NCBI GenBank assembly: GCA_017471765.1
Contig: JAFURT010000023.1
Location: 33,765 to 97,764, forward strand
Direction: 5' to 3'
Length of the DNA: 64,000 nt
From: Clostridia bacterium
Lineage (GTDB): Bacteria > Bacillota > Clostridia > Oscillospirales > Acutalibacteraceae
This document shows positions 1 through 64,000 of this stretch, piece by piece. Made by a program: the position numbers and the translations under genes. Below the pieces are notes generated by a model. That model ran no database searches, was not told the origin of the DNA, and worked only from the letters and a program-made list of their open reading frames with translations. Within the stretch, counting starts at the first letter, position 1. Each line of letters begins with the position of its first letter.

Positions 1-2
1 CT

Positions 3-698
3 ATCCATCACATGACCACCGCCGGCGAGGCTCTCAATCCCGAGGTGTTCAAGAAATTTAAGGAAGCTACCGGCCTGGAGATCATGGAGGGCTTCGGCCA
101 GACCGAGACCACCCTGGCCATCGCCAACCTGGTGGGAACCGCCCCCAAGATCGGCTCCATGGGTAAGGCGTCTCCCCAGTTTGACCTGGATATTGTGGAC
201 CCCGACGGCAACAGCGTTGCCACCGGTGAGGTGGGGGAGATCGTCATCCACACCGATAAGGATGTGCCCTGCGGCTTGTTCCGGGAGTACTATCTGGATG
301 ATGAAAAGACCACCGAAGCATGGCACGACGGACTGTACCATACCGGCGACACCGCCTGGCGTGACGAGGACGGCTATTTCTGGTACGTGGGCCGTGTGGA
401 CGATGTCATCAAGTCCTCCGGCTACCGCATCGGGCCCTTCGAGATCGAAAGCGTCATCATGGAGCTGCCCTATGTGCTGGAGTGTGGCGTGTCTGCCGCC
501 CCCGACGAGGTGCGTGGGCAGGTGGTGAAGGCCAGCATCGTGCTGACCAAGGGCACCCAGCCCACCGAGGAGCTCAAGAAAGAGATCCAGCAGTACGTCA
601 AGGCACACACCGCCCCCTACAAGTATCCTCGTATTGTGGTGTTCCGGGATAGCCTGCCCAAGACCATCAGCGGTAAAATTCAGCGCAATAAACTGTAA
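3..698 (+). CDS. acyl-CoA synthetase, C-terminal part (cut by window start)
   Basis: This is the last ~231 residues of an AMP-forming acyl-CoA synthetase; the reading frame runs in from outside the window. Visible are the acid-binding/adenylate motif EGFGQTETT, the hinge region around [15 protein letters not shown], and the C-terminal SGKIQRNKL, which carries the conserved catalytic lysine. The motifs fit the ACSM-like branch, which activates short, medium, branched or aromatic acids with ATP and CoA; the substrate is not readable from sequence. It is a close paralogue of the synthetase half of the next gene, with long stretches of identical protein from the hinge on. It ends just before a T-box promoter, so it belongs to a preceding transcription unit. 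Confidence 0.9.
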
Positions 699-719
699 AA
701 ATTTGCATCCATAAAGGTA

Positions 720-748
720 TTGACAAACAGGCGTGTACGTGGTACAAT
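720..748 (+). promoter_or_regulatory. sigma-A promoter of the Val T-box operon
   Basis: A perfect -35 TTGACA (720-725) and a -10 TACAAT (743-748) are separated by 17 bases. The promoter lies 22 bases after the preceding stop codon and directly upstream of the T-box leader. Confidence 0.85.
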
Positions 749-754
749 ACAGTT

Positions 755-1045
755 CAAATTAATATAAAGGCGTTGACGAAGAGGGCCCTTTTCACAGCCT
801 CCCCAGAGAGATGGCGGCCGGTGCGAGCCATTGTGGCAGGGATTGGGTTTGTAGCTTCCGAGCCGGGAGAAAGAAAGCCGTAAGGTGAGTAGAGCCTCCC
901 CGTGATTGCTGCGTAAAGGCATAGGGGTTGCTTGACCCCGAGAGTGGTTATCTTCACAGATAGCAATTTGAGTGGTACCGCGGGTGCTGTAAGGAATTTA
1001 CGACACTCGTCTCAAAGTCATTACTTTGGGACGAGTGTCTTTTTC
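755..1045 (+). promoter_or_regulatory. T-box leader, probable tRNA-Val sensor
   Basis: This is a tRNA-binding leader that permits transcription when its tRNA is uncharged. The conserved T-box core (AGTGGTACCGCGG) is at 971-983. A terminator hairpin follows (stem arms 1002-1017 and 1024-1039, then a T run). Stem I shows AGAGAG and GGTGCGAG motifs near 810-840. The candidate specifier is GTA (851-853): it is followed by a purine and then CTTC, which can pair with GAAG at ~778-781 at the base of stem I. The TGGT in the core calls for a tRNA with discriminator base A, which fits tRNA-Val and argues against the overlapping TGT (Cys) reading. T-box identity is strong; the specifier is inferred. Confidence 0.88.
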
Positions 1046-1065
1046 GTCCCGGAACGGAGAATGAT

Positions 1066-3354
1066 ATGGAACAGATTACAGGACTTGATTATAAAATCAA
1101 GGAAATGGCCGGGCGCATCCGGGAACTGCGGGAGCTGGAAGGGCTTACAACCGAGGAAATGGCGAAAAAGACCGGCGTTTCTGTAACGGAATATCTGGCT
1201 TGTGAGTCGGGAGAGAGCGACCTGAACTTTGCGTTCATCTATCGCTGTGCCTTGGCACTGAATGTAAACGTCACCGATATTATCGAGGGTAACAGCCCTA
1301 AGCTGACCGGGTTTACGGTCACCCGTGCCGGTGCCGGACAGAAGGTGTCCCAGGCTCACGGCATGACCTACTACAACCTGGCCTATGCCTTCCAGAACCG
1401 TATCGCCGAGCCGCTGTATGTGCGCAGTGTGTATGACGAGGCCGCCCAGCAGCGGGATATCGAGCTGACCACCCACGCCGGCCAGGAGTGCGACCTGATC
1501 ATCGAGGGCAACCTGATGGTGCAGATCGGTGAACACCGGGAGGTGCTGGGCCCCGGCGACAGCATCTATTTCGACTCCGACACCCCCCACGGCATGATTG
1601 CCGTCGGCGGCCGGGACTGCGTGTTCTACGCCATCGTGCTCAACCCCACCGGCGAGCCCATCCCCGAGCTGTCCCCGGCCAAGACCATCCGGGAACGGCC
1701 GGCGGTGGTACGGGACGACAAGGAGCGCATCTACAAGCAGTATATCGATGTGGAGGAGGACGAAAACGGCACCCCCACCTCCATCAAATTTAAGAATATT
1801 GAGAATTTCAACTTCGCCTTTGACCTGGTGGATGAGCTGGCAGAGTGGCAACCGGAAAAACTGGCGATGCTACATATCAGCCGGGACCACATGGAGCGCC
1901 GCTTCACCTTCAAGGACATGAAGAAGGCCTCCAATCAGTGTGCTAACTACTTCAAATCCCTGGGCATCAAGAAGGGCGACCGGGTGATGCTGATCCTCAA
2001 GCGGCACTACCAGTTCTGGTTTGCTATGCTGGGTCTCAACAAGCTGGGCGCCGTGGCGATTCCTGCCCCCAACCAGCTGTTGGAGCATGATCTGGAGTAC
2101 CGGTTCCAGGCGGCCGGCGTGACGGCGGTGCTGTGTACCGCCGATGGGGATGTGGCCCATCAGGTGGAGCTGGCGGCGGCAAAATGCCCCGGCTTACAGC
2201 ATAGGCTGATTGTGAACGGCACCCGGGAGGGCTGGCGTAGCTTCGATGAGGAGTACACCCTGTACTCCACCCACTATAATCGCACGGAGGATTCTCCCGG
2301 CGGTGATGACTTGATGCTGATGTTCTTCACCTCCGGCACCACCGGCTATCCCAAGATTGCCGCTCATAATTATAAGTATGCACTGGGGCACTTCCACACC
2401 GCCCGCTACTGGCATAATGTGGACCCGGATGGCCTGCATTTCACTATCTCCGACACCGGCTGGGCCAAGGCCATGTGGGGCAAGCTGTACGGCCAGTGGC
2501 TGTGCGAGGCGGCCACCTTTGTGTACGATTTTGACCGATTCGATGCGGCGGATATCCTGCCCATGTTTGCTAAGTACAAGATCACCACCTTCTGTGCGCC
2601 GCCCACCATGCTACGCATGATGATCAAGCAGGATATTTCTAAATACGATTTCTCCTCTGTCAAGCACATGACCACCGCCGGTGAGGCTCTCAACCCCGAG
2701 GTCTACCGGCAATTTGAGAAGGCTACCGGCCTGCAGATCATCGAGGGCTTCGGCCAGACCGAAAGCACCATGATTATCGGCAATATGGTAGGTGCCGGTC
2801 ATAAGATCGGCTCTATGGGCAAGCCGGCACCCATCTACGATGTGGAGATTGTGGATCCCGACGGCAATCCTGTTCCCGCCGGTGAGACCGGTGAGATTGT
2901 GGTGCGTGTGGCGGACGGCGCCCCCTGTGGCTTGTTCACCGGTTACTATAACGCCCCCGAAAAGACCGCCGAGGTATGGCGCGACGGTTACTATCACACC
3001 GGCGATACCGCCTGGCGTGACGAGGATGGATTCTTCTGGTATGTGGGCCGTGTGGACGATGTCATCAAGTCTTCCGGTTACCGCATCGGGCCCTTCGAGA
3101 TCGAGAGCGTCATCATGGAACTGCCCTACGTGCTGGAGTGCGGTGTGTCTGCTGCCCCCGACGAGGTGCGTGGCCAGGTGGTGAAGGCCAGCATTGTGCT
3201 GGTGCCCGGCGCCGAGGGGACAGAGGAACTGAAAAAGGAGATCCAGAACTACGTCAAGGAGCATACGGCGCCCTACAAGTATCCCCGTATTGTGGTGTTC
3301 AAGGATAGCCTGCCCAAGACGGTCAGCGGCAAGATCCAGCGCAACAAGCTGTAA
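1066..3354 (+). CDS. HTH-cupin regulator fused to acyl-CoA synthetase
   Basis: The 762-residue protein has three parts. Residues ~14-75 are an XRE-type helix-turn-helix. Residues ~100-195 are a cupin (GPGDSIYFDSDTPHGM) of the kind found in XRE-cupin regulators. Residues ~225-762 are an AMP-forming acyl-CoA synthetase, with the P-loop TSGTTGYPK at 422-430, EGFGQTES and the catalytic lysine at ~756. The synthetase would activate a carboxylic acid with ATP and CoA; its branch and the neighbouring branched-chain genes suggest a branched short-chain acid. The N-terminal part suggests DNA binding with small-molecule sensing. It is the first gene after the Val T-box, 12 bases ahead of the ATPase gene. 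The start ATG lies 14 bases after GGAACGGAG. Fusion of regulator and enzyme is seen directly; its function is inference. Confidence 0.9.
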   Translation: MEQITGLDYKIKEMAGRIRELRELEGLTTEEMAKKTGVSVTEYLACESGESDLNFAFIYRCALALNVNVTDIIEGNSPKLTGFTVTRAGAGQKVSQAHGMTYYNLAYAFQNRIAEPLYVRSVYDEAAQQRDIELTTHAGQECDLIIEGNLMVQIGEHREVLGPGDSIYFDSDTPHGMIAVGGRDCVFYAIVLNPTGEPIPELSPAKTIRERPAVVRDDKERIYKQYIDVEEDENGTPTSIKFKNIENFNFAFDLVDELAEWQPEKLAMLHISRDHMERRFTFKDMKKASNQCANYFKSLGIKKGDRVMLILKRHYQFWFAMLGLNKLGAVAIPAPNQLLEHDLEYRFQAAGVTAVLCTADGDVAHQVELAAAKCPGLQHRLIVNGTREGWRSFDEEYTLYSTHYNRTEDSPGGDDLMLMFFTSGTTGYPKIAAHNYKYALGHFHTARYWHNVDPDGLHFTISDTGWAKAMWGKLYGQWLCEAATFVYDFDRFDAADILPMFAKYKITTFCAPPTMLRMMIKQDISKYDFSSVKHMTTAGEALNPEVYRQFEKATGLQIIEGFGQTESTMIIGNMVGAGHKIGSMGKPAPIYDVEIVDPDGNPVPAGETGEIVVRVADGAPCGLFTGYYNAPEKTAEVWRDGYYHTGDTAWRDEDGFFWYVGRVDDVIKSSGYRIGPFEIESVIMELPYVLECGVSAAPDEVRGQVVKASIVLVPGAEGTEELKKEIQNYVKEHTAPYKYPRIVVFKDSLPKTVSGKIQRNKL

Positions 3355-3366
3355 GGCGGTGGATAT

Positions 3367-4032
3367 ATGCATGAGAAACGTTTAACCATCCTGTGTGGCC
3401 ACTATGGCACCGGTAAGACCAATGTTGCGGTCAACCTGGCTCTGTCCATGCGGCAGCAGGGACAGCCGGTGACGGTGGCTGACCTGGATATCGTTAATCC
3501 CTATTTCCGCACTATGGACAGTGCAGATGCTTTTGAGCACGCCGGTATCCGGCTCATCTGCTCCCGGTTTGCCAACAGCAATGTAGACATTCCGTCCCTG
3601 CCTCCTGACCTGTACGCCATCACCGACGATAAACAGACCCGGATGGTGCTGGACATCGGCGGAGACGACAGCGGCGCCACCGTGCTGGGGCGGCTGGCCC
3701 CGGCTATATTGGCGGAGGACAGCTTCGAGATGTGGATGGTGGTCAACCAGTACCGCCCCCTGACCCGGGATGTGCCTTCCACCATCGAGGTGATGGAGGA
3801 GATTGCCGCCGCGGCAGGGCTTCCCTTTACCGGCGTGGTGAACAATTCCAATCTGGGGGAGGAGACCACCGCCGCCCATGTGCTGGCCACAGTGGACTAT
3901 GCCGAGGCGGTTGCTAAGGCCGCCGGCGTGCCGGTGGTGCTGACCACCGCAGATGTGGGGCTGACACCGGAACTTACAGGGAAAGTACCTAACCTGTTCC
4001 CCCTGGAACTGCAAAAAAACAAGCCGTTTTAA
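3367..4032 (+). CDS. P-loop ATPase, ParA/MinD-like, in the oxidoreductase operon
   Basis: A 221-residue cytoplasmic nucleotide-binding protein. The Walker A motif GHYGTGKTN is at residues 11-19, followed by a switch-like VADLDIVNPYFRT segment and a Walker B-like MVLDIGGDD. The fold resembles SIMIBI-class ATPases (ParA, MinD, CooC, cobyrinate-synthase-like). Such proteins position other proteins or insert metals and clusters into enzymes. Its place between the synthetase and the ferredoxin subunit suggests help in maturing or supplying the oxidoreductase, but nothing in the sequence proves this. It has no transmembrane segment. Confidence 0.75.
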   Translation: MHEKRLTILCGHYGTGKTNVAVNLALSMRQQGQPVTVADLDIVNPYFRTMDSADAFEHAGIRLICSRFANSNVDIPSLPPDLYAITDDKQTRMVLDIGGDDSGATVLGRLAPAILAEDSFEMWMVVNQYRPLTRDVPSTIEVMEEIAAAAGLPFTGVVNNSNLGEETTAAHVLATVDYAEAVAKAAGVPVVLTTADVGLTPELTGKVPNLFPLELQKNKPF

Positions 4033-4060
4033 GAATTTTACATAGAATGAGGGTATGAAC

Positions 4061-4267
4061 ATGGCAAAACTGACATTCAAGACCGACCGTTGTAAGGGCT
4101 GTGGGCTGTGCGTAAATGCCTGCCCTAAGAAGCTGTTGCAGCTGGCTCCGGACAAGATCAACAAAAAGGGACACCATCCGGCGGAGATCACCGACCAGGA
4201 TGCTTGCGTGGGCTGTGCCGCCTGTGCAATGATGTGCCCCGACTGCGTAATCAAGGTGGAAAGGTGA
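4061..4267 (+). CDS. vorD/korD: 2-oxoacid:ferredoxin oxidoreductase, ferredoxin (delta) subunit
   Basis: A 68-residue protein with two 4Fe-4S binding motifs, CKGCGLCVNACP near the start and CVGCAACAMMCP near the end. It carries electrons between the thiamine-diphosphate site of the complex and external ferredoxin. The start at 4061 is chosen because GAGGG lies 8 bases upstream; the ATG at 4055 is too close to it. The next gene's GTG/ATG starts lie at or just past its stop codon. Confidence 0.9.
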   Translation: MAKLTFKTDRCKGCGLCVNACPKKLLQLAPDKINKKGHHPAEITDQDACVGCAACAMMCPDCVIKVER

Positions 4268-4276
4268 GTGAACAGT

Positions 4277-5344
4277 ATGGCTGAAAAGGTTTTGATGAAG
4301 GGCAATGAAGCGATTGCCGAGGCGGCCATCTGTGCCGGTTGCCGCCATTATTTCGGTTATCCCATCACCCCCCAGACGGAGATCGCCGCCTATATGGCCA
4401 AGAAGATGCCGAAGATCGGCGGTTGCTTCCTGCAGGCGGAGAGTGAGGTTGCCGCTATCAACATGGTGTATGGCGTCGCCGCCACCGGCAAGCGGGTGAT
4501 GACCTCCTCCTCCAGCCCCGGAATTTCCCTGAAGGCAGAGGGCCTGTCCTATATGGCCGGTGCCGACCTGCCGGCGCTGATCGTCAATGTTCAGCGTGGT
4601 GGCCCGGGCCTGGGCGGTATCCAGCCCAGCCAGTCCGACTACTTCCAGGCTACTCGTGGCGGCGGTCACGGCGATTACCGGATGCTGGTGCTGGCTCCGG
4701 CTTCTGTGCAGGAGATGGCCTCTCTGACTGTAAAGGGCTTTGACTTGGCAGACAAATATCGCATGACGGCCATGATTTTGGCAGACGGCACCATGGGGCA
4801 GATGATGGAGCCGGTGTCTCTGGAGTTCCCGGAGGCCGAAAAGGTGGAGAAGCCCTGGGCGACCACCGGTACCGATATGGCTCGCCCCCACAACATCGTC
4901 AATTCTCTGTTCCTCCAGCCGGACGAGCTGGAGCGTGTCAACTTCGAGCGGTATGAGCGCTACGCCTATATCGAGGCGAACGAGACCATGTACGAGGAGT
5001 ACCTGATGGAGGATGCGGAGATCTGCGTCGCCGCCTTCGGTATCGCCTCCCGTGTGGCTAAGAATGCCATCAACGAGGCACGCAAGCAGGGTATCAAGGT
5101 GGGTATGATCCGTCCCATTACCCTGTGGCCCTTCCCGGTGGCTCCCTTTGCGGCGGCCGCTGACAAGGTCAAGAGCTTCATCTCGGTGGAGCTGTCTATG
5201 GGCCAGATGATCGAGGATATTAAGCTGGCCACATCCTGCAAGAAGCCGGTTACCCTGTGTAACCGTGCGGGCGGTATCATTCCGTCCCCGGAGCAGGTGT
5301 TGGAGGCTATTCAGAATGCGGCAAAGAACGGAGGTGCCGAATAA
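4277..5344 (+). CDS. vorB/korA: 2-oxoacid:ferredoxin oxidoreductase, alpha subunit
   Basis: This 355-residue subunit begins with [27 protein letters not shown] (cited in part), the signature of KorA/VorB alpha subunits, and carries the CoA- and pyrimidine-binding halves of the enzyme. With the beta, gamma and ferredoxin subunits it interconverts a 2-oxoacid plus CoA with an acyl-CoA, CO2 and reduced ferredoxin. Subunit lengths and gene order fit both 2-oxoglutarate (KOR) and 3-methyl-2-oxobutanoate (VOR) enzymes; the ilvE neighbour and Val T-box favour VOR. The ATG at 4277 is preferred over the GTG at 4268 because AGGTGAG is 8 bases upstream. Its last base overlaps the beta-subunit start. Confidence 0.88.
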
Positions 5345-6102
5345 TGGCTGTTGTATTTGATAAACCCCATGCCTTGGCAGATATGCCGATGCACTATTGC
5401 CCCGGTTGTACCCACGGCATCATCCACCGTCTGGTGGCGGAGGTCATTGACGAGCTGGGCATTGAGGGCCGTACCATCGGTATTGCACCGGTTGGTTGTT
5501 CGGTTATGGCGTACGACTACTTCAACTGCGATATGATCGAGGCCGCCCACGGCCGTGCCCCGGCGGTGGCCACCGGTGTCAAGCGTGCCGACCCCGACAA
5601 GCATGTTGTCTTTACCTATCAGGGTGACGGCGACCTGGCTTCTATTGGTATGGCGGAGACGGTGCACGCCGCCGCCCGCAACGAGAACATCACCGTGATT
5701 TTCGTCAACAACGCCATCTACGGTATGACCGGCGGTCAGATGGCGCCTACCTCTCTGCCGGGGCAGGTCACCCAGACCTCTCCCTACGGCCGGGATACTA
5801 AGCACTGCGGCTTCCCCATCCGGGTGTGCGAGATGCTGTCCGAGCTGGAGGGCCCCGAGTACCTGGAGCGTGTCACCGTCAACAGCGTGGCCAACATCCG
5901 CAAGGCGAAAAAGGCCATCAAAAAGGCTTTCCAGAACCAGCTGGACGGCAAGGGCTTCTCGCTGGTGGAGGTAGTGTCTACCTGTCCCACCAATTGGGGC
6001 ATGACGCCGCAGGATGCCCTCAAGTGGCTGGAGGAGAATATGCTGCCCTACTATCCGCTGGGCGTGTATAAGGACAGAAGCGCAGAGGAGGGTGACAAAT
6101 GA
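5344..6102 (+). CDS. vorA/korB: 2-oxoacid:ferredoxin oxidoreductase, beta subunit
   Basis: A 252-residue thiamine-diphosphate-binding subunit. CPGCTHGI near residue 17, the cofactor motif [11 protein letters not shown] and the following [17 protein letters not shown] are all present; these are conserved in KorB/VorA/PorB proteins. It works with the alpha subunit in the cleavage or reductive carboxylation step. Gene order D-alpha-beta-gamma without gaps (overlaps of one base before and four bases after) indicates translational coupling in equal amounts. Confidence 0.9.
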
Positions 6103-6635
6103 GCCAGACACAGTTTTTGTTTTCCGGTTTCGGCGGCCAGGGCATCCTGTTCGCCGGTAAGTTCCTGGCCTATAAGGGGCTGATGGAGGACCGGCAGGTC
6201 AGTTGGCTTCCTTCCTACGGCCCGGAGATGCGTGGCGGTACCGCCAGCTGTAGCGTTATCCTCAGCGACGAGCCGGTGGGCTCGCCTATCGTCACCCGGC
6301 CGGACGTGCTGGTGGCGATGAACCTGCCCTCTTTGGATAAGTACGAGGATGCGGTGGCACCCGGCGGCATCATTTTCGCCGATTCCACCCTCATTGAGCG
6401 TAAGGTCAACCGCACCGATGTGACCACCTATTACATCCCTGCCACCAAGTTGGCCGGTGACAACGGCATCCCTACCCTGGCCAACATGATCATCGTCGGC
6501 AAGCTGCTGGCGGTGCTGGGCGAGTACAAGACCGAGGCTATCGAGACGACGCTGGGCAAGGTCATCTCTGCCCGCAAGGCCGCCATGCTGGAGGCCAACT
6601 ACAAGGCACTGCAGATCGGTGCCGATTTTGAGTAA
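6099..6635 (+). CDS. vorC/korC: 2-oxoacid:ferredoxin oxidoreductase, gamma subunit
   Basis: A 178-residue gamma subunit with the family opening [17 protein letters not shown] and the downstream [14 protein letters not shown] motif. It completes the four-subunit complex. The start overlaps the beta stop by four bases, and the gene ends 12 bases before the aminotransferase ATG, so all five genes probably share one message. Confidence 0.92.
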
Positions 6636-6647
6636 GGAGTGACAGAT

Positions 6648-7709
6648 ATGCAGATTTCTGTGACCAAGACCACTGCGCCGAAAGAAAAACCGGCCAGCGA
6701 TATTCTGGGCTTCGGTAAGTACTTTACCGACCACATGTTTATGATGGACTATTCCGCCGGCGAGGGCTGGCACAATGCCCGCATCGTGCCCTTCGGCCCC
6801 ATCGCCCTGCATCCGGCCTCTACGGTGCTGCACTACGGCTCCGAGATTTTTGAGGGCATGAAGGCGTACCGCCGTGCAGACGGACAGGTGCAGTTGTTCC
6901 GCCCGCTGGAGAACATCCGCCGTATGAACCGGTCTGCCGAGCGTATGTGCCTGCCGCCCATCCCGGAGGATGTGGCGCTGGAGACGCTGACGGAGTTTGT
7001 GCGGATGGAGCAGGAGTGGACTCCCTCTGCCCCCGGCACCTCCCTGTACCTGCGTCCCTTTATGTTCGGTAACGACGAGACGCTGGGCGTGCACGCCGTG
7101 CACAACGCCACCTATGTTATTATTGCCTCCCCTGTGGGTAGCTACTACAAGGAGGGCATCAACCCGGTTAAGATCATGATCGAGACCGAGGATGTCCGTG
7201 CCGTCCGTGGCGGTACGGGTGAAGCCAAGTGCGGCGGTAACTACGCCGCCTCCAACCGGGCTGGTCAGCGTGCAGAGCAGCAGGGCTATTCCCAGGTGCT
7301 GTGGCTGGACGGCGTGGAGCGCAAGTACATCGAAGAAGTGGGCGCTATGAACGTCATGTTCAAGATTGCCGGCGAGGTGGTCACCCCCATGCTGGCGGGC
7401 TCCATCCTGCCCGGCATCACCCGCAAGTCCATCCTGGAGGTGCTGAAAGCGGAGGGTATCCCTGTCTGCGAGCGCCGCATCAGCATGGATGAGCTGGCCG
7501 AGGCCATGGAGAACGGCACGTTGGAAGAGGCGTGGGGCTGTGGCACCGCCGCGGTGGTGTCTCCCATTGGCGAGCTGAACTACAACGGCAAGAAGTACGC
7601 CGTCAACGGCGGCCAGATCGGCCCCGTGACCCAGCACCTGTACGATACCCTCACCGGTATCCAGTGGGGCAAGATCGAGGACACCTACGGCTGGACGATG
7701 GAGCTGTAA
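6648..7709 (+). CDS. ilvE: branched-chain amino acid aminotransferase
   Basis: A 353-residue fold-type IV PLP enzyme. The PLP lysine lies in GTGEAKCGGNYA at about residue 194, followed by the cofactor motif EEVGAMNVMF. It interconverts valine, leucine and isoleucine with their 2-oxoacids using glutamate/2-oxoglutarate. AAGGAG lies 8 bases before the ATG at 6648, which is why it was chosen over the upstream GTG that overlaps this site. It is the last gene of the Val T-box operon: the oxidoreductase would make the 2-oxoacid and this enzyme would convert it to the amino acid. A strong terminator follows at once. Confidence 0.93.
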   Translation: MQISVTKTTAPKEKPASDILGFGKYFTDHMFMMDYSAGEGWHNARIVPFGPIALHPASTVLHYGSEIFEGMKAYRRADGQVQLFRPLENIRRMNRSAERMCLPPIPEDVALETLTEFVRMEQEWTPSAPGTSLYLRPFMFGNDETLGVHAVHNATYVIIASPVGSYYKEGINPVKIMIETEDVRAVRGGTGEAKCGGNYAASNRAGQRAEQQGYSQVLWLDGVERKYIEEVGAMNVMFKIAGEVVTPMLAGSILPGITRKSILEVLKAEGIPVCERRISMDELAEAMENGTLEEAWGCGTAAVVSPIGELNYNGKKYAVNGGQIGPVTQHLYDTLTGIQWGKIEDTYGWTMEL

Positions 7710-7716
7710 TAGAGAG

Positions 7717-7753
7717 AAAGGCTCACAAGGCAGTTGCCTTGTGAGCCTTTTTG
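7717..7753 (+). terminator. terminator of the Val T-box operon
   Basis: A 16-base-pair hairpin (AAAGGCTCACAAGGCA pairing with its complement across a two-base loop) is followed by a run of T, eight bases after the ilvE stop. Confidence 0.92.
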
Positions 7754-7768
7754 CATCGTGGGATAGAG

Positions 7769-7880
7769 CCAAGGCTCCCCCTTTTGAGGGTGTTTTTTCG
7801 CACCGATATTCTGCGTGGATAACTCCCTCCGTCATTTGCTACGCAAATGCCACCTCCCTCGAAGTGGGAGGCTTATGGAG
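7769..7880. repeat. intergenic hairpin repeat
   Basis: Noncoding DNA with several small palindromes: CATTTGC-TAC-GCAAATG (7833-7849) and CTCCC...GGGAG around 7854-7870. It has the look of the high-copy intergenic repeats of gut Clostridia (CCTCCC...GGGAGG hairpins plus a GCGTAGCAAATG-type stem). A related shorter piece is at 19291-19321. No gene is visible in it. Confidence 0.55.
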
Positions 7881-7905
7881 AGTACAGTTGTAATTGAGCG
7901 TAAAA

Positions 7906-7941
7906 GAGACCCCGTGACGCTTATTGCGTCACGGGGTCGAT
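7906..7941 (-). terminator. terminator after the 7958-8464 gene
   Basis: Stem GACCCCGTGACGC (7908-7920), loop TTATT, and the complementary arm 7926-7938. On the minus strand it is followed by a short T-rich stretch. It sits 16 bases after the stop of the minus-strand gene. Confidence 0.8.
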
Positions 7942-7957
7942 TTGTTAGGTTAGGTGC

Positions 7958-8464
7958 CTAATTTTGAGACTTCAAATCATCATACAATTTCTCATAGAAA
8001 GCGATCAACCGCTGATTGGTTGTTTCTCTGCACCGCACAATATCGGCAATGGCTTTGGTTTGCTCTTGAGTTCCCACATCACCGGGGCCGGTGGATCTGA
8101 TTTTGCTAATGATATCGATAGCCTCGTGTATATGGGAAGTGTCATTGGCAATCTCTTCGATCTTCCCCAGCACGTACTCCATCGTTAGGACAGGTTGTTC
8201 GGTCGCAGTGGCCTCAACGACTGTCTGCTCAGTCGCAGTAGCCTCGGTGACTTCCTCGGGAACATGGGTGTTAACGGTTTTATTTTCTGACATAATAGTA
8301 TCCTCCAATTCTGTATGTGGAGGGCACGCAAGGCATATTTTGTTGTCATCTATGAAGCGTGCCCTGCCGTTTTTTACAAGACCTTTTGCCCGTTTCGGGT
8401 AGGTCGCCTCATATTCGTTTCCCTGTTCATCTACAACAATGATGTTTTTTTCGATGGGTGTCAT
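7958..8464 (-). CDS. conserved unknown protein with Thr/Glu-rich linker
   Basis: About 168 residues from ATG 8464. The N-terminal ~45 residues (EYEATYPKRAKGLVKNGRARF, cited in part) form a compact basic segment that may bind nucleic acid. An acidic, threonine-rich low-complexity linker follows (TEATATEQ repeated), then a helical C-terminal segment that is probably a coiled coil (IEEIANDTSHIHEAIDII...). No enzyme motif is recognised. The frame is open to GTG 8530, but that lies at the predicted transcription start; AAAGGGG abuts the ATG at 8464, so the exact start is unsure. It is a single-gene unit with its own promoter and terminator. Confidence 0.6.
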   Translation of the reverse strand: MTPIEKNIIVVDEQGNEYEATYPKRAKGLVKNGRARFIDDNKICLACPPHTELEDTIMSENKTVNTHVPEEVTEATATEQTVVEATATEQPVLTMEYVLGKIEEIANDTSHIHEAIDIISKIRSTGPGDVGTQEQTKAIADIVRCRETTNQRLIAFYEKLYDDLKSQN

Positions 8465-8536
8465 CCCCTTTGCTGTAAATATTCGGTTTAGTGAGTCTGT
8501 TTTTTTGTTATGGGTGCCGTCCCCACTCACGATTTT

Positions 8537-8565
8537 AGTATAGCATAGGAAAGGATAGATTGCAA
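8537..8565 (-). promoter_or_regulatory. promoter of the 7958-8464 gene
   Basis: On the minus strand, -35 TTGCAA (8565-8560) and -10 TATACT (8542-8537) are 17 bases apart. Transcription would begin near 8530. Confidence 0.6.
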
Positions 8566-8572
8566 TAGTTTT

Positions 8573-9049
8573 CTATTCCGCATAATACCTGTCCAACGCC
8601 CATTTCTGCGGATTGTTTTCGATGTAGTCCCAAATTTCCGCATAATCCGTTTCATCCCGCACAATGTGGTCGTGGTAGGAGCGTTGGAAGATGGAGGTGC
8701 CGATTTCTTTGGTGGTAAGAATTTTAAGAGAGCGTACAATATTCGGCACCGAAACCGTAGGGGCGGATGCCTTCATCCGCCCGTTTTCAATACGGATGAG
8801 CAGATGGATGTGGTTGGGCATGATAACATATTTCTCGATTTCGGGAACATTTCTGATATATTTTTCAACCACTATACCGATTGGCTTCGGGACGATGTGG
8901 GCATCGTCCCCTACGGTATCGTTTTTACACGATACGATATTGCACAGCAGCGGTTTTCTATTCTTGGTGCAAATCGTCACGAAATACACCCCTGCTGTGT
9001 TGTAATCGTAGTTCTCCAACCGATTATTCTTTCGCTTGGGTAATTCCAT
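8573..9049 (-). mobile_element. REP-associated tyrosine transposase (RAYT), intact
   Basis: A 158-residue Y1-type HUH transposase of the RAYT / IS200-like branch. The HUH motif is in VIMPNHIHLL, followed by SYHDHIVRDE and the conserved YIENNP near the C-terminus. It opens with RKNNRLENYDYNTAGVYFV, the usual RAYT N-terminal strand. RAYTs act on single-stranded repeat hairpins and are often domesticated single genes. The ATG starts six bases after the stop codon of the SGNH hydrolase gene on the same strand, so it is translated behind it. A decayed relative is at 20249-20755. Confidence 0.85.
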
Positions 9050-9055
9050 ATCCCA

Positions 9056-10129
9056 TCACTTCGGCAGGTACAGGATGCGCTCCAGGGTGGGGAGCATTGC
9101 CCGATACATCCGATAAAAGCCCAGATCGTTGGGGTGGCAATGGTCCACGGTGCAGGAATCGGCCTGATCCCCGGCGAACAGCATGGCGCCGTCTACAAAA
9201 TACACATTCCGGTCGCCGGCCGCTACCGCCCGGATATAAGATTCCATGATAACCGCCCGACGCTGGGCGTTGGTGAAATAATAGTCCGGGTCAACCTGGT
9301 CGTAATCCGGCTTGGTGACCATGACGTACGGCAGGTCAGGGTGCGCCGCCCGGATGGTTTCGTACAGGCGATAATGGGTCTGCCGGAGATAGTCCACGTC
9401 CGGGGCGTTGTGGTCATAGTCGCTGACAAAGACGGCCAGTTCCAGTCCGGCCATATAGTCAGCCATGGGCTGTTCTGCTTTGCCATTGCCGGAGAAGCCC
9501 AGATTGATGTAGTCTATGTTCAGCCGGCGGGAGAGCATATTCTGATAAGTGTTGCCGGGGCGAGAGGCGCATCCCCCTTGGGTGATGGAGGAGCCATAGA
9601 ACAGTACCGGGGCGGTACCGAAATAGGTATCCGGTTGTTCGAAGCGGCATCCCTCCTGCACACCGATGTACAGAAGGCTTACCTCACAATAGGAGGGGAA
9701 GTTCAGTATATAGTCCTGCATGGAGTCGCTGACATCCACCACGCTGTCATACCCGGTGTTGGCATCTGCCGGCGGGACGAAGGTGTTGACGTAAAAATAC
9801 CGCCCATTCTTTTCGGTGTAGAGGTCAAAGCCACAGGAGCCGGTCAGCGGCATGTGAGAGAAAGGATACAGGGCGCTCCACTCTGCGTGAATGGCGATAT
9901 AAGGGGAGTCTGTGCGAAACCGCACACGGATACCGGCGGTATTTCTCGAGAGCCAGTATACCCCTTCGCTGGCGGCAGTGGCGGCATCCTCCGGCATGCG
10001 GAGGTAGGGGTTTTTGGTGGCGGCCCCATAGGTAACAAAGGGTTCCTCCGCTGCATCCAGCCACACAAGGCTGGGACGGTCTACCGTGGTGGTGATGGAC
10101 AGATTTTTATCCAGTTTTGCAATATCCAT
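9056..10129 (-). CDS. SGNH/GDSL-family hydrolase
   Basis: A 357-residue protein without a signal peptide. The N-terminal ~165 residues look like a beta-sandwich, followed by an SGNH esterase domain: the block I nucleophile serine in FYGSSITQGG, block II glycine in NLGFSGNG, and a C-terminal Asp/His pair in DHCHPND. The family removes acyl groups, often acetyl esters from carbohydrates. Substrate unknown. It is followed directly by the RAYT gene on the same strand. The start lies just after GGAGGTCTGTCCCC. Confidence 0.85.
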   Translation of the reverse strand: MDIAKLDKNLSITTTVDRPSLVWLDAAEEPFVTYGAATKNPYLRMPEDAATAASEGVYWLSRNTAGIRVRFRTDSPYIAIHAEWSALYPFSHMPLTGSCGFDLYTEKNGRYFYVNTFVPPADANTGYDSVVDVSDSMQDYILNFPSYCEVSLLYIGVQEGCRFEQPDTYFGTAPVLFYGSSITQGGCASRPGNTYQNMLSRRLNIDYINLGFSGNGKAEQPMADYMAGLELAVFVSDYDHNAPDVDYLRQTHYRLYETIRAAHPDLPYVMVTKPDYDQVDPDYYFTNAQRRAVIMESYIRAVAAGDRNVYFVDGAMLFAGDQADSCTVDHCHPNDLGFYRMYRAMLPTLERILYLPK

Positions 10130-10251
10130 GGGGACAGACCTCCAATCATAGTGATTGCCGCCATTATACCACCCGGCTTTTCCCCTGTCAATTGTTGGTG
10201 GGATGTATTGTCAGCCGGAGAAAAAATACTTTATCAATTTTACGATTTATC

Positions 10252-10280
10252 TTGACAAAGCGCTTTTAACGTGCTATAAT
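10252..10280 (+). promoter_or_regulatory. sigma-A promoter of the Leu T-box operon
   Basis: Consensus -35 TTGACA (10252-10257) and consensus -10 TATAAT (10275-10280), 17 bases apart. It is one of the strongest promoters in the window by sequence. Confidence 0.9.
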
Positions 10281-10286
10281 ACAACG

Positions 10287-10566
10287 CAAATTCACATAAA
10301 CAAATGCGTTGAGGGAGAACATCTCGTTCACAGACCGTTTCAGAGAGCCGCCGTTGCTGGGAGGGCGGTACGGGAGGGTGCGGGATTCTGGCTCCGGAGC
10401 AGAGTACCGAAATCCGCAGGAAAGTAGGCTACTACGGCTTGCCCCGTTACCATGGCAGAAGGCTTGTTGGAGCCTTGCAGAGTGACCGTATTTACGGTAA
10501 TTAGGGTGGTACCACGGAAGATAGTTTCGTCCCTGAGGATGTGTATACATTCTCAGGGCTTTATTT
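10287..10566 (+). promoter_or_regulatory. T-box leader, probable tRNA-Leu sensor
   Basis: The T-box core AGGGTGGTACCACGG is at 10503-10517. The terminator hairpin at 10531-10558 (CCCTGAG...CTCAGGG) is followed by a T-rich tract. Stem I has the AGAGAG motif near 10342. The candidate specifier is CTG (10388-10390), followed by a purine and CTCC, which can pair with GGAG at ~10313-10316. The overlapping alternative TCT (Ser) would need a core with TGGC, because tRNA-Ser has discriminator G; the observed TGGT fits the A of tRNA-Leu. The downstream gene, a 2-isopropylmalate synthase homologue, also points to leucine. Confidence 0.88.
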
Positions 10567-10609
10567 TATTTGCCGCCGCCAACACGGGGCGCAGAAGGGA
10601 GCATATTTT

Positions 10610-11974
10610 ATGAAAACCATCAAGATTGCAGACACGACCCTGTGCCGGGAGGGGGCTTTCACCTTCCGGGAGAAAATGGAGATTGCTCGCCAGCTGGAAA
10701 AGCTGGGGGTGGATGTGATTGAGCTGCCGGCCATCACTCAGGTGCGGTCGGATACCCTGCTTGTGCGTACCATGGCCTCCTTTGTCCGGAGGGCGACGGT
10801 GTCGGTGGCGGCCGGCATGAACGAGGAGAGCATCGAGCTGGCGGCGGCGGCTCTGGAGGGGATGGCACATCCCTGCATCCGGATCGAACTGCCGGTGTCC
10901 CCGGTGGGGATGGAATATACCTGCCGCAAAAAGCCGGATAAGATGCTTCAGTGGATTCCTGTGGCGGTGGCAACCGCCAAGGCGAAGGGCGTGGCGGTGG
11001 AATTCTGTGCCGTGGATGCCACCCGTGCTGACGACGGCTATCTGGAAAAGGCCATCAATGCCGCCGTGGAGGCCGGGGCAGATAGTGTGTCCGTGTGCGA
11101 TTCCACCGGTCAGCGTTTGCCGGATGATTTCGCCGCCTTTATCGGGTCTCTGCCGAAGGCGGTGCCGCTGGGGGTCAGCTGTGAGGATAAGAACGGGCTG
11201 GCCTGTGCCCAGGCCATTTTGGCTGTGCAGGCAGGTGCCTCCTGCGTTAAGACCGCCATCGGCGGTACCACGGTCTCGCTGGAAACCTTTGCCACGCTGG
11301 TAAAGAACTGTGGGGATAATTACGGCTTTACTGCCGGGGTGAAATACACCGAACTGCACCGTATCATCAAGCAGGTAGCCTGGGTGACCGATTCCGCCCG
11401 GGGAGAAAAGCCGACGGTTGCGGTGTCTGCCCAGGAGGGTATCCAGCTGGATGCCAAGGACGACCAGGCGGCGGTGTCTGCGGCGGTGATGCAGCTGGGC
11501 TATGACCTCTCCGAGGAGGATCAGAGCCGTGTGTATGAAGAATTCTGCCGGGTAGCGGAGAAGAAGACGGTGGCGGCCAAGGAGCTGGAGGCCATTGTGG
11601 CCAGCGTGGCTCTGCAGGTGCCGGCCACCTATCGGTTGGTCAGCTATGTGATCAACAACGGCAACATCATTTCGGCCAGTGCCCAGATCTCGCTGGAAAA
11701 GGGAGATAAGGTACTGCAGGGGGTGTGCATCGGCGACGGCCCTATCGATGCGGCTTTCCGGGCGATTGACCAGATCATCGGCCATCACTATGAGCTGGAC
11801 GATTTCCAGATCCAGGCGGTGACCGAGGGCAAGGAGGCTGTGGGTCAGGCTCTGGTGAAGCTCCGGGATAAGGGACACCTGTATTCCGGCAGCGGTATCT
11901 CCACCGACGTTATCGGCGCCAGCATCCGTGCTTATCTGAATGCCGTCAACAAAATCGTCTACGAGGAGGCGTAA
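10610..11974 (+). CDS. 2-isopropylmalate-synthase-like protein lacking catalytic residues
   Basis: A 454-residue protein with the layout of a short LeuA: an HMGL-like TIM barrel (~1-270) and a C-terminal LeuA regulatory domain ending in GISTDVIGASIRAYLNAVNKI. Catalytic members start with DTTLRDGEQ, where Arg is catalytic and Asp binds the metal; here it is DTTLCREGAF (residues 8-17). The metal-binding HxH(N/D)D segment is replaced by SCEDK (190-194). It therefore probably does not carry out the acetyl-CoA aldol reaction, but could still bind leucine or act as a partner or regulator. The start is ATG 10610 after GAAGGGA; an upstream GTG in frame lies inside the terminator hairpin. First gene of the Leu T-box operon, four bases before the next. 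Confidence 0.85.
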   Translation: MKTIKIADTTLCREGAFTFREKMEIARQLEKLGVDVIELPAITQVRSDTLLVRTMASFVRRATVSVAAGMNEESIELAAAALEGMAHPCIRIELPVSPVGMEYTCRKKPDKMLQWIPVAVATAKAKGVAVEFCAVDATRADDGYLEKAINAAVEAGADSVSVCDSTGQRLPDDFAAFIGSLPKAVPLGVSCEDKNGLACAQAILAVQAGASCVKTAIGGTTVSLETFATLVKNCGDNYGFTAGVKYTELHRIIKQVAWVTDSARGEKPTVAVSAQEGIQLDAKDDQAAVSAAVMQLGYDLSEEDQSRVYEEFCRVAEKKTVAAKELEAIVASVALQVPATYRLVSYVINNGNIISASAQISLEKGDKVLQGVCIGDGPIDAAFRAIDQIIGHHYELDDFQIQAVTEGKEAVGQALVKLRDKGHLYSGSGISTDVIGASIRAYLNAVNKIVYEEA

Positions 11975-11977
11975 GAG

Positions 11978-14482
11978 ATGAAACTCGCTTTTTCTACCAA
12001 AGGATGGCATGATTGCTCCTTTGAGCAGTTCTGTCAGGTGGCAGGGGATCTCCACTTTGAGGGCATCGAACTGCACAACATCTATAACCGCCTCTTCACC
12101 GATAAGGAGGGGGCTTTCCACGATTATACCGCCGCGGCCACCCGCCGCCGTCTGTACGAGAATGGGTTGCATATCCCCTGTATTGACACGGTGTGCGACG
12201 CCGCTGAGGGGGATACGCCCCACAATGTGGCCGAGGTGAGCCGTTGTCTGGAGATTGCCGCTAACCTGAACATTCCCTGTGTCCGTCTGAAAGCCTATGC
12301 CGCCGCCGGGGACGAGGCGGCCGTGGAGCGTGTCTCTGCTTTGATTGCCGGGGTACTGCCCGAGGCTACGGACAAGGGGATTACCCTGCTGGTGGAAACC
12401 TCCGGCCTGTTTGCCAACACCGCTGTGTTGCGGCAGGTGCTGGATAGCTTTGCCAGCGATAACCTGGCCGCCCTGTGGAATCTGTCTGCTGCCTATTTTG
12501 CCGGCGGCGAGTCTCCCGATGAGGTCATCAAGAATCTGGGTGCCTACGTGCGGCACGTGCATATCAACGATGCGATTGCCGGCGAGAATGGGGCGGAATA
12601 CTGCCTGATGGGAGAGGGAAGCCTGCCCATCCGGAAGATGATGCTGGCTCTGCGGTCGGTCAACTACGACGGCTATATCTCCCTCGTGTGGGATCCTGCC
12701 TGGTGTGAGGAGCTGGATGATATGGAAATTATCCTCACCCAGTTTGTCCACTATATGAAGCAGTTCGGGGATACCTCCCGGAACGAAAAGGCGCTGTACT
12801 ATAACCGGGCCCATACCGGTAAGTTTGTGTGGGAGAAGGACCGCCTTATCGACTGCACCTTCTCTCAGGTGCTGGACCGGATGGTGGAGGAATTCCCCGA
12901 CCAGTACGCCTTCAAATACACTACGCTGGATTATACCCGCACCTATGCGGAGTTCCGTGACGACGTGGATGAGTTTGCCCGGGTGCTGATTTCCCTCGGG
13001 GTGAAAGCCGGCACCCATGTGGCGGTGTGGTGCTCCAACGTGCCCCAGTGGTATATCGCCTTCTGGGCGACGGTGAAGCTGGGCGCCGTGCTGGTGACGG
13101 TGAATACCGCGTACAAGATTCACGAGATTGAGTACCTGCTCCGGCAGTCGGATACCCATACCCTCATCATGACCGAGGGGGGCAAGGATTGCCACTACGG
13201 CCAGATTGTAGCGGAGCTTTGCCCCGAGCTGGATACCCTCAAGCCCGGCCAGTCGCTTCACGCACGCCGCCTGCCCTTCCTGCGGAATGTGATTACCGTG
13301 GGCTACCGGCAGAAGGGCTGTATGGAATGGCATGAGGCGTTGGAGCGTGCCAATCAGGTGCCGGTGGAGGAGGTCTACCGGATGGCGGCGGCGGTGGACA
13401 AGGACGATGTGTGCAATATGCAGTACACCTCCGGCACCACCGGCTTCCCCAAGGGCGTTATGCTCACCCATTATAATGTGGTGAACAACGGCAAGTACAT
13501 CGGCGACCAGATGGAGCTGTCCACTGCCGATCGGATGATGATTCAGGTGCCCATGTTCCACTGCTTTGGCATGGTGCTGTCCATGACGGCCTCCATGACC
13601 CACGGTGCCACCATGTTGCCGCTACCCTATTTCTCCCCCAAGCCGGCGCTGGCTTGTGTCCACAACGAGCACATCACCGCCTTCAACGGCGTGCCCACCA
13701 TGTTTATCGCCATGATGCAGCACCCGGACTTCGAAAAGACGGATTTCTCCTATATGCGTATCGGCATTATGGCCGGCTCCAACTGCCCGGCTGACCTGAT
13801 GAAGGAGGCCGCCACCGGCCGCATGGGGATGCGGGAAATCGTGTCGGTGTACGGCCAGACGGAGGCGGCGCCTGGCTGTACTATGAGCCGGTATTACGAT
13901 AGCCTGGAGGTGCGCACCGAAACGGTGGGCAGTGCCTTTGCTAATGTGGAGTGTAAGATTGTGGACCCGGAGACCGGCGCGGATTGCCCTGACGGGGTGA
14001 ACGGTGAGTTTGTGGCCCGTGGCTACAACATCATGAAGGGCTATTACAAGATGCCGGCGGCTACCGCCGAGGCCATCGACAAGGATGGTTGGTTGCATAC
14101 CGGCGACCTGGCCTGCCGCCGTCCCGACGGCAACTACCTGATTACCGGCCGTCTGAAGGATATGATTATCCGTGGCGGCGAGAACATCTACCCCAAGGAG
14201 ATCGAGGAGTTTATCTACACCTGCTCCAAGGTGCGGGATGTGCAGGTTATTGGCGTGCCGGATAAGCAGTACGGCGAGGAAATTATGGCTTGCATCATCC
14301 TCAAGGATGGGGAGAGCATGACCGAGGCGGAGATGAAGGAGTATATCGCCACGCACATGGCTCGTCACAAGGTGCCCCGGTACATCGAGTTTGTGGACAG
14401 CTTCCCCATGAATGCCGCCGGTAAAATTCTCAAGTATAAGATGCGGGAAGAAGCGGCGAAACGGCTGGGACTTGAAGGGTAA
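11978..14482 (+). CDS. TIM-barrel (xylose-isomerase-like) domain fused to acyl-CoA synthetase
   Basis: An 834-residue fusion. Residues ~1-275 match sugar phosphate isomerase/epimerase TIM barrels (GIELHNIYNRL, LVETSGLF, LGAYVRHVHINDA, YCLMGEGSLPI). Residues ~285-834 are an AMP-forming acyl-CoA synthetase of FadD type, with YTSGTTGFPKGVMLTH from residue 483, YGQTEAAPG, GRLKDMIIRGGENIYP and a C-terminal AGKILK lysine. The barrel has changed at usual metal positions: where relatives have WDPxH and SLEWDPAW, it has WNLSA and SLVWDPAW (family pattern from memory). The synthetase looks complete and would make an acyl-CoA; the acid is unknown. It lies between the LeuA-like gene and the amidohydrolase under one Leu T-box. 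Confidence 0.88.
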   Translation: MKLAFSTKGWHDCSFEQFCQVAGDLHFEGIELHNIYNRLFTDKEGAFHDYTAAATRRRLYENGLHIPCIDTVCDAAEGDTPHNVAEVSRCLEIAANLNIPCVRLKAYAAAGDEAAVERVSALIAGVLPEATDKGITLLVETSGLFANTAVLRQVLDSFASDNLAALWNLSAAYFAGGESPDEVIKNLGAYVRHVHINDAIAGENGAEYCLMGEGSLPIRKMMLALRSVNYDGYISLVWDPAWCEELDDMEIILTQFVHYMKQFGDTSRNEKALYYNRAHTGKFVWEKDRLIDCTFSQVLDRMVEEFPDQYAFKYTTLDYTRTYAEFRDDVDEFARVLISLGVKAGTHVAVWCSNVPQWYIAFWATVKLGAVLVTVNTAYKIHEIEYLLRQSDTHTLIMTEGGKDCHYGQIVAELCPELDTLKPGQSLHARRLPFLRNVITVGYRQKGCMEWHEALERANQVPVEEVYRMAAAVDKDDVCNMQYTSGTTGFPKGVMLTHYNVVNNGKYIGDQMELSTADRMMIQVPMFHCFGMVLSMTASMTHGATMLPLPYFSPKPALACVHNEHITAFNGVPTMFIAMMQHPDFEKTDFSYMRIGIMAGSNCPADLMKEAATGRMGMREIVSVYGQTEAAPGCTMSRYYDSLEVRTETVGSAFANVECKIVDPETGADCPDGVNGEFVARGYNIMKGYYKMPAATAEAIDKDGWLHTGDLACRRPDGNYLITGRLKDMIIRGGENIYPKEIEEFIYTCSKVRDVQVIGVPDKQYGEEIMACIILKDGESMTEAEMKEYIATHMARHKVPRYIEFVDSFPMNAAGKILKYKMREEAAKRLGLEG

Positions 14483-14492
14483 GTGAGCGCAC

Positions 14493-15299
14493 ATGATTAA
14501 GGGAAAATACCGGGTGATGGATGCCCACTGCCACGTGTACCCGACGGCGATTGCCGCCCGGGCGGTGGCCGGCACCGACCGGTTTTATGACCTCCACTCT
14601 GTCTATGATGGGACGGTGGATGACCTGCTGGGAAAAGGGACAGCCGCCGGTGTGGACCACTTTGTGGTGCAGTCGGTGGCCACCAGCCCCAAGCAGGTGC
14701 GTAGCATCAACGAGTTCATCGCCACAGCGGTGGCAGAGGCAGGGGGGCGATTTACCGGCCTGGGAACCATGCATCCCGACAGCCCTGACCTGGTGGCGGA
14801 TTTTCGCCACATACAGGAACTGGGGCTCAAAGGGGTCAAACTGCATCCGGATATTCAGCAGTTTAAGATTGACGATTACCGCTGTCTGAAAATCTACGAG
14901 CTGTGCGAGGCGGCGGGCATCCCCATCCTGCTACACACCGGAGACAGTCGGTACGACTATTCCAACCCCAACCGCCTGTTGCCGGTGATGGAGATTTACA
15001 CCGGTTTGACGGTAGTGGGGGCCCATCTGGCCGGCTGGTCGGTGTGGGAGGAGGCCTGCGACAAGCTGGGGCACCTCCCCAACCTGTATATGGACTGCTC
15101 CTCCTGTTTCGCTTTTATGTCCCGCCAGCGAGCGGCGGACATTATCCGCCATTTCGGCACCGAGCGGGTGCTGTTCGGCACCGACTACCCCATGTGGCCG
15201 GTGGAGGAAGAACTGGCTGTTCTGCTGTCCCTCGGCTTCACGGAAGAGGAAAATCGCCGTATGCTGTGGGACAACGCCTATGAGATTTTTGTGAAATAA
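14493..15299 (+). CDS. metal-dependent hydrolase, amidohydrolase family
   Basis: A 268-residue amidohydrolase_2-type TIM barrel. Metal-site residues look complete: HCH at 12-14, KLHPD, LLHTGD, GAHLAG and the catalytic aspartate in GTDYPMWP. The family hydrolyses C-N, C-O or C-C bonds, including decarboxylations, in the cytoplasm. The substrate cannot be assigned. It is the last gene of the Leu T-box operon, 10 bases after the fusion synthetase, so it probably acts on a related acyl compound or amide. Confidence 0.85.
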   Translation: MIKGKYRVMDAHCHVYPTAIAARAVAGTDRFYDLHSVYDGTVDDLLGKGTAAGVDHFVVQSVATSPKQVRSINEFIATAVAEAGGRFTGLGTMHPDSPDLVADFRHIQELGLKGVKLHPDIQQFKIDDYRCLKIYELCEAAGIPILLHTGDSRYDYSNPNRLLPVMEIYTGLTVVGAHLAGWSVWEEACDKLGHLPNLYMDCSSCFAFMSRQRAADIIRHFGTERVLFGTDYPMWPVEEELAVLLSLGFTEEENRRMLWDNAYEIFVK

Positions 15300-15301
15300 T
15301 A

Positions 15302-15336
15302 AAACCGCTGTGACCACGGTCACAGCGGTTTTTATT
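15302..15336. terminator. bidirectional terminator between convergent genes
   Basis: Hairpin AACCGCTGTGAC...GTCACAGCGGTT with A and T runs on the two sides. It serves the amidohydrolase (plus) and plsC (minus). Confidence 0.92.
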
Positions 15337-16117
15337 ATAGCAGCGTTTCTTCCATTTTCTCTTTTGCCCTGTCGCTGAGTGTGGCTGTGTTGTTTTCTTC
15401 TACAAAGGCTTCTTCCATCACATCTACAATGTTCAGGTGAACCACCTTGCCCAGCCAATGCTTCTCATACCGGATGGTGGCCACCACGATGGGACAGCCG
15501 GCCAGCTTGGCAATCTTAAAGGAGCCGGCATGGAAGGGGAGGAGCTCGTCGCCAGTTTTATTCCGTGTTCCTTCCGGGTAGATGCCCACGCACAAATTCA
15601 CATCCCGGACGAGTTCGGCGGCCCGCTTGATGGTGGTGACGGCGTTGCGGGCGTTTTCCCGGTCGATGGGGAGAAAGCACAGCCGGTGCAGGATGGTGCC
15701 GATGACAGGGATGCGGAACACCCCCGGCTTGGCCACAAACACCATATCCACATCGGTCAGTGCCGCCACTGTGCAGAGGGGGTCAAAGGCGGAACGGTGG
15801 TTGCATACCAGCAGATAGGGGCGGTGAGGGAGTTTGTCTCTGCCCTCCACTTTGGTGCAGTAGCCCAGCATCAGCAGTACCCAGGCGAGGGTCCATTCGA
15901 TCAAACGGTGGGTGATGTGGCGCGTGCGAGGGGAGGGGTCTGCCTTCGGAAGCCACAGAAAAGAGCACACCAACAGCAGAATGTACACAACCCCTATGGC
16001 TACATACGTTCCCAGCCATAGCGGCAAGTGCCACCACCAGGTGAGGGAGGGGCACAAGGCGTATAACAGCGTGACAGCCAAGCCGCTAAGACTGGCAAAC
16101 AGAACGAGCAGTAACAT
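15335..16117 (-). CDS. plsC: 1-acyl-sn-glycerol-3-phosphate acyltransferase
   Basis: A 260-residue membrane acyltransferase that makes phosphatidic acid from lysophosphatidic acid. Two hydrophobic segments in the first 55 residues anchor it. The HX4D motif is NHRSAFD (His107-Asp112) and the substrate-binding EGTRNK follows. A strong AGGAGGGGG lies before the ATG. The N-terminal membrane part is longer than in minimal PlsC, as in several Clostridia. Confidence 0.9.
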   Translation of the reverse strand: MLLLVLFASLSGLAVTLLYALCPSLTWWWHLPLWLGTYVAIGVVYILLLVCSFLWLPKADPSPRTRHITHRLIEWTLAWVLLMLGYCTKVEGRDKLPHRPYLLVCNHRSAFDPLCTVAALTDVDMVFVAKPGVFRIPVIGTILHRLCFLPIDRENARNAVTTIKRAAELVRDVNLCVGIYPEGTRNKTGDELLPFHAGSFKIAKLAGCPIVVATIRYEKHWLGKVVHLNIVDVMEEAFVEENNTATLSDRAKEKMEETLL

Positions 16118-16186
16118 TGTCCCCCTCCTTTTCTTAATATGGGTTCTATTTTACCATATTTTCCGGTTTCGTCAAGTGCAGACATG

Positions 16187-16221
16187 AAAAAAGCCGTCTG
16201 CCAGCGGCAGACGGCCTTTTT
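16187..16221. terminator. terminator after zinc-ribbon gene
   Basis: Stem GCCGTCTGCC / GGCAGACGGC (16193-16215) flanked by six A and six T residues, so it can act in both directions. It lies 11 bases after the stop of the minus-strand gene. Confidence 0.9.
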
Positions 16222-16231
16222 TCAGACTCGA

Positions 16232-16510
16232 TTAGTTCTCGCCTTTCATGCTGGCGAAACACTCGCTGCAGTACACAGGGCGGTCCTCACGGGGCTTGAA
16301 GGGCACTTTGCACTCCTTGCCGCAGTTGGCGCAAACAGCCTCGTGCATCTCACGCTCGGGACGGCCAGCGTTCTTGCGGGCGTCACGGCAGGCCTTGCAG
16401 CGCTGGGGCTCGTTAACGAAACCCTTCTCAGCGTAGAACTCCTGCTCGCCGGCGGTAAAGATGAACTCATTGCCGCACTCTTTGCATACTAAAGTCTTGT
16501 CCTCGTACAT
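16232..16510 (-). CDS. zinc-ribbon domain protein
   Basis: A 92-residue protein with two predicted zinc ribbons: CKECG...CKAC in the first half and CANCGKECKVPF...YCSECF in the second, the CxxCxxxxKVPF type that is widespread in Firmicutes. Role unknown; such proteins may bind nucleic acid or ribosome partners. The gene is monocistronic, with a terminator behind it. GAGGTT lies before the ATG. Confidence 0.85.
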   Translation of the reverse strand: MYEDKTLVCKECGNEFIFTAGEQEFYAEKGFVNEPQRCKACRDARKNAGRPEREMHEAVCANCGKECKVPFKPREDRPVYCSECFASMKGEN

Positions 16511-16591
16511 GTGGTCTAACCTCGCTTTGAAAAAATTGATATTGCAAACGGCCCTATGCCGTTGTTGCCGAAACTTGTTTGGGCACAGCGA

Positions 16592-17158
16592 TTATGCTCT
16601 GCCTGATAGGGTGGCCGATAACTTGCGCCGCAGACGCTGTACCGCATTGTCCACTGCCTTTTCGCTGACCTGCATCCGGCAGGCGATCTCCCGATAGGAG
16701 AGATTGCTGAGCCGCAACAGAAGCACCTTGTATTCCAAGGGTGTCAAACGCTCCTGCAACTGTTGCAAGAGAGCAGTAGCCTCCTCCTGTGCCTGCACAC
16801 GCAGGGCTGGGTCACCGGTGACATCGGCCAACTCCGGCTCTTCCTCTAATGGGTGCTCACGTAACAGGCGGTCGCCATTCTGCCGCACGACTGAGGTGAG
16901 ACGATGGCGGATACAGGCGGTGGCATAGGTGGTGAATACGGCGCCACCCTCCGGCCGGAAACTGCGCACCGCAGCCAGCAGTCCCAACAGAGCCTCCTGC
17001 GCCAAATCCTCATCCTCGATGCCGATACAGCGGAAATGCCGAACCTGCGCGTGAATCAGGGGCATCATGCGTTGCACGATGTGGGAAAATGCTTCCTCGT
17101 CGCCGGCCGCCGCCTCGCAGAGGGGAAGCTGACCGTCCCATAACTGGTTGTCCAGCAT
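16592..17158 (-). CDS. RNA polymerase sigma-70-family factor, SigH-like
   Basis: About 188 residues. Region 2 is EDLAQEALLGLLAAVRSF...FTTYATACIRHRL; region 4 is LTPLEYKVLLLRLSNLSYREI with its helix-turn-helix ending AVDNAVQRLRRKL. The pattern resembles Spo0H/SigH, the transition-phase sigma factor that helps start sporulation, and a sporulation sigma factor set is present elsewhere in the window. Three ATG codons in a row follow AAGGAG; the third (17158) has the best spacing. The SigH assignment is probable, not certain. Confidence 0.78.
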   Translation of the reverse strand: MLDNQLWDGQLPLCEAAAGDEEAFSHIVQRMMPLIHAQVRHFRCIGIEDEDLAQEALLGLLAAVRSFRPEGGAVFTTYATACIRHRLTSVVRQNGDRLLREHPLEEEPELADVTGDPALRVQAQEEATALLQQLQERLTPLEYKVLLLRLSNLSYREIACRMQVSEKAVDNAVQRLRRKLSATLSGRA

Positions 17159-17226
17159 CATCACTCCTTAACGCTAACCCGGCAGACAGGCGCACTTACC
17201 CCCATCAGCATTCATTGCACTAACAT

Positions 17227-17255
17227 AGTATACTTGACTTTTTTTCACTTGTCAA
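17227..17255 (-). promoter_or_regulatory. promoter of the sigma factor gene
   Basis: On the minus strand, consensus TTGACA (17255-17250) and TATACT (17232-17227) are 17 bases apart, about 69 bases upstream of the start. The remaining ~170 bases up to the glycyl-tRNA synthetase promoter are AT-rich and show no gene. Confidence 0.8.
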
Positions 17256-17402
17256 CACCTAATTTTACGCAAACACAAAAATTGTGAAATTGGTGAATAA
17301 AAGTTTGTCGTTTTTAAACAATTTAACGAAGTATTTGTCGCCGAAGAGGACTTGCTCCATAGGAGAAAAAGGATATTCTTCCCTTACAAAAGCGGAATAT
17401 GG

Positions 17403-17431
17403 TTGACTTTTTTGTTATTTCATATTAAAAT
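17403..17431 (+). promoter_or_regulatory. promoter of glyS
   Basis: TTGACT (17403-17408) and TAAAAT (17426-17431) with a 17-base spacer. No T-box core is present in this short leader. Confidence 0.7.
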
Positions 17432-17463
17432 AGGAAAATGAGTTATTTGTAGGAGGCATTGCC

Positions 17464-18885
17464 ATGAAAAACACCGAAAAAACAATGGAAAAAATCGTAG
17501 CCCTGTGCAAGGGCCGCGGCTATATCTTCCCCGGCTCGGAGATCTACGGCGGTCTGGCCAACACTTGGGATTACGGCCCGTTGGGTGTGGAGCTGAAGAA
17601 CAACGTCAAGCGTGCGTGGTGGAAGAAGTTCGTGCAGGAGAACCCCTATAACGTGGGCCTGGACGCCGCTATTCTGATGAATCCCCAGACCTGGGTGGCC
17701 TCCGGTCACCTGGCCGGCTTCTCCGATCCGCTGATGGACTGCAAGGAGTGCAAGGAGCGCTTCCGTGCGGACAAGCTGATTGAGGATTGGTGCGCCGAGA
17801 CCGGCTACGAGCTCCCCAAGCCCATCGACGCTTTCTCCCAGCAGGAGATGAAGGATTTTGTGGAGGAGCACAACATCCCCTGTCCCACCTGCGGCAAGCA
17901 TAACTTTACCGACATCCGTCAGTTTAACCTGATGTTCAAGACCTTCCAGGGTGTTACCGAGGACGCCAAGAACACCGTGTACCTGCGTCCCGAGACAGCC
18001 CAGGGTATCTTCACCAACTTTGTGAATGTCCAGCGCACCACTCGGCGTAAGCTGCCCTTCGGTATCGGTCAGATCGGTAAGTCCTTCCGTAACGAGATCA
18101 CCCCCGGCAACTTCATTTTCCGTGTCCGTGAGTTCGAGCAGATGGAGCTGGAATTCTTCTGCAAGCCCGGCACTGACCTGGAGTGGTTCAGCTACTGGCG
18201 TGAGTTCTGCCACAACTGGCTGTTGGCCATCGGTCTGAAGGAGGAGAACATCCGCCTGCGTGACCACGATCCCGAGGAGCTGTGCTTCTATTCCAAGGCG
18301 ACCACTGACTTCGAGTTCCTGTTCCCCTTCGGCTGGGGCGAATTGTGGGGCGTGGCGGACCGTACCGACTACGACCTGACCCAGCATCAGAACACCTCGG
18401 GTAAGGATCTGACCTATTTCGATCAGGAGACCGGTGAGCACATCATCCCCTACGTGGTGGAGCCCTCTCTGGGTGTGGAGCGCACCGTGCTGTCTGTGCT
18501 GTGCGACGCCTATGACGAAGAGGTTGTGGATGCCGAGAAGAACGATGTCCGCACCGTCCTGCGCCTGCATCCGGCCTTGGCCCCCTTCAAGTGTGCTGTT
18601 CTGCCCCTGTCCAAGAAGCTGGGCGACAAGGCGCTGGAGATTCAGGCCGAGCTGTCCAAGTACTTTATGGTGGACTACGACGACGCCGGCTCCATCGGTA
18701 AGCGGTATCGCCGTGAGGACGAGATTGGTACTCCTTACTGCATCACCGTGGACTTCCAGACCATCGGCGATGAGAACACCCCTGCGGATAACTGTGTCAC
18801 CGTCCGTGACCGTGACACCATGGAGCAGGTGCGTATGCCCATCAGCGAGCTGAAGGCGTATCTGGAAGAGAAGATCGCATTCTGA
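17464..18885 (+). CDS. glyS: glycyl-tRNA synthetase, single-chain class II
   Basis: This 473-residue alpha2-type class II synthetase attaches glycine to tRNA-Gly. Visible are the N-terminal [13 protein letters not shown], motif 2 around [21 protein letters not shown] (cited in part), and motif 3 in [15 protein letters not shown], followed by the anticodon-binding domain to the end. The length fits the single-polypeptide bacterial/archaeal-type enzyme rather than separate glyQ and glyS. AGGAGG precedes the ATG. Confidence 0.95.
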
Positions 18886-18896
18886 TAACACATTCA

Positions 18897-18925
18897 CACG
18901 GGACGGTCAGTTTGACCGTCCCGTG
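18897..18925 (+). terminator. hairpin after glyS
   Basis: A 13-base-pair perfect hairpin (CACGGGACGGTCA) with a three-base loop, 12 bases after the stop. It lacks a clear T run, so termination may be partial and the next small gene may be co-transcribed. Confidence 0.65.
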
Positions 18926-18944
18926 TTGCTAGGATGGTGACCGT

Positions 18945-19283
18945 ATGAAAAGGATTCCTCTGGGAAACGAGCGGATAAAAAGCCGTTTGTTTCGCTGCAG
19001 TATGGTTTTGGCTGTGTTGATGCTGTGCTTTCTCTTGAGCGTTTTGATATGGCCGCCGTTAGTGATTGGTTCTTTTCTAATGATTTTGGCGGAAGGAATA
19101 TTGCATCTTTTTGCAGTGCATAAGGGATGGGATGAATTTTACGCATTCTATCCGGGAGGTATGACGGATTCTTTTCGCGTTCGGCACTGGCAAACCATTC
19201 TGTCAGGTTGGCTTTTCTTGTGCGTCGGTGTGGGAGGTTCTGTTTATTTTCTGTTGCTTTTCATAGAAGTAATCCCTATATAG
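18945..19283 (+). CDS. small membrane protein, unknown
   Basis: A 112-residue protein with a basic start, two adjacent hydrophobic segments (~18-55, separated by PP) and a third at the C-terminus (~88-108). No family recognised. Base composition is less GC-rich than its neighbours, which may indicate acquired DNA. It follows the glyS hairpin; AGGATGG lies upstream of the ATG. Confidence 0.55.
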   Translation: MKRIPLGNERIKSRLFRCSMVLAVLMLCFLLSVLIWPPLVIGSFLMILAEGILHLFAVHKGWDEFYAFYPGGMTDSFRVRHWQTILSGWLFLCVGVGGSVYFLLLFIEVIPI

Positions 19284-19290
19284 TTCTTTC

Positions 19291-19321
19291 GTTAGCCTTC
19301 CCCCCAAGGGGAAGCCTTATG
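19291..19321. repeat. short intergenic hairpin repeat
   Basis: GCCTTCCCC...GGGGAAG palindrome followed by CCTTATGGCAAATTAGG, resembling one end of the repeat at 7769-7880. Probably a fragment of the same repeat class. Confidence 0.5.
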
Positions 19322-19342
19322 GCAAATTAGGAGTGATATAAT

Positions 19343-20245
19343 ATGGCGAAAACCAAATCTTCTGCCGCCCTGGGCGGCTTGCTGGTGGTGCTGGCGGGCA
19401 TGCTGTGGGGCACCACGGGGCTGTTCATTGATAAGCTGAACGCGGCAGGGCTGTCCTCGATGCAGATCTGCGAACTGCGTGCCGGCATTACGGCGCTGGT
19501 GATGCTGTTGATGACGTTGTGCGTCAAGCCGGCGCTGCTGCGTATCCGCTTCCGGGATATGTGGATCTTCCTGGGTAGCGGCGTGGGGAGCATTTTGTTT
19601 TTTAATTACTGCTACTTCAACGCCATACAGGAGTCGGGCATGGCGGTGGCGGCCACGTTGCTGTATACTTCTCCGGTGTTTGTGATGCTGCTCAGTCTGC
19701 CTCTGTTCGGAGAAAGAATAACCGGCCGTAAGGTGGTATCCCTTATCATGACGGTGGCCGGCTGTGTGCTGGTCAGCGGATTGGTGACGGCAGGGGCCTC
19801 CTTTACGAAGTGGGGGCTTCTCTACGGCATCGGGGCCGGTTTTGGGTATGCGCTGTACAGCATCTTCACCCGGTTTGCCATCCGCCGGGGCTATGAGAGC
19901 ATGACCATCACCACCTACACCTTTCTGGTGGCGGCGGTGGGGGGCCTGTTCCTGACGGATTTCCGGCAGATTGCCTCCGCTACGGTGGCCGGTGGGGCTG
20001 ACCTGTGGCTGTTGCTGGTGGGGTATACGGTGGTCACCACCGTAGCCCCCTATCTGCTGTATACCAACGGTCTGCGGCACATCGAGAACTCCAAGGCCGC
20101 TGTCATGGCGGCGGTGGAGCCTGCCTGTGCCACTCTGTTGCAGATCGTGGTGCTACGGGTATTCCCCGGCCCGGTGGCGATGGTGGGCATCCTGCTGGTG
20201 CTGGTGGCCATTGTGGTGCTGAATACCGGTAACAAGCGGCGGTGA
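19343..20245 (+). CDS. DMT-superfamily (EamA) transporter
   Basis: A 300-residue membrane protein with about ten hydrophobic segments and two EamA halves; GLLVVLAGMLWGTTGLFIDKL (cited in part) is the typical first helix and VEPACATLLQIVVL is the second-half signature. Members export or import amino acids, nucleosides or other metabolites; the substrate is not predictable. AGGAG lies nine bases before the ATG. A RAYT pseudogene begins three bases after its stop. Confidence 0.88.
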   Translation: MAKTKSSAALGGLLVVLAGMLWGTTGLFIDKLNAAGLSSMQICELRAGITALVMLLMTLCVKPALLRIRFRDMWIFLGSGVGSILFFNYCYFNAIQESGMAVAATLLYTSPVFVMLLSLPLFGERITGRKVVSLIMTVAGCVLVSGLVTAGASFTKWGLLYGIGAGFGYALYSIFTRFAIRRGYESMTITTYTFLVAAVGGLFLTDFRQIASATVAGGADLWLLLVGYTVVTTVAPYLLYTNGLRHIENSKAAVMAAVEPACATLLQIVVLRVFPGPVAMVGILLVLVAIVVLNTGNKRR

Positions 20246-20248
20246 GGG

Positions 20249-20755
20249 ATGGAACGGCCAAAACGAAAATCCCCTCGTTTGTGCGGGTATGATTACAGCA
20301 CCTCCGGTGCCTATTTTGTGACGGTATGCACTTGTGAGAAACGGAAGATTCTGTGCGATATCGTAGGGGGGCGGTGGTCTCGACACCCCGCAGATGGTTT
20401 TGTCTGAAGTCGGCGATATAGCCGAGCAGGAACTTTTGCGGATAGAAAACCATTATGAAAACATACCCGTGGACAAATAGGTGATTATGCCGAATCACAT
20501 TCACTTATTGATTCGGATAACGGAACGGATAAATCCGTTCCCTACGAAGCGGTACGATATTCCCAATGTCATCGGAAAATATAAGGCGGCTGTAACTCGC
20601 CGTGTAGGGAATGCATTTATGCATTCCGTCAAGTTGCGGCAGACCTCCTTCCACGACCACATTATCCGGGATGAGGCGGATTATCGGCGAATCTGGACGT
20701 ACATAGATACAAATCCGGCAAATGGGAGCAGGATTGCTTCTATATGGCGGAATAA
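20249..20755 (+). pseudogene. decayed RAYT transposase
   Basis: The frame opens with MERPKRKSPRLCGYDYS, matching the intact copy at 8573-9049. It shifts frame near 20360-20400, meets a TAG at about 20478-20480 where relatives have Tyr (DK-stop-VIMPNHIHLL), and shifts frame again near 20720, after which the expected end KWEQDCFYMAE-stop is found at 20720-20755. Two frameshifts and one nonsense codon make it non-functional. The HUH motif HIHLL is still readable. It explains the whole gap between the transporter and the next terminator. Confidence 0.85.
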
Positions 20756-20763
20756 CCGGATAA

Positions 20764-20806
20764 ACAACAAGCCAGCCTCCCGACAGGGAGGCTGGCTTGT
20801 TGTTGC
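20764..20806. terminator. strong bidirectional terminator
   Basis: Long hairpin ACAACAAGCCAGCCTCCC...GGGAGGCTGGCTTGTTGT. It lies beside the stop of the minus-strand lipoprotein gene and after the transporter/RAYT unit. Confidence 0.88.
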
Positions 20807-20811
20807 GTTAT

Positions 20812-21960
20812 TTACATGACCGCCTGCATATTAACGGCGCGGAGACGGATTTCCTCTACCTCCTCCGGCACACCGTCCGGGTAATAGTGCAGGGCCCAGA
20901 CATACTGCCAGAGGTACTTTTGGCCGGCAACACTGGTGTAGGATTCAGAGGTCTTGTTGCCGTACTCATCATAGGTGAAGGTGCGTGCTTCGCCGTTATT
21001 ATAGGTCAGCGACAGCCGGTTTCCCTTCTCGTCATAGGTATAGGTGACGAAATACTCGCCGCCGGTGGTGTGGGTGGTGTGCTCGGTTAGCACGTTGCCG
21101 TCCTCATCATAGGTGTACTCGATGATGGAGCCGCCCGACTGGGTCTCCATCGTCAGCCTTCCGGCCTCGTCGTAGGTGTAGGTGAAATCGCCGTGGGACA
21201 GCAGATTTCCGGCCCCGTCGTAGGTATACAGCGTCTCATAGCTGCCACCGGTGAAATCCGAGCCGGTCTCCTGGGAGGGTTTGCCGTCGGCATTGTAGGT
21301 GAAGTGCCGTTCGTGCCAGGATTCGTCGGCATAGTCCACCCGTTCAAAGGTGGTGTTGCCCTTGTCATCGTACCGATAGGTGGTGAGGAAGGTGGTGCCG
21401 TCAGCGTCGGTCTGCTTGATAGAGGTACACCGGTTTTCGCTGTCATAGGTGTATCGGAAGGTGGTGACATGTCCATCCCGGTCTACCTTTTTTTCTGTGC
21501 GGTTGCCGGCCTCATCATAGGCGTAGGTGGTGGTGAAGGTCATGTCGGCGGCGGTCTCTTCCCGGATGGTCACCAGTTGGCCTTTTTCGTTATAGGTGTA
21601 GGCGGTGGTGAGGCTGGTATCGGCGAAAGCCTGCTTTTGTTCCAGCAGGTTTCCGTTTTTGTCGTAGGTGTAGGTGTAGCGGGAAACCGTGTTCTCTTCA
21701 AGCTGGGTAGCCGCTTCCGTGGGGACGAACACCAGCTTTTCCAGCGTCTCGGCGGCATCCAGGTTGTCGCAAACTGCCACATAAGCAGACAGATTTGTGT
21801 AAGCTGTGAGATAGTCCCCCTGCTCCAGGGCGGCTATGCCCTTATCGTAATACACCTCATACTCGTCGAATATGTCGTCAAGCGATGTGTCGCAGGCGGT
21901 GGTGCATAGCAGGAGCACGCACACACATAGCATAGCAACAATTCGTTTCATTTCAAGCAT
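20812..21960 (-). CDS. lipoprotein with YD repeats
   Basis: A 382-residue protein with a lipoprotein signal (lipobox LCTTAC, Cys ~23). A TPR-like helical stretch (~30-75) is followed by about eleven YD repeats of the form YTYDxxGN(L) through to ~340. YD repeats are known from RHS/tc toxins and wall-associated proteins, where they form shells or bind carbohydrate. Here there is no RHS core cap or toxin tip, so a cell-surface binding role is more likely than a toxin. The family is typical of gut Firmicutes. Monocistronic with its own promoter. Confidence 0.8.
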   Translation of the reverse strand: MLEMKRIVAMLCVCVLLLCTTACDTSLDDIFDEYEVYYDKGIAALEQGDYLTAYTNLSAYVAVCDNLDAAETLEKLVFVPTEAATQLEENTVSRYTYTYDKNGNLLEQKQAFADTSLTTAYTYNEKGQLVTIREETAADMTFTTTYAYDEAGNRTEKKVDRDGHVTTFRYTYDSENRCTSIKQTDADGTTFLTTYRYDDKGNTTFERVDYADESWHERHFTYNADGKPSQETGSDFTGGSYETLYTYDGAGNLLSHGDFTYTYDEAGRLTMETQSGGSIIEYTYDEDGNVLTEHTTHTTGGEYFVTYTYDEKGNRLSLTYNNGEARTFTYDEYGNKTSESYTSVAGQKYLWQYVWALHYYPDGVPEEVEEIRLRAVNMQAVM

Positions 21961-22001
21961 CTCCTTTTCATTTGAGATAAGGAGCTGGACTCCTTACGCA
22001 C

Positions 22002-22030
22002 AGTGTACCACGTTCCGTATGGCGGTGCAA
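22002..22030 (-). promoter_or_regulatory. promoter of YD-repeat lipoprotein
   Basis: On the minus strand, TTGCAC (22030-22025) and TACACT (22007-22002) with a 17-base spacer. Confidence 0.6.
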
Positions 22031-22073
22031 GAGATATGACAACATTGTAACTATTTTTTAAGCAACGACAGCA

Positions 22074-22415
22074 TCAGGGCTTTTTTAACCAGTGGATATC
22101 CAGCGATTTGCCGGCTTTACGGGCATAGTTGATGGTAGAGAGGGTACCTCGGGAGACGCCATCCCACAGGGCGACCACCCGGTCGGCGTAGTCCACGATG
22201 GTTTCGTTGCGCTTGAGCGGAGCGGCGAAGCGGCCGTAGCGGCGGTAGTCCGGCAGAAATTCCGTCAGCTTTATTCCGTGGACGAGGGCGTAGTTTTTGG
22301 CACAGCTATCGATGCCTTTTGCACCGCCGGACACCAGCTCGGTGGTCTCCGGGGGCAGATAGGGAGACAGGTCATCCACACACAGACTACGGGAGCCAAT
22401 CACAGCAACTTTCAT
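22074..22415 (-). CDS. SLOG-family (DprA/YspA-like) nucleotide-binding protein
   Basis: A 113-residue Rossmann-type protein: the N-terminal MKVAVIGSR strand-turn, SGGAKGID, and KRNETIVDYADRVVALWDG. SLOG proteins bind nucleotides or nucleotide-derived signals. The start ATG 22415 has GGAGGA upstream; the longer frame's extra seven residues include this SD. Divergent from a small RHH regulator 114 bases away, which may control it. Confidence 0.8.
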   Translation of the reverse strand: MKVAVIGSRSLCVDDLSPYLPPETTELVSGGAKGIDSCAKNYALVHGIKLTEFLPDYRRYGRFAAPLKRNETIVDYADRVVALWDGVSRGTLSTINYARKAGKSLDIHWLKKP

Positions 22416-22528
22416 AAAATCTTCCTCCATAAACATAAAATAGGCACAGAATGTGTTTACTTAACCCATTATAACACAAACTAAATCTAAAATAAACATA
22501 AAATATAGTTTATTTGGAGGCGGATTGC

Positions 22529-22699
22529 GTGGCGGTTAAAAGTTTATCTATTCGTATCGAGGAAGATATGTTACACAAATTGCACGTGGTGGCGGATTAT
22601 GACGGCCGCAGTGCTAACAGCCAAATCCTCATTCTCATCCGGGATTGCATCGAGGAATACGAGAAAAAGAACGGCAAAATCGAATTGGGAAAGAAATAA
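22529..22699 (+). CDS. small ribbon-helix-helix DNA-binding protein
   Basis: A 56-residue Arc/CopG-like protein: the VKSLSIRIEEDMLHKL strand, then the RSANSQILILIRDCIEEYEKK helices. Start GTG 22529 is chosen because GGAGG lies eight bases before it; the upstream TTG overlaps this site. No toxin partner follows (a terminator does), so it is more likely a regulator, perhaps of itself or of the divergent SLOG gene through the AT-rich region between them. Confidence 0.8.
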   Translation: MAVKSLSIRIEEDMLHKLHVVADYDGRSANSQILILIRDCIEEYEKKNGKIELGKK

Positions 22700-22701
22700 A
22701 T

Positions 22702-22730
22702 AAAACGCCGGGCGGCCGCCCGGCGTTTTA
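22702..22730. terminator. bidirectional terminator
   Basis: Perfect palindrome AAAACGCCGGGCGG/CCGCCCGGCGTTTT between the convergent RHH gene and folD. Confidence 0.92.
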
Positions 22731-22732
22731 TT

Positions 22733-23587
22733 TTACACGAATCCGTTCTGCTGTTTTGCCGCTGTGAGGGTGTTTTTCAGCAGCAGGGCGATGGTCATGG
22801 GGCCAACGCCGCCGGGGACAGGGGTGATCGCACCGGCTACCGGCTCCACGGCGTCGAAGTCTACGTCGCCGCACAATTTGCCGTTCTCATCCCGGTTGAT
22901 GCCTACGTCAATGACGGTGGCGCCCGGCTTCACCATATCGGCGGTGACGAACTTGGCCCGGCCGACGGCGGCCACCAGGATGTCCGCCTGGCGGCACACT
23001 TCTGCCAGATTCTTGGTGCGGGAGTGGCAGATGGTGACGGTGGCGTTTTCATGGAGCAGGAGCATGGCCATGGGCTTGCCCACGATGTTGCTCCGGCCGA
23101 TGACCACACACTGCTTGCCCTCTACCGGGATGTTGCTCCGGTGCAGTAGCTCCATCACACCGGCCGGCGTGCAGGGCAGGAAGCGGATGTCGCCAATCAT
23201 GATATGGCCCACATTCTCGGCGTGGAAGGCGTCCACGTCCTTTTCCGGCGAGATGGCGGCGATGACCGCCTCATCATCCAGATGCCGGGGCAGGGGGAGC
23301 TGGCACAGGATGCCGTGGATGTCGTTGCGGGCGTTGAGCTCCGCTACCACCGCCAGCAGCTCCTCCTGGGTGGTGGTTTCCGGCAAATCAATCTGCTCGG
23401 CGTGGATGCCCGCTTCCAGGCAGGCTTTTTGCTTGTTCCGCACATAGGTGCAGGAGGCCGGGTCGTTGCCTACCAGGATGACCGCCAGGCCGGGAGTGAC
23501 GCCTTTCGCCTTCAGCGTCTCCACCTCAGCGGCAATTTCGCCACGCAGGGCGGCGGCGATGGCTTTTCCGTCAATTTTCAGTGCCAT
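22733..23587 (-). CDS. folD: methylenetetrahydrofolate dehydrogenase/cyclohydrolase
   Basis: A 284-residue bifunctional enzyme interconverting methylene-, methenyl- and formyl-tetrahydrofolate in one-carbon metabolism. The catalytic tyrosine/lysine segment TYVRNKQKA, the NADP site [13 protein letters not shown] and the C-terminal [14 protein letters not shown] are all present, and the length is standard. Its start overlaps the end of lgt by 17 bases, so it is the last gene of a four-gene minus-strand run (ymfF-ymfH-lgt-folD). Confidence 0.96.
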
Positions 23588-24617
23588 GTTCCGTTTCCTC
23601 CTTGTCGGTTACAATGGTCTGCTCCGGGACGGCTTCTTCTGTGTCGGCAGGTGCCGCCTCGGTTGCTTGCTCGGTTTCTTCCGCTAAATTTTCTGTATCT
23701 ACCGGTTTTTCCTGCTCCGGGGTGAGCAGAGTCAGTGTGCTGCCCAGCTCCTCTACGGTGGCCGGCAGGGACATAGCCCGGCGGCGGAACACGAAGAACA
23801 GGATGACGCCCAGCGCCACGGCCAGCACCGCTACCAGCTGGGAGGCACGCATGGTGCCGGCCATCAGGCTGTCGGTACGCAGGCTTTCGATCATGAATCG
23901 ACCAACGCCGTACCACACCAGGTAACCGCAGAAAATCTGTCCCTTGAACTTGTAGGCCTTCTTGGAGAGGATGTGCAACAGCACAAAGCCCAGAATACAC
24001 CACAGGGACTCGTACAGGAAGGTGGGGTGCACCGGTAATTCGGTGTCATAGCCCTTGCCGTTGATGCCGGAGGCGATGATATTGCCGGTCATGCCCCAGG
24101 GCAGGTCGGTATTGCCGCCGAAGGCCTCTTGGTTGAAGAAATTGCCCCAGCGGCCTACGGCCTGTCCGATGAGGAAGCCGAGTGAGGCGATATCGGCCAT
24201 GGAGAGAAAACTGACCTTGAACAGCCGGCTGAACAGCAGACCGAACACAAAGGCGAAGATGATGCCGCCGTAGATGCCGAGGCCGCCGTTCCATACCTCC
24301 AGAATGCTGAGAGGGTCAGCCAGATATTCGCTGACGTTGTCGCTGAAGAAAACATAGTACAGCCGGGCGCCCACAAAGGCCATCACGGTGGTCAGCAGGG
24401 CCGTGTCCAGCATTTTGTCGGCATTAAGGTCAAAATCTTTTGCTCGCTTAAGGCCGTACAGTACCGCCAGCAGAAAGCCGATGGCGATGAGCACACCGTA
24501 CCATTTGATGGAAAATTCGGTGCCAAAGAGGTTGAATTCGATGATGGTGCTGTCCAGAGAAAATTTCCAGCCCAGTTTCGGGAACTCGATGTAGCTGGAG
24601 AGCATGGTTGGGGACAT
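23571..24617 (-). CDS. lgt: prolipoprotein diacylglyceryl transferase
   Basis: A 348-residue membrane enzyme that adds diacylglycerol to the lipobox cysteine of prolipoproteins, the first step of lipoprotein maturation; several lipoproteins are encoded in this window. It has about seven hydrophobic segments and the Lgt signature [18 protein letters not shown], with the essential arginine. The last ~75 residues are an acidic Glu/Thr-rich tail beyond the normal ~270-residue core. An SD, AAAGGAAGAAG, lies before the ATG. Confidence 0.93.
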
Positions 24618-24658
24618 GGTGCTTCTTCCTTTCTATGTAAGGGGGTTGCCCCCCGTGA

Positions 24659-25918
24659 TTACATGGGACGGACCACCGACAGGGTACGGTTGTCCGGGCG
24701 TATGCGGGCACATAGCTGGCGGTGCAGTTCCTCCGCTGTCAGGGTGGACAGGGCGTCCAGCTCGCTGAGGGGTGGGACACCATCCAGCAGGTTGGCCAGC
24801 AAAACCTCGGCGCAGTCCTCGGGGCTGTCCAGATAGCGGATGAGGCGGCCGTAGGCACCACGGCGAGCGGCCTCGAAGGCCTCCGGGTCGATGCCCTCGG
24901 TCTGCAGACGGCGAATCTCCGCCTCGATGGCTTCGGCTACCTGCTCCGGGTGAACAGACTCACCGCCGAACAGCCACACGCCGTAGCCGGGGCCGCTGAA
25001 ATAGTCGGCGCCGAAGGAGGCGTTGATCAGCCCCTTCTCCATTAGCGTGGTGTACAGGGGGCTGGATTTGCCTACCAATAAATCGGGCAGAATACGGGCA
25101 ACAGCCAAAGCGGTGGGGGTGATGTCGCCCGCCGGCTCTTTAAAGCCCAGATAGAACAGGGGGGCGGCCACCGGCATGGTGTCTTCCACAAAGGCTTCGA
25201 CTACCGTGTCCGGCTCATTGAAGGCCGGTGGAGCGACGGTATAGGGGGCGGCCGGCTTGAGCAGCCGGTCACAGGCTTCCTGCACCTGTGCCGGGGTGAT
25301 ATGCCCGGCGACCACCAGCACCATATTATGCAGGTTGTAATATTGTTCATAGCAACGGTACAGCAGCTCCGGCGTGATGTGGGAGATGCTCTCCACCGTG
25401 CCGGCAATATCTATGCGTACCGGGTGGGTGTGGTACAGACCACGCAGAAGATTAAACAGCACCCGACGACCGGGATTGTCCTCACCCATGCGAATCTCCT
25501 GGCCGATGATGCCTTGCTCCTTTTGCACCGTTTCCGGGGTGAAGTAGGGGTGCTGGACGAAATCCAGCAAAATGTCCAGGGAGGGCAGGATGTTCTCGGT
25601 GGCGTGGAACAGGTAGGCGGTGCGGTCAAAGCTGGTGTAGGCGTTGGCTGAGGCGCCGGTGGCGGCAAATCGCTTGAAGGCATCCCCCTCCTCGCTCTCA
25701 AACAGCTTGTGTTCCAGGTAGTGAGCGATGCCGGCCGGCACCTCCTCGGTGCCACCGTCGGAGGTGGGCAGGAGGTTATGCACCGAGCCGTAGCGGGTGG
25801 CGAACAGGGCATATACCGAAGAGGCATTTTCCATGGGCCACACCATCACCGGCAGGCCGGAGGAATGGGTGAAGCTGTACAGGGTGTCTCCCAGCAGGGG
25901 GTGAACGATCGGCATCAT
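24659..25918 (-). CDS. ymfH: M16-family zinc peptidase, active partner
   Basis: A 419-residue pitrilysin/processing-peptidase-family protein. The inverted zinc motif HYLEH is followed by KLFESEEGDAF, and a downstream glutamate region (NPGRRVLFNLLRG) is present. In Bacillus this gene is paired with a catalytically silent homologue, as here. Substrates are unknown. The start overlaps the upstream gene's stop by four bases. Confidence 0.88.
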   Translation of the reverse strand: MMPIVHPLLGDTLYSFTHSSGLPVMVWPMENASSVYALFATRYGSVHNLLPTSDGGTEEVPAGIAHYLEHKLFESEEGDAFKRFAATGASANAYTSFDRTAYLFHATENILPSLDILLDFVQHPYFTPETVQKEQGIIGQEIRMGEDNPGRRVLFNLLRGLYHTHPVRIDIAGTVESISHITPELLYRCYEQYYNLHNMVLVVAGHITPAQVQEACDRLLKPAAPYTVAPPAFNEPDTVVEAFVEDTMPVAAPLFYLGFKEPAGDITPTALAVARILPDLLVGKSSPLYTTLMEKGLINASFGADYFSGPGYGVWLFGGESVHPEQVAEAIEAEIRRLQTEGIDPEAFEAARRGAYGRLIRYLDSPEDCAEVLLANLLDGVPPLSELDALSTLTAEELHRQLCARIRPDNRTLSVVRPM

Positions 25919-27195
25919 TGGTCATGCACCTCCTCGTCAGGCACCAGCAGGTATACGGAATCAAAGTGGGTCAGCCGGGCGGCCCGGCAAACCTCTTCCC
26001 GGGTCACATCCAGCAGACGGTTGCCCATCTCCTCAGGGGTCAGGCAGGCATCATACAGCGTCTGCATGGCATAGTGCTCCTCCAGGCTATCGGGGGTGTC
26101 GGCACAGGCTGCATAGTGCTGTACCAGACTGCGGCGGGCCGCCTCCAGCTCCTCGTCGGAGAAGTCGCCGGTGCGGATGGCCTCCAGTTGCCGGAGAATT
26201 TCTTTCTCGGTGCGCTCGGCGTTTTCTGCCTGCACACCGCTGTCCACCAGCAGGATGCCCCGGTGCTTGTCGTAGCTGGACATGCAGTAGTAGCAAAGAC
26301 TCTGCTCCTCCCGTACGTGGGTGAACAGCAGAGAGGTGGCACTGCCGCCCCACAGCGCGTTCATCAACTGTGCCGCCGCCACCTGGTTGTCCGGCTCGGT
26401 GATGGCGATGCGGAAGCCCAGCACCAGCTTGGCCTGGTTGACCGGCATGGTGTCGGTCTGGCGGCTCTCCTTGAGCTTGAACGAGGTGTCGGTGGTCAGA
26501 GATACCGCACGGCGGTAGGGAAGCTGGGAAAAGCGCCGGGTCAGTGTCTCCGACAGGAGGTCCGGGCTCTCTGCGCTTTGGTATAGCCAATGGATGCGCG
26601 CCTCGGTGAGCAACCGCTCCCGGGCGGCGGCCGCCGTGACCGGGGTGAGTGCCTCCACGGTTTCGACCGTGCCGCTGGGGTTCAGGCTGAAGGGGTGGTC
26701 GGGACACAGCAGGCCGGTACAGCGGCGGATGGCGTACAGCCGCTTATTGTTGAGCTCGCTGTGGAGTTTTTCCAACAGGCAACGCTGTTCCTGGGCAAAC
26801 ACCTCTGCCGGGAAAGCGCCTTCCTCTACCACCGGGTCGAACAGCATATCCAGCAGGAGCTGGGTGCAGGCCGCAGTCAGGTCACTGCCGTCCAGCGTGT
26901 ACCGGCGGTTAAGATAGCTGACAGAGAACAGCAGAAGCTGCCATTCCCCCAGCCGGGCGGTGTAGCCTTGTATGGTGGCACCGTACAGGGCATCCAGCTT
27001 TTGATTAAAGGCGGCCATGGTGGGGTATTGGCGACAGCCTCGGGTCAATAGTCCCGGCAGAATGGCGTAGCCGGCGGCGGTCTCCTTGCGTAGCGGTACG
27101 GCAAACACGCCGGTGAGCCGGTCAGTGCGGTAACGCTGGTGAGGCAGGTGTAACAGGGTCAGGTCGTAGGGGAGAGAGAAGGTTTGGGGGCGCAT
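25915..27195 (-). CDS. ymfF: M16-family peptidase homologue, inactive partner
   Basis: A 426-residue M16-like protein. The HxxEH motif is absent (the matching segment reads LLTRGCRQYPTMAAF), as in the YmfF half of the Bacillus pair, so it is thought to form the structural half of a heterodimer with the next gene. Start ATG 27195 has AAAGGAGGG seven bases upstream; the longer frame includes this SD. First gene of the ymfF-ymfH-lgt-folD run. Confidence 0.87.
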   Translation of the reverse strand: MRPQTFSLPYDLTLLHLPHQRYRTDRLTGVFAVPLRKETAAGYAILPGLLTRGCRQYPTMAAFNQKLDALYGATIQGYTARLGEWQLLLFSVSYLNRRYTLDGSDLTAACTQLLLDMLFDPVVEEGAFPAEVFAQEQRCLLEKLHSELNNKRLYAIRRCTGLLCPDHPFSLNPSGTVETVEALTPVTAAAARERLLTEARIHWLYQSAESPDLLSETLTRRFSQLPYRRAVSLTTDTSFKLKESRQTDTMPVNQAKLVLGFRIAITEPDNQVAAAQLMNALWGGSATSLLFTHVREEQSLCYYCMSSYDKHRGILLVDSGVQAENAERTEKEILRQLEAIRTGDFSDEELEAARRSLVQHYAACADTPDSLEEHYAMQTLYDACLTPEEMGNRLLDVTREEVCRAARLTHFDSVYLLVPDEEVHDQ

Positions 27196-27353
27196 GATAC
27201 ACCCTCCTTTCACAGAATGGCTGTGCCGTCCAGGCATCCCTTGGCGGGAAGTGCCAGCAGGTTGGCGGGCGGTGGGGCGGACAGCGGTAGTCGGTCATAG
27301 GCGCACTCCTTTTTGTAAGCAGTGTACCCGATGTTTGTGGTGATTATGTGTTT

Positions 27354-28067
27354 TCAGCCGATTTTTGCCAGCAGGGCCATGGTGATGTCGCCGGCCAAAA
27401 CGCCCACATACTGCTCCAGCTCGTCAAAGGAGACGTGGGCCTCCTTTTCGGCCAGGTCGGAGATGGTACGCAGAATGAGGAAGGGGATGCCGTTGGCTTC
27501 GGCCACCTGGGCGATGGCGGCACCCTCCATTTCGGCGGCAGCGGCGCCAAACACCGTGATGAGACGGCTTTTCAGGGCGCTGTCATCCACGAAGATATCC
27601 CCGGAGGCAACGGTGCCGGTAATGGCCTTGCTCCCGGCGGGCAGTACCTGGGCCGCCGCAGACAGCGCCAGCTCCACCAAAGTGGGGTCGGCGGCAAACA
27701 GGGTGGGCTTGCTGTCGTCCTCCCCATATAGGTAGCCGGGGGCATGGCCAAAGGCGGTCAGGTCAAAATCGTGCTGGAGGGCGGCGGTGGCTACCACCAG
27801 GTCTTTCACCTCCAGCCGGGCATCCAGTCCGCCCGCCATGCCGGTATTGAGCAGGGCATCCACCGCAAAACGGTCGATGAGCAACTGGGCGGTGATGGCG
27901 GCGGCTACCTTGCCGATACCGCTTTTGACCACCACGGCGGTCTTGCCGGACAGGCGGCCTATGTGGAACAGCCGGCCGGCCACTGTTTGGGTGGTGACCT
28001 CCTCCATGCGGGCAATAAGGTTGTCTACCTCGGAATCCATGGCACCGATGATGCCGATGCGCTTCAT
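27354..28067 (-). CDS. mtnN: 5'-methylthioadenosine/S-adenosylhomocysteine nucleosidase
   Basis: A 237-residue enzyme that cleaves adenine from methylthioadenosine and S-adenosylhomocysteine, recycling methyl-donor by-products. It opens with IGIIGAMDSEVD, has NTGMAGGLD, and the purine-binding EMEGAAIAQVA and RTISDLAEKEA blocks. ATG 28067 follows AAGGGG; the longer frame runs into promoter DNA. Its gene is separated from ymfF by ~160 bases. Confidence 0.95.
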   Translation of the reverse strand: MKRIGIIGAMDSEVDNLIARMEEVTTQTVAGRLFHIGRLSGKTAVVVKSGIGKVAAAITAQLLIDRFAVDALLNTGMAGGLDARLEVKDLVVATAALQHDFDLTAFGHAPGYLYGEDDSKPTLFAADPTLVELALSAAAQVLPAGSKAITGTVASGDIFVDDSALKSRLITVFGAAAAEMEGAAIAQVAEANGIPFLILRTISDLAEKEAHVSFDELEQYVGVLAGDITMALLAKIG

Positions 28068-28099
28068 ATTAAAACCCCTTTTATGTTCAAATCTTCCCC

Positions 28100-28128
28100 A
28101 TTCTACCACAAATTGCCGAGTTGTGCAA
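28100..28128 (-). promoter_or_regulatory. promoter of mtnN
   Basis: On the minus strand, TTGCAC (28128-28123) and TAGAAT (28105-28100), 17 bases apart. Confidence 0.65.
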
Positions 28129-28147
28129 TCCTTTTTGCTCCAGATAC

Positions 28148-28176
28148 TTGGCATTTTTGGAGAAACATGGTATACT
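28148..28176 (+). promoter_or_regulatory. promoter of the WYL regulator gene
   Basis: TTGGCA (28148-28153) and TATACT (28171-28176), 17 bases apart, divergent from the mtnN promoter. Confidence 0.65.
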
Positions 28177-28205
28177 GAAAACACTAAAGGCAAGGAGGGG
28201 TCGTC

Positions 28206-29204
28206 ATGGCCAAACAAGCCAACCAAAAACTGAAGCTGTTGCTCCTGCGGGATATTCTGCGCCGGGAGACGGATGAACAGCATCCCATCACGCTGGAGCA
28301 GATGCGGGAACTGCTGGCCGCCCAGGGGGTGTCGGCGGAGCGTAAGAGCCTGTACGATGACCTGGAACAGCTCCGTTTGTTAGGAGAGGACGTGGTCACC
28401 GTCCGTGACCGGTCGGTGCGGTATTACATCGGCCAGCGGGAGTTTGACCTGCCCCAGCTCCGTCTGCTGGTGGATGCCGTGCAGTCCTCCAAGTTTATCA
28501 CCCGGCGCAAGAGCGAACAGCTCATCCGGCAGTTGGAGGGTCTGACCAGCCGCCACATGGCGGGCCAGCTCCAGCGGCAGGTGCTGGTGTCCGGGCGCAT
28601 CAAGAACATGAACGAGAGTATCTACTACAACGTGGACAGCCTGCAGGCGGCCATCGCCGACAACCGGCAGGTGGAGTTTCGGTATTTCGACTGGGGCGCA
28701 GACAAAAAGCAGCATCTGCGCCGGGAGGGAGCGGCCTACACGGTGAGTCCCTGGGCGCTGACCTGGGATGACGAAAACTATTACCTCATCGCCTACGAGG
28801 AGGCCTCCGACAGCATCCGCCACTACCGGGTGGATCGGATGCTGCGCATCACTGTTATTCACCAGCCCCGGCAAGGGGAGGCCCTGTTCCGCCAGCAGGA
28901 TATGGCGGTGTACAGCCGCAAGACCTTCGGTATGTTCGGCGGGGAAGCGCAGGTGGTCACTTTGCGGTGTGCCGACCGTATGGCCGGGGTGGTGCTGGAT
29001 CGCTTCGGCCAGGAAACCACCCTGTTTCCCCAGGAGGATGGCCATTTCACCGTCCGGGTGCCGGTGGCGGTCAGCCCCCAGTTCTTCGCCTGGGTGACAG
29101 GGCTGGATAACGAGGTGCACATTACCGCCCCGGCGGCGGTGGTGGAGGAATATCGGCAGTATTTGGCCTCCATCCTGCAGACGATGGATGAGGTGACGAC
29201 ATGA
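28206..29204 (+). CDS. WYL-domain transcriptional regulator
   Basis: A 332-residue protein with an N-terminal DeoR-type winged helix (~5-75) and a WYL domain (~140-225, with PWALTWDDENYYLIAY and the following HYRVDRM), then a WCX-like C-terminal extension. WYL regulators sense nucleic acid or nucleotide ligands and control stress, DNA repair or defence genes. AAGGAGGGG lies before the ATG. Its stop overlaps the metalloprotease gene by four bases. Confidence 0.88.
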   Translation: MAKQANQKLKLLLLRDILRRETDEQHPITLEQMRELLAAQGVSAERKSLYDDLEQLRLLGEDVVTVRDRSVRYYIGQREFDLPQLRLLVDAVQSSKFITRRKSEQLIRQLEGLTSRHMAGQLQRQVLVSGRIKNMNESIYYNVDSLQAAIADNRQVEFRYFDWGADKKQHLRREGAAYTVSPWALTWDDENYYLIAYEEASDSIRHYRVDRMLRITVIHQPRQGEALFRQQDMAVYSRKTFGMFGGEAQVVTLRCADRMAGVVLDRFGQETTLFPQEDGHFTVRVPVAVSPQFFAWVTGLDNEVHITAPAAVVEEYRQYLASILQTMDEVTT

Positions 29205-29722
29205 CTGCCTACAAGCTCATCCGTTCCGATAGAAAAACGCTGAGCCTGGAGGTAACCCCCACCCTGGAGGTGGTGGTGCGGGCACCCCGGCGGTGTACAC
29301 AGGCGCAGATTGATCGTTTTGTGGCCAGCCACGAAGATTGGATAGCCAAAAAGTTGGCTGTGCAGGAGCAACGGAAAAACGCGCCCATCCGGCGGCAGTA
29401 TACCCCGGAGCAGGAGGAGAAGCTTCGCCGGATGGCCCAGCTGTATCTGCCCACACGGATTGCCTATTACAGCGAGATCATGGGAGTGACCCCCACCGGG
29501 TTTCGGGTCACCGGGGCGCAAAAGCGCTTCGGCAGTTGCAGTGGTAAGAACAGCCTGTGCTTCTCCTGGCGGCTGATGCTGTATCCGGCTGAGGCGGTGG
29601 ATTATGTGGTGGTGCATGAGCTGGCTCACATCCGCCACCATGACCACAGTAAGGCTTTTTGGGCGCTGGTGGAAAAAACCATGCCGGATTATCGCACCCG
29701 CCAGAAAATGCTGAAGAAATGA
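29201..29722 (+). CDS. YgjP/DUF45-family metallopeptidase
   Basis: A 173-residue cytoplasmic protein with the zinc motif HELAHIRHHDHSKAFW, where two histidines, the catalytic glutamate and a third downstream His can be seen, and the family segment RFGSCSGKNSLCFSWRLMLYP (cited in part). It is a predicted WLM/SprT-like protease of unknown target. It is translationally coupled to the WYL regulator. Confidence 0.87.
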   Translation: MTAYKLIRSDRKTLSLEVTPTLEVVVRAPRRCTQAQIDRFVASHEDWIAKKLAVQEQRKNAPIRRQYTPEQEEKLRRMAQLYLPTRIAYYSEIMGVTPTGFRVTGAQKRFGSCSGKNSLCFSWRLMLYPAEAVDYVVVHELAHIRHHDHSKAFWALVEKTMPDYRTRQKMLKK

Positions 29723-29727
29723 AAAGT

Positions 29728-29766
29728 GTAAAGACTGAGTATCTTGTGTGAGGATACTCAGTCTTT
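29728..29766 (+). terminator. terminator after WYL-YgjP genes
   Basis: Hairpin AAAGACTGAGTATC...GATACTCAGTCTTT followed by a T run; it can also serve fbp from the other side. Confidence 0.9.
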
Positions 29767-29775
29767 TCTGTATGT

Positions 29776-31761
29776 TTATCGGTTGCCGGTCTCTTTGATG
29801 GTGCCCTGCTCGAATTCCTGTAGCAGCAGGGTCAGATCGGCTATTTTCTCCTGCAATACGCGGCCGGTATCGGTATCTCGCACACGGAGCTTACGGGCGG
29901 TGTGTTCGAACACCACTGTGTCCGACAGGATATCCGTGTTGTTTCGGATAGCGTCCTGGGTGCCGGAGAAGGGCTCATGGGCAGAGATGCGTATGCCCTC
30001 GGCGTTGTAAATGAGGGTGTAGCCGGCGATACCGGTGGCAGGCTGGTATGCCTTGCAGAAGCCGCCGTCGATGACGATGACCTTGCCGTCGGCTTTTACC
30101 GGATCCTCGCCCTGCTTGCGGCGCACCGGGATATGGCCGTTGACAATGTGGCAGCGATCTTCTGTCAGGCCGAACTCCTCCAGGATGCGATTGGCGATGG
30201 CGGGATCATCCCAGCAGCGGTAATAAGCATTTTTGGGCTCTTCCCAGGCGGCGGAGTCAACCACCAGCAATCGCTCGAAGGTGGCGATCTTTGTTCGGGC
30301 GCAGAGGGGAGAATTCCGCCCGCACCACAGGAACCATAGAAAATCCTTACCCTGTTGCCGGGCGGGGGTACCCTCCTTGGCGAAATATCCCAGCCGGGCG
30401 ATCCGGTCACAGTAGTCCATGAGAGCTTTTCCTCTCTTGCCGCCAGCGGCGGCCAGAGGCATGAAGGCCCCCTCCTCTGTCAGCGGGATACAGCCGTGGA
30501 ACAGCAGATTGCCGTTGAACACGGTGTACATTTCGCCCTTTTCAAAGAGAAAATGGGCATGGCGCTGTAGTTTTTCTGAACGCATAAAGGCGTTCTTGAG
30601 GTACTGCATGACCTCGCATTCCCGATCGGTAAGGGCGTAGGGATTCTCTGGGGAGACGGTGGGAAAGTCATGATCCTTTAAGGAGTACATATTTCCGTCT
30701 ACGGTGACGGTGCCCGCGGTCGGGTCGATCTTATCCAGCAGCAGACGGCTCTCCATTCCAAAGTCCGGGTTTCGCAGAATCGTTTGTCCTTCCAATTTGA
30801 ATTGAATGATACTGATAGCTTTATGCATCCGGGCAATGGCCAGGTCGTCATCGTGAGCCCAAAAATCGCCCTGGGTATTGCCCTTGGGCATGTAGCTGGA
30901 GACATCGGAGGCGGCGTACACCTCGTTGGCGAACAGAGTCAGGGGACGCAGAGAGATGCCATAGCCGATCTCCACTACGTCCAGGTTCTTGTAAGTGATG
31001 GAGTGGTTAAGTACCGTGGCGATGCAGGTGCGTGAGCCGGCGGCGGCACCCATCCACAGGACATCGTGATTGCCCCACTGGATATCCAGTGAGCTTTCTT
31101 TCATCAGCTCATCCAGAATAATATCCGCCCGGGGTCCCCGATCGTAAATATCCCCTACGATGTGTAGGTGGTCGACGACCAGGCTCTTGATAGCAGCGCA
31201 CACTGCCACGATGAACTCCTCGGCGGCACCGGTGCGGATGATGGTATTGTAGATGTTTTCATAGTATTGATCCTTGTTGACGGTGTCGTAATCATTATTG
31301 AGCAGCTCGTTGATGATGTAATCGTAGCCAGCTGCTGTTCTGGCCAGGTGCTTGCGCACCTTGGAACGGGTGTATTTGCTGCTCACCAGTCGACATACCT
31401 CCAGCAGGCGCATCAGCGTTACCCGATACCAATCGTCCAGATCTGTAACTGTGGGACGCAGCTCATCCAATTTTTCTTTGGGATAATAAATGAGTGTGGC
31501 CAATTCTGCTCGTTCTCGTGCGGTAACGGTGTTGGAGAACAACAGATCTACTTTTTTACGGATGACCCCGGAGGCATTGCGCCGGATGTGTAAAAATGCC
31601 TCATGCTCGCCGTGAATGTCGCTCATAAAATGCTCGGTGCCTTTCGGAAGGTCGAGAATAGCACTTAAATTAATGATCTCACTGGTCACGGCGTGTCGGT
31701 TTGGATAGGATTTTGCCAGTTGGATCAAATATTTTCGGCTTTGACTAGTAGATAAAGACAT
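29776..31761 (-). CDS. fbp: fructose-1,6-bisphosphatase, class III
   Basis: This 661-residue Firmicutes-type enzyme removes the 1-phosphate from fructose 1,6-bisphosphate in gluconeogenesis. It has the metallophosphatase motifs SDIHGEHEAFLH, GDIYDRGPRAD and WGNHDVLWMGAA, and later HIPVRRKQGEDP. The length is normal for class III. AAGGAGGAACC lies upstream of the ATG. Confidence 0.95.
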   Translation of the reverse strand: MSLSTSQSRKYLIQLAKSYPNRHAVTSEIINLSAILDLPKGTEHFMSDIHGEHEAFLHIRRNASGVIRKKVDLLFSNTVTARERAELATLIYYPKEKLDELRPTVTDLDDWYRVTLMRLLEVCRLVSSKYTRSKVRKHLARTAAGYDYIINELLNNDYDTVNKDQYYENIYNTIIRTGAAEEFIVAVCAAIKSLVVDHLHIVGDIYDRGPRADIILDELMKESSLDIQWGNHDVLWMGAAAGSRTCIATVLNHSITYKNLDVVEIGYGISLRPLTLFANEVYAASDVSSYMPKGNTQGDFWAHDDDLAIARMHKAISIIQFKLEGQTILRNPDFGMESRLLLDKIDPTAGTVTVDGNMYSLKDHDFPTVSPENPYALTDRECEVMQYLKNAFMRSEKLQRHAHFLFEKGEMYTVFNGNLLFHGCIPLTEEGAFMPLAAAGGKRGKALMDYCDRIARLGYFAKEGTPARQQGKDFLWFLWCGRNSPLCARTKIATFERLLVVDSAAWEEPKNAYYRCWDDPAIANRILEEFGLTEDRCHIVNGHIPVRRKQGEDPVKADGKVIVIDGGFCKAYQPATGIAGYTLIYNAEGIRISAHEPFSGTQDAIRNNTDILSDTVVFEHTARKLRVRDTDTGRVLQEKIADLTLLLQEFEQGTIKETGNR

Positions 31762-31815
31762 AGCGGTTCCTCCTTTTCAGACAGGTGCAGGACAAAATAT
31801 GTGACCAATGATAAA

Positions 31816-31844
31816 AGTATACCATGTTTTGGCAGATTTGTCCA
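31816..31844 (-). promoter_or_regulatory. promoter of fbp
   Basis: On the minus strand, TGGACA (31844-31839) and TATACT (31821-31816), 17 bases apart. Confidence 0.65.
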
Positions 31845-31902
31845 CCACCTCCGGTTGACGGAAAATGGTACGGTTTTATTTACATGCGGTGGCCGTGCAG
31901 GA

Positions 31903-31931
31903 TTGACAGAGCGGCGGTTACGATGTATAAT
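31903..31931 (+). promoter_or_regulatory. promoter of the lipoprotein/two-component operon
   Basis: Consensus TTGACA (31903-31908) and TATAAT (31926-31931) with a 17-base spacer. Confidence 0.85.
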
Positions 31932-31973
31932 AACTTGATAATACTTTAAGGTTGTAGAAAGGAAGTGAGCGGT

Positions 31974-33299
31974 ATGCGGGCAGGATGGCGATGGCTGGCG
32001 GCCTTGCTGGCGCTCACGTTGCTTTTGTCCGGCTGTAGTTTGGATGTGGAGTCTTTTTTACAGCCGCCCCGGATGCAGGGAGAGCAACAGGCGGTGCAGG
32101 CGGCACTGGAAACCTATCTGCGGGACAGCGGCGCCATGAAGCTGGGGCTGTATACCCTGAAATACCCCACGGTGGGGGAGCATACCTCTGCTTTTGTGCT
32201 GTGTGATGGAGCGGGACAGCCGCTGGATGCCTCGGCCGCTACAGCGCAGATGGCGGTGGCTTTTTATGCCTTGGCCTCGGCACCGGAGGAAACCCACATC
32301 AACCTGCTGTACCGCAATGGGACTGAGTGGGTGTCTATGGGCGACTGCATCGGCAGCGGCACCGACATCCGGCAGGTGGCCTTCGGCGACCTGGATGGGG
32401 ATGGGACGGAGGAATTGCTGGCCGGTTGGAGTACCTATAACAGCCGTGACCATCGGCTGGCTGTATATACCATGACAGACGGCCTGACCCTGTTGGCGGA
32501 TGACCGGTTGTACACCTCCCTTTTTGTGGGAGATATGACAACGGCTGGCCGGGATGAACTACTCCTTCTGCATAGCGGCGGCGAAGGCGTTACCGCCTCG
32601 CTGGAGCAGTTCCGGGACGGCCGCCTGCACAACGCCGGTACGGTGGCACTGGATGGGAAGATTCAGCAGTTCGGTAATATGACCTTCTGCCGGTTGGCCG
32701 AGGGGGTACAGGGGCTGTATGTGGATGCCGCCAAGAGCGATGATACGACCATTACCGAGCTGATTTATTACGATGACCGTGGCCTGCACGCCCCCTTTTA
32801 TGATGGGGTGGCCGGGGCGACCACCGTCACCGGCCGTAGCGGCGGTCTTATCTCCCGGGATGTGGATGGGGACGGCCTGCTGGAAATTCCGGTGACACGC
32901 CCTTGGGGACAGCCGGCACAGGCACCGGCTCATGTGGCTGAATTGCTGACCGTGTGGCGTGGGTGGGATTACAGCAGTCGCACCTTCCACGACCGTCTGC
33001 TGACGGTGACGAATCCCACGGACGGCTATGCCGTGGTGCTGGATACGGCGCAGACGGAGAAACTGTCCTCTCGGTATATGGCAGATACCCACACCCTGCA
33101 GTTGACGCAACGAGATACCGGTGAGGGATGGCTGTGGTTATGCGCCGGGGCCACCATGAATGAGGCTCCCCGTGAGGGATTGGCCTCTGTTGTGCTGTGG
33201 ACGGATACAGCGGGCAAGCCTGCCTGTGTGGCCTGGTTTGATGCCACACAGACCGATGCGGAAAAGGTGCGGTACATGGTATTGCGCCTGACGGAGTAA
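31974..33299 (+). CDS. lipoprotein with FG-GAP/VCBS-like repeats, unknown
   Basis: A 441-residue exported protein with a lipobox LLLSGC (Cys ~23). The body contains calcium-loop-like repeats typical of beta-propellers (GDLDGDGTEELLAGW, DVDGDGLLEIPVT). No enzyme motif. ATG 31974 is preferred over the upstream GTG because GGAAG lies eight bases away. It is followed after 14 bases by a response regulator and a sensor kinase, so it may be the surface sensor or an accessory of that system. Confidence 0.8.
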   Translation: MRAGWRWLAALLALTLLLSGCSLDVESFLQPPRMQGEQQAVQAALETYLRDSGAMKLGLYTLKYPTVGEHTSAFVLCDGAGQPLDASAATAQMAVAFYALASAPEETHINLLYRNGTEWVSMGDCIGSGTDIRQVAFGDLDGDGTEELLAGWSTYNSRDHRLAVYTMTDGLTLLADDRLYTSLFVGDMTTAGRDELLLLHSGGEGVTASLEQFRDGRLHNAGTVALDGKIQQFGNMTFCRLAEGVQGLYVDAAKSDDTTITELIYYDDRGLHAPFYDGVAGATTVTGRSGGLISRDVDGDGLLEIPVTRPWGQPAQAPAHVAELLTVWRGWDYSSRTFHDRLLTVTNPTDGYAVVLDTAQTEKLSSRYMADTHTLQLTQRDTGEGWLWLCAGATMNEAPREGLASVVLWTDTAGKPACVAWFDATQTDAEKVRYMVLRLTE

Positions 33300-33313
33300 G
33301 GGAGGCGAACGGA

Positions 33314-34003
33314 ATGAAGAAAATCCTGGTATGTGAGGACGAAGTGTCCATTCGCTCTTTTGTGGTGGTCAATCTTGAGCGTGCCGGCTACACGGTGACC
33401 CAGGCCGGCTCCGGTGAGGAGGCACTGGCTTGCTTTACGGCAGACAGCTCCATTCGTTTAGCTCTGCTGGATGTGATGCTTCCCGGCATCGATGGGTTCG
33501 AGACCTGCCGTCGTCTACGGGAACTGGATGGGGATATGGGCATCATTATGCTCACTGCCCGCACCCGGGAGGAGGAAAAGGTCAGCGGCCTGCGGATGGG
33601 GGCAGATGATTATGTCACCAAGCCCTTTTCCACAGCGGAGCTGATTGCCCGGATCGATGCTCTTTACCGTCGTCTGGAGAACCGGGAGGGGGCGGCCTAT
33701 ATTGAGCAGGTTATCTCCGGGGAGTTTGTACTGGATCTGCGTACCCGCCGTCTGATGCGGCACGGCACACCGGTGGAACTGACGCAGGTGGAGTTTCAGT
33801 TGCTGGAGCTGTTTTTCCGTAATCCCGGCCAGCTTCTTTCCCGTGTGGATATCCTCCAGCGGGTGTGGGGGACAGATGCCGTTATGGACGATAAGATTGT
33901 GGATGTGAATATCCGACGCTTGCGGATGAAGGTGGAGGCTGACCCCTCCAACCCCCGGCATCTGCAGACGGTGTGGGGGCGTGGCTACCGATGGAACGAA
34001 TGA
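33314..34003 (+). CDS. response regulator, OmpR/PhoB family
   Basis: A 229-residue regulator. The receiver domain has acidic residues EDE at 8-10, phospho-acceptor Asp53 in LLDVMLPG, and the lysine in VTKPF. The winged-helix effector domain (~130-229) ends VWGRGYRWNE. It binds DNA when phosphorylated by the next gene's kinase. Its stop codon overlaps the kinase start. Confidence 0.93.
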   Translation: MKKILVCEDEVSIRSFVVVNLERAGYTVTQAGSGEEALACFTADSSIRLALLDVMLPGIDGFETCRRLRELDGDMGIIMLTARTREEEKVSGLRMGADDYVTKPFSTAELIARIDALYRRLENREGAAYIEQVISGEFVLDLRTRRLMRHGTPVELTQVEFQLLELFFRNPGQLLSRVDILQRVWGTDAVMDDKIVDVNIRRLRMKVEADPSNPRHLQTVWGRGYRWNE

Positions 34004-35463
34004 AAAAATCCGGACGGCCACGGCGCAGGCTCCGCCGCCTGGTGCAGAAAAACCGGCTGATCGGTCGGTGGGTACAGCACGCTTTTCTGATCGTGGTGCT
34101 GTTTCTGCTGGTGTTGCAGGCGCTGTTTATGGGTATGTTGCGCTTCTATTACTACCAAAGCGTAGAAAATGCGTTGGAAAGCCGGGCACAGCTGTATAAC
34201 CGCACCATGGAGATGGCGGCCACCTCGGATACCCTGTCGTGGGATGTGCTCAGCCGGTCGCTGATTGTGTATTTCACTGATAAAGACAAGATGGAACTGC
34301 AGGTGCTGTCTGCCGACGGACAGATTCTGTTGTCCTCCACCGGCTTTGTGCCGGCCGAGGAGGATTCGCTACCGGATTTCAGCCAGGCACTGACTGCTGA
34401 GGACGGCTGTGGCATCTGGCACGGGCACAACGCCGCCGGGGAGATGGTCATGGCGCTGACCATGCTGGAAAAGACGCCGGCCGGTGGGACGGTGGGCGCC
34501 TTGCGGTATGTGGTGTCGCTGGCACTGGTCAACCGGCAGATTTTACTGCTGTCCGGCCTGCTGTTTGTGTTTATCTTACTGATTGTTTTCTTTTTCGCCC
34601 TGTCCGGGCTGTATTTCATCAATTCTATCGTCACGCCGGTGCTGGATATCAGCCGTACCGCCCGTCGGATTGCCATGGGTGAGTACGATACCCGGCTGAA
34701 AAAGCGGTATGACGATGAGATTGGCGAGCTGTGTGATACCGTAAACTTCATGGCGGGAGAGATTGCCACAGCGGAACGGATGAAGAATGAGTTTATTTCT
34801 TCAATTTCTCACGAACTGCGGACACCGCTCACCGCCATCAAAGGCTGGAGTGAAACCCTGCAGATGGCGGCAGATGACCGGGAACTGGTGGAGCAGGGGT
34901 TGACCGTCATCGGCGGTGAGGCTCAGCGGCTGACCGGCATCGTGGAGGAGTTGCTGGACTTTTCCCGCATGGAAAGCGGCCACATGGTGTTGCGGCAACG
35001 TCCTCTGGACATTGCCGCCCTGCTGGAAGAGGCGGTGTTCCTTTTCCGCGACCGGGCTTTTCGCAGTGGCATTACGCTGGAATATCGTCCCCCCTACGGC
35101 CGCAGGAACAATCTGCCTCTGGTGATGGGGGACCCCGACCGGATCAAACAGGTGTTCATCAACCTGCTGGATAATGCGGTAAAGTATTCCCGGTCGGGCG
35201 ACCGTATTCGGGTGGAGGCGGCGGCAATGCCTACAGCGGTGCAGGTGGTCATCAGCGATACCGGTATCGGCATCGCTCCCGAGGAGCTCCCTCGCATCCG
35301 GCAGAAATTCTATCAGACAGATGCCGGCGCTTCCGGTGCCGGCCTGGGCCTTGCCCTGGCGCAGGAGATATTACAGCTCCATGGCGGTAGCCTGGAGATT
35401 GACAGCGAATACGGTGTGGGCACAGCGGTGACGGTAACACTGCCGCTGGAGCCTGCTGAATAA
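34000..35463 (+). CDS. sensor histidine kinase
   Basis: About 487 residues. It has a basic N-terminus, TM1 (~25-45), an extracytoplasmic domain of ~130 residues, TM2 (~180-205), HAMP, then the dimerisation helix with the phospho-acceptor His in SSISHELRTPL and an ATPase domain (NLLDNAVKYS, DTGIGI, GAGLGLALAQEI). ATG 34000 overlaps the regulator stop as ATGA; ATG 33991 is the alternative. Pairs with the upstream regulator and lipoprotein; the signal is unknown. Confidence 0.92.
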   Translation: MKKSGRPRRRLRRLVQKNRLIGRWVQHAFLIVVLFLLVLQALFMGMLRFYYYQSVENALESRAQLYNRTMEMAATSDTLSWDVLSRSLIVYFTDKDKMELQVLSADGQILLSSTGFVPAEEDSLPDFSQALTAEDGCGIWHGHNAAGEMVMALTMLEKTPAGGTVGALRYVVSLALVNRQILLLSGLLFVFILLIVFFFALSGLYFINSIVTPVLDISRTARRIAMGEYDTRLKKRYDDEIGELCDTVNFMAGEIATAERMKNEFISSISHELRTPLTAIKGWSETLQMAADDRELVEQGLTVIGGEAQRLTGIVEELLDFSRMESGHMVLRQRPLDIAALLEEAVFLFRDRAFRSGITLEYRPPYGRRNNLPLVMGDPDRIKQVFINLLDNAVKYSRSGDRIRVEAAAMPTAVQVVISDTGIGIAPEELPRIRQKFYQTDAGASGAGLGLALAQEILQLHGGSLEIDSEYGVGTAVTVTLPLEPAE

Positions 35464-35481
35464 AGAAAGGAAACGGAAACT

Positions 35482-36537
35482 ATGAGCAAAGAGCAAGCGT
35501 GCATGAAAAAAACCTCTATCGGTGGGCAGGCGCTTATCGAGGGAGTCATGATGCGTGGCCCGAAACGGACGGCCATGGCGGTGCGCCACACCTCCGGGGA
35601 GATTCGTATGGAGGAGTGGGACAATGTTGCCCCCAAGCGCCCCGGTCTGCGGAAATGTCCGCTGATTCGCGGCATTTTCAATTACATTGACTCCATGCGG
35701 TACGGCTATAAGTGCCTCATGCGCTCCGCCGAGCTGTGCGGTCTGGAGGACGAGCTGGAGAATGCGCTGGAGGAAGAAAAAGCAGGAAAGGCGGCTGCTG
35801 CGGAGGAAACGCCTCTTCCTGTGCCGGAGGAGCCGGTGGCAGAGGCTGTGCCTGCCGATGAAGTGCCGGCGGCCGCAGAGGAAAAGCCTAAGGACAGCAA
35901 GGCCAGCGTGATGATGAATATAGTCATGGTGGTCGGCATGGTGCTGGGCATTGTGCTGTCGCTGGTGTTGTTCATTTGGTTGCCTATCCAGCTGTTCAAT
36001 CTGCTTGTCAAGGTGTGGGAGCCGCTGGACAACCGGTACGTCCGGGGTATTTTTGAGGGCCTGTTGCGCATTGTCATTTTCCTCGGCTATATGGTAGCGG
36101 TGTCCCGGATGAAGGATATCCGCCGCACCTTCCAGTACCACGGGGCGGAGCATAAGACGATTTTCTGCTACGAGAAGGGTCTGCCCCTGACGGTGGAGAA
36201 TGTGCGGCTACAGAGCCGGTTCCATCCTCGTTGCGGCACCTCCTTCCTGGTGCTGATGCTGTTGGTGGGCATTGTTATTTCCATTCTCATCCCCATCAAC
36301 CATGCTGTGTTGCGGACGGTCATCAAGCTGGCCCTGCTTCCGGTGACGGTGGGCGTGGGCTATGAACTTATCAAGCTGGCCGGACGCAAGGATAACTGGT
36401 TTACCAAGGTGATTTCCGCCCCCGGTCTGTGGGTACAGCGGCTGACCACCATCGAGCCGGATGACGGCATGATTGAGTGCGCCATCAAGGCACTGGAGGC
36501 GGTCATCCCGGAGGACCCGGAGGCAGACAAGTGGTGA
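35482..36537 (+). CDS. yqhQ: DUF1385 membrane protein (YqhQ)
   Basis: A 351-residue conserved Firmicutes membrane protein. It opens with the family signature SIGGQALIEGVMMRGPKR and has YHGAEHKTIFCYE, then several hydrophobic segments (~150-180, ~195-215, ~255-300). An extra Ala/Glu/Pro-rich insert lies at ~95-135. Function unknown. It overlaps prmC by four bases, a pairing seen in many Clostridia. Confidence 0.9.
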   Translation: MSKEQACMKKTSIGGQALIEGVMMRGPKRTAMAVRHTSGEIRMEEWDNVAPKRPGLRKCPLIRGIFNYIDSMRYGYKCLMRSAELCGLEDELENALEEEKAGKAAAAEETPLPVPEEPVAEAVPADEVPAAAEEKPKDSKASVMMNIVMVVGMVLGIVLSLVLFIWLPIQLFNLLVKVWEPLDNRYVRGIFEGLLRIVIFLGYMVAVSRMKDIRRTFQYHGAEHKTIFCYEKGLPLTVENVRLQSRFHPRCGTSFLVLMLLVGIVISILIPINHAVLRTVIKLALLPVTVGVGYELIKLAGRKDNWFTKVISAPGLWVQRLTTIEPDDGMIECAIKALEAVIPEDPEADKW

Positions 36538-37370
36538 CCCGTAGCGAATGGCTGAAAGTAGCGGCGGCTCGGTTGGAGTCTGCCGGCTGTGAGGATGCGT
36601 CCTTTGATGCCCGGTGCCTGCTGGAGAATTTCGGCGGCCTGCCCCGGGGACATCGGCCGGATGGTACGCCTCTCACCGAGCAACAGGTGACGGCGCTGGG
36701 CGATGCCCTAGAACAGCGTGCGTCCGGTCGGCCACTGCAGTATATCTTGGGGGAATGGGATTTTCTGGCTCTTACCCTTCGGGTGGGGGAGGGGGTACTG
36801 ATTCCCCGTCCCGATACCGAAGCGCTGTGTGAAACTGCCGCCGGTCTGCTGGCGGAGGTGTCAGCTCCCAAGGTGTTGGATCTGTGTGCCGGCACCGGCT
36901 GTGTAGGGCTGGGGGTTGCCTCTTTGTGCCCGGGAGCGCAGGTGACGGCAGTGGAACTGTCGGAGCAGGCATTTCCTTATCTGCAAGAGAATATAGCCCG
37001 CTATCCCGCCTTGTCTGTGACTGCTGTCCGGGGGGATGTACTGGCGGATTGGGAACATTTTTCCGATGGCTGGGATGCTATCCTGTCCAACCCGCCCTAT
37101 ATTCCCACGGCTGACCTGTCCGGCCTGATGCGGGAGGTACAGCATGAGCCCATGATGGCGCTGGACGGCGCCGCGGATGGCCTGGCTTTTTACCGGGTGA
37201 TTGCCGCTCGGTGGAGTGGGCTTCTGCGAAACGGCGGCTTCTGCGCTGTGGAGGTGGGCTTCGACCAGGCACCGGCGGTGGTCGCCCTGTTCGCCGATGC
37301 CGGGCTGAAAAACATCCGCATCATCCCCGATTTAGCCGGAATTTCCCGGGTTGTTGTTGGGGAAAAATAA
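36534..37370 (+). CDS. prmC: peptide chain release factor N5-glutamine methyltransferase
   Basis: A 278-residue SAM-dependent enzyme that methylates the GGQ glutamine of release factors. The helical N-terminal domain is followed by IPRPDTE, the SAM motif DLCAGTGCVGLG, and the catalytic NPPY in LSNPPYIPT. GTG 36534 (overlapping the yqhQ stop as GTGA) is taken as start, with GGAGG 10 bases upstream; the adjacent GTG at 36531 is an alternative. Confidence 0.92.
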   Translation: MTRSEWLKVAAARLESAGCEDASFDARCLLENFGGLPRGHRPDGTPLTEQQVTALGDALEQRASGRPLQYILGEWDFLALTLRVGEGVLIPRPDTEALCETAAGLLAEVSAPKVLDLCAGTGCVGLGVASLCPGAQVTAVELSEQAFPYLQENIARYPALSVTAVRGDVLADWEHFSDGWDAILSNPPYIPTADLSGLMREVQHEPMMALDGAADGLAFYRVIAARWSGLLRNGGFCAVEVGFDQAPAVVALFADAGLKNIRIIPDLAGISRVVVGEK

Positions 37371-37375
37371 AAAAT

Positions 37376-37389
37376 CAAACAAATGTTCG
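37376..37389. promoter_or_regulatory. LexA (SOS) box of recA
   Basis: CAAAC-AAAT-GTTCG differs at one base from the Gram-positive LexA consensus CGAAC-N4-GTTCG and lies nine bases before the -35 element of recA. This implies repression by LexA and induction by DNA damage. Confidence 0.7.
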
Positions 37390-37397
37390 AAACCCCC

Positions 37398-37426
37398 TTG
37401 CTTTTTGGAAAAAGTTGTGCTAGAAT
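37398..37426 (+). promoter_or_regulatory. promoter of recA
   Basis: TTGCTT (37398-37403) and TAGAAT (37421-37426), 17 bases apart. Confidence 0.65.
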
Positions 37427-37471
37427 GATACCAACACGTCCCCACCGGGGACAACATCGGTACGGAAAGGG

Positions 37472-38641
37472 ATGACTGTATTGGCAGCAAAGGCTGAAAA
37501 AACAAAGAAAACCGCAGAGAAAACAGGAGACGAGCGTAGCGAACGGCAAAAGGCGCTGGAGGCGGCGCTGGCCCAGATTGAGAAGCAGTACGGCAAGGGC
37601 TCTGTGATGCGCCTGGGCGAAAACAATAAGATGAGTGTGGATGCGGTTCCCACCGGCTCTATGGCGCTGGATGCCGCTTTGGGTATCGGCGGTCTGCCCC
37701 GTGGCCGTATCATTGAGGTATATGGGCCGGAGGCCTCCGGTAAGACGACGCTGGCCCTGCATGCGGTGGCGGAGTGCCAGAAAAAGGGCGGCGAGGCGGC
37801 TTTTATCGACGTGGAGCACGCCCTCGACCCGGTCTACGCCAAGGCATTAGGCGTGGACGTGGATTCCCTGCTGGTGTCCCAGCCGGATACCGGTGAGCAG
37901 GCGCTGGAAATTATGGAGGCGCTCATCCGTTCCGGCGCCGTGGATATCGTGGTGCTGGATTCGGTGGCGGCGTTGGTGCCCCGTGCCGAGATCGAGGGCG
38001 AGATGGGAGATGCCCATGTGGGCCTGCAGGCTCGTCTGATGTCCCAGGCCATGCGTAAGCTGGCTCCGGCGGTGTCCAAGTCCAACTGTATCGCCCTGTT
38101 CATCAACCAGTTGCGCCTGAAGGTGGGTGTCATCTACGGCAACCCGGAGGTGACCAGTGGCGGTAATGCCCTGAAATACTATGCCTCTGTCCGCTTGGAT
38201 GTGCGCCGTGTAGAGACCCTTAAGAGTGGGGCGGATGCCATCGGCTCCCACACCCGGGTCAAGGTGGTCAAGAACAAGCTGGCGCCTCCCTTCAAGCAGG
38301 CGGAGTTTGATGTGCTGTACGGCATTGGCATCTCTAAAGAGAGCGAACTGCTCGACCTGGCGGTGAAGCTGGATATTATCGAGAAATCCGGCTCCTGGTT
38401 TGCTTATAAGGGCGAGCGTCTGGCCCAGGGCAAGGACAATGTGCGGGATTACCTGAAGCAGAATCCGTCCTTGTCGGCTGAAATTGAGGCACAGGTGCGG
38501 GAGAATATGCACAAGCTGATGCCCGGCTCCCGGCCGGCTGTGTCGGCGGCCCCGGCCCCGGTGGAGATTCCTCTGGTGGCGGCTCCGCAGGTGACCAGTG
38601 CGGCGGCAAAGGCGCAGATAGACATCGTGGTGGACGACTAA
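37472..38641 (+). CDS. recA: recombinase RecA
   Basis: This 389-residue ATP-dependent recombinase forms filaments on single-stranded DNA, promotes strand exchange and triggers LexA self-cleavage. Walker [10 protein letters not shown] is at 85-93, with the later [17 protein letters not shown] and NQLRLKVGV(I/Y)G segments. There is a longer-than-usual Lys-rich N-terminal stretch (~1-28) and an Ala/Pro-rich C-terminal tail. GGAAAGGG lies before the ATG. A GGAGAG...CTCTCC hairpin occurs in the gap before recX. Confidence 0.97.
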
Positions 38642-38704
38642 AATACCCTTTTGGCAGGAGAGGCGGTTGACGTCTCTCCTGTCTGTGTTTGTTTGGAGTA
38701 GCGT

Positions 38705-39349
38705 ATGAAGATAACCGAAGCGGCTCGCTTGCGCCGGCACCTGTACCGCCTGTCCTTTTCTGAGGGAGAGCCGGTAGAGGTGGATGTGCGTACTTTTGAT
38801 GAATCCCCCTACCGTGTGGGGGACGACATAACCGCCGATGCACTGGAGGCACTGCTGTCCCGGTCTCAGTATGACCGTGCCTATGACCGGGCGCTGTATC
38901 TGCTGGGACTGCGGGACTATGCCTGCCACGAAATGGAGAAAAAACTGCTGACCGAAGCCTCGCCGGAGGTGGCGGCGCAGGTGGTGGAGCGCCTGTGCCA
39001 GCTAGGACTGTTAAATGATGAACGGTATGCGGCCAACGCCGCCCGGAGCATGAGTCGGTATAAGCAGTATCCCCGCCGTCGCATCGAGCAGGAACTGCGT
39101 CGCCGGGGTGTGGATACGCAGACGGCCCAGACAGCGGCCGACGAGGTGGAAACAGAGGATTTTGAACTGGCACTTGCACTTATTGAAAAAAAGTATTATA
39201 ATAAAATGAACGACCCGGACTCCCGGCAACGGGTGGCGGCGGCTCTGGCCAGACGCGGCTTTTCTTACGGAGCCGTCCGGCAGGCGATGACCCGGTTTTT
39301 GGCCGGGCAGGATACCGACAGTGAGGAGTTTGAAGACACATGGCAATAA
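38705..39349 (+). CDS. recX: regulatory protein RecX
   Basis: A 214-residue helical protein of three-helix repeats (YLLGLRDYACHEMEKKLL, RYAANAARSMSRYKQYPRRRIEQELRRRGV, each cited in part). RecX binds RecA filaments and limits their activity. It lies directly after recA and overlaps rimO by 10 bases. Confidence 0.9.
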   Translation: MKITEAARLRRHLYRLSFSEGEPVEVDVRTFDESPYRVGDDITADALEALLSRSQYDRAYDRALYLLGLRDYACHEMEKKLLTEASPEVAAQVVERLCQLGLLNDERYAANAARSMSRYKQYPRRRIEQELRRRGVDTQTAQTAADEVETEDFELALALIEKKYYNKMNDPDSRQRVAAALARRGFSYGAVRQAMTRFLAGQDTDSEEFEDTWQ

Positions 39350-40668
39350 AAGTGGGCATGGTTTCTCTCGGCTGCCCGAAGAACCAGATGGATGCGGAGC
39401 TGATGCTGGCCAAGCTGGAGCAGGCCGGCTATGAGATCACCGCCGAAAGCGGGCTGGCGGATGTGGTAATTGTAAACACCTGCGGTTTTATTACGGACGC
39501 CAAGCAGGAGTCCATAGAGAATATTTTGGAATTTGCCCAGCTGAAGAAGGAAAAACAAATTAAGAAGATTATTGTCACCGGCTGTCTGGCCCAGCGGTAT
39601 CAGCAGGAGCTGGCGGATGAGTTGCCGGAGTGTGACGGTGTGCTGGGGCTTGGTGCCAACGGTGACATCGTAGCGGCGGTGGAGCAGGTGATGGCCGGAG
39701 AGACGGTGCGTCGCTTCCCCTCCCGGGACAGCTGGCCGCTGGAAGGCTCCCGCATGCTGACTACGCCGCATTTCTTTGCCTATCTGCGTATAGCGGACGG
39801 ATGTGACAACCGGTGTACCTATTGCGCCATTCCCGGTATCCGGGGTGGCCTGCGTAGCCGCCCCATGGAGTCTGTGCTGGAAGAGGCGGCGGCCCTGGCG
39901 GCCGGCGGCGTGAAGGAACTGGTGCTGGTGGCACAGGATACCACTGTCTATGGCCGTGACCTGTACGGCGAGAGCCGCCTGCCGGAGCTGTTGCGCCAGC
40001 TCTGCATGATTGACGGTATCAAGTGGATTCGCTTGCTGTATTGCTACCCAGAGCATGTCACCGATGACTTGCTTTCGGTGATGGCTACCGAGGATAAGGT
40101 GCTTCCCTACATGGATCTGCCCATCCAGCACGCCAGCGGCAAGGTGCTCCGTGCCATGAACCGTCCCGGTGACCGGCAGAGCCTGACAGCGCTGATCAAT
40201 CGGATGCGCCGGATGGTGCCGGGCATTGTTCTGCGCACCACCGTGATGACCGGCTTCCCCGGCGAGACGGAGGAGGATTTCGAGGAGCTGTGCACCTTTA
40301 TCAAGGAGGCAAGGTTTGAGCGTTTAGGGTGCTTTGCCTTCTCCCCGGAGGAGGGGACAGTAGCCTACGACCTGCCTGACCAGGTACCGGAGGAGGAAAA
40401 ATACCGCCGCCGGGACATCGTGATGGAGGAGCAGAGCCGCATTGCCGATGCCTACAACGAGAGCCTCATCGGCCGCACCCTGACGGTGCTGGTGGAGAGC
40501 TTCGATAAATATGCCGAGTGCTGGTTCGGCCGTAGTACCGGGGACGCCCCCGATATCGACGGCAAGGTGTTCTTTATTCCCGAGAGCCGTGTACAGCCCG
40601 GCGATATGGTGCAGGTGACGGTTACCGATACCATGGACTGGGACCTGATTGGAGAGATGATTGTATGA
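39340..40668 (+). CDS. rimO: ribosomal protein S12 methylthiotransferase
   Basis: A 442-residue radical-SAM enzyme that methylthiolates an aspartate of ribosomal protein S12. The N-terminal UPF0004 domain has its cluster cysteines at ~12, 48 and 82; the radical-SAM motif CDNRCTYC is at 155-162; a TRAM domain ends the protein. MVSLGCPKNQMDAELML is typical of RimO rather than MiaB. Overlaps recX and pgsA. Confidence 0.95.
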   Translation: MAIKVGMVSLGCPKNQMDAELMLAKLEQAGYEITAESGLADVVIVNTCGFITDAKQESIENILEFAQLKKEKQIKKIIVTGCLAQRYQQELADELPECDGVLGLGANGDIVAAVEQVMAGETVRRFPSRDSWPLEGSRMLTTPHFFAYLRIADGCDNRCTYCAIPGIRGGLRSRPMESVLEEAAALAAGGVKELVLVAQDTTVYGRDLYGESRLPELLRQLCMIDGIKWIRLLYCYPEHVTDDLLSVMATEDKVLPYMDLPIQHASGKVLRAMNRPGDRQSLTALINRMRRMVPGIVLRTTVMTGFPGETEEDFEELCTFIKEARFERLGCFAFSPEEGTVAYDLPDQVPEEEKYRRRDIVMEEQSRIADAYNESLIGRTLTVLVESFDKYAECWFGRSTGDAPDIDGKVFFIPESRVQPGDMVQVTVTDTMDWDLIGEMIV

Positions 40669-41261
40669 ATTTGCCGAATAAACTGACCGTTTTGCGTTGC
40701 GTAATGACGCCACTGATGCTGGCGGCCTTTCTGATGGAGTTCCCCTTCCACTATGGGGTGGCTTTGCTCCTGTTCATTGCCGCCTCGCTGACGGATATGT
40801 TCGATGGAAAGATCGCCCGCAAGCATAACCTGATTACCAACCTGGGCAAGTTCCTTGACCCATTGGCGGATAAGATGCTGACCACCGCCGCCTTCCTCGG
40901 TTTTATGACCAAGCTAGGGGGCGATAGCCTGTGCTGGGCGGTGATGCTCATCCTTAGCCGAGAGTTTATGGTCACCTCGGTGCGTCTGTTGGCCGCCAAG
41001 GATGGGGTGGTAGTGGCCGCCTCCTTTGCCGGCAAACTCAAGACCGTGATGCAGATGGTGGCGATTATTTATACGCTCACCGCCCTGCAGGCCGGCGACA
41101 TCATCGAGGCGCTGTGCCCCGGCGGATGCCCTTATGCGACGCTTATTCCCCATATTCTGCTGATTGTCGGTCAGGTGCTTATTTGGATTTCTGTTGTGGC
41201 CACGGTGGTTTCCGGCATCCAGTATGTGTGGGCGTTGCGGCATTATTTTAAGGAGAGCTGA
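40665..41261 (+). CDS. pgsA: CDP-diacylglycerol-glycerol-3-phosphate 3-phosphatidyltransferase
   Basis: A 198-residue membrane enzyme of phosphatidylglycerol synthesis. It has the CDP-alcohol phosphotransferase motif D-x2-DG-x2-AR-x8-G-x3-D-x3-D in TDMFDGKIARKHN...LGKFLDPLADK. About five hydrophobic segments. Overlaps the rimO stop by four bases. Confidence 0.94.
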   Translation: MNLPNKLTVLRCVMTPLMLAAFLMEFPFHYGVALLLFIAASLTDMFDGKIARKHNLITNLGKFLDPLADKMLTTAAFLGFMTKLGGDSLCWAVMLILSREFMVTSVRLLAAKDGVVVAASFAGKLKTVMQMVAIIYTLTALQAGDIIEALCPGGCPYATLIPHILLIVGQVLIWISVVATVVSGIQYVWALRHYFKES

Positions 41262-41323
41262 CCTGAATATGAAACGTTGCGGCAGAGAAAGGCTGCGCGT
41301 ATGACGACAGGAGGATACTGTGT

Positions 41324-42271
41324 ATGCTGTGCGAGCGCATTCCGCGTCCCCGTATCGAGGGAGAGTTTGTCCTGATCTATCGTCCCGGTGCCGATGTGTA
41401 TAAGGGACCGGACAGCCTGTGTTTCCGCAACGGGGTAGCTTATGATGAGTGGATACCCAATGATTTTTCTCTTCTCCGGGTGGGGGACTGCTGGCATATG
41501 GTCGGTATAACCCATCCCCGCCCCGCCGGTCTGGCAAGCGATTATGACTATGACGGCGCTACGGTTCATGATGGGGAGTTTCAGCTTTTTCATGCGGAGG
41601 CTACGGGGGAGACGTTTGCTTCTCTGGTTTACCCGGAGTCCTTTGCAGAGCGGGAAAAAATACTTTGGCCACAGGATCGTCCGGGGGAGATCAACGAGAT
41701 TTGGGCGCCGCACCTGATGCAGTATGCGGGCGGCTACCGGATTATTTACAGTCCCCACGACATCCGTGCCGCCGACAGCCGGGATTTTGTTTCTTGGCAG
41801 CCGGGCAGGGTTTTGTTCCGGGGGGAGGATGCCACGGCGAGAGACCCCTTTGTGTATTGCGAGGACGGTATCCACTATTTGCTGTATGTGGTGCAGAACT
41901 GCATTTTGTGCCGCACCAGCCGGGATAATATGCAGACATGGGACGCTCCCTTCGTCATGTACGAAAACCCGTTTGCATCTACGGATGGTGCGCCTCATCA
42001 CGCCTCCTGCGAATCACCCTTTCTTCTGAAACGTGAGGGGTATTACTATCTGTTTTGGTGTATTTGCGATGGCTATTGCGGTTGCTACGACAACCGTACC
42101 TTTGTCATTGCCGCCCGGGATCTGCGTGGCTTCCGGGATTTGGCCCCTATCGCCATGCTGTCTGGGCATGCGCCGGAGATTGTGACCGACACCGATGGTT
42201 CTACGTGGTTGCTCAGCGTGTTTTATCTCGAAAATGGGGTATCGGCGGTCCGATTGGCGTGGGAAAAGTGA
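41324..42271 (+). CDS. five-bladed beta-propeller glycosidase-like protein (GH43/GH32/GH130-type fold)
   Basis: A 315-residue cytoplasmic protein (no signal peptide). Motifs typical of furanosidase-superfamily propellers are visible: YDEWIPNDFSLL near residue 40, EIWAPHLMQYAGGYRIIYS, TARDPFVYCEDGIHYLLY, and SCESPFLLKREGYYYLFW, each with an acidic residue where the three catalytic carboxylates usually sit. Substrate and exact family not determined. AGGAGG lies upstream of ATG 41324. It lies 62 bases after pgsA and is probably independent of it. Confidence 0.75.
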   Translation: MLCERIPRPRIEGEFVLIYRPGADVYKGPDSLCFRNGVAYDEWIPNDFSLLRVGDCWHMVGITHPRPAGLASDYDYDGATVHDGEFQLFHAEATGETFASLVYPESFAEREKILWPQDRPGEINEIWAPHLMQYAGGYRIIYSPHDIRAADSRDFVSWQPGRVLFRGEDATARDPFVYCEDGIHYLLYVVQNCILCRTSRDNMQTWDAPFVMYENPFASTDGAPHHASCESPFLLKREGYYYLFWCICDGYCGCYDNRTFVIAARDLRGFRDLAPIAMLSGHAPEIVTDTDGSTWLLSVFYLENGVSAVRLAWEK

Positions 42272-42330
42272 GCCAAACGGCGAAAAAACGGTATATCCGA
42301 ACGGGTTTGGAAAGAAAATTAAAAAAATAG

Positions 42331-42358
42331 TAGACAAATCCGAAAAATCGTATATAAT
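42331..42358 (+). promoter_or_regulatory. promoter of the Cys T-box operon
   Basis: TAGACA (42331-42336) and consensus TATAAT (42353-42358), 16 bases apart. Confidence 0.75.
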
Positions 42359-42364
42359 GGTAAT

Positions 42365-42637
42365 AACAACACGAAAGCGATGATGGGGAGAAGTACCCGG
42401 ACACCGGCGTAACAGAGAGGGATGCCTTTGGCTGTAAGCATCCTGACGCACGACCCGGCGAAATGCACCCCATCGCTCCGCAGGGGAACCGACCGATACG
42501 GTCCCAGTATCTTGCGGCGGCCGCCACCGTTATCCGGCAGGGCTTTGTCAGAAGCCCGTGAGTGAATAACGGAGTGGAACCGTGAGCATGCTCTCACCTC
42601 CGTTGCCCTGTGCAGGGGCAACGGGGGTGTTTTTTAT
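42365..42637 (+). promoter_or_regulatory. T-box leader, tRNA-Cys sensor
   Basis: The T-box core GGAGTGGAACCGTG is at 42571-42584, and a terminator follows with stem CACCTCCGTTGCCC/GGGGCAACGGGGGTG and a T run (42595-42636). Stem I begins GATGGGGAGAAGTA near 42380 and returns as ACCCCATC at 42467-42474. The specifier TGC (42464-42466) sits in GAAATGCACC. The core reads TGGA, which pairs with discriminator U, the base of tRNA-Cys. The downstream genes cysE and cysS agree, so the assignment is firm. Confidence 0.93.
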
Positions 42638-42659
42638 TCTACGGAAAGGGGAATACAAT

Positions 42660-43289
42660 ATGGGATTATTCCGACAAATGCGTGAAGACATCGCCACCAT
42701 CCGTGACCGTGACCCGGCGGCCCGGTCAAATTTTGAGGTGTGGTGGCTGTATAATGGTTACAAGGCACTGCGCTCCCACCGCCGGGCAAACTGGCTGTAT
42801 AAGCATGGGCTTTTACTGCTGGCCAGATGGCAGTCCCAGCGGTGTGTCCGCCGCACCGGCATTGAAATTCACCCGGCAGCCACCATCGGCAAGCGGTTTT
42901 TTATCGACCACGGTACCGGCGTGGTGATTGGCGAAACCACCGAGATCGGGGACGATTGCACCATCTACCAAGGGGTGACCCTGGGTGGTACCGGTAAGGA
43001 CCAGGGCAAGCGGCATCCCACCCTGGGCAATCATGTCATGGTTGGTTCGGGTGCCAAGGTGTTAGGCCCCATCCATATCGGCAATAATGTCCGGATTGCC
43101 GCCGGTGCAGTGGTGCTGAATGATATTCCCGACAACTGCACGGCTGTGGGTATCCCGGCCAAGGTGGTGCGCCGTGACGGGGAAAAGGTGCAGGAACTGG
43201 ACCAGATTCACGTGCCCGACCCGGTAGCGCAGGAAATCCGCCGGCTGGAGGAGCGCATCGCCCAGCTGGAAGAAGCCCAAATGCGATAA
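42660..43289 (+). CDS. cysE: serine O-acetyltransferase
   Basis: A 209-residue enzyme that makes O-acetylserine from serine and acetyl-CoA, the first step of cysteine synthesis. The left-handed beta-helix of hexapeptide repeats (IEIHPAATIGKRFFIDHGTGVVIGE, cited in part) contains the catalytic DHG and later GGTGKDQGKRHP. The start is ATG 42660 after AAAGGGG; the longer frame enters the terminator hairpin. Under the Cys T-box, 19 bases before cysS. Confidence 0.95.
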   Translation: MGLFRQMREDIATIRDRDPAARSNFEVWWLYNGYKALRSHRRANWLYKHGLLLLARWQSQRCVRRTGIEIHPAATIGKRFFIDHGTGVVIGETTEIGDDCTIYQGVTLGGTGKDQGKRHPTLGNHVMVGSGAKVLGPIHIGNNVRIAAGAVVLNDIPDNCTAVGIPAKVVRRDGEKVQELDQIHVPDPVAQEIRRLEERIAQLEEAQMR

Positions 43290-43308
43290 ATCATAGGAGG
43301 AAAAAACT

Positions 43309-44700
43309 ATGCGTGTATACAATACTCTCACCAGACAGAAAGAAGAACTGATCCCCATCGAGCCGGGCAAGATCCGGCTGTATGCCTGCGGCCCTACGGT
43401 GTATAACTTCATCCATATCGGTAACGCCCGGCCGCTGTGCGTGTTTGATGTCCTGCGCCGCTACTTGGAGTGGCGTGGCTATGCGGTGAATTTCGTGCAG
43501 AACTTTACCGACATAGACGACAAAATTATCCGTCGGGCCAACGAGGAAGGCGTGACCTACCGGGATATCGCGGAGAAATACATCGAGGAGTTCTGGACGG
43601 ATGCCAAGGGCTTGGGGGTGCGTCCTGCTACCACCCATCCGAAGGCCACGGAGAACATGGATATGATTATTGAAATCGTGTCCTCGCTGATTGAAAAGGG
43701 CTATGCCTATGTGGCGGAGAATGGAGATGTGTATTTCCGTCCCCGGCAGTTTAATGAGTATGGCAAGCTGTCTCACCAGCCGCTGGATGACCTGGAAAGC
43801 GGCGCCCGTATTGCCGTGGAGGAGGTCAAGGAGGATCCCCTGGACTTCGCCCTGTGGAAGGCGGCAAAGCCGGGTGAGCCCAGTTGGCCCTCTCCCTGGA
43901 GCGACGGCCGTCCCGGCTGGCACATCGAGTGCTCTGCCATGGCCCGTCGGTATTTGGGCGATAGCGTCGACATCCACGGCGGTGGCCAGGATCTGATCTT
44001 CCCCCACCACGAGAACGAGATCGCCCAGAGCGAGTGCTGCAACGGCGTGCCCTTTGCCCGGTACTGGATGCACAACGGCTATATCAACGTGGACAACAAG
44101 AAGATGTCCAAGTCCCTTAACAACTTCTTCACCGTCCGTGATGTGGCGGCGGAGTACGGCTATGAGGCGATTCGGTTCTTCCTGATTTCCTCCTCCTATC
44201 GTAGCCCCATTAACTATAACACCGAGATTATCCAGCAAGGCATCAACGCCCTGGATCGCCTGTATAACTGCAAGAATGCCATGGATTTTGCTCTGCAGAA
44301 CGCTCCCGATGGCGAGGTGGATGCCACCTTTGCCGAGGCGGTGGAGAAGCGTCGCCAGCAGTTTATTGATGCCATGGATGATGACCTGAATACTGCCGAC
44401 GGTATTGCGGCTCTGTTTGAGCTGGTCAAGGATATTAATGTGGCTCTGCCCACTGCCAACAAGGCGACCGTTTTGACTGGCAAAGCGCTGTTTGACGAAC
44501 TGACCGACGTGCTAGGCTTCTGCTATGAGCGTCAGCAGGCCGGTGAGGACGATGCGGAGATCGAGGCTCTTATTGAGGCTCGTGCCGCCGCCCGTAAAGA
44601 GAAAAATTGGGCTGAGGCCGACCGCATTCGGGACGAACTGAAGGCCAGAAACATCGTGCTGGAGGATACGCCGCAGGGTGTTAAGTGGCACCGGGCATAA
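43309..44700 (+). CDS. cysS: cysteinyl-tRNA synthetase
   Basis: A 463-residue class I synthetase charging tRNA-Cys. It has the zinc/active-site CGPTVYNF, the HIGH-like [18 protein letters not shown], the zinc-binding [17 protein letters not shown], and KMSKS in [15 protein letters not shown] lies before the ATG. With cysE it forms a cysteine supply and charging operon controlled by the Cys T-box. Confidence 0.97.
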
Positions 44701-44754
44701 CCGGCAGGCTACCCTGCATACACTCTTACAGAAAATTTAAAGGAGCGACGAAAT

Positions 44755-45330
44755 TTGCCTGTTCTTGATTGGATACTGATCGGTGTAGCCCTGTCAATGG
44801 ATGCCGCTGCCGTTTCCATGTGTAAGGGCCTGGCAACCGGTCGGGTTAAGCCCCGGCATTGCTTGGTGGCGGGTGGGTATTTTGGCTTTTTCCAGGGGCT
44901 GATGCCAGCTATCGGGTATTGCCTCGGGTACACCTTCGCCGGCTTTATCACGCGGTACGCCCATTGGGTTGCGTTTATCCTGTTGGCGCTTATCGGGGCC
45001 AATATGCTGCGGGAATCCTTCTCGGACGAGGAGGCATGTCAGAGCTGCTCCTTTTCCCCGGCAACGATGCTGCCGCTGGCGGTGGCTACCAGCATTGACG
45101 CTTTGGCCGTGGGAGTTTCCTTCGCTGTGGAGGGGATGACCTGGATGCAAATGCTGACAGCCGTGGCAATCATCGGATGTATTACGCTGGTGATTTCTGC
45201 TGTGGCCGTGTGGATCGGCAGTCTGTTCGGCACCGGAAAAAGCCATGTGGCAGAACGGGTAGGCGGCACGATATTGGTGCTCATTGGTCTCAAAATCCTG
45301 CTGGAAGGTTTGGGATGTTGGCCCTTCTGA
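44755..45330 (+). CDS. mntP: manganese efflux pump MntP
   Basis: A 191-residue membrane protein with six hydrophobic segments in two repeats, each with an aspartate motif (SMDAAAVSMCKGL and SIDALAVGVSF). MntP exports Mn(II) to prevent toxicity. TTG start, with AAGGAG nine bases upstream. No yybP-ykoY manganese riboswitch is visible in the 54-base gap after cysS. Confidence 0.9.
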   Translation: MPVLDWILIGVALSMDAAAVSMCKGLATGRVKPRHCLVAGGYFGFFQGLMPAIGYCLGYTFAGFITRYAHWVAFILLALIGANMLRESFSDEEACQSCSFSPATMLPLAVATSIDALAVGVSFAVEGMTWMQMLTAVAIIGCITLVISAVAVWIGSLFGTGKSHVAERVGGTILVLIGLKILLEGLGCWPF

Positions 45331-45391
45331 CCGATAGCGGCTTAGGCTGTTGGGATTCGGCAATTTTGCGGCAATTTTCACCACTTATTTG

Positions 45392-45420
45392 TTGACAAAC
45401 CGGCTTTTTTGTGATAAAGT
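45392..45420 (+). promoter_or_regulatory. promoter of the TerB-like gene
   Basis: Consensus TTGACA (45392-45397) and TAAAGT (45415-45420), 17 bases apart. Confidence 0.7.
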
Positions 45421-45471
45421 GATAGAGAAGTGACAGGAAACTGTCAATTATATTTGAGAGGATGTTTTAGT

Positions 45472-45885
45472 ATGGCTACTTTTGAAGAACTGTTGCAGCA
45501 TTATGTAAATCTGGATTACGAGGATCTCGTCGCTACGGCAAAAAAGGCCAGCTTTGAGTTGCTGCCCATGTGTGCCAAGGTGGATGAGCAGAACAAGGGC
45601 TACGTTATGCTGATGAGCATCATCCTGACCGCCATCGGCGCTGACGGCACGCTGACCGCTTTGGAGCGCAAGTTCCTGCGCGATGTGATGGGCCTGGACG
45701 ATGAGGGCGTGTCCAAATTCATTAAGCTGTATGACAGCAGCATGGTGGAGCTGGTGGACAACTTCGCCGACAAGATTTCCCAGGATGTGAAGATCAACGT
45801 CATGACCCTGTGCCTGTGCGTTGTTTCTGTGGATGAGAAGATCTCTCGTGAGGAGACCGCCTTCATCCGTCGCCTGCTGGACTAA
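45472..45885 (+). CDS. TerB-like helical protein
   Basis: A 137-residue all-helical cytoplasmic protein. The acidic metal-site-like segments IGADGTLTALERKFL and SVDEKISREETAFI resemble the two halves of TerB/DjlA-type domains from tellurite-resistance and stress proteins. ATG 45472 was chosen because MATFEELLQHY starts the conserved part. Single-gene unit with promoter and terminator. Confidence 0.7.
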   Translation: MATFEELLQHYVNLDYEDLVATAKKASFELLPMCAKVDEQNKGYVMLMSIILTAIGADGTLTALERKFLRDVMGLDDEGVSKFIKLYDSSMVELVDNFADKISQDVKINVMTLCLCVVSVDEKISREETAFIRRLLD

Positions 45886-45894
45886 GTATTACAT

Positions 45895-45930
45895 AAAAAG
45901 CCGCAGACCGTTTCGGTCTGCGGCTTTTTT
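45895..45930 (+). terminator. terminator after TerB-like gene
   Basis: Hairpin AAAAGCCGCAGACCG-TTT-CGGTCTGCGGCTTTT with a T run, ten bases after the stop. Confidence 0.95.
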
Positions 45931-45978
45931 GCGTCATAGGGAGGTATCTGCGCTCTTTACAAAATTTGAAAAAGGGGC

Positions 45979-46007
45979 TTGACAAAACTGTTTACATGTT
46001 GTAGACT
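45979..46007 (+). promoter_or_regulatory. promoter with BlaI-type operator
   Basis: TTGACA (45979-45984) and TAGACT (46002-46007), 17 bases apart. TACA-TGT-TGTA (45993-46003), an inverted repeat like the BlaI/MecI boxes, lies between them and overlaps the -10; a second half-site-like GTAGAC is at ~46025. Self-repression by the next gene is inferred. Confidence 0.7.
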
Positions 46008-46044
46008 AAAGCTGACGACAATAAGTAGACAAGGAGGCGTAAGT

Positions 46045-46407
46045 ATGCATGAATGGCGATTAGGGGTAGTCGAGTCCCGCTTTGCAGACATTGTGTGGCA
46101 ACACGCACCGCTGACCACCGCTCGGCTGGTAAGCCTGTGCGCTGAGGAGCTGGATTGGAAGCGGACGACCACCTATACGGTGCTGAAGCGGTTTATCGAC
46201 CGAGGTATTTTCCGCAATGAGGGGGGTACTGTGACGGTGTGCATCTCCCGGGAGGATTTTTATACCCGGCAGACTCACGAGTTTGTAGAGCAGTCTTTTG
46301 CCGGGTCGTTGCCGGCCTTTTTGGCGGCGTTTACAGCCGGTAAGTCGCTGACCGCTGAGGAGGTAGCCGATATTCGACGGCTTATTGACAGCTGTGGGGA
46401 GGGATAA
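46045..46407 (+). CDS. BlaI/MecI-family transcriptional repressor
   Basis: A 120-residue winged-helix repressor (VESRFADIVWQHAPLTTARLV then the recognition helix in TTTYTVLKRFIDRG) with a helical dimerisation tail. Family members are inactivated through cleavage triggered by a BlaR1-type M56 protease; such a gene follows after two bases. ATG 46045 has AAGGAGG upstream. Confidence 0.92.
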   Translation: MHEWRLGVVESRFADIVWQHAPLTTARLVSLCAEELDWKRTTTYTVLKRFIDRGIFRNEGGTVTVCISREDFYTRQTHEFVEQSFAGSLPAFLAAFTAGKSLTAEEVADIRRLIDSCGEG

Positions 46408-46409
46408 CC

Positions 46410-49400
46410 ATGGAGACGGTGTTTTTGCGCCTGGTGAATATGAGTCTGGCCGCCGACTGGCTGGTGCTGGCGGTGGTGGCGGTGCGTCTGCTGTTTAAAA
46501 AGGCACCAAAATGGCTTCATTGTTTGCTGTGGGCACTGGTGGCGGTGCGCCTTGTGTGCCCCTTTACGGTGGAAAGTCTATTCAGCCTGCTTCCCAGTGC
46601 CCAGCCGATTCCGGATTCCTTTATCACCGCGGCTGACCCCACTGTGGATACCGGCATGTCGCTGGTGGACGGCTGGGTAAACGCCGGGCTGTCCGGAAGC
46701 CTGTCCACCTCACCGGAGAATAGCGTAAATAAGACGCAAGTGCTGGCCTTTGTGGCAACAGGGCTGTGGGCGGTTGGGATGGTAGCTATGGCCTTGTATG
46801 CGCTGGTGTCTACCCTGCGTCTGCGCCGCCATGTGCGGGAGAGCATCCCCTATCAGCCGGGGGTACGGTTATGTGATGCCATTTCTGCCCCCTTTATTTT
46901 GGGTGTGTTCCGTCCCTGCGTCTACCTGCCTGCCAACCTGCCCAGGGAGCAGGTGCCCCATGTGTTGGCCCATGAACAGGCCCATTTGCGCCGCTTCGAC
47001 CACTGGTGGAAGCCGCTGGGATGGCTACTGCTCACCGTGTATTGGTTTAACCCTCTGCTGTGGCTGGCCTATATCCTGCTGTGTCGGGATATCGAGCTTG
47101 CCTGTGACGAGAAGGTGATTCGGGAGTTGGCGGCGGATGGTCGAAAGGCCTATTCGGAAGCCTTGCTTGCCTGCAGTGCGCCCCGACGCCTGGTATCTGC
47201 CTGCCCGCTGGCTTTTGGCGAAACCGGTGTAAAGCAGCGGATCAAGTCTATCCTCCACTATAAAAAACCCGCTTTTTGGGTAGTCCTAGCTGCTGGTGTA
47301 GCGTGCGTGGCGGTGGCGGTATGTTTTTTGACCAATCCGCCCTCCACCAAGGTGGACGAGGCACTGGACCGGCTGATTGTGGACACGGTGAAAACGGCCT
47401 ATAAAACCGACAAGGTGGATGACCGGTGCCCCAGCGTGGCGTATACCGTGTTTGGGACAAAAAAGGAAGGAGAGACGGTTACCGTCTATGGGCGGCTGTT
47501 GTACCGGGAATATTCCGTTGACGAAAGAACCGACCTTCATGTGGAGTATAGCAAGCCAACCCCCTTTACACTCACTGCACAGAAGGGGGAGGCTACCTAT
47601 TCTTTGGTGGAATACTGGACACCGCCCAAGGACGACACAGGCTTTGAGGCGGCCATCCGGGAGCGGTTTCCCCGGCGGTATCAGCGCCGGGCGCTGAAAG
47701 CGGATGCCTATGCGGATGCAGCAAACAATGAGGCCGCCTGCCTGGAAATTGCCCGGGGCTATTTCGGCATCGCCGACCGGGAGGACTACACCACCTATCT
47801 GTGCGATGTAAATGGGACAGCCTTTACACTGGAGAGGGAGGGCAACCGCTGTACTTTCACGGCCTCACAGTTGGCCTCCTACCGGTGCGAGGGCACTTAT
47901 AGGATGGATAGCGACCGGGTGACACTGGTGTTTGACAAGATGACACTGGTGTTTGTGCGGGAGGGTGCCGGTCTGGTTTTTGATGCAGAGGCATCGGATG
48001 CTATTCCCAAGGAACTGCACTTCGGCAAGGATTACAGCCTGCCGGATGGCACCCTGTTTCTGGCAAAAGCGGAGACGGTGCCCTCGGACAAGATGACGGT
48101 CACCTACACGAAGCTGACCCATGGGGGCGAAACCGCCTACCATGACCAAAATCTGCCGACCACCGACGGCTGGGCACCTAGCTGGTATATCACGGATAGG
48201 GCGGCGCTGGATAAGCTTGTCAGCCGGTATTCCTTTGCTCCTTTTGACGTGGCGGCGTATGACGAGGCCTTCTTTGCGGAGAAGGCACTGTTCCTTATCT
48301 ACATGCAGGAGGGTAGCGGAGCTGTACGGCACCAGCTGGAGTATATTGCTTACGGCCTGCAAAAAGAGAGCATGCACGCCGTCATCGGCCGGACGCTGGC
48401 CGGCAGCGAGACGGATGACATGAACTACTGGCTGATGGCCGTGAGCATCGACAAGGCGGTTGTAAGCAAGGTGAATACCGTCAGCGTAACATTACGCGAG
48501 CCGGTCAGTGCCCCTTCGGATGATAAGCAACCGGATGCTGCCACGGCCAGCTTCACCGGTAAGGTGTTGGAGGTGATGAAAGGTAGCGGAGATCTGCTGC
48601 TCCGGTGTACCGATGGGACATTTGGCGACCAAGTGGAGGTGCGGCTGGATTCCTTTGCCGGCTGTCTGCCGGCGGTGGGAGATGAGGTGCGGGTCACCTA
48701 TAACGGGACGACGCTGGAGATCTATCCCCCGGTTGTGTACGCCCACAGTATTGTTGTTACCGTCTTTGCCTCGGAGCCGGCCCACTGCGAGGTGGGCTTC
48801 TACGAAAGTTTTGTCAGCGAGAAGGAAATTGGTAAGGCGGTGGCAAAGTATAAGGTGACCTTGACCGGGGAGGATTACCTCCGGGTGAGGGAACTGGTGG
48901 TGACGGGGAAGACGTGGATGTACGATGCCCTCTTGGACCGGTTGCCACTGCAACTTTGTGGGTATTTGGCGTTTGGCGATGGCCGGCAGTATTATGTGGA
49001 TTTGCTTAACCGGCAACTGTACGATGCCAAAAATCAGATGTTGGCTACGCTGACCGAGGAGGATGTAGAATTCCTCAGCCGACATTGCCCATCTGGGGGT
49101 GTGCCGGGCACCGGCACCAGCACTACCGCCACCACCCCTAACGCCTCCAACCCATTCTGGGGCCTTTCTACCCGGGCCGGCAACCCAACCACCGCCCCGA
49201 ACCGGGCACCCAATGCTAAGGGTGTGGTGAACATCGTGGACTGGACTGATATCTATGCACCGGGGCTAGGGGCAATGCAGGAGACCTTCTATGTGGATGA
49301 GCACCATACATACTACTTCACTTGCGTGAAATCCCAGTATATCTTTGTTTATTACGCCGATGACAGCTTTAAGCTTCTCAGGAACGCTTTGGCCGACGGC

Positions 49401-49463
49401 GATGTGACCCCACAGGATATAGCAGAGTTTGGCATCGAATTTTTCGTTAGAAAAACAAAATGA
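46410..49463 (+). CDS. M56/BlaR1-type membrane metalloprotease with large ectodomain
   Basis: A 1017-residue protein. The N-terminal ~315 residues are an M56 domain with several TM helices; the zinc motif HEQAH is at 188-192 and the third ligand glutamate in ELACDEKV. After a TM helix (~290-310) about 700 residues lie outside the cell: several beta-rich modules, a Thr/Asn/Pro-rich linker at ~895-930, and a final ~85-residue module. There is no penicillin-binding sensor domain with an SxxK motif that I can see, so the ligand is not obviously a beta-lactam. Forms a sensor-repressor pair with the upstream BlaI gene. Confidence 0.88.
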   Translation: METVFLRLVNMSLAADWLVLAVVAVRLLFKKAPKWLHCLLWALVAVRLVCPFTVESLFSLLPSAQPIPDSFITAADPTVDTGMSLVDGWVNAGLSGSLSTSPENSVNKTQVLAFVATGLWAVGMVAMALYALVSTLRLRRHVRESIPYQPGVRLCDAISAPFILGVFRPCVYLPANLPREQVPHVLAHEQAHLRRFDHWWKPLGWLLLTVYWFNPLLWLAYILLCRDIELACDEKVIRELAADGRKAYSEALLACSAPRRLVSACPLAFGETGVKQRIKSILHYKKPAFWVVLAAGVACVAVAVCFLTNPPSTKVDEALDRLIVDTVKTAYKTDKVDDRCPSVAYTVFGTKKEGETVTVYGRLLYREYSVDERTDLHVEYSKPTPFTLTAQKGEATYSLVEYWTPPKDDTGFEAAIRERFPRRYQRRALKADAYADAANNEAACLEIARGYFGIADREDYTTYLCDVNGTAFTLEREGNRCTFTASQLASYRCEGTYRMDSDRVTLVFDKMTLVFVREGAGLVFDAEASDAIPKELHFGKDYSLPDGTLFLAKAETVPSDKMTVTYTKLTHGGETAYHDQNLPTTDGWAPSWYITDRAALDKLVSRYSFAPFDVAAYDEAFFAEKALFLIYMQEGSGAVRHQLEYIAYGLQKESMHAVIGRTLAGSETDDMNYWLMAVSIDKAVVSKVNTVSVTLREPVSAPSDDKQPDAATASFTGKVLEVMKGSGDLLLRCTDGTFGDQVEVRLDSFAGCLPAVGDEVRVTYNGTTLEIYPPVVYAHSIVVTVFASEPAHCEVGFYESFVSEKEIGKAVAKYKVTLTGEDYLRVRELVVTGKTWMYDALLDRLPLQLCGYLAFGDGRQYYVDLLNRQLYDAKNQMLATLTEEDVEFLSRHCPSGGVPGTGTSTTATTPNASNPFWGLSTRAGNPTTAPNRAPNAKGVVNIVDWTDIYAPGLGAMQETFYVDEHHTYYFTCVKSQYIFVYYADDSFKLLRNALADGDVTPQDIAEFGIEFFVRKTK

Positions 49464-49467
49464 CAGT

Positions 49468-49511
49468 AAAAGCCCCGTGAAAGGACAGTCAGTCATTTCA
49501 CGGGGCTTTTT
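49468..49511. terminator. bidirectional terminator
   Basis: AAAGCCCCGTGAAA...TTTCACGGGGCTTTT hairpin with A/T runs on both sides, between convergent genes. Confidence 0.9.
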
Positions 49512-49513
49512 GA

Positions 49514-50320
49514 TTACATATCCGGCTCCAGCGTCATCGCTGCCTGGATCATTTCCTCCCACGCTTCCGGGGCAGCCTCTCCGTCAGCGTGGCGGTAGTG
49601 GGCCAGGTATTCCACGTTGCCGTTGGTGCCGTGGATGGGGGATACCGTCAAGCCGGTGACCGACAGGCCGTTTTCGGCGGCACAGAGAAACAGCTCGGTC
49701 AGCAGGGGCGGCAGGGTGGACGCCGGGTCCCGGAGGATGCCGTTTTTGCCCAGTTCCTTGGGCTTGGCCTCAAACTGGGGCTTGATGAGGGTCACCACCT
49801 CGCCGCCCTCTTTCAGAATTCGATGGATAGCCGGGTAGATCTTTTTCAGCGAGATAAAGGACACATCCACCGTCACCATGTCGCAGATGGTGCCCCCCAG
49901 CTGCTCCGGGGTCAGGTTGCGGGCGTTGGTGCGCTCCAGCACCGTCACCCGGTCGTCCGTCCGCAGGCGGTAGTCCAGGATGCCGTAGGCCACATCCACC
50001 GAAAAGACGTGGGCAGCCCCGCTTTGGAGCAGGCAGTCGGTGAAGCCGCCGTTGCTGGCGCCGATATCGCACACCGTCAGCCCGGTGGGGTCTACGGTGA
50101 AATGGGCCAGCGCCCGTTCCAGCTTGTAGCCGGAGCGACTGGCGTATTTTTTCGCCTTTTCCCGCAGGGTGAGCACCGTGTCTGCCGGCAGGGGTGTGCC
50201 CGGCTTGTCCGCCGGTACGTCGCCTATGTAGATCCGCCCCTCCATAATAAGGGCGGTGGCGGTGGGCAGGTCGATGTTTAGCTGGCGTGCGGCCAGTTCG
50301 TCGGTACGCAAGGTTTCCAT
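49514..50320 (-). CDS. tlyA: TlyA-family rRNA 2'-O-methyltransferase
   Basis: A 268-residue protein with an N-terminal S4 RNA-binding domain (~3-60) and an FtsJ-like SAM domain (CDIGASNGGFTDCLLQSGA and ERTNARNL). TlyA proteins methylate ribosomal RNA; the old name hemolysin A is misleading. ATG 50320 follows AAAGGA; the longer frame overlaps the upstream gene. Four bases after the DUF2156 gene on the same strand. Confidence 0.9.
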   Translation of the reverse strand: METLRTDELAARQLNIDLPTATALIMEGRIYIGDVPADKPGTPLPADTVLTLREKAKKYASRSGYKLERALAHFTVDPTGLTVCDIGASNGGFTDCLLQSGAAHVFSVDVAYGILDYRLRTDDRVTVLERTNARNLTPEQLGGTICDMVTVDVSFISLKKIYPAIHRILKEGGEVVTLIKPQFEAKPKELGKNGILRDPASTLPPLLTELFLCAAENGLSVTGLTVSPIHGTNGNVEYLAHYRHADGEAAPEAWEEMIQAAMTLEPDM

Positions 50321-50324
50321 GATT

Positions 50325-51233
50325 TTATCCTTTCTGTGGCGGAATAACCAGATTTTTCTCCAGCATGGTGCAGGGATGGTAGGAACGCTTCGACCGGCGC
50401 AGGCCCTCGTCTCCGGAATCGTCCTCTCGGTTGATGTAGGCAAGCCCCGGGGCGGCGGTGTGGGCGGCATATTCCCGCACCAGCATCTGGTAGATGCCGG
50501 GGTAGCGGAGGTCGCCCTTCTCAGCATGGACGAACAGGGTGTCCCCCAGCACCTCACCCACCGAAAAGCCGGCTACCTCACCGTTCACGGTGATGACACC
50601 GCCGGTCATGGACAGCTTCTCCAGTATCGGCAGAATCTCCATGGTGGCGGTGATGTCCGCCAGCTCGGTGGGGGAGAGCAGTTCCTCCTCCTGCTTGCGG
50701 TGCAGTAACGCCAGCAGAAAATCCTGCACTGCCGCCACGTTGTCGGCGGTGATGGGGGCGTACTGCCAATCCGGAAATTTCTTTATAAACTGGTTGATAT
50801 GATTACGCTGACCGCTGTACCGCCGTCCGGCCATGGTGGCCAGGTCGGTATAGTTGTACAGATAATCGTCGCTGTCGCCGCTGTGGATGACCCGGGTGTC
50901 CGAGCCGTACCGTTCCACCAGCCAGGCGGTATCTGCCGGGGATACGGTGGCAAAGCGCAGAGGCGTGCCGGTGTCGGCACAGTGCTGTTCCAGGGCGGCC
51001 AAGGCGGCCTCCCGGTCACCGGCACCCAGCGGCACGGAAAAATACGGGCGTCTTTCATCACCGCCGGCGGAGATGAGACAGCCGTGGGCGATGGCGTAGC
51101 GGCAGGTATAGTACTCCCGCCACATATAGATGCCTCCCACCGTCCAATCGCAGAACCGGTCGGGACAGACAGCGAAATAGGGGCGGCAGGCGATAGCCGC
51201 CGCCAAGTCGTAGGGATGAAAATCCAAATGCAT
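50325..51233 (-). CDS. DUF2156 (phosphatidylglycerol lysyltransferase C-terminal-like) protein
   Basis: A 302-residue soluble protein made of two GNAT-like folds, resembling the aminoacyl-transfer domain of MprF-type enzymes but without the membrane part. The middle reads YLYNYTDLATMAGRRYSGQRNHINQF (cited in part), a family signature. Substrate unknown. ATG 51233 after AAAGGA was preferred over the upstream TTG. Coupled to tlyA. Confidence 0.82.
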   Translation of the reverse strand: MHLDFHPYDLAAAIACRPYFAVCPDRFCDWTVGGIYMWREYYTCRYAIAHGCLISAGGDERRPYFSVPLGAGDREAALAALEQHCADTGTPLRFATVSPADTAWLVERYGSDTRVIHSGDSDDYLYNYTDLATMAGRRYSGQRNHINQFIKKFPDWQYAPITADNVAAVQDFLLALLHRKQEEELLSPTELADITATMEILPILEKLSMTGGVITVNGEVAGFSVGEVLGDTLFVHAEKGDLRYPGIYQMLVREYAAHTAAPGLAYINREDDSGDEGLRRSKRSYHPCTMLEKNLVIPPQKG

Positions 51234-51302
51234 TCTTCTTCCTTTGTTCAATGTTGTGGTTAGTGTGCTCCAAAAAGCCGCTGTTCCGGCTGGCAGAGTT
51301 TA

Positions 51303-51335
51303 CAAAAAAGCCGCCTGCGTTTACGCAGACGGCCA
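51303..51335 (-). terminator. terminator of the sugar-kinase gene
   Basis: On the minus strand, GCCGTCTGCGT-AA-ACGCAGGCGGC is followed by TTTTTTGTA, directly behind the stop at 51343. Confidence 0.85.
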
Positions 51336-51342
51336 TTGTTGG

Positions 51343-52440
51343 TCAGCCCTGTCGGCAGATATCTGCGATGATGGCCTCCATGGCCGGGGTGGCCGCTTCC
51401 ATTTGCCGTAACAACTCGATTTGGTTGCGGGTGCGAATGAGGTTATGGCCGGGCTTTTTGATCTTGAAGTACAGGTCGCCGTCCAGATAATCTGCCAAAA
51501 ACCGTGCACACAGCTCCAGAGTCATGATGCGGGCGGCGGTAGGGAAGAGAAGCGTCTCCTCCCGGGTCAGGGAATCGGCGGTGGTCTCCAAAAAGCCCCG
51601 GGTGAACTTCTCGAACAGCTCCAGATCGAAATGAATCAGGCTGATATTCTCTTCGTCCTCGCCGGCGGTGTTGGTGCCGGAACGGATGGCATCGCCGTAA
51701 TCGTACAGAGAGGATCCGGGCATAACCGTATCCAGGTCGATGACGCACAGCGGTGCACGGCTTTGGCTGTCAAACAGCACGTTGTTGATCTTAGTGTCGT
51801 TATGAGTGACACGCCAGGGAATGCGGCCGCTGTCCAGGGCTTCCACGATGATGCCGGCTTCCTTTTCCCGCGCCAGGATGAAGTCGATTTCCTTCCGGAC
51901 GGAGTCTGCCCGCCCGGCCTTATTGTTTTCAATAGCCTCGTGAAGAATCCGCATCCGATCCACCGTGTCGTGAAAGTGGGGGATGGTCTCGGTGAGGGTA
52001 TCGGCAGGGAAATCCACCAGGTGCCGCTGAAATTCGCCGAACGCCCGCCCGGCCTGATAGAAGCAGAAGCTATCCTGGATGATGTCGTAGGTGTACGCTC
52101 TGTCTACATAACGATAGGCTCGCCAGAAGCCGCTTTCGTCCTCTACAAAAGGTTCGCCGTCCTTGTTTAACAGGAAATGGAGTACCATGCGGTGGGCATC
52201 GGCACAGCCTACCTGCTTCAGTTTTTGTCCGATATGCTCGGTAACACGGCGGATGTTATCCATCAGGGCACGGGGCTGTTTGAACACATGGGTGTTCAGT
52301 CGTTGCATGATGTAGAACATATCCCCATTGTCATAGAAGTGTAGACGGTAGGTCTGGTTGTTGTTGCCGGTAGAAAGTTCCTCACTGCCGATGTAGGTGC
52401 CGGGTATGCCGAACGCATCGATCAATTTGGTAAAGTTCAT
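51343..52440 (-). CDS. NahK-like sugar 1-kinase (APH-family phosphotransferase)
   Basis: A 365-residue aminoglycoside-phosphotransferase-fold protein. The Brenner motif THNDTKINNVLFD and CVIDLDTVMPGSSLYDYGDAIRSG match N-acetylhexosamine 1-kinases, which phosphorylate GlcNAc or GalNAc at C1 in the lacto-N-biose/galacto-N-biose pathway. ATG 52440 follows AAGGAG. It stands alone with its own promoter and terminator. Galactokinase and a nucleotidyltransferase that could use the product lie 5.5 kb away. Confidence 0.83.
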   Translation of the reverse strand: MNFTKLIDAFGIPGTYIGSEELSTGNNNQTYRLHFYDNGDMFYIMQRLNTHVFKQPRALMDNIRRVTEHIGQKLKQVGCADAHRMVLHFLLNKDGEPFVEDESGFWRAYRYVDRAYTYDIIQDSFCFYQAGRAFGEFQRHLVDFPADTLTETIPHFHDTVDRMRILHEAIENNKAGRADSVRKEIDFILAREKEAGIIVEALDSGRIPWRVTHNDTKINNVLFDSQSRAPLCVIDLDTVMPGSSLYDYGDAIRSGTNTAGEDEENISLIHFDLELFEKFTRGFLETTADSLTREETLLFPTAARIMTLELCARFLADYLDGDLYFKIKKPGHNLIRTRNQIELLRQMEAATPAMEAIIADICRQG

Positions 52441-52487
52441 AATTCTTTCTCCTTGTGCATTCTCTCTATAATCAGAACGCTCCAATT

Positions 52488-52516
52488 ATTTTACCATATT
52501 ATTCCGAGGATGTAAA
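52488..52516 (-). promoter_or_regulatory. promoter of the sugar-kinase gene
   Basis: On the minus strand, TTTACA (52516-52511) and TAAAAT (52493-52488), 17 bases apart. Confidence 0.6.
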
Positions 52517-52583
52517 GCCCGATTTTTATCGGTTGCTTTCGGCGCTGGCAAAAATGCCTGTCCTTATTTTTCCGCCCCCCCTA

Positions 52584-52618
52584 TTTCGGCAAAATCTCCC
52601 CTGAAAGGGGAGTATAAT
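52584..52618 (+). promoter_or_regulatory. putative Spo0A-activated promoter of spoIIGA
   Basis: TTCGGCA (52584-52590), the reverse of the Spo0A-box form TGCCGAA, lies just upstream of the expected -35 position of a -10 TATAAT (52613-52618). No good -35 is visible, as expected for an activator-dependent spoIIG promoter. The -10 is clear; Spo0A control is inference. Confidence 0.5.
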
Positions 52619-52641
52619 GGCCGGGTAAGGATGTGGATACG

Positions 52642-53487
52642 ATGGTGATTTATGCTGATGTACTGCTGGCGCTCAATTGGTGGATTGATTTTCTGCTGTT
52701 GTTAGGGGTGCGCCGGGCACTGGGAGGCGGCGGTGGTCCGTGGCGTGTGGCTTTGGGCAGTTTGGTGGGGGCTTTGAGCAGTTTTGCTCTGTTCCTGCCA
52801 CCACTCCCGGTGTGGTTGTCGATGCTTGTCAAGTTGGCAGCGGCGGCGCTGATGGTGCTGGTGGCTTTTCGCTTCAGGGGGTGGCGTACCTTTTGGCAGA
52901 GAATGCTGTTGCTGTTCGGGTTGTCTGCCGGCCTGGCGGGGCTGTGCGGGGCGCTGTATTTCTTTGTGGCGCCTACCGGCTTCTGCGTGGTGAATGGGGT
53001 AGTGTATTATTCTGTGCCGCCACTGCTGTTGGTAGGGCTGACGGTGGTGTGCTATGGTCTGCTGTGGCTGACAGAAGCATACCTGCGCCGCCGGGCTCCG
53101 GCAGGGAGGGCCTACCGGGTGAGGGTGCACTATGGGGAGCGGGAGGTGACCTTTCCCTGCCTCTATGACAGCGGCAATCATTTGGTTGAGCCCTTTTCCG
53201 GGCGGGCAGTGCTGGTGATGGAGCGTGATGTGGCGGAGGAATTGCTGGATGTTCCCCCCTCGGTAAACGAGTTGCCACCCCACAGCGAGGCCGGATGGCG
53301 GCTGGTGCCCTACGACACCCTGGGCGGCGGTGGGCTGTTGCCTGCATTCACGCCCCGGCGGGTGGTGGTGCACACACCGCAGGGGGAGCGGACACTGCCG
53401 CCTTGTTACATAGCGGTGTGTGACCGGCTTGGCCGGGGTGAATACCGGGGACTGATGGGGAGCGCCCTGGGGGACGAATTGGTTTGA
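52642..53487 (+). CDS. spoIIGA: sporulation sigma-E processing peptidase
   Basis: About 281 residues. Five hydrophobic N-terminal segments (starting [20 protein letters not shown]) are followed by an aspartic-protease domain with the catalytic Asp in [12 protein letters not shown]. It cleaves pro-sigma-E in the mother cell after a forespore signal. It is somewhat shorter than the Bacillus protein (~309). GTG 52633 is another possible start. Seventeen bases before sigE. Confidence 0.9.
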
Positions 53488-53503
53488 AAGGTGGCAAGGG
53501 GAT

Positions 53504-54214
53504 ATGCTTTACAGGTTGTGGCTGTGGCTGCGGCGGTGGCTGATGCGGCTGTTGGGGGCCGAATCGGTGCATTATATCAATGGAACGGACGTGTTGCCCT
53601 CTCCACTGACCGCTTCGGAGGAGCAGGCGGTGTTGGAGCAGTTAGCGGCGGGGGATGAAAAAGCCCGGGATGTTCTTATTACCCGCAATCTGCGCTTGGT
53701 GGTGTACATAGCCCGGAAGTTTGAAAGCTCCGGGGTGGGGATCGAAGACCTTATTTCTATCGGTACCATCGGACTCATCAAGGCGGTGCGTACGTTTTGT
53801 CCGGAACGGAATATCAAGCTGGCGACGTATTCCTCCCGGTGTATCGAGAATGAGATTCTTATGTATCTGCGGAAAAACAGCCAAAAGCGGAGTGAAATAT
53901 CCATTGATGAGCCGCTGAATGTGGATTGGGACGGCAACGAATTGCTGTTGTCGGATATCCTGGGCAGTGAGGCGGATGTGGTACACCGGGACCTGGAGCA
54001 GGAGGCGGAACGCCAGCAGTTACTGGCGTGTGTAGCCAGACTGTCCCCCCGTGAACAACGCATCATGCATCTGCGTTTCGGCATCTGCGGAGAGAAGGAG
54101 CATACGCAAAAGGAGGTAGCGGATACCTTAGGCATCTCCCAATCCTACATATCCCGGCTGGAAAAGCGGATCATCCGCCGCCTGCGGGAAGAACTGGAGC
54201 GGGCAGAGATATAA
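53504..54214 (+). CDS. sigE: sporulation sigma factor sigma-E
   Basis: A 236-residue sigma-70-family factor made as an inactive precursor. The N-terminal ~25 residues ([17 protein letters not shown]) are the hydrophobic/basic pro-sequence removed by SpoIIGA. Region 2 has [14 protein letters not shown]...[19 protein letters not shown]; region 4 has [22 protein letters not shown]. It directs early mother-cell genes. The pair spoIIGA-sigE shows the organism belongs to a spore-forming lineage. Confidence 0.96.
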
Positions 54215-54215
54215 T

Positions 54216-54253
54216 AAAGGTGGCAAGGCATACGCCTTGCCACCTTTCTCTTT
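54216..54253. terminator. terminator after sigE
   Basis: AAAGGTGGCAAGGC-ATAC-GCCTTGCCACCTTT hairpin, followed by TCTCTTTT, two bases after the stop. Confidence 0.88.
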
Positions 54254-54264
54254 TGGCGGTATGA

Positions 54265-54654
54265 TTAGCCGAGAGGCATTTCATAGCATTTCTCCGGCTC
54301 TTCCCACCCTTTTACGAGGATTGTCACCCGGTCTGTGTCCCAACTGACCTGCCAGTTTTCTCGGAAGAGACCGGCTCCGTCGTTGCTGACGGAAATATGG
54401 AGGATTTCTATGGGGACGGTAGAGCCGGCGGCATATAAAGATATCCGGGCGTCGGCTGAGTCAAAGAAGGCGGGGGCGCCGATCTGCTCCAGCTGTAAGG
54501 TGTACCGTCCGTCGGGGGACACCGCTTTGTCGATAAAGGTGGGCTTTTTGTGGTTGTTCCAATCAAACCACCAAAGTCCTAGTATAGCCAGCAGAAAAAA
54601 CACCACCGCCACCGCCGCCGAAAGGAGGCAAATGAAACGGAAGGGACGTGTCAT
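54265..54654 (-). CDS. small membrane-anchored protein, unknown
   Basis: A 129-residue protein with a basic start, one N-terminal hydrophobic helix (~9-32) and an outside domain of beta strands (SPDGRYTLQLEQIG..., SWDTDRVTILVKG). No family recognised with certainty; it resembles DUF5412-like proteins. ATG 54654 overlaps the stop of the DUF2809 gene by four bases, so it is the third gene of a minus-strand operon. Confidence 0.65.
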   Translation of the reverse strand: MTRPFRFICLLSAAVAVVFFLLAILGLWWFDWNNHKKPTFIDKAVSPDGRYTLQLEQIGAPAFFDSADARISLYAAGSTVPIEILHISVSNDGAGLFRENWQVSWDTDRVTILVKGWEEPEKCYEMPLG

Positions 54655-55052
54655 CGTACCGCCCCCTTCCGCAACCACCATTCCGGCAGGAGACAGACAA
54701 AACAGCCTGCGGCATAGCACAAAATATCCCACCAGGAGAAGGCGGTACCCATCAGCGTGCAGAGGAAGCGGCTGCTTTCCAGACCAAGCAGACGGACAAG
54801 CCCTACCGCCTGTGTGGCTTCTACCGCTACCGCGAACAGCAACAGGTACAAGGGCAGGCGCCGGATGCCTTTCGGCTTTACCGCCCGGATGACACAGTAC
54901 AGGAGAATCACCACCAGCACGTCGCCAAGATAGGGACGCACAAATCGGTCGTGCACAAACAGGGCGATGAGCACCTCGGCCAGCAGGAGCAGGATGGCCG
55001 CTATACCGAACGATAACCGGAGCTTTGCCGTTGCGTTCTCAGTATCTTTCAT
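54651..55052 (-). CDS. DUF2809 membrane protein
   Basis: A 133-residue protein with four hydrophobic segments and the family segments FVRPYLGDVLVVILLYC and VEATQAVG. VanZ-like/DUF2809 fold; function unknown. ATG 55052 has GAGGA upstream, although this lies in the repeat-coded tail of the previous gene; the longer frame reads only repeat DNA (MMRIIMTRIT...). Overlaps the DUF4173 gene by 14 bases. Confidence 0.8.
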   Translation of the reverse strand: MKDTENATAKLRLSFGIAAILLLLAEVLIALFVHDRFVRPYLGDVLVVILLYCVIRAVKPKGIRRLPLYLLLFAVAVEATQAVGLVRLLGLESSRFLCTLMGTAFSWWDILCYAAGCFVCLLPEWWLRKGAVR

Positions 55053-56757
55053 AATAATCCTCATCATAGTAATTCTCGTCATAATAATTCTCATCATAGT
55101 AGCCTGAATCTATATTCAGCTGTGTGTTGCAAATTTCCTGCGCTCGGTCTGCCAGTAGGGTGTATGCGCGGAAGCGGTCTACATTGTAATGGCGGAAATC
55201 CATGGTTTCGGTCATGGTGAATACATATTTATCGTCTTCATACCGAACATCGCCGTAGGCTTCCAGGCGCTGGTACAGGATCCTTGCCAGTTGTTGCGTG
55301 TTTTCCGGTGTCCGATTGTCCCACAGCTCTATCAAGTAAGGGGTGGCACCGTCGGACAGGAGCGATAGGGTGTCCAGATCCAGCTCTTCTAGCTGTTCCT
55401 CATTGTAAGCGGTTACATTGTAGTGGGCGATGAAGGTGTCCACATCCACATACCCTACCAACAGCCCGATGAGGGTGACGGTAACTACCGCCGCTTTCAT
55501 GTAAGGGAAGCGGTTGGCAAACAGCCGGATGATCACCAGCACCAGCACCACCCCCAGCATGACCATAAATACAGCGGTGAGGATGCGGAGCCGGGTCATG
55601 CCGAAGGAGGTGATATACAGCCCCATTTTGGACAGAGCGGTAGCCACAAGGCCGATAGAGAACACCAAAACAAATAACCCCAGCAAGCGGGTGGATAGCG
55701 GGGCTTTCCCCTCCTGCTTGCGGGATAGCCACAGGCAGATGGCTACCAGCACCAGGTTGATGGCGCAGATGGCACACATTTCAAAGAAGCCGCGGCGGGC
55801 GTACTGGGCCACGGTGTAATCCTTTGGCAGGATGCCGGCAAAGGCGCTGAAGAAATAGGCGGTTTGGGAGAACAGATAAATGACATATACACCGCTGATG
55901 GTGCCGAGGAACGTATTGAGGGACATGGCGGAGACGCCTTTGCCCTTGGCCGTGGGAGACGGCTCTTTTTTATCCAGCCCATAGCGTAGCCCGAACACCC
56001 GGGAATAGAGTAAACAGAACAGCGGAATTCCTACCAGCAGGGAGATCACCATCTCACCCAGATTGTCTAGGATGGTGTGCTGTAGCAGACCTTCAAAGGC
56101 GGCGTCGGCAGAGATGAGCAGGGGTACGACCACCACCAGCACCGGCAATGCACAAAGCAGGCCCAAAAGCGCCCCGCCGCACCGGCGCTTTTCGATGGTG
56201 TCCCCTTTTTTCACCAGAAAGATCGCTGAAACGGCGGTGCCCATGTGGGTGAGGGGGGCGGCTAACTGGATATGCCATACATCCCGCAGGACGGCCAGTG
56301 TTCCGCCGTCCTGGCGGCCGATGCCGGTGGCGGACAGCAGGGCGAGGGCAACCAGCAGGCTGATGCCGATTACCCCGACAAATTTAGCGAAGGGATCGTT
56401 GTGCCAGATGAAGGTGCCCCCGGCGGCGACGGCGGCCACCAGGCAGAACAGCCCATAGGGGGTGATGCGCTCCAAATGGCGGCGCAGATACAGCCCGCCA
56501 CAGAGCAGCATGGCCAGGTATCCGGCTACAAAGCCGATGGAGAAGCCGCCATACAGGGAAAAGTTCACCGTCAGCACCGCCAGGACAGCCAGCACGCCGG
56601 CGGTAATCAAATCACGCCGGTCAGAGGGCTTGCGGATTTTTGGCGGCGCCTGATAGACCGCCTGCCCATAGGGTGGAGCGGGTGGGGAGGATGGAAACTG
56701 CGGTTGCGCCGGGGATTGGTATGTTGTCTTTGTGGGGGTGGGTTGTTGTTCCGACAT
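55039..56757 (-). CDS. DUF4173 multi-pass membrane protein with YYDEN tail
   Basis: A 572-residue protein. The first ~45 residues are Pro/Gln-rich and cytoplasmic, followed by about twelve hydrophobic segments (~50-445, including QTAYFFSAFAG and RLFANRFPY), then a soluble domain (NVTAYNEEQLEELDLD...). The end is a short tandem repeat, YYDEN-YYDEN-YYDED-YY, coded by an imperfect 15-base DNA repeat. Function unknown. First gene of a three-gene operon with DUF2809 and a small anchored protein. Confidence 0.85.
   Translation of the reverse strand: MSEQQPTPTKTTYQSPAQPQFPSSPPAPPYGQAVYQAPPKIRKPSDRRDLITAGVLAVLAVLTVNFSLYGGFSIGFVAGYLAMLLCGGLYLRRHLERITPYGLFCLVAAVAAGGTFIWHNDPFAKFVGVIGISLLVALALLSATGIGRQDGGTLAVLRDVWHIQLAAPLTHMGTAVSAIFLVKKGDTIEKRRCGGALLGLLCALPVLVVVVPLLISADAAFEGLLQHTILDNLGEMVISLLVGIPLFCLLYSRVFGLRYGLDKKEPSPTAKGKGVSAMSLNTFLGTISGVYVIYLFSQTAYFFSAFAGILPKDYTVAQYARRGFFEMCAICAINLVLVAICLWLSRKQEGKAPLSTRLLGLFVLVFSIGLVATALSKMGLYITSFGMTRLRILTAVFMVMLGVVLVLVIIRLFANRFPYMKAAVVTVTLIGLLVGYVDVDTFIAHYNVTAYNEEQLEELDLDTLSLLSDGATPYLIELWDNRTPENTQQLARILYQRLEAYGDVRYEDDKYVFTMTETMDFRHYNVDRFRAYTLLADRAQEICNTQLNIDSGYYDENYYDENYYDEDYYERY
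55045..55107. repeat. short tandem repeat inside DUF4173 gene end
   Basis: Four imperfect ~15-base units of the TCATCATAGTAATTC type. Because they are in frame they code for repeated Tyr-Tyr-Asp-Glu-Asn. The region also forms the SD and start of the next gene. Confidence 0.7.
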
Positions 56758-56795
56758 AGAAGATGCCTCCTTTTGCTAATGGTTGATTTTGGTTT

Positions 56796-56824
56796 ATTAT
56801 ACCCTGGCACATATCGAAAGTCAA
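56796..56824 (-). promoter_or_regulatory. promoter of the DUF4173 operon
   Basis: On the minus strand, TTGACT (56824-56819) and TATAAT (56801-56796), 17 bases apart. The ~135 bases between here and the next terminator are AT-rich and show no gene. Confidence 0.75.
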
Positions 56825-56961
56825 TAACTTTGAAACGAATACCAATAATATCGGCGTTTTCTACAACCAATACGGTGGAAAACTGTTTATAATTATCGAA
56901 AATCGAGAAAAAAGAATTGATAAAAAGTTATTTTTACATTCAACTCAATATATTTGCACGT

Positions 56962-56994
56962 AAAAAGCCGCACGGAGGTTTCCGTGCGGCTTTT
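56962..56994 (-). terminator. terminator after AraC regulator
   Basis: AAAAGCCGCACGG...CCGTGCGGCTTTT; on the minus strand a T run follows. Fourteen bases behind the stop at 57008. Confidence 0.92.
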
Positions 56995-57007
56995 GGCAGA
57001 ACAGTGC

Positions 57008-57829
57008 TTATTTCATGTTTTTTTGGTACTCGGTGGGGGTGCAGTGCTTGATGGTTTTAAATACACGGGAGAAATACAGGGGGTCATTAAAGCCCACAGA
57101 GCCGGCAATTTCGGCAATGGAATAGCGTGGATCACGCAATAGACTGCAGGCTTCGTTTATGCGGTATTTTTGCAGATAGTTGTGGGGAGAAATACCAAAA
57201 TCCTGCAGAAACGCCCGGTAGAGCTGGCTACGGCTGATGCCCACATAGCGAGCAATGTCGTTGACGCCGATATCGCCGGAATAGTTGTATTGGATGTACC
57301 GCAGAGCGTTGGCTACATAGGTCTGGTGGGTGTCGGTGGTGGCCCGGTGGCCGTGCATGTGGATGAGATGGGCCAAAAACAGGTGCAGGCGGCCGGCCAT
57401 TTCGGCATCGGCGTCGGCGGTGTTGCCGCTGGCGTCGGCAATCTGCCGGAGGAGTGTTTCGGTTTGCTTGGGGTCACTGCTGACCAGCACCGGGGCCTGG
57501 GCGGTAAAACCGGTCTGATTGACCAGACGCCGGGCGTCGGTGCCGTTAAAGCCCACCCAGCTATAGCACCAGGGGTCGTTGGTATCTGCTTGATAACTGG
57601 CCAGTTGGGAGGGGCTGATGAGGAAGAGGCTTCCCGGGTCCACGGCGTATTCCTGCTTGTTGCAGTGGAGCACCCCCTTGCCGGAGGAAACAAAGTGGAT
57701 GAGATAATGGTCACGTACAGCCGGCCCCCAGCTGTGTCCGCTGTCGCATTTTTCATAGCCAGTGTTATACACGGCCAGCCCGGTGTTTTCCTTCAGGGCA
57801 TCCCGAAATTTGTATCGTTCGTTGGTCAA
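57008..57829 (-). CDS. AraC-family transcriptional regulator
   Basis: A 273-residue regulator with an N-terminal cupin-like sugar-sensing domain (DHYLIHFVSSGKGVLH, VDPGSLFLISP) and a C-terminal double helix-turn-helix (GVNDIARYVGISRSQLYRAF and YSIAEIAGSVGFNDPLYFSRVFK, cited in part). Start TTG 57829 with GGAGG eight bases upstream; no ATG fits. Divergent from galactokinase, so it probably activates galK and the nucleotidyltransferase in response to a sugar. Confidence 0.9.
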   Translation of the reverse strand: MTNERYKFRDALKENTGLAVYNTGYEKCDSGHSWGPAVRDHYLIHFVSSGKGVLHCNKQEYAVDPGSLFLISPSQLASYQADTNDPWCYSWVGFNGTDARRLVNQTGFTAQAPVLVSSDPKQTETLLRQIADASGNTADADAEMAGRLHLFLAHLIHMHGHRATTDTHQTYVANALRYIQYNYSGDIGVNDIARYVGISRSQLYRAFLQDFGISPHNYLQKYRINEACSLLRDPRYSIAEIAGSVGFNDPLYFSRVFKTIKHCTPTEYQKNMK

Positions 57830-57871
57830 AAATGGTCCCTCCCATCGTTCCACAAAGCAACTTCTTGATGC

Positions 57872-57900
57872 AGTATAGCACAATATGCAACATTTGTCCA
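57872..57900 (-). promoter_or_regulatory. promoter of the AraC regulator
   Basis: On the minus strand, TGGACA (57900-57895) and TATACT (57877-57872), 17 bases apart. Confidence 0.65.
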
Positions 57901-57921
57901 TACAAAAGCCGAATAAAAGGG

Positions 57922-57949
57922 TTGAAAAAATATTTTACAAATGTATAAT
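57922..57949 (+). promoter_or_regulatory. promoter of galK
   Basis: TTGAAA (57922-57927) and consensus TATAAT (57944-57949), 16 bases apart; divergent from the araC-type promoter, leaving room for a shared operator. Confidence 0.65.
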
Positions 57950-57997
57950 TAAAGATAAGAAATCCAATCCATTCATATATATTGAGGAGATGGTTAC

Positions 57998-59290
57998 ATG
58001 TCTGCTGAAACCTTGATTAGCAAGATTCGTTCCGGCGAATATGATGTGGCTTTCGCTCGTCTGTATGGTGAGGCACAGGTGGCCGCCCAGCGTGATCGGT
58101 ACATTTGCGCTGTGGAGGGCTTTGCCGCGACCTTCGGCGAGGACGGGGGAGAGCTGCGCTTGTTCTCGGCACCCGGCCGCACGGAGATCGGCGGCAACCA
58201 CACCGACCACAACTATGGCCGTGTGCTGGCCGGCAGCGTAAACCTGGATGTGATCGCCGTGGTGCGCAGGGCGGAGGGGGCTATCCGTGTCCAGTCTGCC
58301 GGCTATCCCATGGACGAGGTGAAACTGGATGCCCTGCATCCGGTGGTGGAGGAGATGAACCGTTCCGCCTCCCTGATCCGTGGTACGGCGGCTCGTTTCG
58401 ACCAACTGGGCTACGCTATTGGCGGCTTTGAAGCCTACACTACCTCGAATGTACTGAAGGGCAGTGGCCTGTCTTCGTCTGCTGCTTTTGAGGTGCTGAT
58501 GGGTGTCATTCTTAACTATACCTATAACGATGGCCGGGTCAGCCCGGTGGAGATCGCCCAGATCGCTCAGTACGCCGAGAATGCATACTTCGGCAAACCC
58601 TGCGGTCTGATGGATCAGATGGCCTCGTCGGTGGGCAACATCATTACCATCGATTTTGCCGACCCGGCGGCTCCCGTTATCGAGCCGGTGGATTTTGATT
58701 TTGCCTCTACCGGATATGCGCTGTGCATCGTGGATGTGGGCGGCAACCACGCCGACCTGACCGACGAGTATGCGGCGGTGCCCGGTGAGATGAAGGCGGT
58801 TGCCGCCTCTCTGGGCGTGCCGGTATTGCGCCAGACCACCATGGCGGCCTTGCTGGCCAACATTACTGAACTGCGTGAAAAGCACGGCGACCGTGCGGTG
58901 CTTCGTGCCATCCATTTTCTGCAGGAGAATGAGCGGGTTACCCAGCAGGTGGCGGCTCTGCGTGCTGGGGATTTTGACACGTTCAAGAAGCTTATCATCG
59001 CTTCCGGCAACTCCTCTTTCGAGTACCTGCAGAATGTGTATGCGGTCTGTAACATCGAGGAGCAGGGTATGTCCCTGGCGTTGGCCTTGGCGCAGACGGT
59101 GCTGGATGGCTGTGGCGCCTGGCGTGTCCACGGCGGCGGCTTTGGCGGCACCACCCAGAACTTTGTGCCGCTGGATAAACTGGATGCCTTCAAGGCGACC
59201 ATCGAGCAGGTGTTTGGCGAGGGCTCCTGCCATGTGCTCAGTATCCGCCCTTGCGGTGGCGTGTGCCTGGATGCTATGCCGGCAGTATAA
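57998..59290 (+). CDS. galK: galactokinase
   Basis: A 430-residue GHMP kinase that phosphorylates galactose at C1. The sugar-binding motif is PGRTEIGGNHTDHNYG (GGNH instead of the usual IGEH, a variant I have the impression is common in Clostridia), the ATP loop is GSGLSSSAAFEV, the catalytic Asp is in PCGLMDQMASS, and GGGFGGTTQNF is near the end. It starts the plus-strand unit facing the AraC gene. Confidence 0.92.
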   Translation: MSAETLISKIRSGEYDVAFARLYGEAQVAAQRDRYICAVEGFAATFGEDGGELRLFSAPGRTEIGGNHTDHNYGRVLAGSVNLDVIAVVRRAEGAIRVQSAGYPMDEVKLDALHPVVEEMNRSASLIRGTAARFDQLGYAIGGFEAYTTSNVLKGSGLSSSAAFEVLMGVILNYTYNDGRVSPVEIAQIAQYAENAYFGKPCGLMDQMASSVGNIITIDFADPAAPVIEPVDFDFASTGYALCIVDVGGNHADLTDEYAAVPGEMKAVAASLGVPVLRQTTMAALLANITELREKHGDRAVLRAIHFLQENERVTQQVAALRAGDFDTFKKLIIASGNSSFEYLQNVYAVCNIEEQGMSLALALAQTVLDGCGAWRVHGGGFGGTTQNFVPLDKLDAFKATIEQVFGEGSCHVLSIRPCGGVCLDAMPAV

Positions 59291-59334
59291 TTCTCGTTGT
59301 TTGTAACATTATATATTTAAGGAGATAATGAACT

Positions 59335-60249
59335 ATGAAAACGACTCTTCTCATCATGGCGGCCGGTATCGGCTCTCGTTTTGGCGGTGGCATCAAGCAG
59401 CTGGCTCCTGTGGGCCCTAACGGCGAAATCATCATGGATTATTCTATCCACGATGCCATCAAGGCTGGCTTTAACAAAATCGTGTTCATCATTCGCAAGG
59501 ATATCGAGGCGGATTTCCGTGCGATCATCGGTGACCGTATCGAGAAGATCTGCGCCGAGCACGGTGTGGAGGTTGGCTATGCGTTCCAGAGCCTGGATAA
59601 GCTGCCCGCCGGCTATGAGGTGCCGGAGGGCCGTATCAAGCCCTGGGGTACCGGTCAGGCTGTGTTGGTGGCCAAAGACTTGCTGACGGAGCCCTTTGCT
59701 GTTATCAATGCGGATGATTATTACGGCAAGGTGGCTTTCGAGAAGCTGCACACCTTCCTGACTACCGAAGCTACGGATAAGGATTTCTGCATGGCCGGTT
59801 TCCTGCTGAAGAACACCCTCAGCGACAATGGCGGTGTGACTCGTGGCGTGTGCCAGGTCAACGGCGACGGCTACCTGACCGACGTGGTGGAGACCAGCGA
59901 TATTGTCAAGACGGCTGACGGTGCGGCGGTCAATGGCCAGCCCTTGGATGCCGATAGCTTGGTTTCTATGAACATGTGGGGCCTGACCCCGGCTTATATG
60001 TCCATGCTGGAGGAGGGCTTTGTTCAGTTCCTGTCCGGCATCCAGGGCAACGAGCTGAAGGCAGAGTATTTGCTTCCCATCCACATCGGTGGTCTGTTGC
60101 GCGATAACCAGGTTTCCGTCAAGGTGCTCTCCACCCCCGACAAGTGGTTCGGTGTCACCTATAAGGAAGATAAGGAGCTGGTCATTCAGAGCTTTAAGGA
60201 GCTCATCGCCGCCGGCGAATACGAGCCGGATCTGTTCAGCGATCTGTAA
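59335..60249 (+). CDS. sugar-phosphate nucleotidyltransferase-like protein
   Basis: A 304-residue NTP-transferase-family protein. The opening MAAGIGSRFGGGIKQLAPVG is a variant of the GxGTR...K signature; the metal Asp pair is in VINADDYYG, and GTGQAVLVAKDL is present. The family joins a sugar 1-phosphate to a nucleotide. It follows galK and would fit a step from galactose 1-phosphate or an N-acetylhexosamine 1-phosphate to the UDP-sugar, but the substrate is unproven. AAGGAG lies before the ATG. Confidence 0.82.
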   Translation: MKTTLLIMAAGIGSRFGGGIKQLAPVGPNGEIIMDYSIHDAIKAGFNKIVFIIRKDIEADFRAIIGDRIEKICAEHGVEVGYAFQSLDKLPAGYEVPEGRIKPWGTGQAVLVAKDLLTEPFAVINADDYYGKVAFEKLHTFLTTEATDKDFCMAGFLLKNTLSDNGGVTRGVCQVNGDGYLTDVVETSDIVKTADGAAVNGQPLDADSLVSMNMWGLTPAYMSMLEEGFVQFLSGIQGNELKAEYLLPIHIGGLLRDNQVSVKVLSTPDKWFGVTYKEDKELVIQSFKELIAAGEYEPDLFSDL

Positions 60250-60253
60250 AGGA

Positions 60254-60292
60254 CAAAATGCCCCGTCTCGCTTGTGCGAGACGGGGCATTTT
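60254..60292. terminator. bidirectional terminator
   Basis: AAAATGCCCCGTCTCG...CGAGACGGGGCATTTT between convergent genes. Confidence 0.92.
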
Positions 60293-60297
60293 CCATA

Positions 60298-60849
60298 TCA
60301 GGCAAAGAATAGGATAAAGGCAACGATCAGCACGACTGCTCCGCCAATGCGCTGGAGCACCAGCGCCGCATCGGAGGGCTCAGCATCCTTGAAACGCCAG
60401 CCGTATTCCAGCTGCCACGCTGCCTGCGGGGCAAGCAGGCTGAACAGTCCGATGGGCACCATAACGAGAATGACCGCGATCGGCGGGGCATCCCGTGGCG
60501 GGGCGGGGGCTTTCTGCCGGAGCACCTCGCACAGGGTATCCCCGTCGGTATACCGGCTGTCGTCGTAGTCGTCGCTCCAGCCGCCCTGCCCGACTCCCGC
60601 ATCCATACGAAACCAGTAGCTGGAGCCGTCGGGGTATAGGATTTCCACGGAATAGGAACGGCTGTTCCCGGAGAAGGTGTAGGTATAGGTGTGCGTGCCG
60701 TCAGACAGCGTGCCTGCCTGCGTGTCCACCCGGTAGGTGACCCCTTCATACTCTAAGGAGTAGGTGGCGGGGGCGTTACCTCCGGCGGCACAGCCGGCCA
60801 GCAGACACAGGATGAGCAGCAGGATGGAGAAGAGCATACGTCGTTTCAT
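60298..60849 (-). CDS. lipoprotein with C-terminal membrane helices (DUF6199-like)
   Basis: A 183-residue protein with lipobox LLAGC (Cys ~20), a small outside domain rich in Tyr, Ser and Gly (~28-110), then two hydrophobic segments (~123-140 and ~165-183). A lipid anchor together with transmembrane helices is unusual. Function unknown. It follows the flotillin gene by 26 bases and may be co-transcribed. Confidence 0.7.
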   Translation of the reverse strand: MKRRMLFSILLLILCLLAGCAAGGNAPATYSLEYEGVTYRVDTQAGTLSDGTHTYTYTFSGNSRSYSVEILYPDGSSYWFRMDAGVGQGGWSDDYDDSRYTDGDTLCEVLRQKAPAPPRDAPPIAVILVMVPIGLFSLLAPQAAWQLEYGWRFKDAEPSDAALVLQRIGGAVVLIVAFILFFA

Positions 60850-60875
60850 AGGCGTTTTCCTTTATGCGCTACGGC

Positions 60876-62264
60876 TTACTCCGCGGCGGTCGTGTCGGGC
60901 GCTTCCGGTAGCTTCTTGCCCAGAATTTCCGGCAGCTGCATACCGGCCATGCCGAAGACCTCCTCCAGCGGAGGCACCGCCTTCATCATGCCGGAGATAA
61001 AGCCGGCAGTGGCATTCTTGCCGTCCCCGTTCTGGCCGTTGTCCCAGACGGTGACCTTGTCGATCTTGATGTTCTTGATGGCGTCCACCTGTACCCGCAT
61101 CAGCTCCTCCAGCTTGTCGGCAATGAGTAGCTTCAGCGCCGCCTCGGCGTCGCCGCCGGCGGACTGGACGATCTCGGCGAAACCGGCCGCCTGCTTTTTG
61201 AGGATCTCTTCCATACCGCGGGCTTCCGCTTCCATCTTAGCGTAAATGGCGTCTGCCTCACCCTTAGCCTTGCGGCGGATCTGCTCGGCCTCGGCCTCAG
61301 CGGCCAGCTCCATTTCCCGCTTTTTCGCTTCCGCCTTGACGATCAGGTCGGCCTCCAGCGTGGCCTGCTCTTTGGAACGGCGGGCTTCTTCGGCGGCCTG
61401 CTCAGCGGCGTAGGATTCCTGCAGCGCCTTAGCGGCCTGGATCTTTTCGGCCGTGGTGGCGATCTTCAGAGCCTCGGCTTGCTTCTCCTTCAGCGCAGCC
61501 TCCGACATAGCAATCTTCATTTTCGCCTCGTTTTCACCCTGGATGGCGATGGAGTTGGCCTCGGAGACCTTGATGCGCTGCTCCATCTGGGCGTTGGCTT
61601 CACCGATGGAGCCGTCGCGCTCCTGTTCGGCCACGCTCTTCTTGGCGTCGTTGATGGCCTTGGCGGCGGCTTCTTTGCCCAGAGCGGCGATGTAGCCGGA
61701 CTCATCGCTGATATCCGTTACGTTCACGTTGATAAGCCGCAGACCGATCTTCTTCAGCTCCGTCTCCACGTTGTTACTGACAGCGGCCAGGAACTTGTCA
61801 CGGTCGGTATTGATTTCCTCAATGTCCATAGTGGCGATAATGAGACGCAGCTGACCGAAGATGATGTCCTTGGACAGCTCCTGAATCTCGGTGTTCCGTA
61901 GGCCAAGCAGACGCTCAGCGGCATTCTGCATGATGCCGGGCTCGGTGGAGATACCTACCGTGAACCGGGAGGGAACATCAATTCGGATGTTCTGTCGGGA
62001 CAGGGCGTTGGTCAGGTCCACCTGAATGGAGATGGGGGTCAGATCCAGAAAGGCGTAGGACTGGAAGACGGGGATGACAAACTCAGCACCGCCGTGGATA
62101 CACTTGGCACTGCGGTTTGTACCGTCTTTGTTTTTGCCGATGGAGCCGTATACCACCATGATCTTATCCGAGGGGCACTTCTTATAGCGGGAGCACACCC
62201 AAATGATAAAGGACAGGACGACGAGCACAAGGGCGCAGATGAGCAAAATTGTTCCGGGTTCCAT
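60876..62264 (-). CDS. floT: flotillin-like SPFH protein
   Basis: A 462-residue protein with one N-terminal membrane helix (~5-25), an SPFH/band-7 domain (~35-210) and a long Ala/Glu/Lys-rich coiled coil (~220-400) ending in a C-terminal oligomerisation region. Flotillins scaffold ordered membrane domains. GGAGG precedes the ATG. Downstream of an NfeD-type gene, the usual partner. Confidence 0.92.
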   Translation of the reverse strand: MEPGTILLICALVLVVLSFIIWVCSRYKKCPSDKIMVVYGSIGKNKDGTNRSAKCIHGGAEFVIPVFQSYAFLDLTPISIQVDLTNALSRQNIRIDVPSRFTVGISTEPGIMQNAAERLLGLRNTEIQELSKDIIFGQLRLIIATMDIEEINTDRDKFLAAVSNNVETELKKIGLRLINVNVTDISDESGYIAALGKEAAAKAINDAKKSVAEQERDGSIGEANAQMEQRIKVSEANSIAIQGENEAKMKIAMSEAALKEKQAEALKIATTAEKIQAAKALQESYAAEQAAEEARRSKEQATLEADLIVKAEAKKREMELAAEAEAEQIRRKAKGEADAIYAKMEAEARGMEEILKKQAAGFAEIVQSAGGDAEAALKLLIADKLEELMRVQVDAIKNIKIDKVTVWDNGQNGDGKNATAGFISGMMKAVPPLEEVFGMAGMQLPEILGKKLPEAPDTTAAE

Positions 62265-62314
62265 ACGTAAATACCTCCATAAAATTGATTATGTAACTGA
62301 CTCAGTTCCAATGA

Positions 62315-62965
62315 TTATTTCCGCTTGACGACAAGCGTTGTCTGGCCGCTGAGGCCGATGACCACGACCTCACAGCCGGTGGGAAGCGGTTCGGCCTCGT
62401 CGGTGACGGCGTCCCGCTCAACGTACGTGCCCTGCAGCAGAATGTTGACCTTGCCCTCACCGCTACGGTTGGCGGGGATGGTAAGATACACCCGCCCGGA
62501 CGTGCCGATGGCGTTCCGGTTGTCCAGATTGCCGTTGTTGCGTAGCCGCATGACCCAGCGCAGAAGAAGGGCCAGCAACACCATAGTAGCAAAGCCGCAG
62601 AGGGTGGCGATGGACAGAGACAGCCACAGGGCCGCCCCCGCGCCGTCCAGCACAAGACCTACCCAGCCGAACATCACCAGAAAGGCGATGATGCCGCGGA
62701 TGGAAAAGATGCGCAGGCCGTCCAGCCCGCTGGGATCGGGATCGCTGTCGAGGATGCCGTCGCCGAATACGCCTTCGGCGCTGTCGGCATCCCAGTCCGG
62801 CACGTCGGTGGCATCACCGAGGTCAGCATCCGTCGGGTCACCGCCTTCGGAATCCAGCCCGCTGAGCATCAGTGTGGTCTGGATAGCCAGCACCACCGTG
62901 GCCGGGATAGCGATGCAGGAAAAGATCTGGGAAACAAGCCCCAAAGATTCCCACCAAGCAAACAT
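62315..62965 (-). CDS. NfeD-like membrane protein
   Basis: A 216-residue protein with a hydrophobic start (~8-33), an acidic Asp-rich loop (~37-72, SGLDSEGGDPTDADLGD), two to three further helices (~85-140) and a C-terminal OB-fold of beta strands (GTSGRVYLTIPANRSGEGKV, cited in part). NfeD proteins work with flotillins. ATG 62965 has AGGAGG upstream; the longer frame enters the previous gene. Confidence 0.85.
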   Translation of the reverse strand: MFAWWESLGLVSQIFSCIAIPATVVLAIQTTLMLSGLDSEGGDPTDADLGDATDVPDWDADSAEGVFGDGILDSDPDPSGLDGLRIFSIRGIIAFLVMFGWVGLVLDGAGAALWLSLSIATLCGFATMVLLALLLRWVMRLRNNGNLDNRNAIGTSGRVYLTIPANRSGEGKVNILLQGTYVERDAVTDEAEPLPTGCEVVVIGLSGQTTLVVKRK

Positions 62966-62996
62966 AGAATTGATCCTCCTTAAACACGTAAATATC

Positions 62997-63551
62997 TCAC
63001 CGCAATTGTGCCAGTATTTCTTCGGCAGCCTGTCGGGCGAGTGCGGCACCGTGGGCGTAGGCCATAACCTGCAGCGTCTTGGCCAGCCGCTTTCCTGCCC
63101 CCGGGAAAGGCTCTGGGTAGGCGGCGGCCGTCCGCTCCGCCAGCTGCTGTGCAATCTTTCGGTTGAGGGTTGGGCCGTCGCTGTCCGCGATCATATCGGT
63201 ATAGGTGTGGTACAGCTCACTGTCACTGATGATGTCGTCCAGCTCATCGGTCAGATCGCCGTTGATGTAGGCCAGTGTCTCGCAGATGTGCTCCAGCTGC
63301 AGGGATTCCCGCAGCATATTGATGATGACGATGCGGGAAAACTGGTTTTTGGAATACTGACGACGGACAGGGGAGGAGACGAAGCCACGCTTGACCCAGT
63401 TCTGAATGACGTGGGGCTCCAGCCCGGTCATAACGGCGACCTGCGACAGGCTGATGCCGCCGGCGGCAAAAAGGCCGTCAAACAATGTCCGGGACGTGCC
63501 GGCTTTTAATGTGGAAACCTCAATGTTCGTTCCCGGAAGCGTTGTGGCCAT
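62997..63551 (-). CDS. DUF1836 DNA-binding-like protein
   Basis: A 184-residue protein. The N-terminal half holds a MerR-like helix-turn-helix (LSQVAVMTGLEPHVIQNWVKRG) followed by a wing (QYSKNQFSRIVIINML); the rest is helical. DUF1836 proteins are probable regulators in Firmicutes. ATG 63551 lies eight bases after AAGGAGG. Upstream of NfeD and flotillin on the same strand, so it may regulate them. Confidence 0.85.
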   Translation of the reverse strand: MATTLPGTNIEVSTLKAGTSRTLFDGLFAAGGISLSQVAVMTGLEPHVIQNWVKRGFVSSPVRRQYSKNQFSRIVIINMLRESLQLEHICETLAYINGDLTDELDDIISDSELYHTYTDMIADSDGPTLNRKIAQQLAERTAAAYPEPFPGAGKRLAKTLQVMAYAHGAALARQAAEEILAQLR

Positions 63552-63580
63552 GCGACTCACCTCCTTTAAAGGTCACTATG

Positions 63581-63609
63581 ATTATATCACACGGTCGATT
63601 GATCGTAAA
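63581..63609 (-). promoter_or_regulatory. promoter of the DUF1836-NfeD-flotillin run
   Basis: On the minus strand, TTTACG (63609-63604) and TATAAT (63586-63581), 17 bases apart. Between 63610 and 63850 no gene or clear signal is seen. Confidence 0.6.
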
Positions 63610-63860
63610 GACTTTTGGCGTAAAAAATCGAAGTTTGGAAATTCTCTACAAAAACGGTCGTCGTTTTTTGACACGCCGACCGGCTGCGTAAAACTATTAT
63701 AATGGATATTAAATAGGGCGTCGGGATAGACCGTGGGGGAGAATGTGCGCATTTTGCACAAGAGAAAGGCTCTCTGTGCTCCAGAAATAGTGCTTGTGCG
63801 GTAGACGAACCACAAGATTTGGACGATGAAAAAAGATTTGAAAAAAAGTGAAAAAAGGGG

Positions 63861-63889
63861 TTGACAAATGGGGGCGGAAGTGGTATTAT
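63861..63889 (+). promoter_or_regulatory. strong promoter, probably of an rRNA operon
   Basis: Consensus TTGACA (63861-63866) and TATTAT (63884-63889), 17 bases apart, behind an A-rich stretch that could act as an UP element. Confidence 0.8.
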
Positions 63890-63895
63890 ATCAAA

Positions 63896-64000
63896 GCTGT
63901 CCGCAAGAGAGGCCGCAAAACCCCGCTGAATGACAGCATGGGACCTTGAAAATTAAACAGTGTATGACAAGAACGAAACACACACAATACCCGTTAATTC
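63896..64000 (+). other. probable 5' leader of a ribosomal RNA operon (cut by window end)
   Basis: The transcript region reads ACCTTGAAAATTAAACAGTGTATGACAAG (partly quoted), a form typical of Clostridia rRNA operon leaders and spacers just ahead of mature rRNA. No start codon with an SD follows. The mature 16S (or other) rRNA would begin outside the window, so this is inference. Confidence 0.6.

Follow-up and report, generated by a model that had tools for sequence, protein, structure and literature searches.

A valine-specified T-box operon with candidate genes for valine synthesis from isobutyrate in a Clostridia bacterium

INTRODUCTION

Branched volatile acids (isoacids) nourish rumen bacteria, which are described as converting isobutyrate into valine and 2-methylbutyrate into isoleucine (Allison and Peel 1971; Robinson and Allison 1969, cited in PMC7356843). 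Methanobrevibacter ruminantium likewise forms isoleucine from 2-methylbutyrate, which it requires, and reductive carboxylation has been proposed for this conversion (PMC2812497). Two acyl-CoA synthetases with related substrates have been described, i.e. MacsMa of Methanosarcina acetivorans, which prefers 2-methylbutyrate and has Trp259 as an acyl-pocket residue (PMC10455477), and MbcS of Staphylococcus aureus, which acts selectively on 2-methylbutyrate and isobutyrate and delivers its products to fatty acid synthesis (PMC10026030). At the level of regulation, T-box control of ilv and leu operons occurs in Bacillota (PMC12452182). Among the matches listed in our literature searches, none joins T-boxes with the use of isobutyrate or 2-methylbutyrate and no paper treats the genes described below together with their regulation; these searches left subscription journals and preprints mostly uncovered and are weak evidence of novelty.

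In the present study we analysed a 64000-nucleotide stretch of DNA from a Clostridia bacterium (the window), in which a T-box leader precedes genes for an acyl-CoA synthetase, a 2-oxoacid:ferredoxin oxidoreductase and the aminotransferase IlvE. Judging from the sequences of this locus and its relatives, it is very probable that the enzymes of this operon convert environmental isobutyrate into valine, and that an Ile-controlled paralogue of the synthetase, together with common enzymes, makes isoleucine from 2-methylbutyrate.

RESULTS

The leader is a Val T-box

The leader (Table 1) contains a stem I with AGAGA, recognized via the covariance model, a specifier loop, an antiterminator core and a competing terminator. 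Its score falls short of the RF00230 gathering score of 93 bits and the default scan overlooked it, but this threshold is strict in this genome, because five of its 12 clear T-boxes, including those before asnS, cysE and alaS, score below 93 bits. Free-energy folding alone gave no signal for stem I (positions 764–870; z 0.92); the terminator folds with −28.0 kcal/mol, where shuffled sequences average −8.25 (z −9).

The specifier was read in a register of codon, one nucleotide and lower-stem strand, which gives the right codon in six other T-boxes of this genome (pheS UUC, tyrS UAC, cysE UGC, ileS AUC, thrS ACC and alaS GCC); these genes were named by NCBIfam, the ileS match being a fragment under the cut-off. 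The calibrated register gives GUA, and relatives change only within the Val codons, synonymously between GUA, GUC and GUG, which rules out a misreading of some other codon and bears out the first-pass annotation, in which the leader had been called a Val T-box. The genome has a tRNA-Val(UAC) with discriminator A and an encoded CCA. The 30 tRNA loci read, out of 35 in this assembly (78.6% complete), include no tRNA-Ile. We infer from the anatomy of the leader that it responds to uncharged tRNA-Val.

Table 1 Features of the locus, with positions in the window
Feature	Position (strand)	Basis or remark
3′ end of upstream XRE-cupin-AMP-ligase synthetase	3..698 (+)	whole gene L014:11196-13463, 755 aa, starts outside window
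Putative sigma-70-type promoter	720..748 (+)	TTGACA-17-TACAAT, 11/12 matches
T-box leader, Val, stem I to antiterminator	764..1017 (+)	RF00230, 76 bits, E 1.1e-16
Specifier triplet GUA (valine)	851..853 (+)	register calibrated on six T-boxes of same genome; relatives GUA/GUC/GUG
Antiterminator T-box core GAGTGGTACCGCG, UGGU bulge	970..982 (+)	tRNA-Val(UAC) discriminator is A
Intrinsic terminator hairpin, overlaps antiterminator	1002..1039 (+)	17 pairs plus five T
Predicted isobutyryl-CoA synthetase, an acyl-CoA synthetase that begins with an XRE HTH and a cupin	1066..3354 (+)	Pfam HTH_3, Cupin_2, AMP-binding, AMP-binding_C
Codon of Ala467, acyl-pocket residue separating Val- from Ile-controlled enzymes	2464..2466 (+)	alignment of relatives
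P-loop ATPase, ParA/NUBPL-like, 221 aa	3367..4032 (+)	PF10609, PF01656
Oxidoreductase delta subunit, 4Fe-4S ferredoxin	4055..4267 (+)	profile matches
Oxidoreductase alpha subunit, VorB subfamily	4268..5344 (+)	NF005507 'VorB', 540.6 bits, cut-off 399
Oxidoreductase beta subunit, TPP	5344..6102 (+)	PF02775; NCBIfam matches all under cut-off
Oxidoreductase gamma subunit	6099..6635 (+)	PF01558; NCBIfam matches all under cut-off
Branched-chain aminotransferase IlvE	6639..7709 (+)	TIGR01123, 412.4 bits (cut-off 250); NF009897 over cut-off
Second T-box leader, Leu (CUG), next operon	10300..10537 (+)	RF00230, 114.4 bits
2-Isopropylmalate-synthase-like protein without HxH metal motif, Leu T-box operon	10610..11974 (+)	profile matches
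TIM-barrel/AMP-ligase fusion, candidate further acyl-CoA synthetase, Leu T-box operon	11978..14482 (+)	profile matches

Operon genes and the upstream paralogue

The synthetase, four oxidoreductase subunits and IlvE of the first-pass annotation are all present, but that annotation had overlooked the XRE-cupin head of the synthetase, the P-loop ATPase and, upstream, an Ile T-box with a paralogous synthetase. The ATPase gene adjoins this oxidoreductase in loci both with and without T-boxes. The best NCBIfam match of the synthetase is the MbcS model (NF047394), yet at 438.4 bits against a cut-off of 850 the protein is not filed as MbcS. It also matches PDB 3ETC, which we take to be MacsMa, with 611 bits over residues 238–760, so that the match begins after the HTH-cupin head. 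The acyl-pocket residues of MacsMa, Trp259 and presumably Trp237, Trp254, Lys256, Cys298 and Gly351, are conserved in the aligned window synthetase, in a numbering for which we inferred that the PDB chain is offset by 23 residues.

The upstream synthetase has the same XRE-cupin-AMP-ligase type of domains, is 64% identical to the window synthetase and has its own T-box with the specifier AUC (Ile). Because this Ile T-box synthetase stands in tandem with the operon, the oxidoreductase and IlvE are probably common to valine and isoleucine synthesis; of the earlier description of a valine-dedicated operon, the Val control thus stands and the exclusive dedication probably does not, and some relatives have the operon solely under the control of Ile.

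T-boxes before the synthetase in relatives

A search of related genomes for this gene order behind T-boxes, as had been proposed at the outset, gave 149 T-boxes before this synthetase in 122 loci, 89 of them Ile and 60 Val, with no other amino acid represented. The specifiers, 142 read by script and seven by hand, were AUC (89), GUA (56), GUC (two) and GUG (two). Among the named relatives, many are MAGs of ruminant-gut origin. In the main set, 18 of 163 synthetase starts had no T-box within 420 nt, comprising nine tandem second genes, one split BLAST hit, one tandem first gene behind other genes (L109) and seven solitary synthetases (five from Ruminococcus, one from an Oscillospiraceae and one from a Bacillota MAG). 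Eight of the 15 further fused homologues read were also without a T-box, and scanning the full upstream region of 20 distant homologues revealed Ile T-boxes in seven; a separate XRE-like frame was seen by eye before the synthetase in 19 of these 20. A 'GAATATC'-like motif, which might have served the HTH head as an operator, was dropped, as it precedes 15/84 Ile, 4/58 Val, 1/26 Leu and 1/5 unassigned leaders.

A pocket residue follows the specifier codon

Residue 467 is Ala in all 57 Val-controlled and Gly in 84 of 85 Ile-controlled enzymes, so that 141 of 142 distinct synthetases agree with the codon, the exception being an Ile-specified enzyme with Ala (L063). In L232, a split-gene homologue preceded by an Ile T-box, this position is Met. 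The seven solitary synthetases without a T-box all have Gly, and seven of the nine tandem second genes could be read, all with Ala and each downstream of an Ile-type gene. The column sits in GW[A/G]K near Trp259 of MacsMa, which itself has Gly. In a tree of the 142 synthetases, 56 of 57 Val-type enzymes fall to one side of a branch supported at 100, and the T-box label changes twice, as against about 44.7 times in shuffles; the misplaced Val-type enzyme (L167, GUG) still has Ala467. The amino acid named by the RNA makes two near-identical enzymes separable by predicted substrate and singles out residue 467 as a candidate specificity switch. The first-pass assignment of isobutyrate gains from this agreement between pocket and specifier, and from relatives reported as active on 2-methylbutyrate and isobutyrate (PMC10455477, PMC10026030).

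Absence of ilv genes in genomes with the Val branch

The source assembly (78.6% complete) gave no ilvC, ilvD or ilvA match, and a genome of the same genus that is 94% complete (G021) gave none to ilvC or ilvD. Across 120 family genomes, 19 of the 22 with a Val-type synthetase are without ilvA, ilvC and (over cut-off) ilvD together; G046, G105 and G116 retain all three genes, and G004 and G050 have ilvD-family matches under the cut-off. ilvC is missing from 19/22 Val-type as against 27/98 other genomes (Fisher 4.5e-7, with genomes of one family that are not independent). Genomes with the Ile type alone often retain ilvC; among ilvC-positive genomes, ilvA is missing from 10/14 Ile-only genomes and 11/57 of the rest (P 3.7e-4), which is suggestive, the comparison having been refined stepwise from 5/10 versus 16/64 (P 0.13; all T-box genomes first read), through 8/11 versus 13/60 (P 0.0017; more loci, Val-type left out), to the present values after a corrected scan. 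Plain auxotrophy is, however, common, since 16 of 73 genomes without any T-box synthetase read are also without ilvC. The leuC model TIGR00170 fails to tell LeuC from aconitase here, with 0/120 genomes over cut-off; its matches per genome are fewer in Val-type genomes and those listed have aconitase-like frame lengths, which only suggests that LeuC is missing from them. The Val branch thus seems to replace IlvA, IlvC and IlvD in most relatives that have it, and this joint absence lends comparative support to the reductive direction proposed in the first-pass annotation.

These data also bear on a reading in which the synthetase provides membrane fatty acid synthesis with branched primers and the oxidoreductase converts 2-oxoacids into acyl-CoA, like MbcS and Bkd of Staphylococcus. 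The MbcS match would suit it, given that MbcS feeds fatty acid synthesis (PMC10026030); nevertheless, control by tRNA-Val and tRNA-Ile in an operon with IlvE suits amino acids better and the missing ilvC and ilvA track the specifier, and we consider this reading highly improbable.

Substrate and direction of the oxidoreductase

VorB is a subfamily name, and the homologues of solved structure comprise enzymes for 2-oxoacids, 2-oxoglutarate, pyruvate and oxalate, 8ys5 being a 2-oxoglutarate synthase and 1yd7 a 2-keto acid enzyme; a search of solved structures found no close characterized homologue. The oxidoreductase might on these grounds use another 2-oxoacid (2-oxoglutarate or pyruvate), its placement being incidental, which is extremely improbable when set against the company it keeps: alpha subunits beside the fused synthetase are 72–89% identical to that of the window, compared with 58–65% for 14 contrast loci (family oxidoreductase clusters without this synthetase), and they share one operon with the synthetase, with IlvE as well in 40 of 59 alpha hits.

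Enzymes of the 2-oxoacid:ferredoxin oxidoreductase type work in both directions and serve catabolism in peptide fermenters, and all 14 contrast clusters are without a convincing T-box, both of which would be in keeping with an oxidative direction, where valine is degraded to isobutyrate for energy in a Stickland-type process or with excretion of the acid. We regard this direction as very unlikely, because a Val T-box switches genes on at valine shortage, the AMP-forming type of ligase favours activation, and degradation leaves the 19 Val-type genomes without ilvA, ilvC and ilvD unexplained. Synthesis of valine from isobutyrate is the reading that we retain.

A neighbouring Leu T-box operon

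The next operon of the window, which we count as a related regulon, lies behind a T-box with a Leu specifier, and leaders before its 2-isopropylmalate-synthase-like gene carry CUC or CUG in all 24 cases read.

DISCUSSION

In the proposed mechanism, uncharged tRNA-Val would pair with the leader GUA and the antiterminator, allowing transcription past the terminator. The synthetase would then convert isobutyrate into isobutyryl-CoA, with ATP cleaved to AMP and PPi, the ferredoxin-dependent oxidoreductase would carboxylate isobutyryl-CoA to 2-oxoisovalerate, and IlvE would aminate the latter to valine. In parallel, the upstream Ile T-box would govern the paralogue activating 2-methylbutyrate, from which the common oxidoreductase and IlvE would yield isoleucine.

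A wider picture, which we hold to be evenly balanced between right and wrong, is that many gut Oscillospiraceae-like bacteria swapped de novo branched-chain synthesis for an amino-acid-resolved carboxylation of volatile acids taken up from their neighbours. A separate tRNA would gate each acid, namely those for Ile and Val and probably that for Leu, and a Phe leader on a phenylacetate-CoA-ligase-like gene would form a parallel case. The T-box codon would co-evolve with residue 467, and the XRE-cupin head, which more distant relatives have as a separate gene ahead of the synthetase, would turn the fused enzyme into a sensor also acting on transcription. The cluster offers testable gene markers for gut bacteria relying on cross-fed isobutyrate or 2-methylbutyrate, and the T-box codon, taken as a substrate label, could aid annotation of other acyl-CoA synthetases and 2-oxoacid oxidoreductases.

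The overall conversion proposed here is identical to that of the rumen route as cited in PMC7356843, where the older work concerns biosynthesis from the acids; what the present locus adds are candidate genes, with one synthetase per acid and tRNA-specific control. M. ruminantium differs in being an archaeon, and the passage of PMC2812497 on its isoleucine synthesis mentions neither a synthetase pair nor a T-box. The RNA mechanism and the amino acids are like those of the ilv and leu T-box operons covered in PMC12452182, but the acetohydroxyacid route there would be replaced here by volatile-acid carboxylation. MacsMa resembles the window synthetase over the aligned residues, with Trp259 and its neighbours conserved; it differs in being archaeal, in an aligned part that excludes the HTH-cupin head and in having Gly in place of the Ala of the Val-controlled enzyme. 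MbcS, the nearest NCBIfam model, feeds fatty acids (PMC10026030), whereas the window protein falls under that family's cut-off. Set beside these systems, the locus appears to give a decades-old rumen pathway candidate genes, a candidate substrate assignment and a putative amino-acid-specific RNA control.

The valine T-box operon and its relatives

Behind a T-box leader and its terminator, the window (bases 33765–97764 of contig C15, in a genome of 1.92 Mb that is 78.6% complete) carries seven plus-strand genes, for an XRE–cupin–AMP-ligase acyl-CoA synthetase, a P-loop ATPase, a four-subunit 2-oxoacid:ferredoxin oxidoreductase (delta, alpha, beta, gamma), and IlvE. The leader is missing from a default scan because it scores under the RF00230 gathering score of 93 bits. 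The register in which specifiers were read was calibrated against six other T-boxes in this genome, those of pheS (UUC), tyrS (UAC), cysE (UGC), ileS (AUC), thrS (ACC) and alaS (GCC), all of which give the correct codon; these genes were named by NCBIfam, each over its cut-off except the ileS fragment. In this register the window leader reads GUA (Val), the T-box just upstream of the window AUC (Ile) and that at 10300 CUG (Leu). The RF00230 match, the GUA codon and the gene annotation thus bear out the first-pass annotation, which had placed a Val T-box before an acyl-CoA synthetase, a four-subunit oxidoreductase and IlvE. Val(UAC), Val(GAC), Leu(UAG) and Leu(UAA) were found among the 30 of 35 tRNA loci read in this genome, with no tRNA-Ile among those 30; tRNA-Val(UAC) and tRNA-Leu(UAG) have discriminator A, which fits the UGGU bulge.

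Features of the window and of other loci discussed in the text
Feature	Position	Strand	Details
Ile-controlled synthetase gene	ends at 698		just 5′ of the Val promoter
Promoter-like site	720–748	+	5′ of T-box leader
T-box leader	764–1017	+	RF00230, 76 bits, E 1.1e-16
Terminator	1002–1039	+	17 pairs + T-run; −28.0 kcal/mol, z −9
Synthetase	1066–3354	+	Val-controlled
P-loop ATPase	3367–4032	+	ParA/NUBPL type
LeuA-like protein	10610–11974		LeuA allosteric domain; Leu T-box
TIM-barrel/ligase fusion	11978–14482		second gene of Leu T-box operon
L084	264–4711		own genome, contig C20
L085	3000–5933		own genome, contig C3; Trp (UGG) T-box, UGGC bulge
L086	3350–6103		own genome, contig C35; Asn (AAC) T-box, UGGC bulge
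L167	381–5443		relative; GUG specifier

The synthetase under the upstream Ile T-box is a protein of 755 aa with the same domains, 64% identical to the Val-controlled one. Across 120 genomes of the same family, the synthetase is matched in 67 (E ≤ 1e-100) and the alpha subunit in 70 (E ≤ 1e-60), and match coordinates place the fused synthetase just upstream of the alpha subunit in at least 25. We annotated 122 loci, comprising the window, stretches of its own genome and of relatives, and the top 80 of at least 591 named loci, which belong to MAGs, many of them from ruminant guts. The same gene order behind T-boxes, proposed earlier as a check, was seen in these relatives: a T-box lies within 420 nt of 145 of the 163 synthetase starts that have 450 nt or more of upstream sequence, and among 59 alpha hits IlvE accompanies 40 and a same-strand upstream synthetase 56, the latter figure being biased because loci were picked by synthetase or operon. 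The 18 starts lacking a T-box are nine tandem second genes, one split BLAST hit, one first gene of a tandem, itself preceded by other genes, and seven standing alone (L158, L161, L163, L164 and L165 from Ruminococcus MAGs, with L162 and L166), which are fused synthetases 61–62% identical. Specifiers of 149 T-boxes before a synthetase, some at loci that are copies of one another and with the window leader counted twice, were AUC (89), GUA (56), GUC (2) and GUG (2); 142 were read by script and seven, missed or misread by it, by hand (L025, L050, L054, L073, L122, L130 and L147).

In 14 oxidoreductase clusters with an alpha homologue at 58–65% we found neither a synthetase match nor a convincing T-box, and 13 keep the P-loop ATPase; the T-box, synthetase and IlvE therefore look like later additions to an older oxidoreductase cluster. 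The ATPase, which adjoins the oxidoreductase in the window and in those 13, is perhaps an Fe–S cluster loader.

Specifier codon and acyl pocket

In a FastTree of 142 distinct synthetases (57 Val-controlled, 85 Ile-controlled), 56 of the 57 Val-controlled enzymes fall on the same side of a branch whose support is 100, and the Val/Ile label needs two changes on this tree against about 44.7 in shuffles. Taking as class-separating any column with a consensus above 75% within each class and differing letters, residue 467 is the only such column in the catalytic domain, the seven others (11, 56, 60, 72, 73, 112 and 190) all lying in the N-terminal part. It is Ala in 57/57 Val-controlled and Gly in 84/85 Ile-controlled enzymes, the single Ile-type with Ala467 (L063) being the sole synthetase match in its genome. 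At L167, the remaining Val-type enzyme lies outside the Val branch and groups with the Ile-type, yet also has Ala; it seems to mark a separate origin of Val-type control, and a divergent oxidoreductase and P-loop ATPase lie nearby on the other strand. Among synthetases without their own T-box, Ala467 occurs in all seven readable ones of the nine tandem second genes and Gly467 in all seven that stand alone. A further 14 Ile leaders (10 assigned by eye) precede seven fused and seven split genes, whose synthetases have Gly467 in 13 cases and Met in one (L232).

The best solved relative of the window synthetase is 3ETC (611 bits), taken here as the MacsMa enzyme from Methanosarcina acetivorans. 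In the alignment, residue 467 falls on the glycine of the MacsMa GWGK motif, and the Trp numbered 259 here comes four positions later; this Gly is common to the Ile-controlled enzyme, whereas in the Val-controlled enzyme the position holds Ala, whose greater bulk would fit a substrate with one carbon fewer. For MacsMa, 2-methylbutyrate is described as the preferred substrate and the pocket Trp as critical (PMC10455477). MbcS of S. aureus, to which the window synthetase is related although it falls below the MbcS family cut-off, is described as activating 2-methylbutyrate and isobutyrate, and isovalerate poorly (PMC10026030).

In 20 more distant homologues (L227–L246) the match begins at residue 216–247, and in 19 a separate XRE-like frame, recognized by eye, lies just upstream; the window protein therefore seems to have arisen by fusion of a regulator-like gene to the synthetase gene next to it. 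Seven of the 20 have an Ile T-box ahead of that frame, and residue 467 is Met in 11, Gly in seven and Ala in two.

Absence of ilv genes

If the proposed route operates, the Val branch would make ilvCD dispensable and the Ile branch alone only threonine deaminase, so the model predicts the pattern of gene absence seen in the family. Over the 120 genomes, ilvC is over cut-off in 74, ilvD in 73 and ilvA (TIGR01127) in 53 of the 54 with a match. All three genes are absent from 19 of the 22 Val-type genomes, two of which (G004 and G050) do have ilvD-family matches under cut-off, and present in the other three (G046, G105 and G116). Absence of ilvC (19/22 Val-type, 11/25 Ile-only and 16/73 in the rest, a group that takes in genomes whose synthetase upstream was not read) gave Fisher P values, to be read in the light of same-family genomes not being independent, of 4.5e-7 for Val-type against all others, 0.0054 against Ile-only, and 0.041 for Ile-only against the rest. 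No T-box synthetase was read in those 16 genomes. Among ilvC-positive genomes, ilvA is missing from 10/14 Ile-only against 11/57 of the rest (P 3.7e-4; smaller versions of this test gave 0.13, then 0.0017).

Other T-box operons

The 2-isopropylmalate-synthase-like protein of the window has a Leu T-box before it in 24 of 29 starts with enough upstream sequence, counted with relatives that include L045, L046, L049, L057, L066 and L101 (CUC 19, CUG 5). The HxH metal motif is missing from all 28 aligned sequences that could be read at this position, among them that of the window, and the protein may be an inactive enzyme retained for leucine sensing. The next gene, a xylose-isomerase-like TIM barrel fused to an AMP-forming acyl-CoA ligase, sometimes adjoins the Ile/Val cluster in relatives and is a candidate isovalerate synthetase. 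At L084, indolepyruvate-oxidoreductase genes (beta subunit over cut-off) are followed by a T-box whose specifier, shifted by one base from the usual register, is taken as UUC (Phe), then by a PaaK-like ligase under its family cut-off and a 143-aa protein, presumably an ACT-domain protein; this locus is a candidate for the same acid-to-amino-acid logic for phenylalanine. At L085 the T-box precedes trpB and a 369-aa protein with no Pfam match, and at L086 an ordinary T-box operon comprises asnS and asnA.

Proposed mechanism and relation to known systems

With the chemistry, its direction and the tRNA response taken from the families, uncharged tRNA-Val would, in valine shortage, pair with both the GUA specifier and the UGGU bulge, allowing the antiterminator to form and the operon to be transcribed. 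Isobutyrate, a fermentation product of neighbours, would be converted into isobutyryl-CoA, from which the oxidoreductase, using reduced ferredoxin, would form 2-oxoisovalerate by carboxylation, and transamination would then give valine; in the Ile branch, 2-methylbutyryl-CoA would pass to the same oxidoreductase and IlvE. Operon anatomy, codon identity, covariation and the gene-absence pattern are direct observations. The finding is real, and the isobutyrate-to-valine interpretation put forward in the first-pass annotation is well supported by independent lines.

Isobutyrate, 2-methylbutyrate and isovalerate are given as rumen precursors of Val, Ile and Leu respectively in work cited in PMC7356843, a methanogen is described as probably using the 2-methylbutyrate route to Ile (PMC2812497), and regulation of ilv and leu genes by T-boxes is well established (PMC12452182). 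Known systems thus have the pathway and the RNA switch, and what is new here is the set of genes, the twin synthetases resolved by tRNA and their pocket signature, three elements that no paper joins among the literature matches listed, in which subscription journals are thinly covered. By combining a known pathway with a known RNA switch, the cluster allows genes and substrates to be assigned and predicts that bacteria carrying it depend on cross-fed acids.
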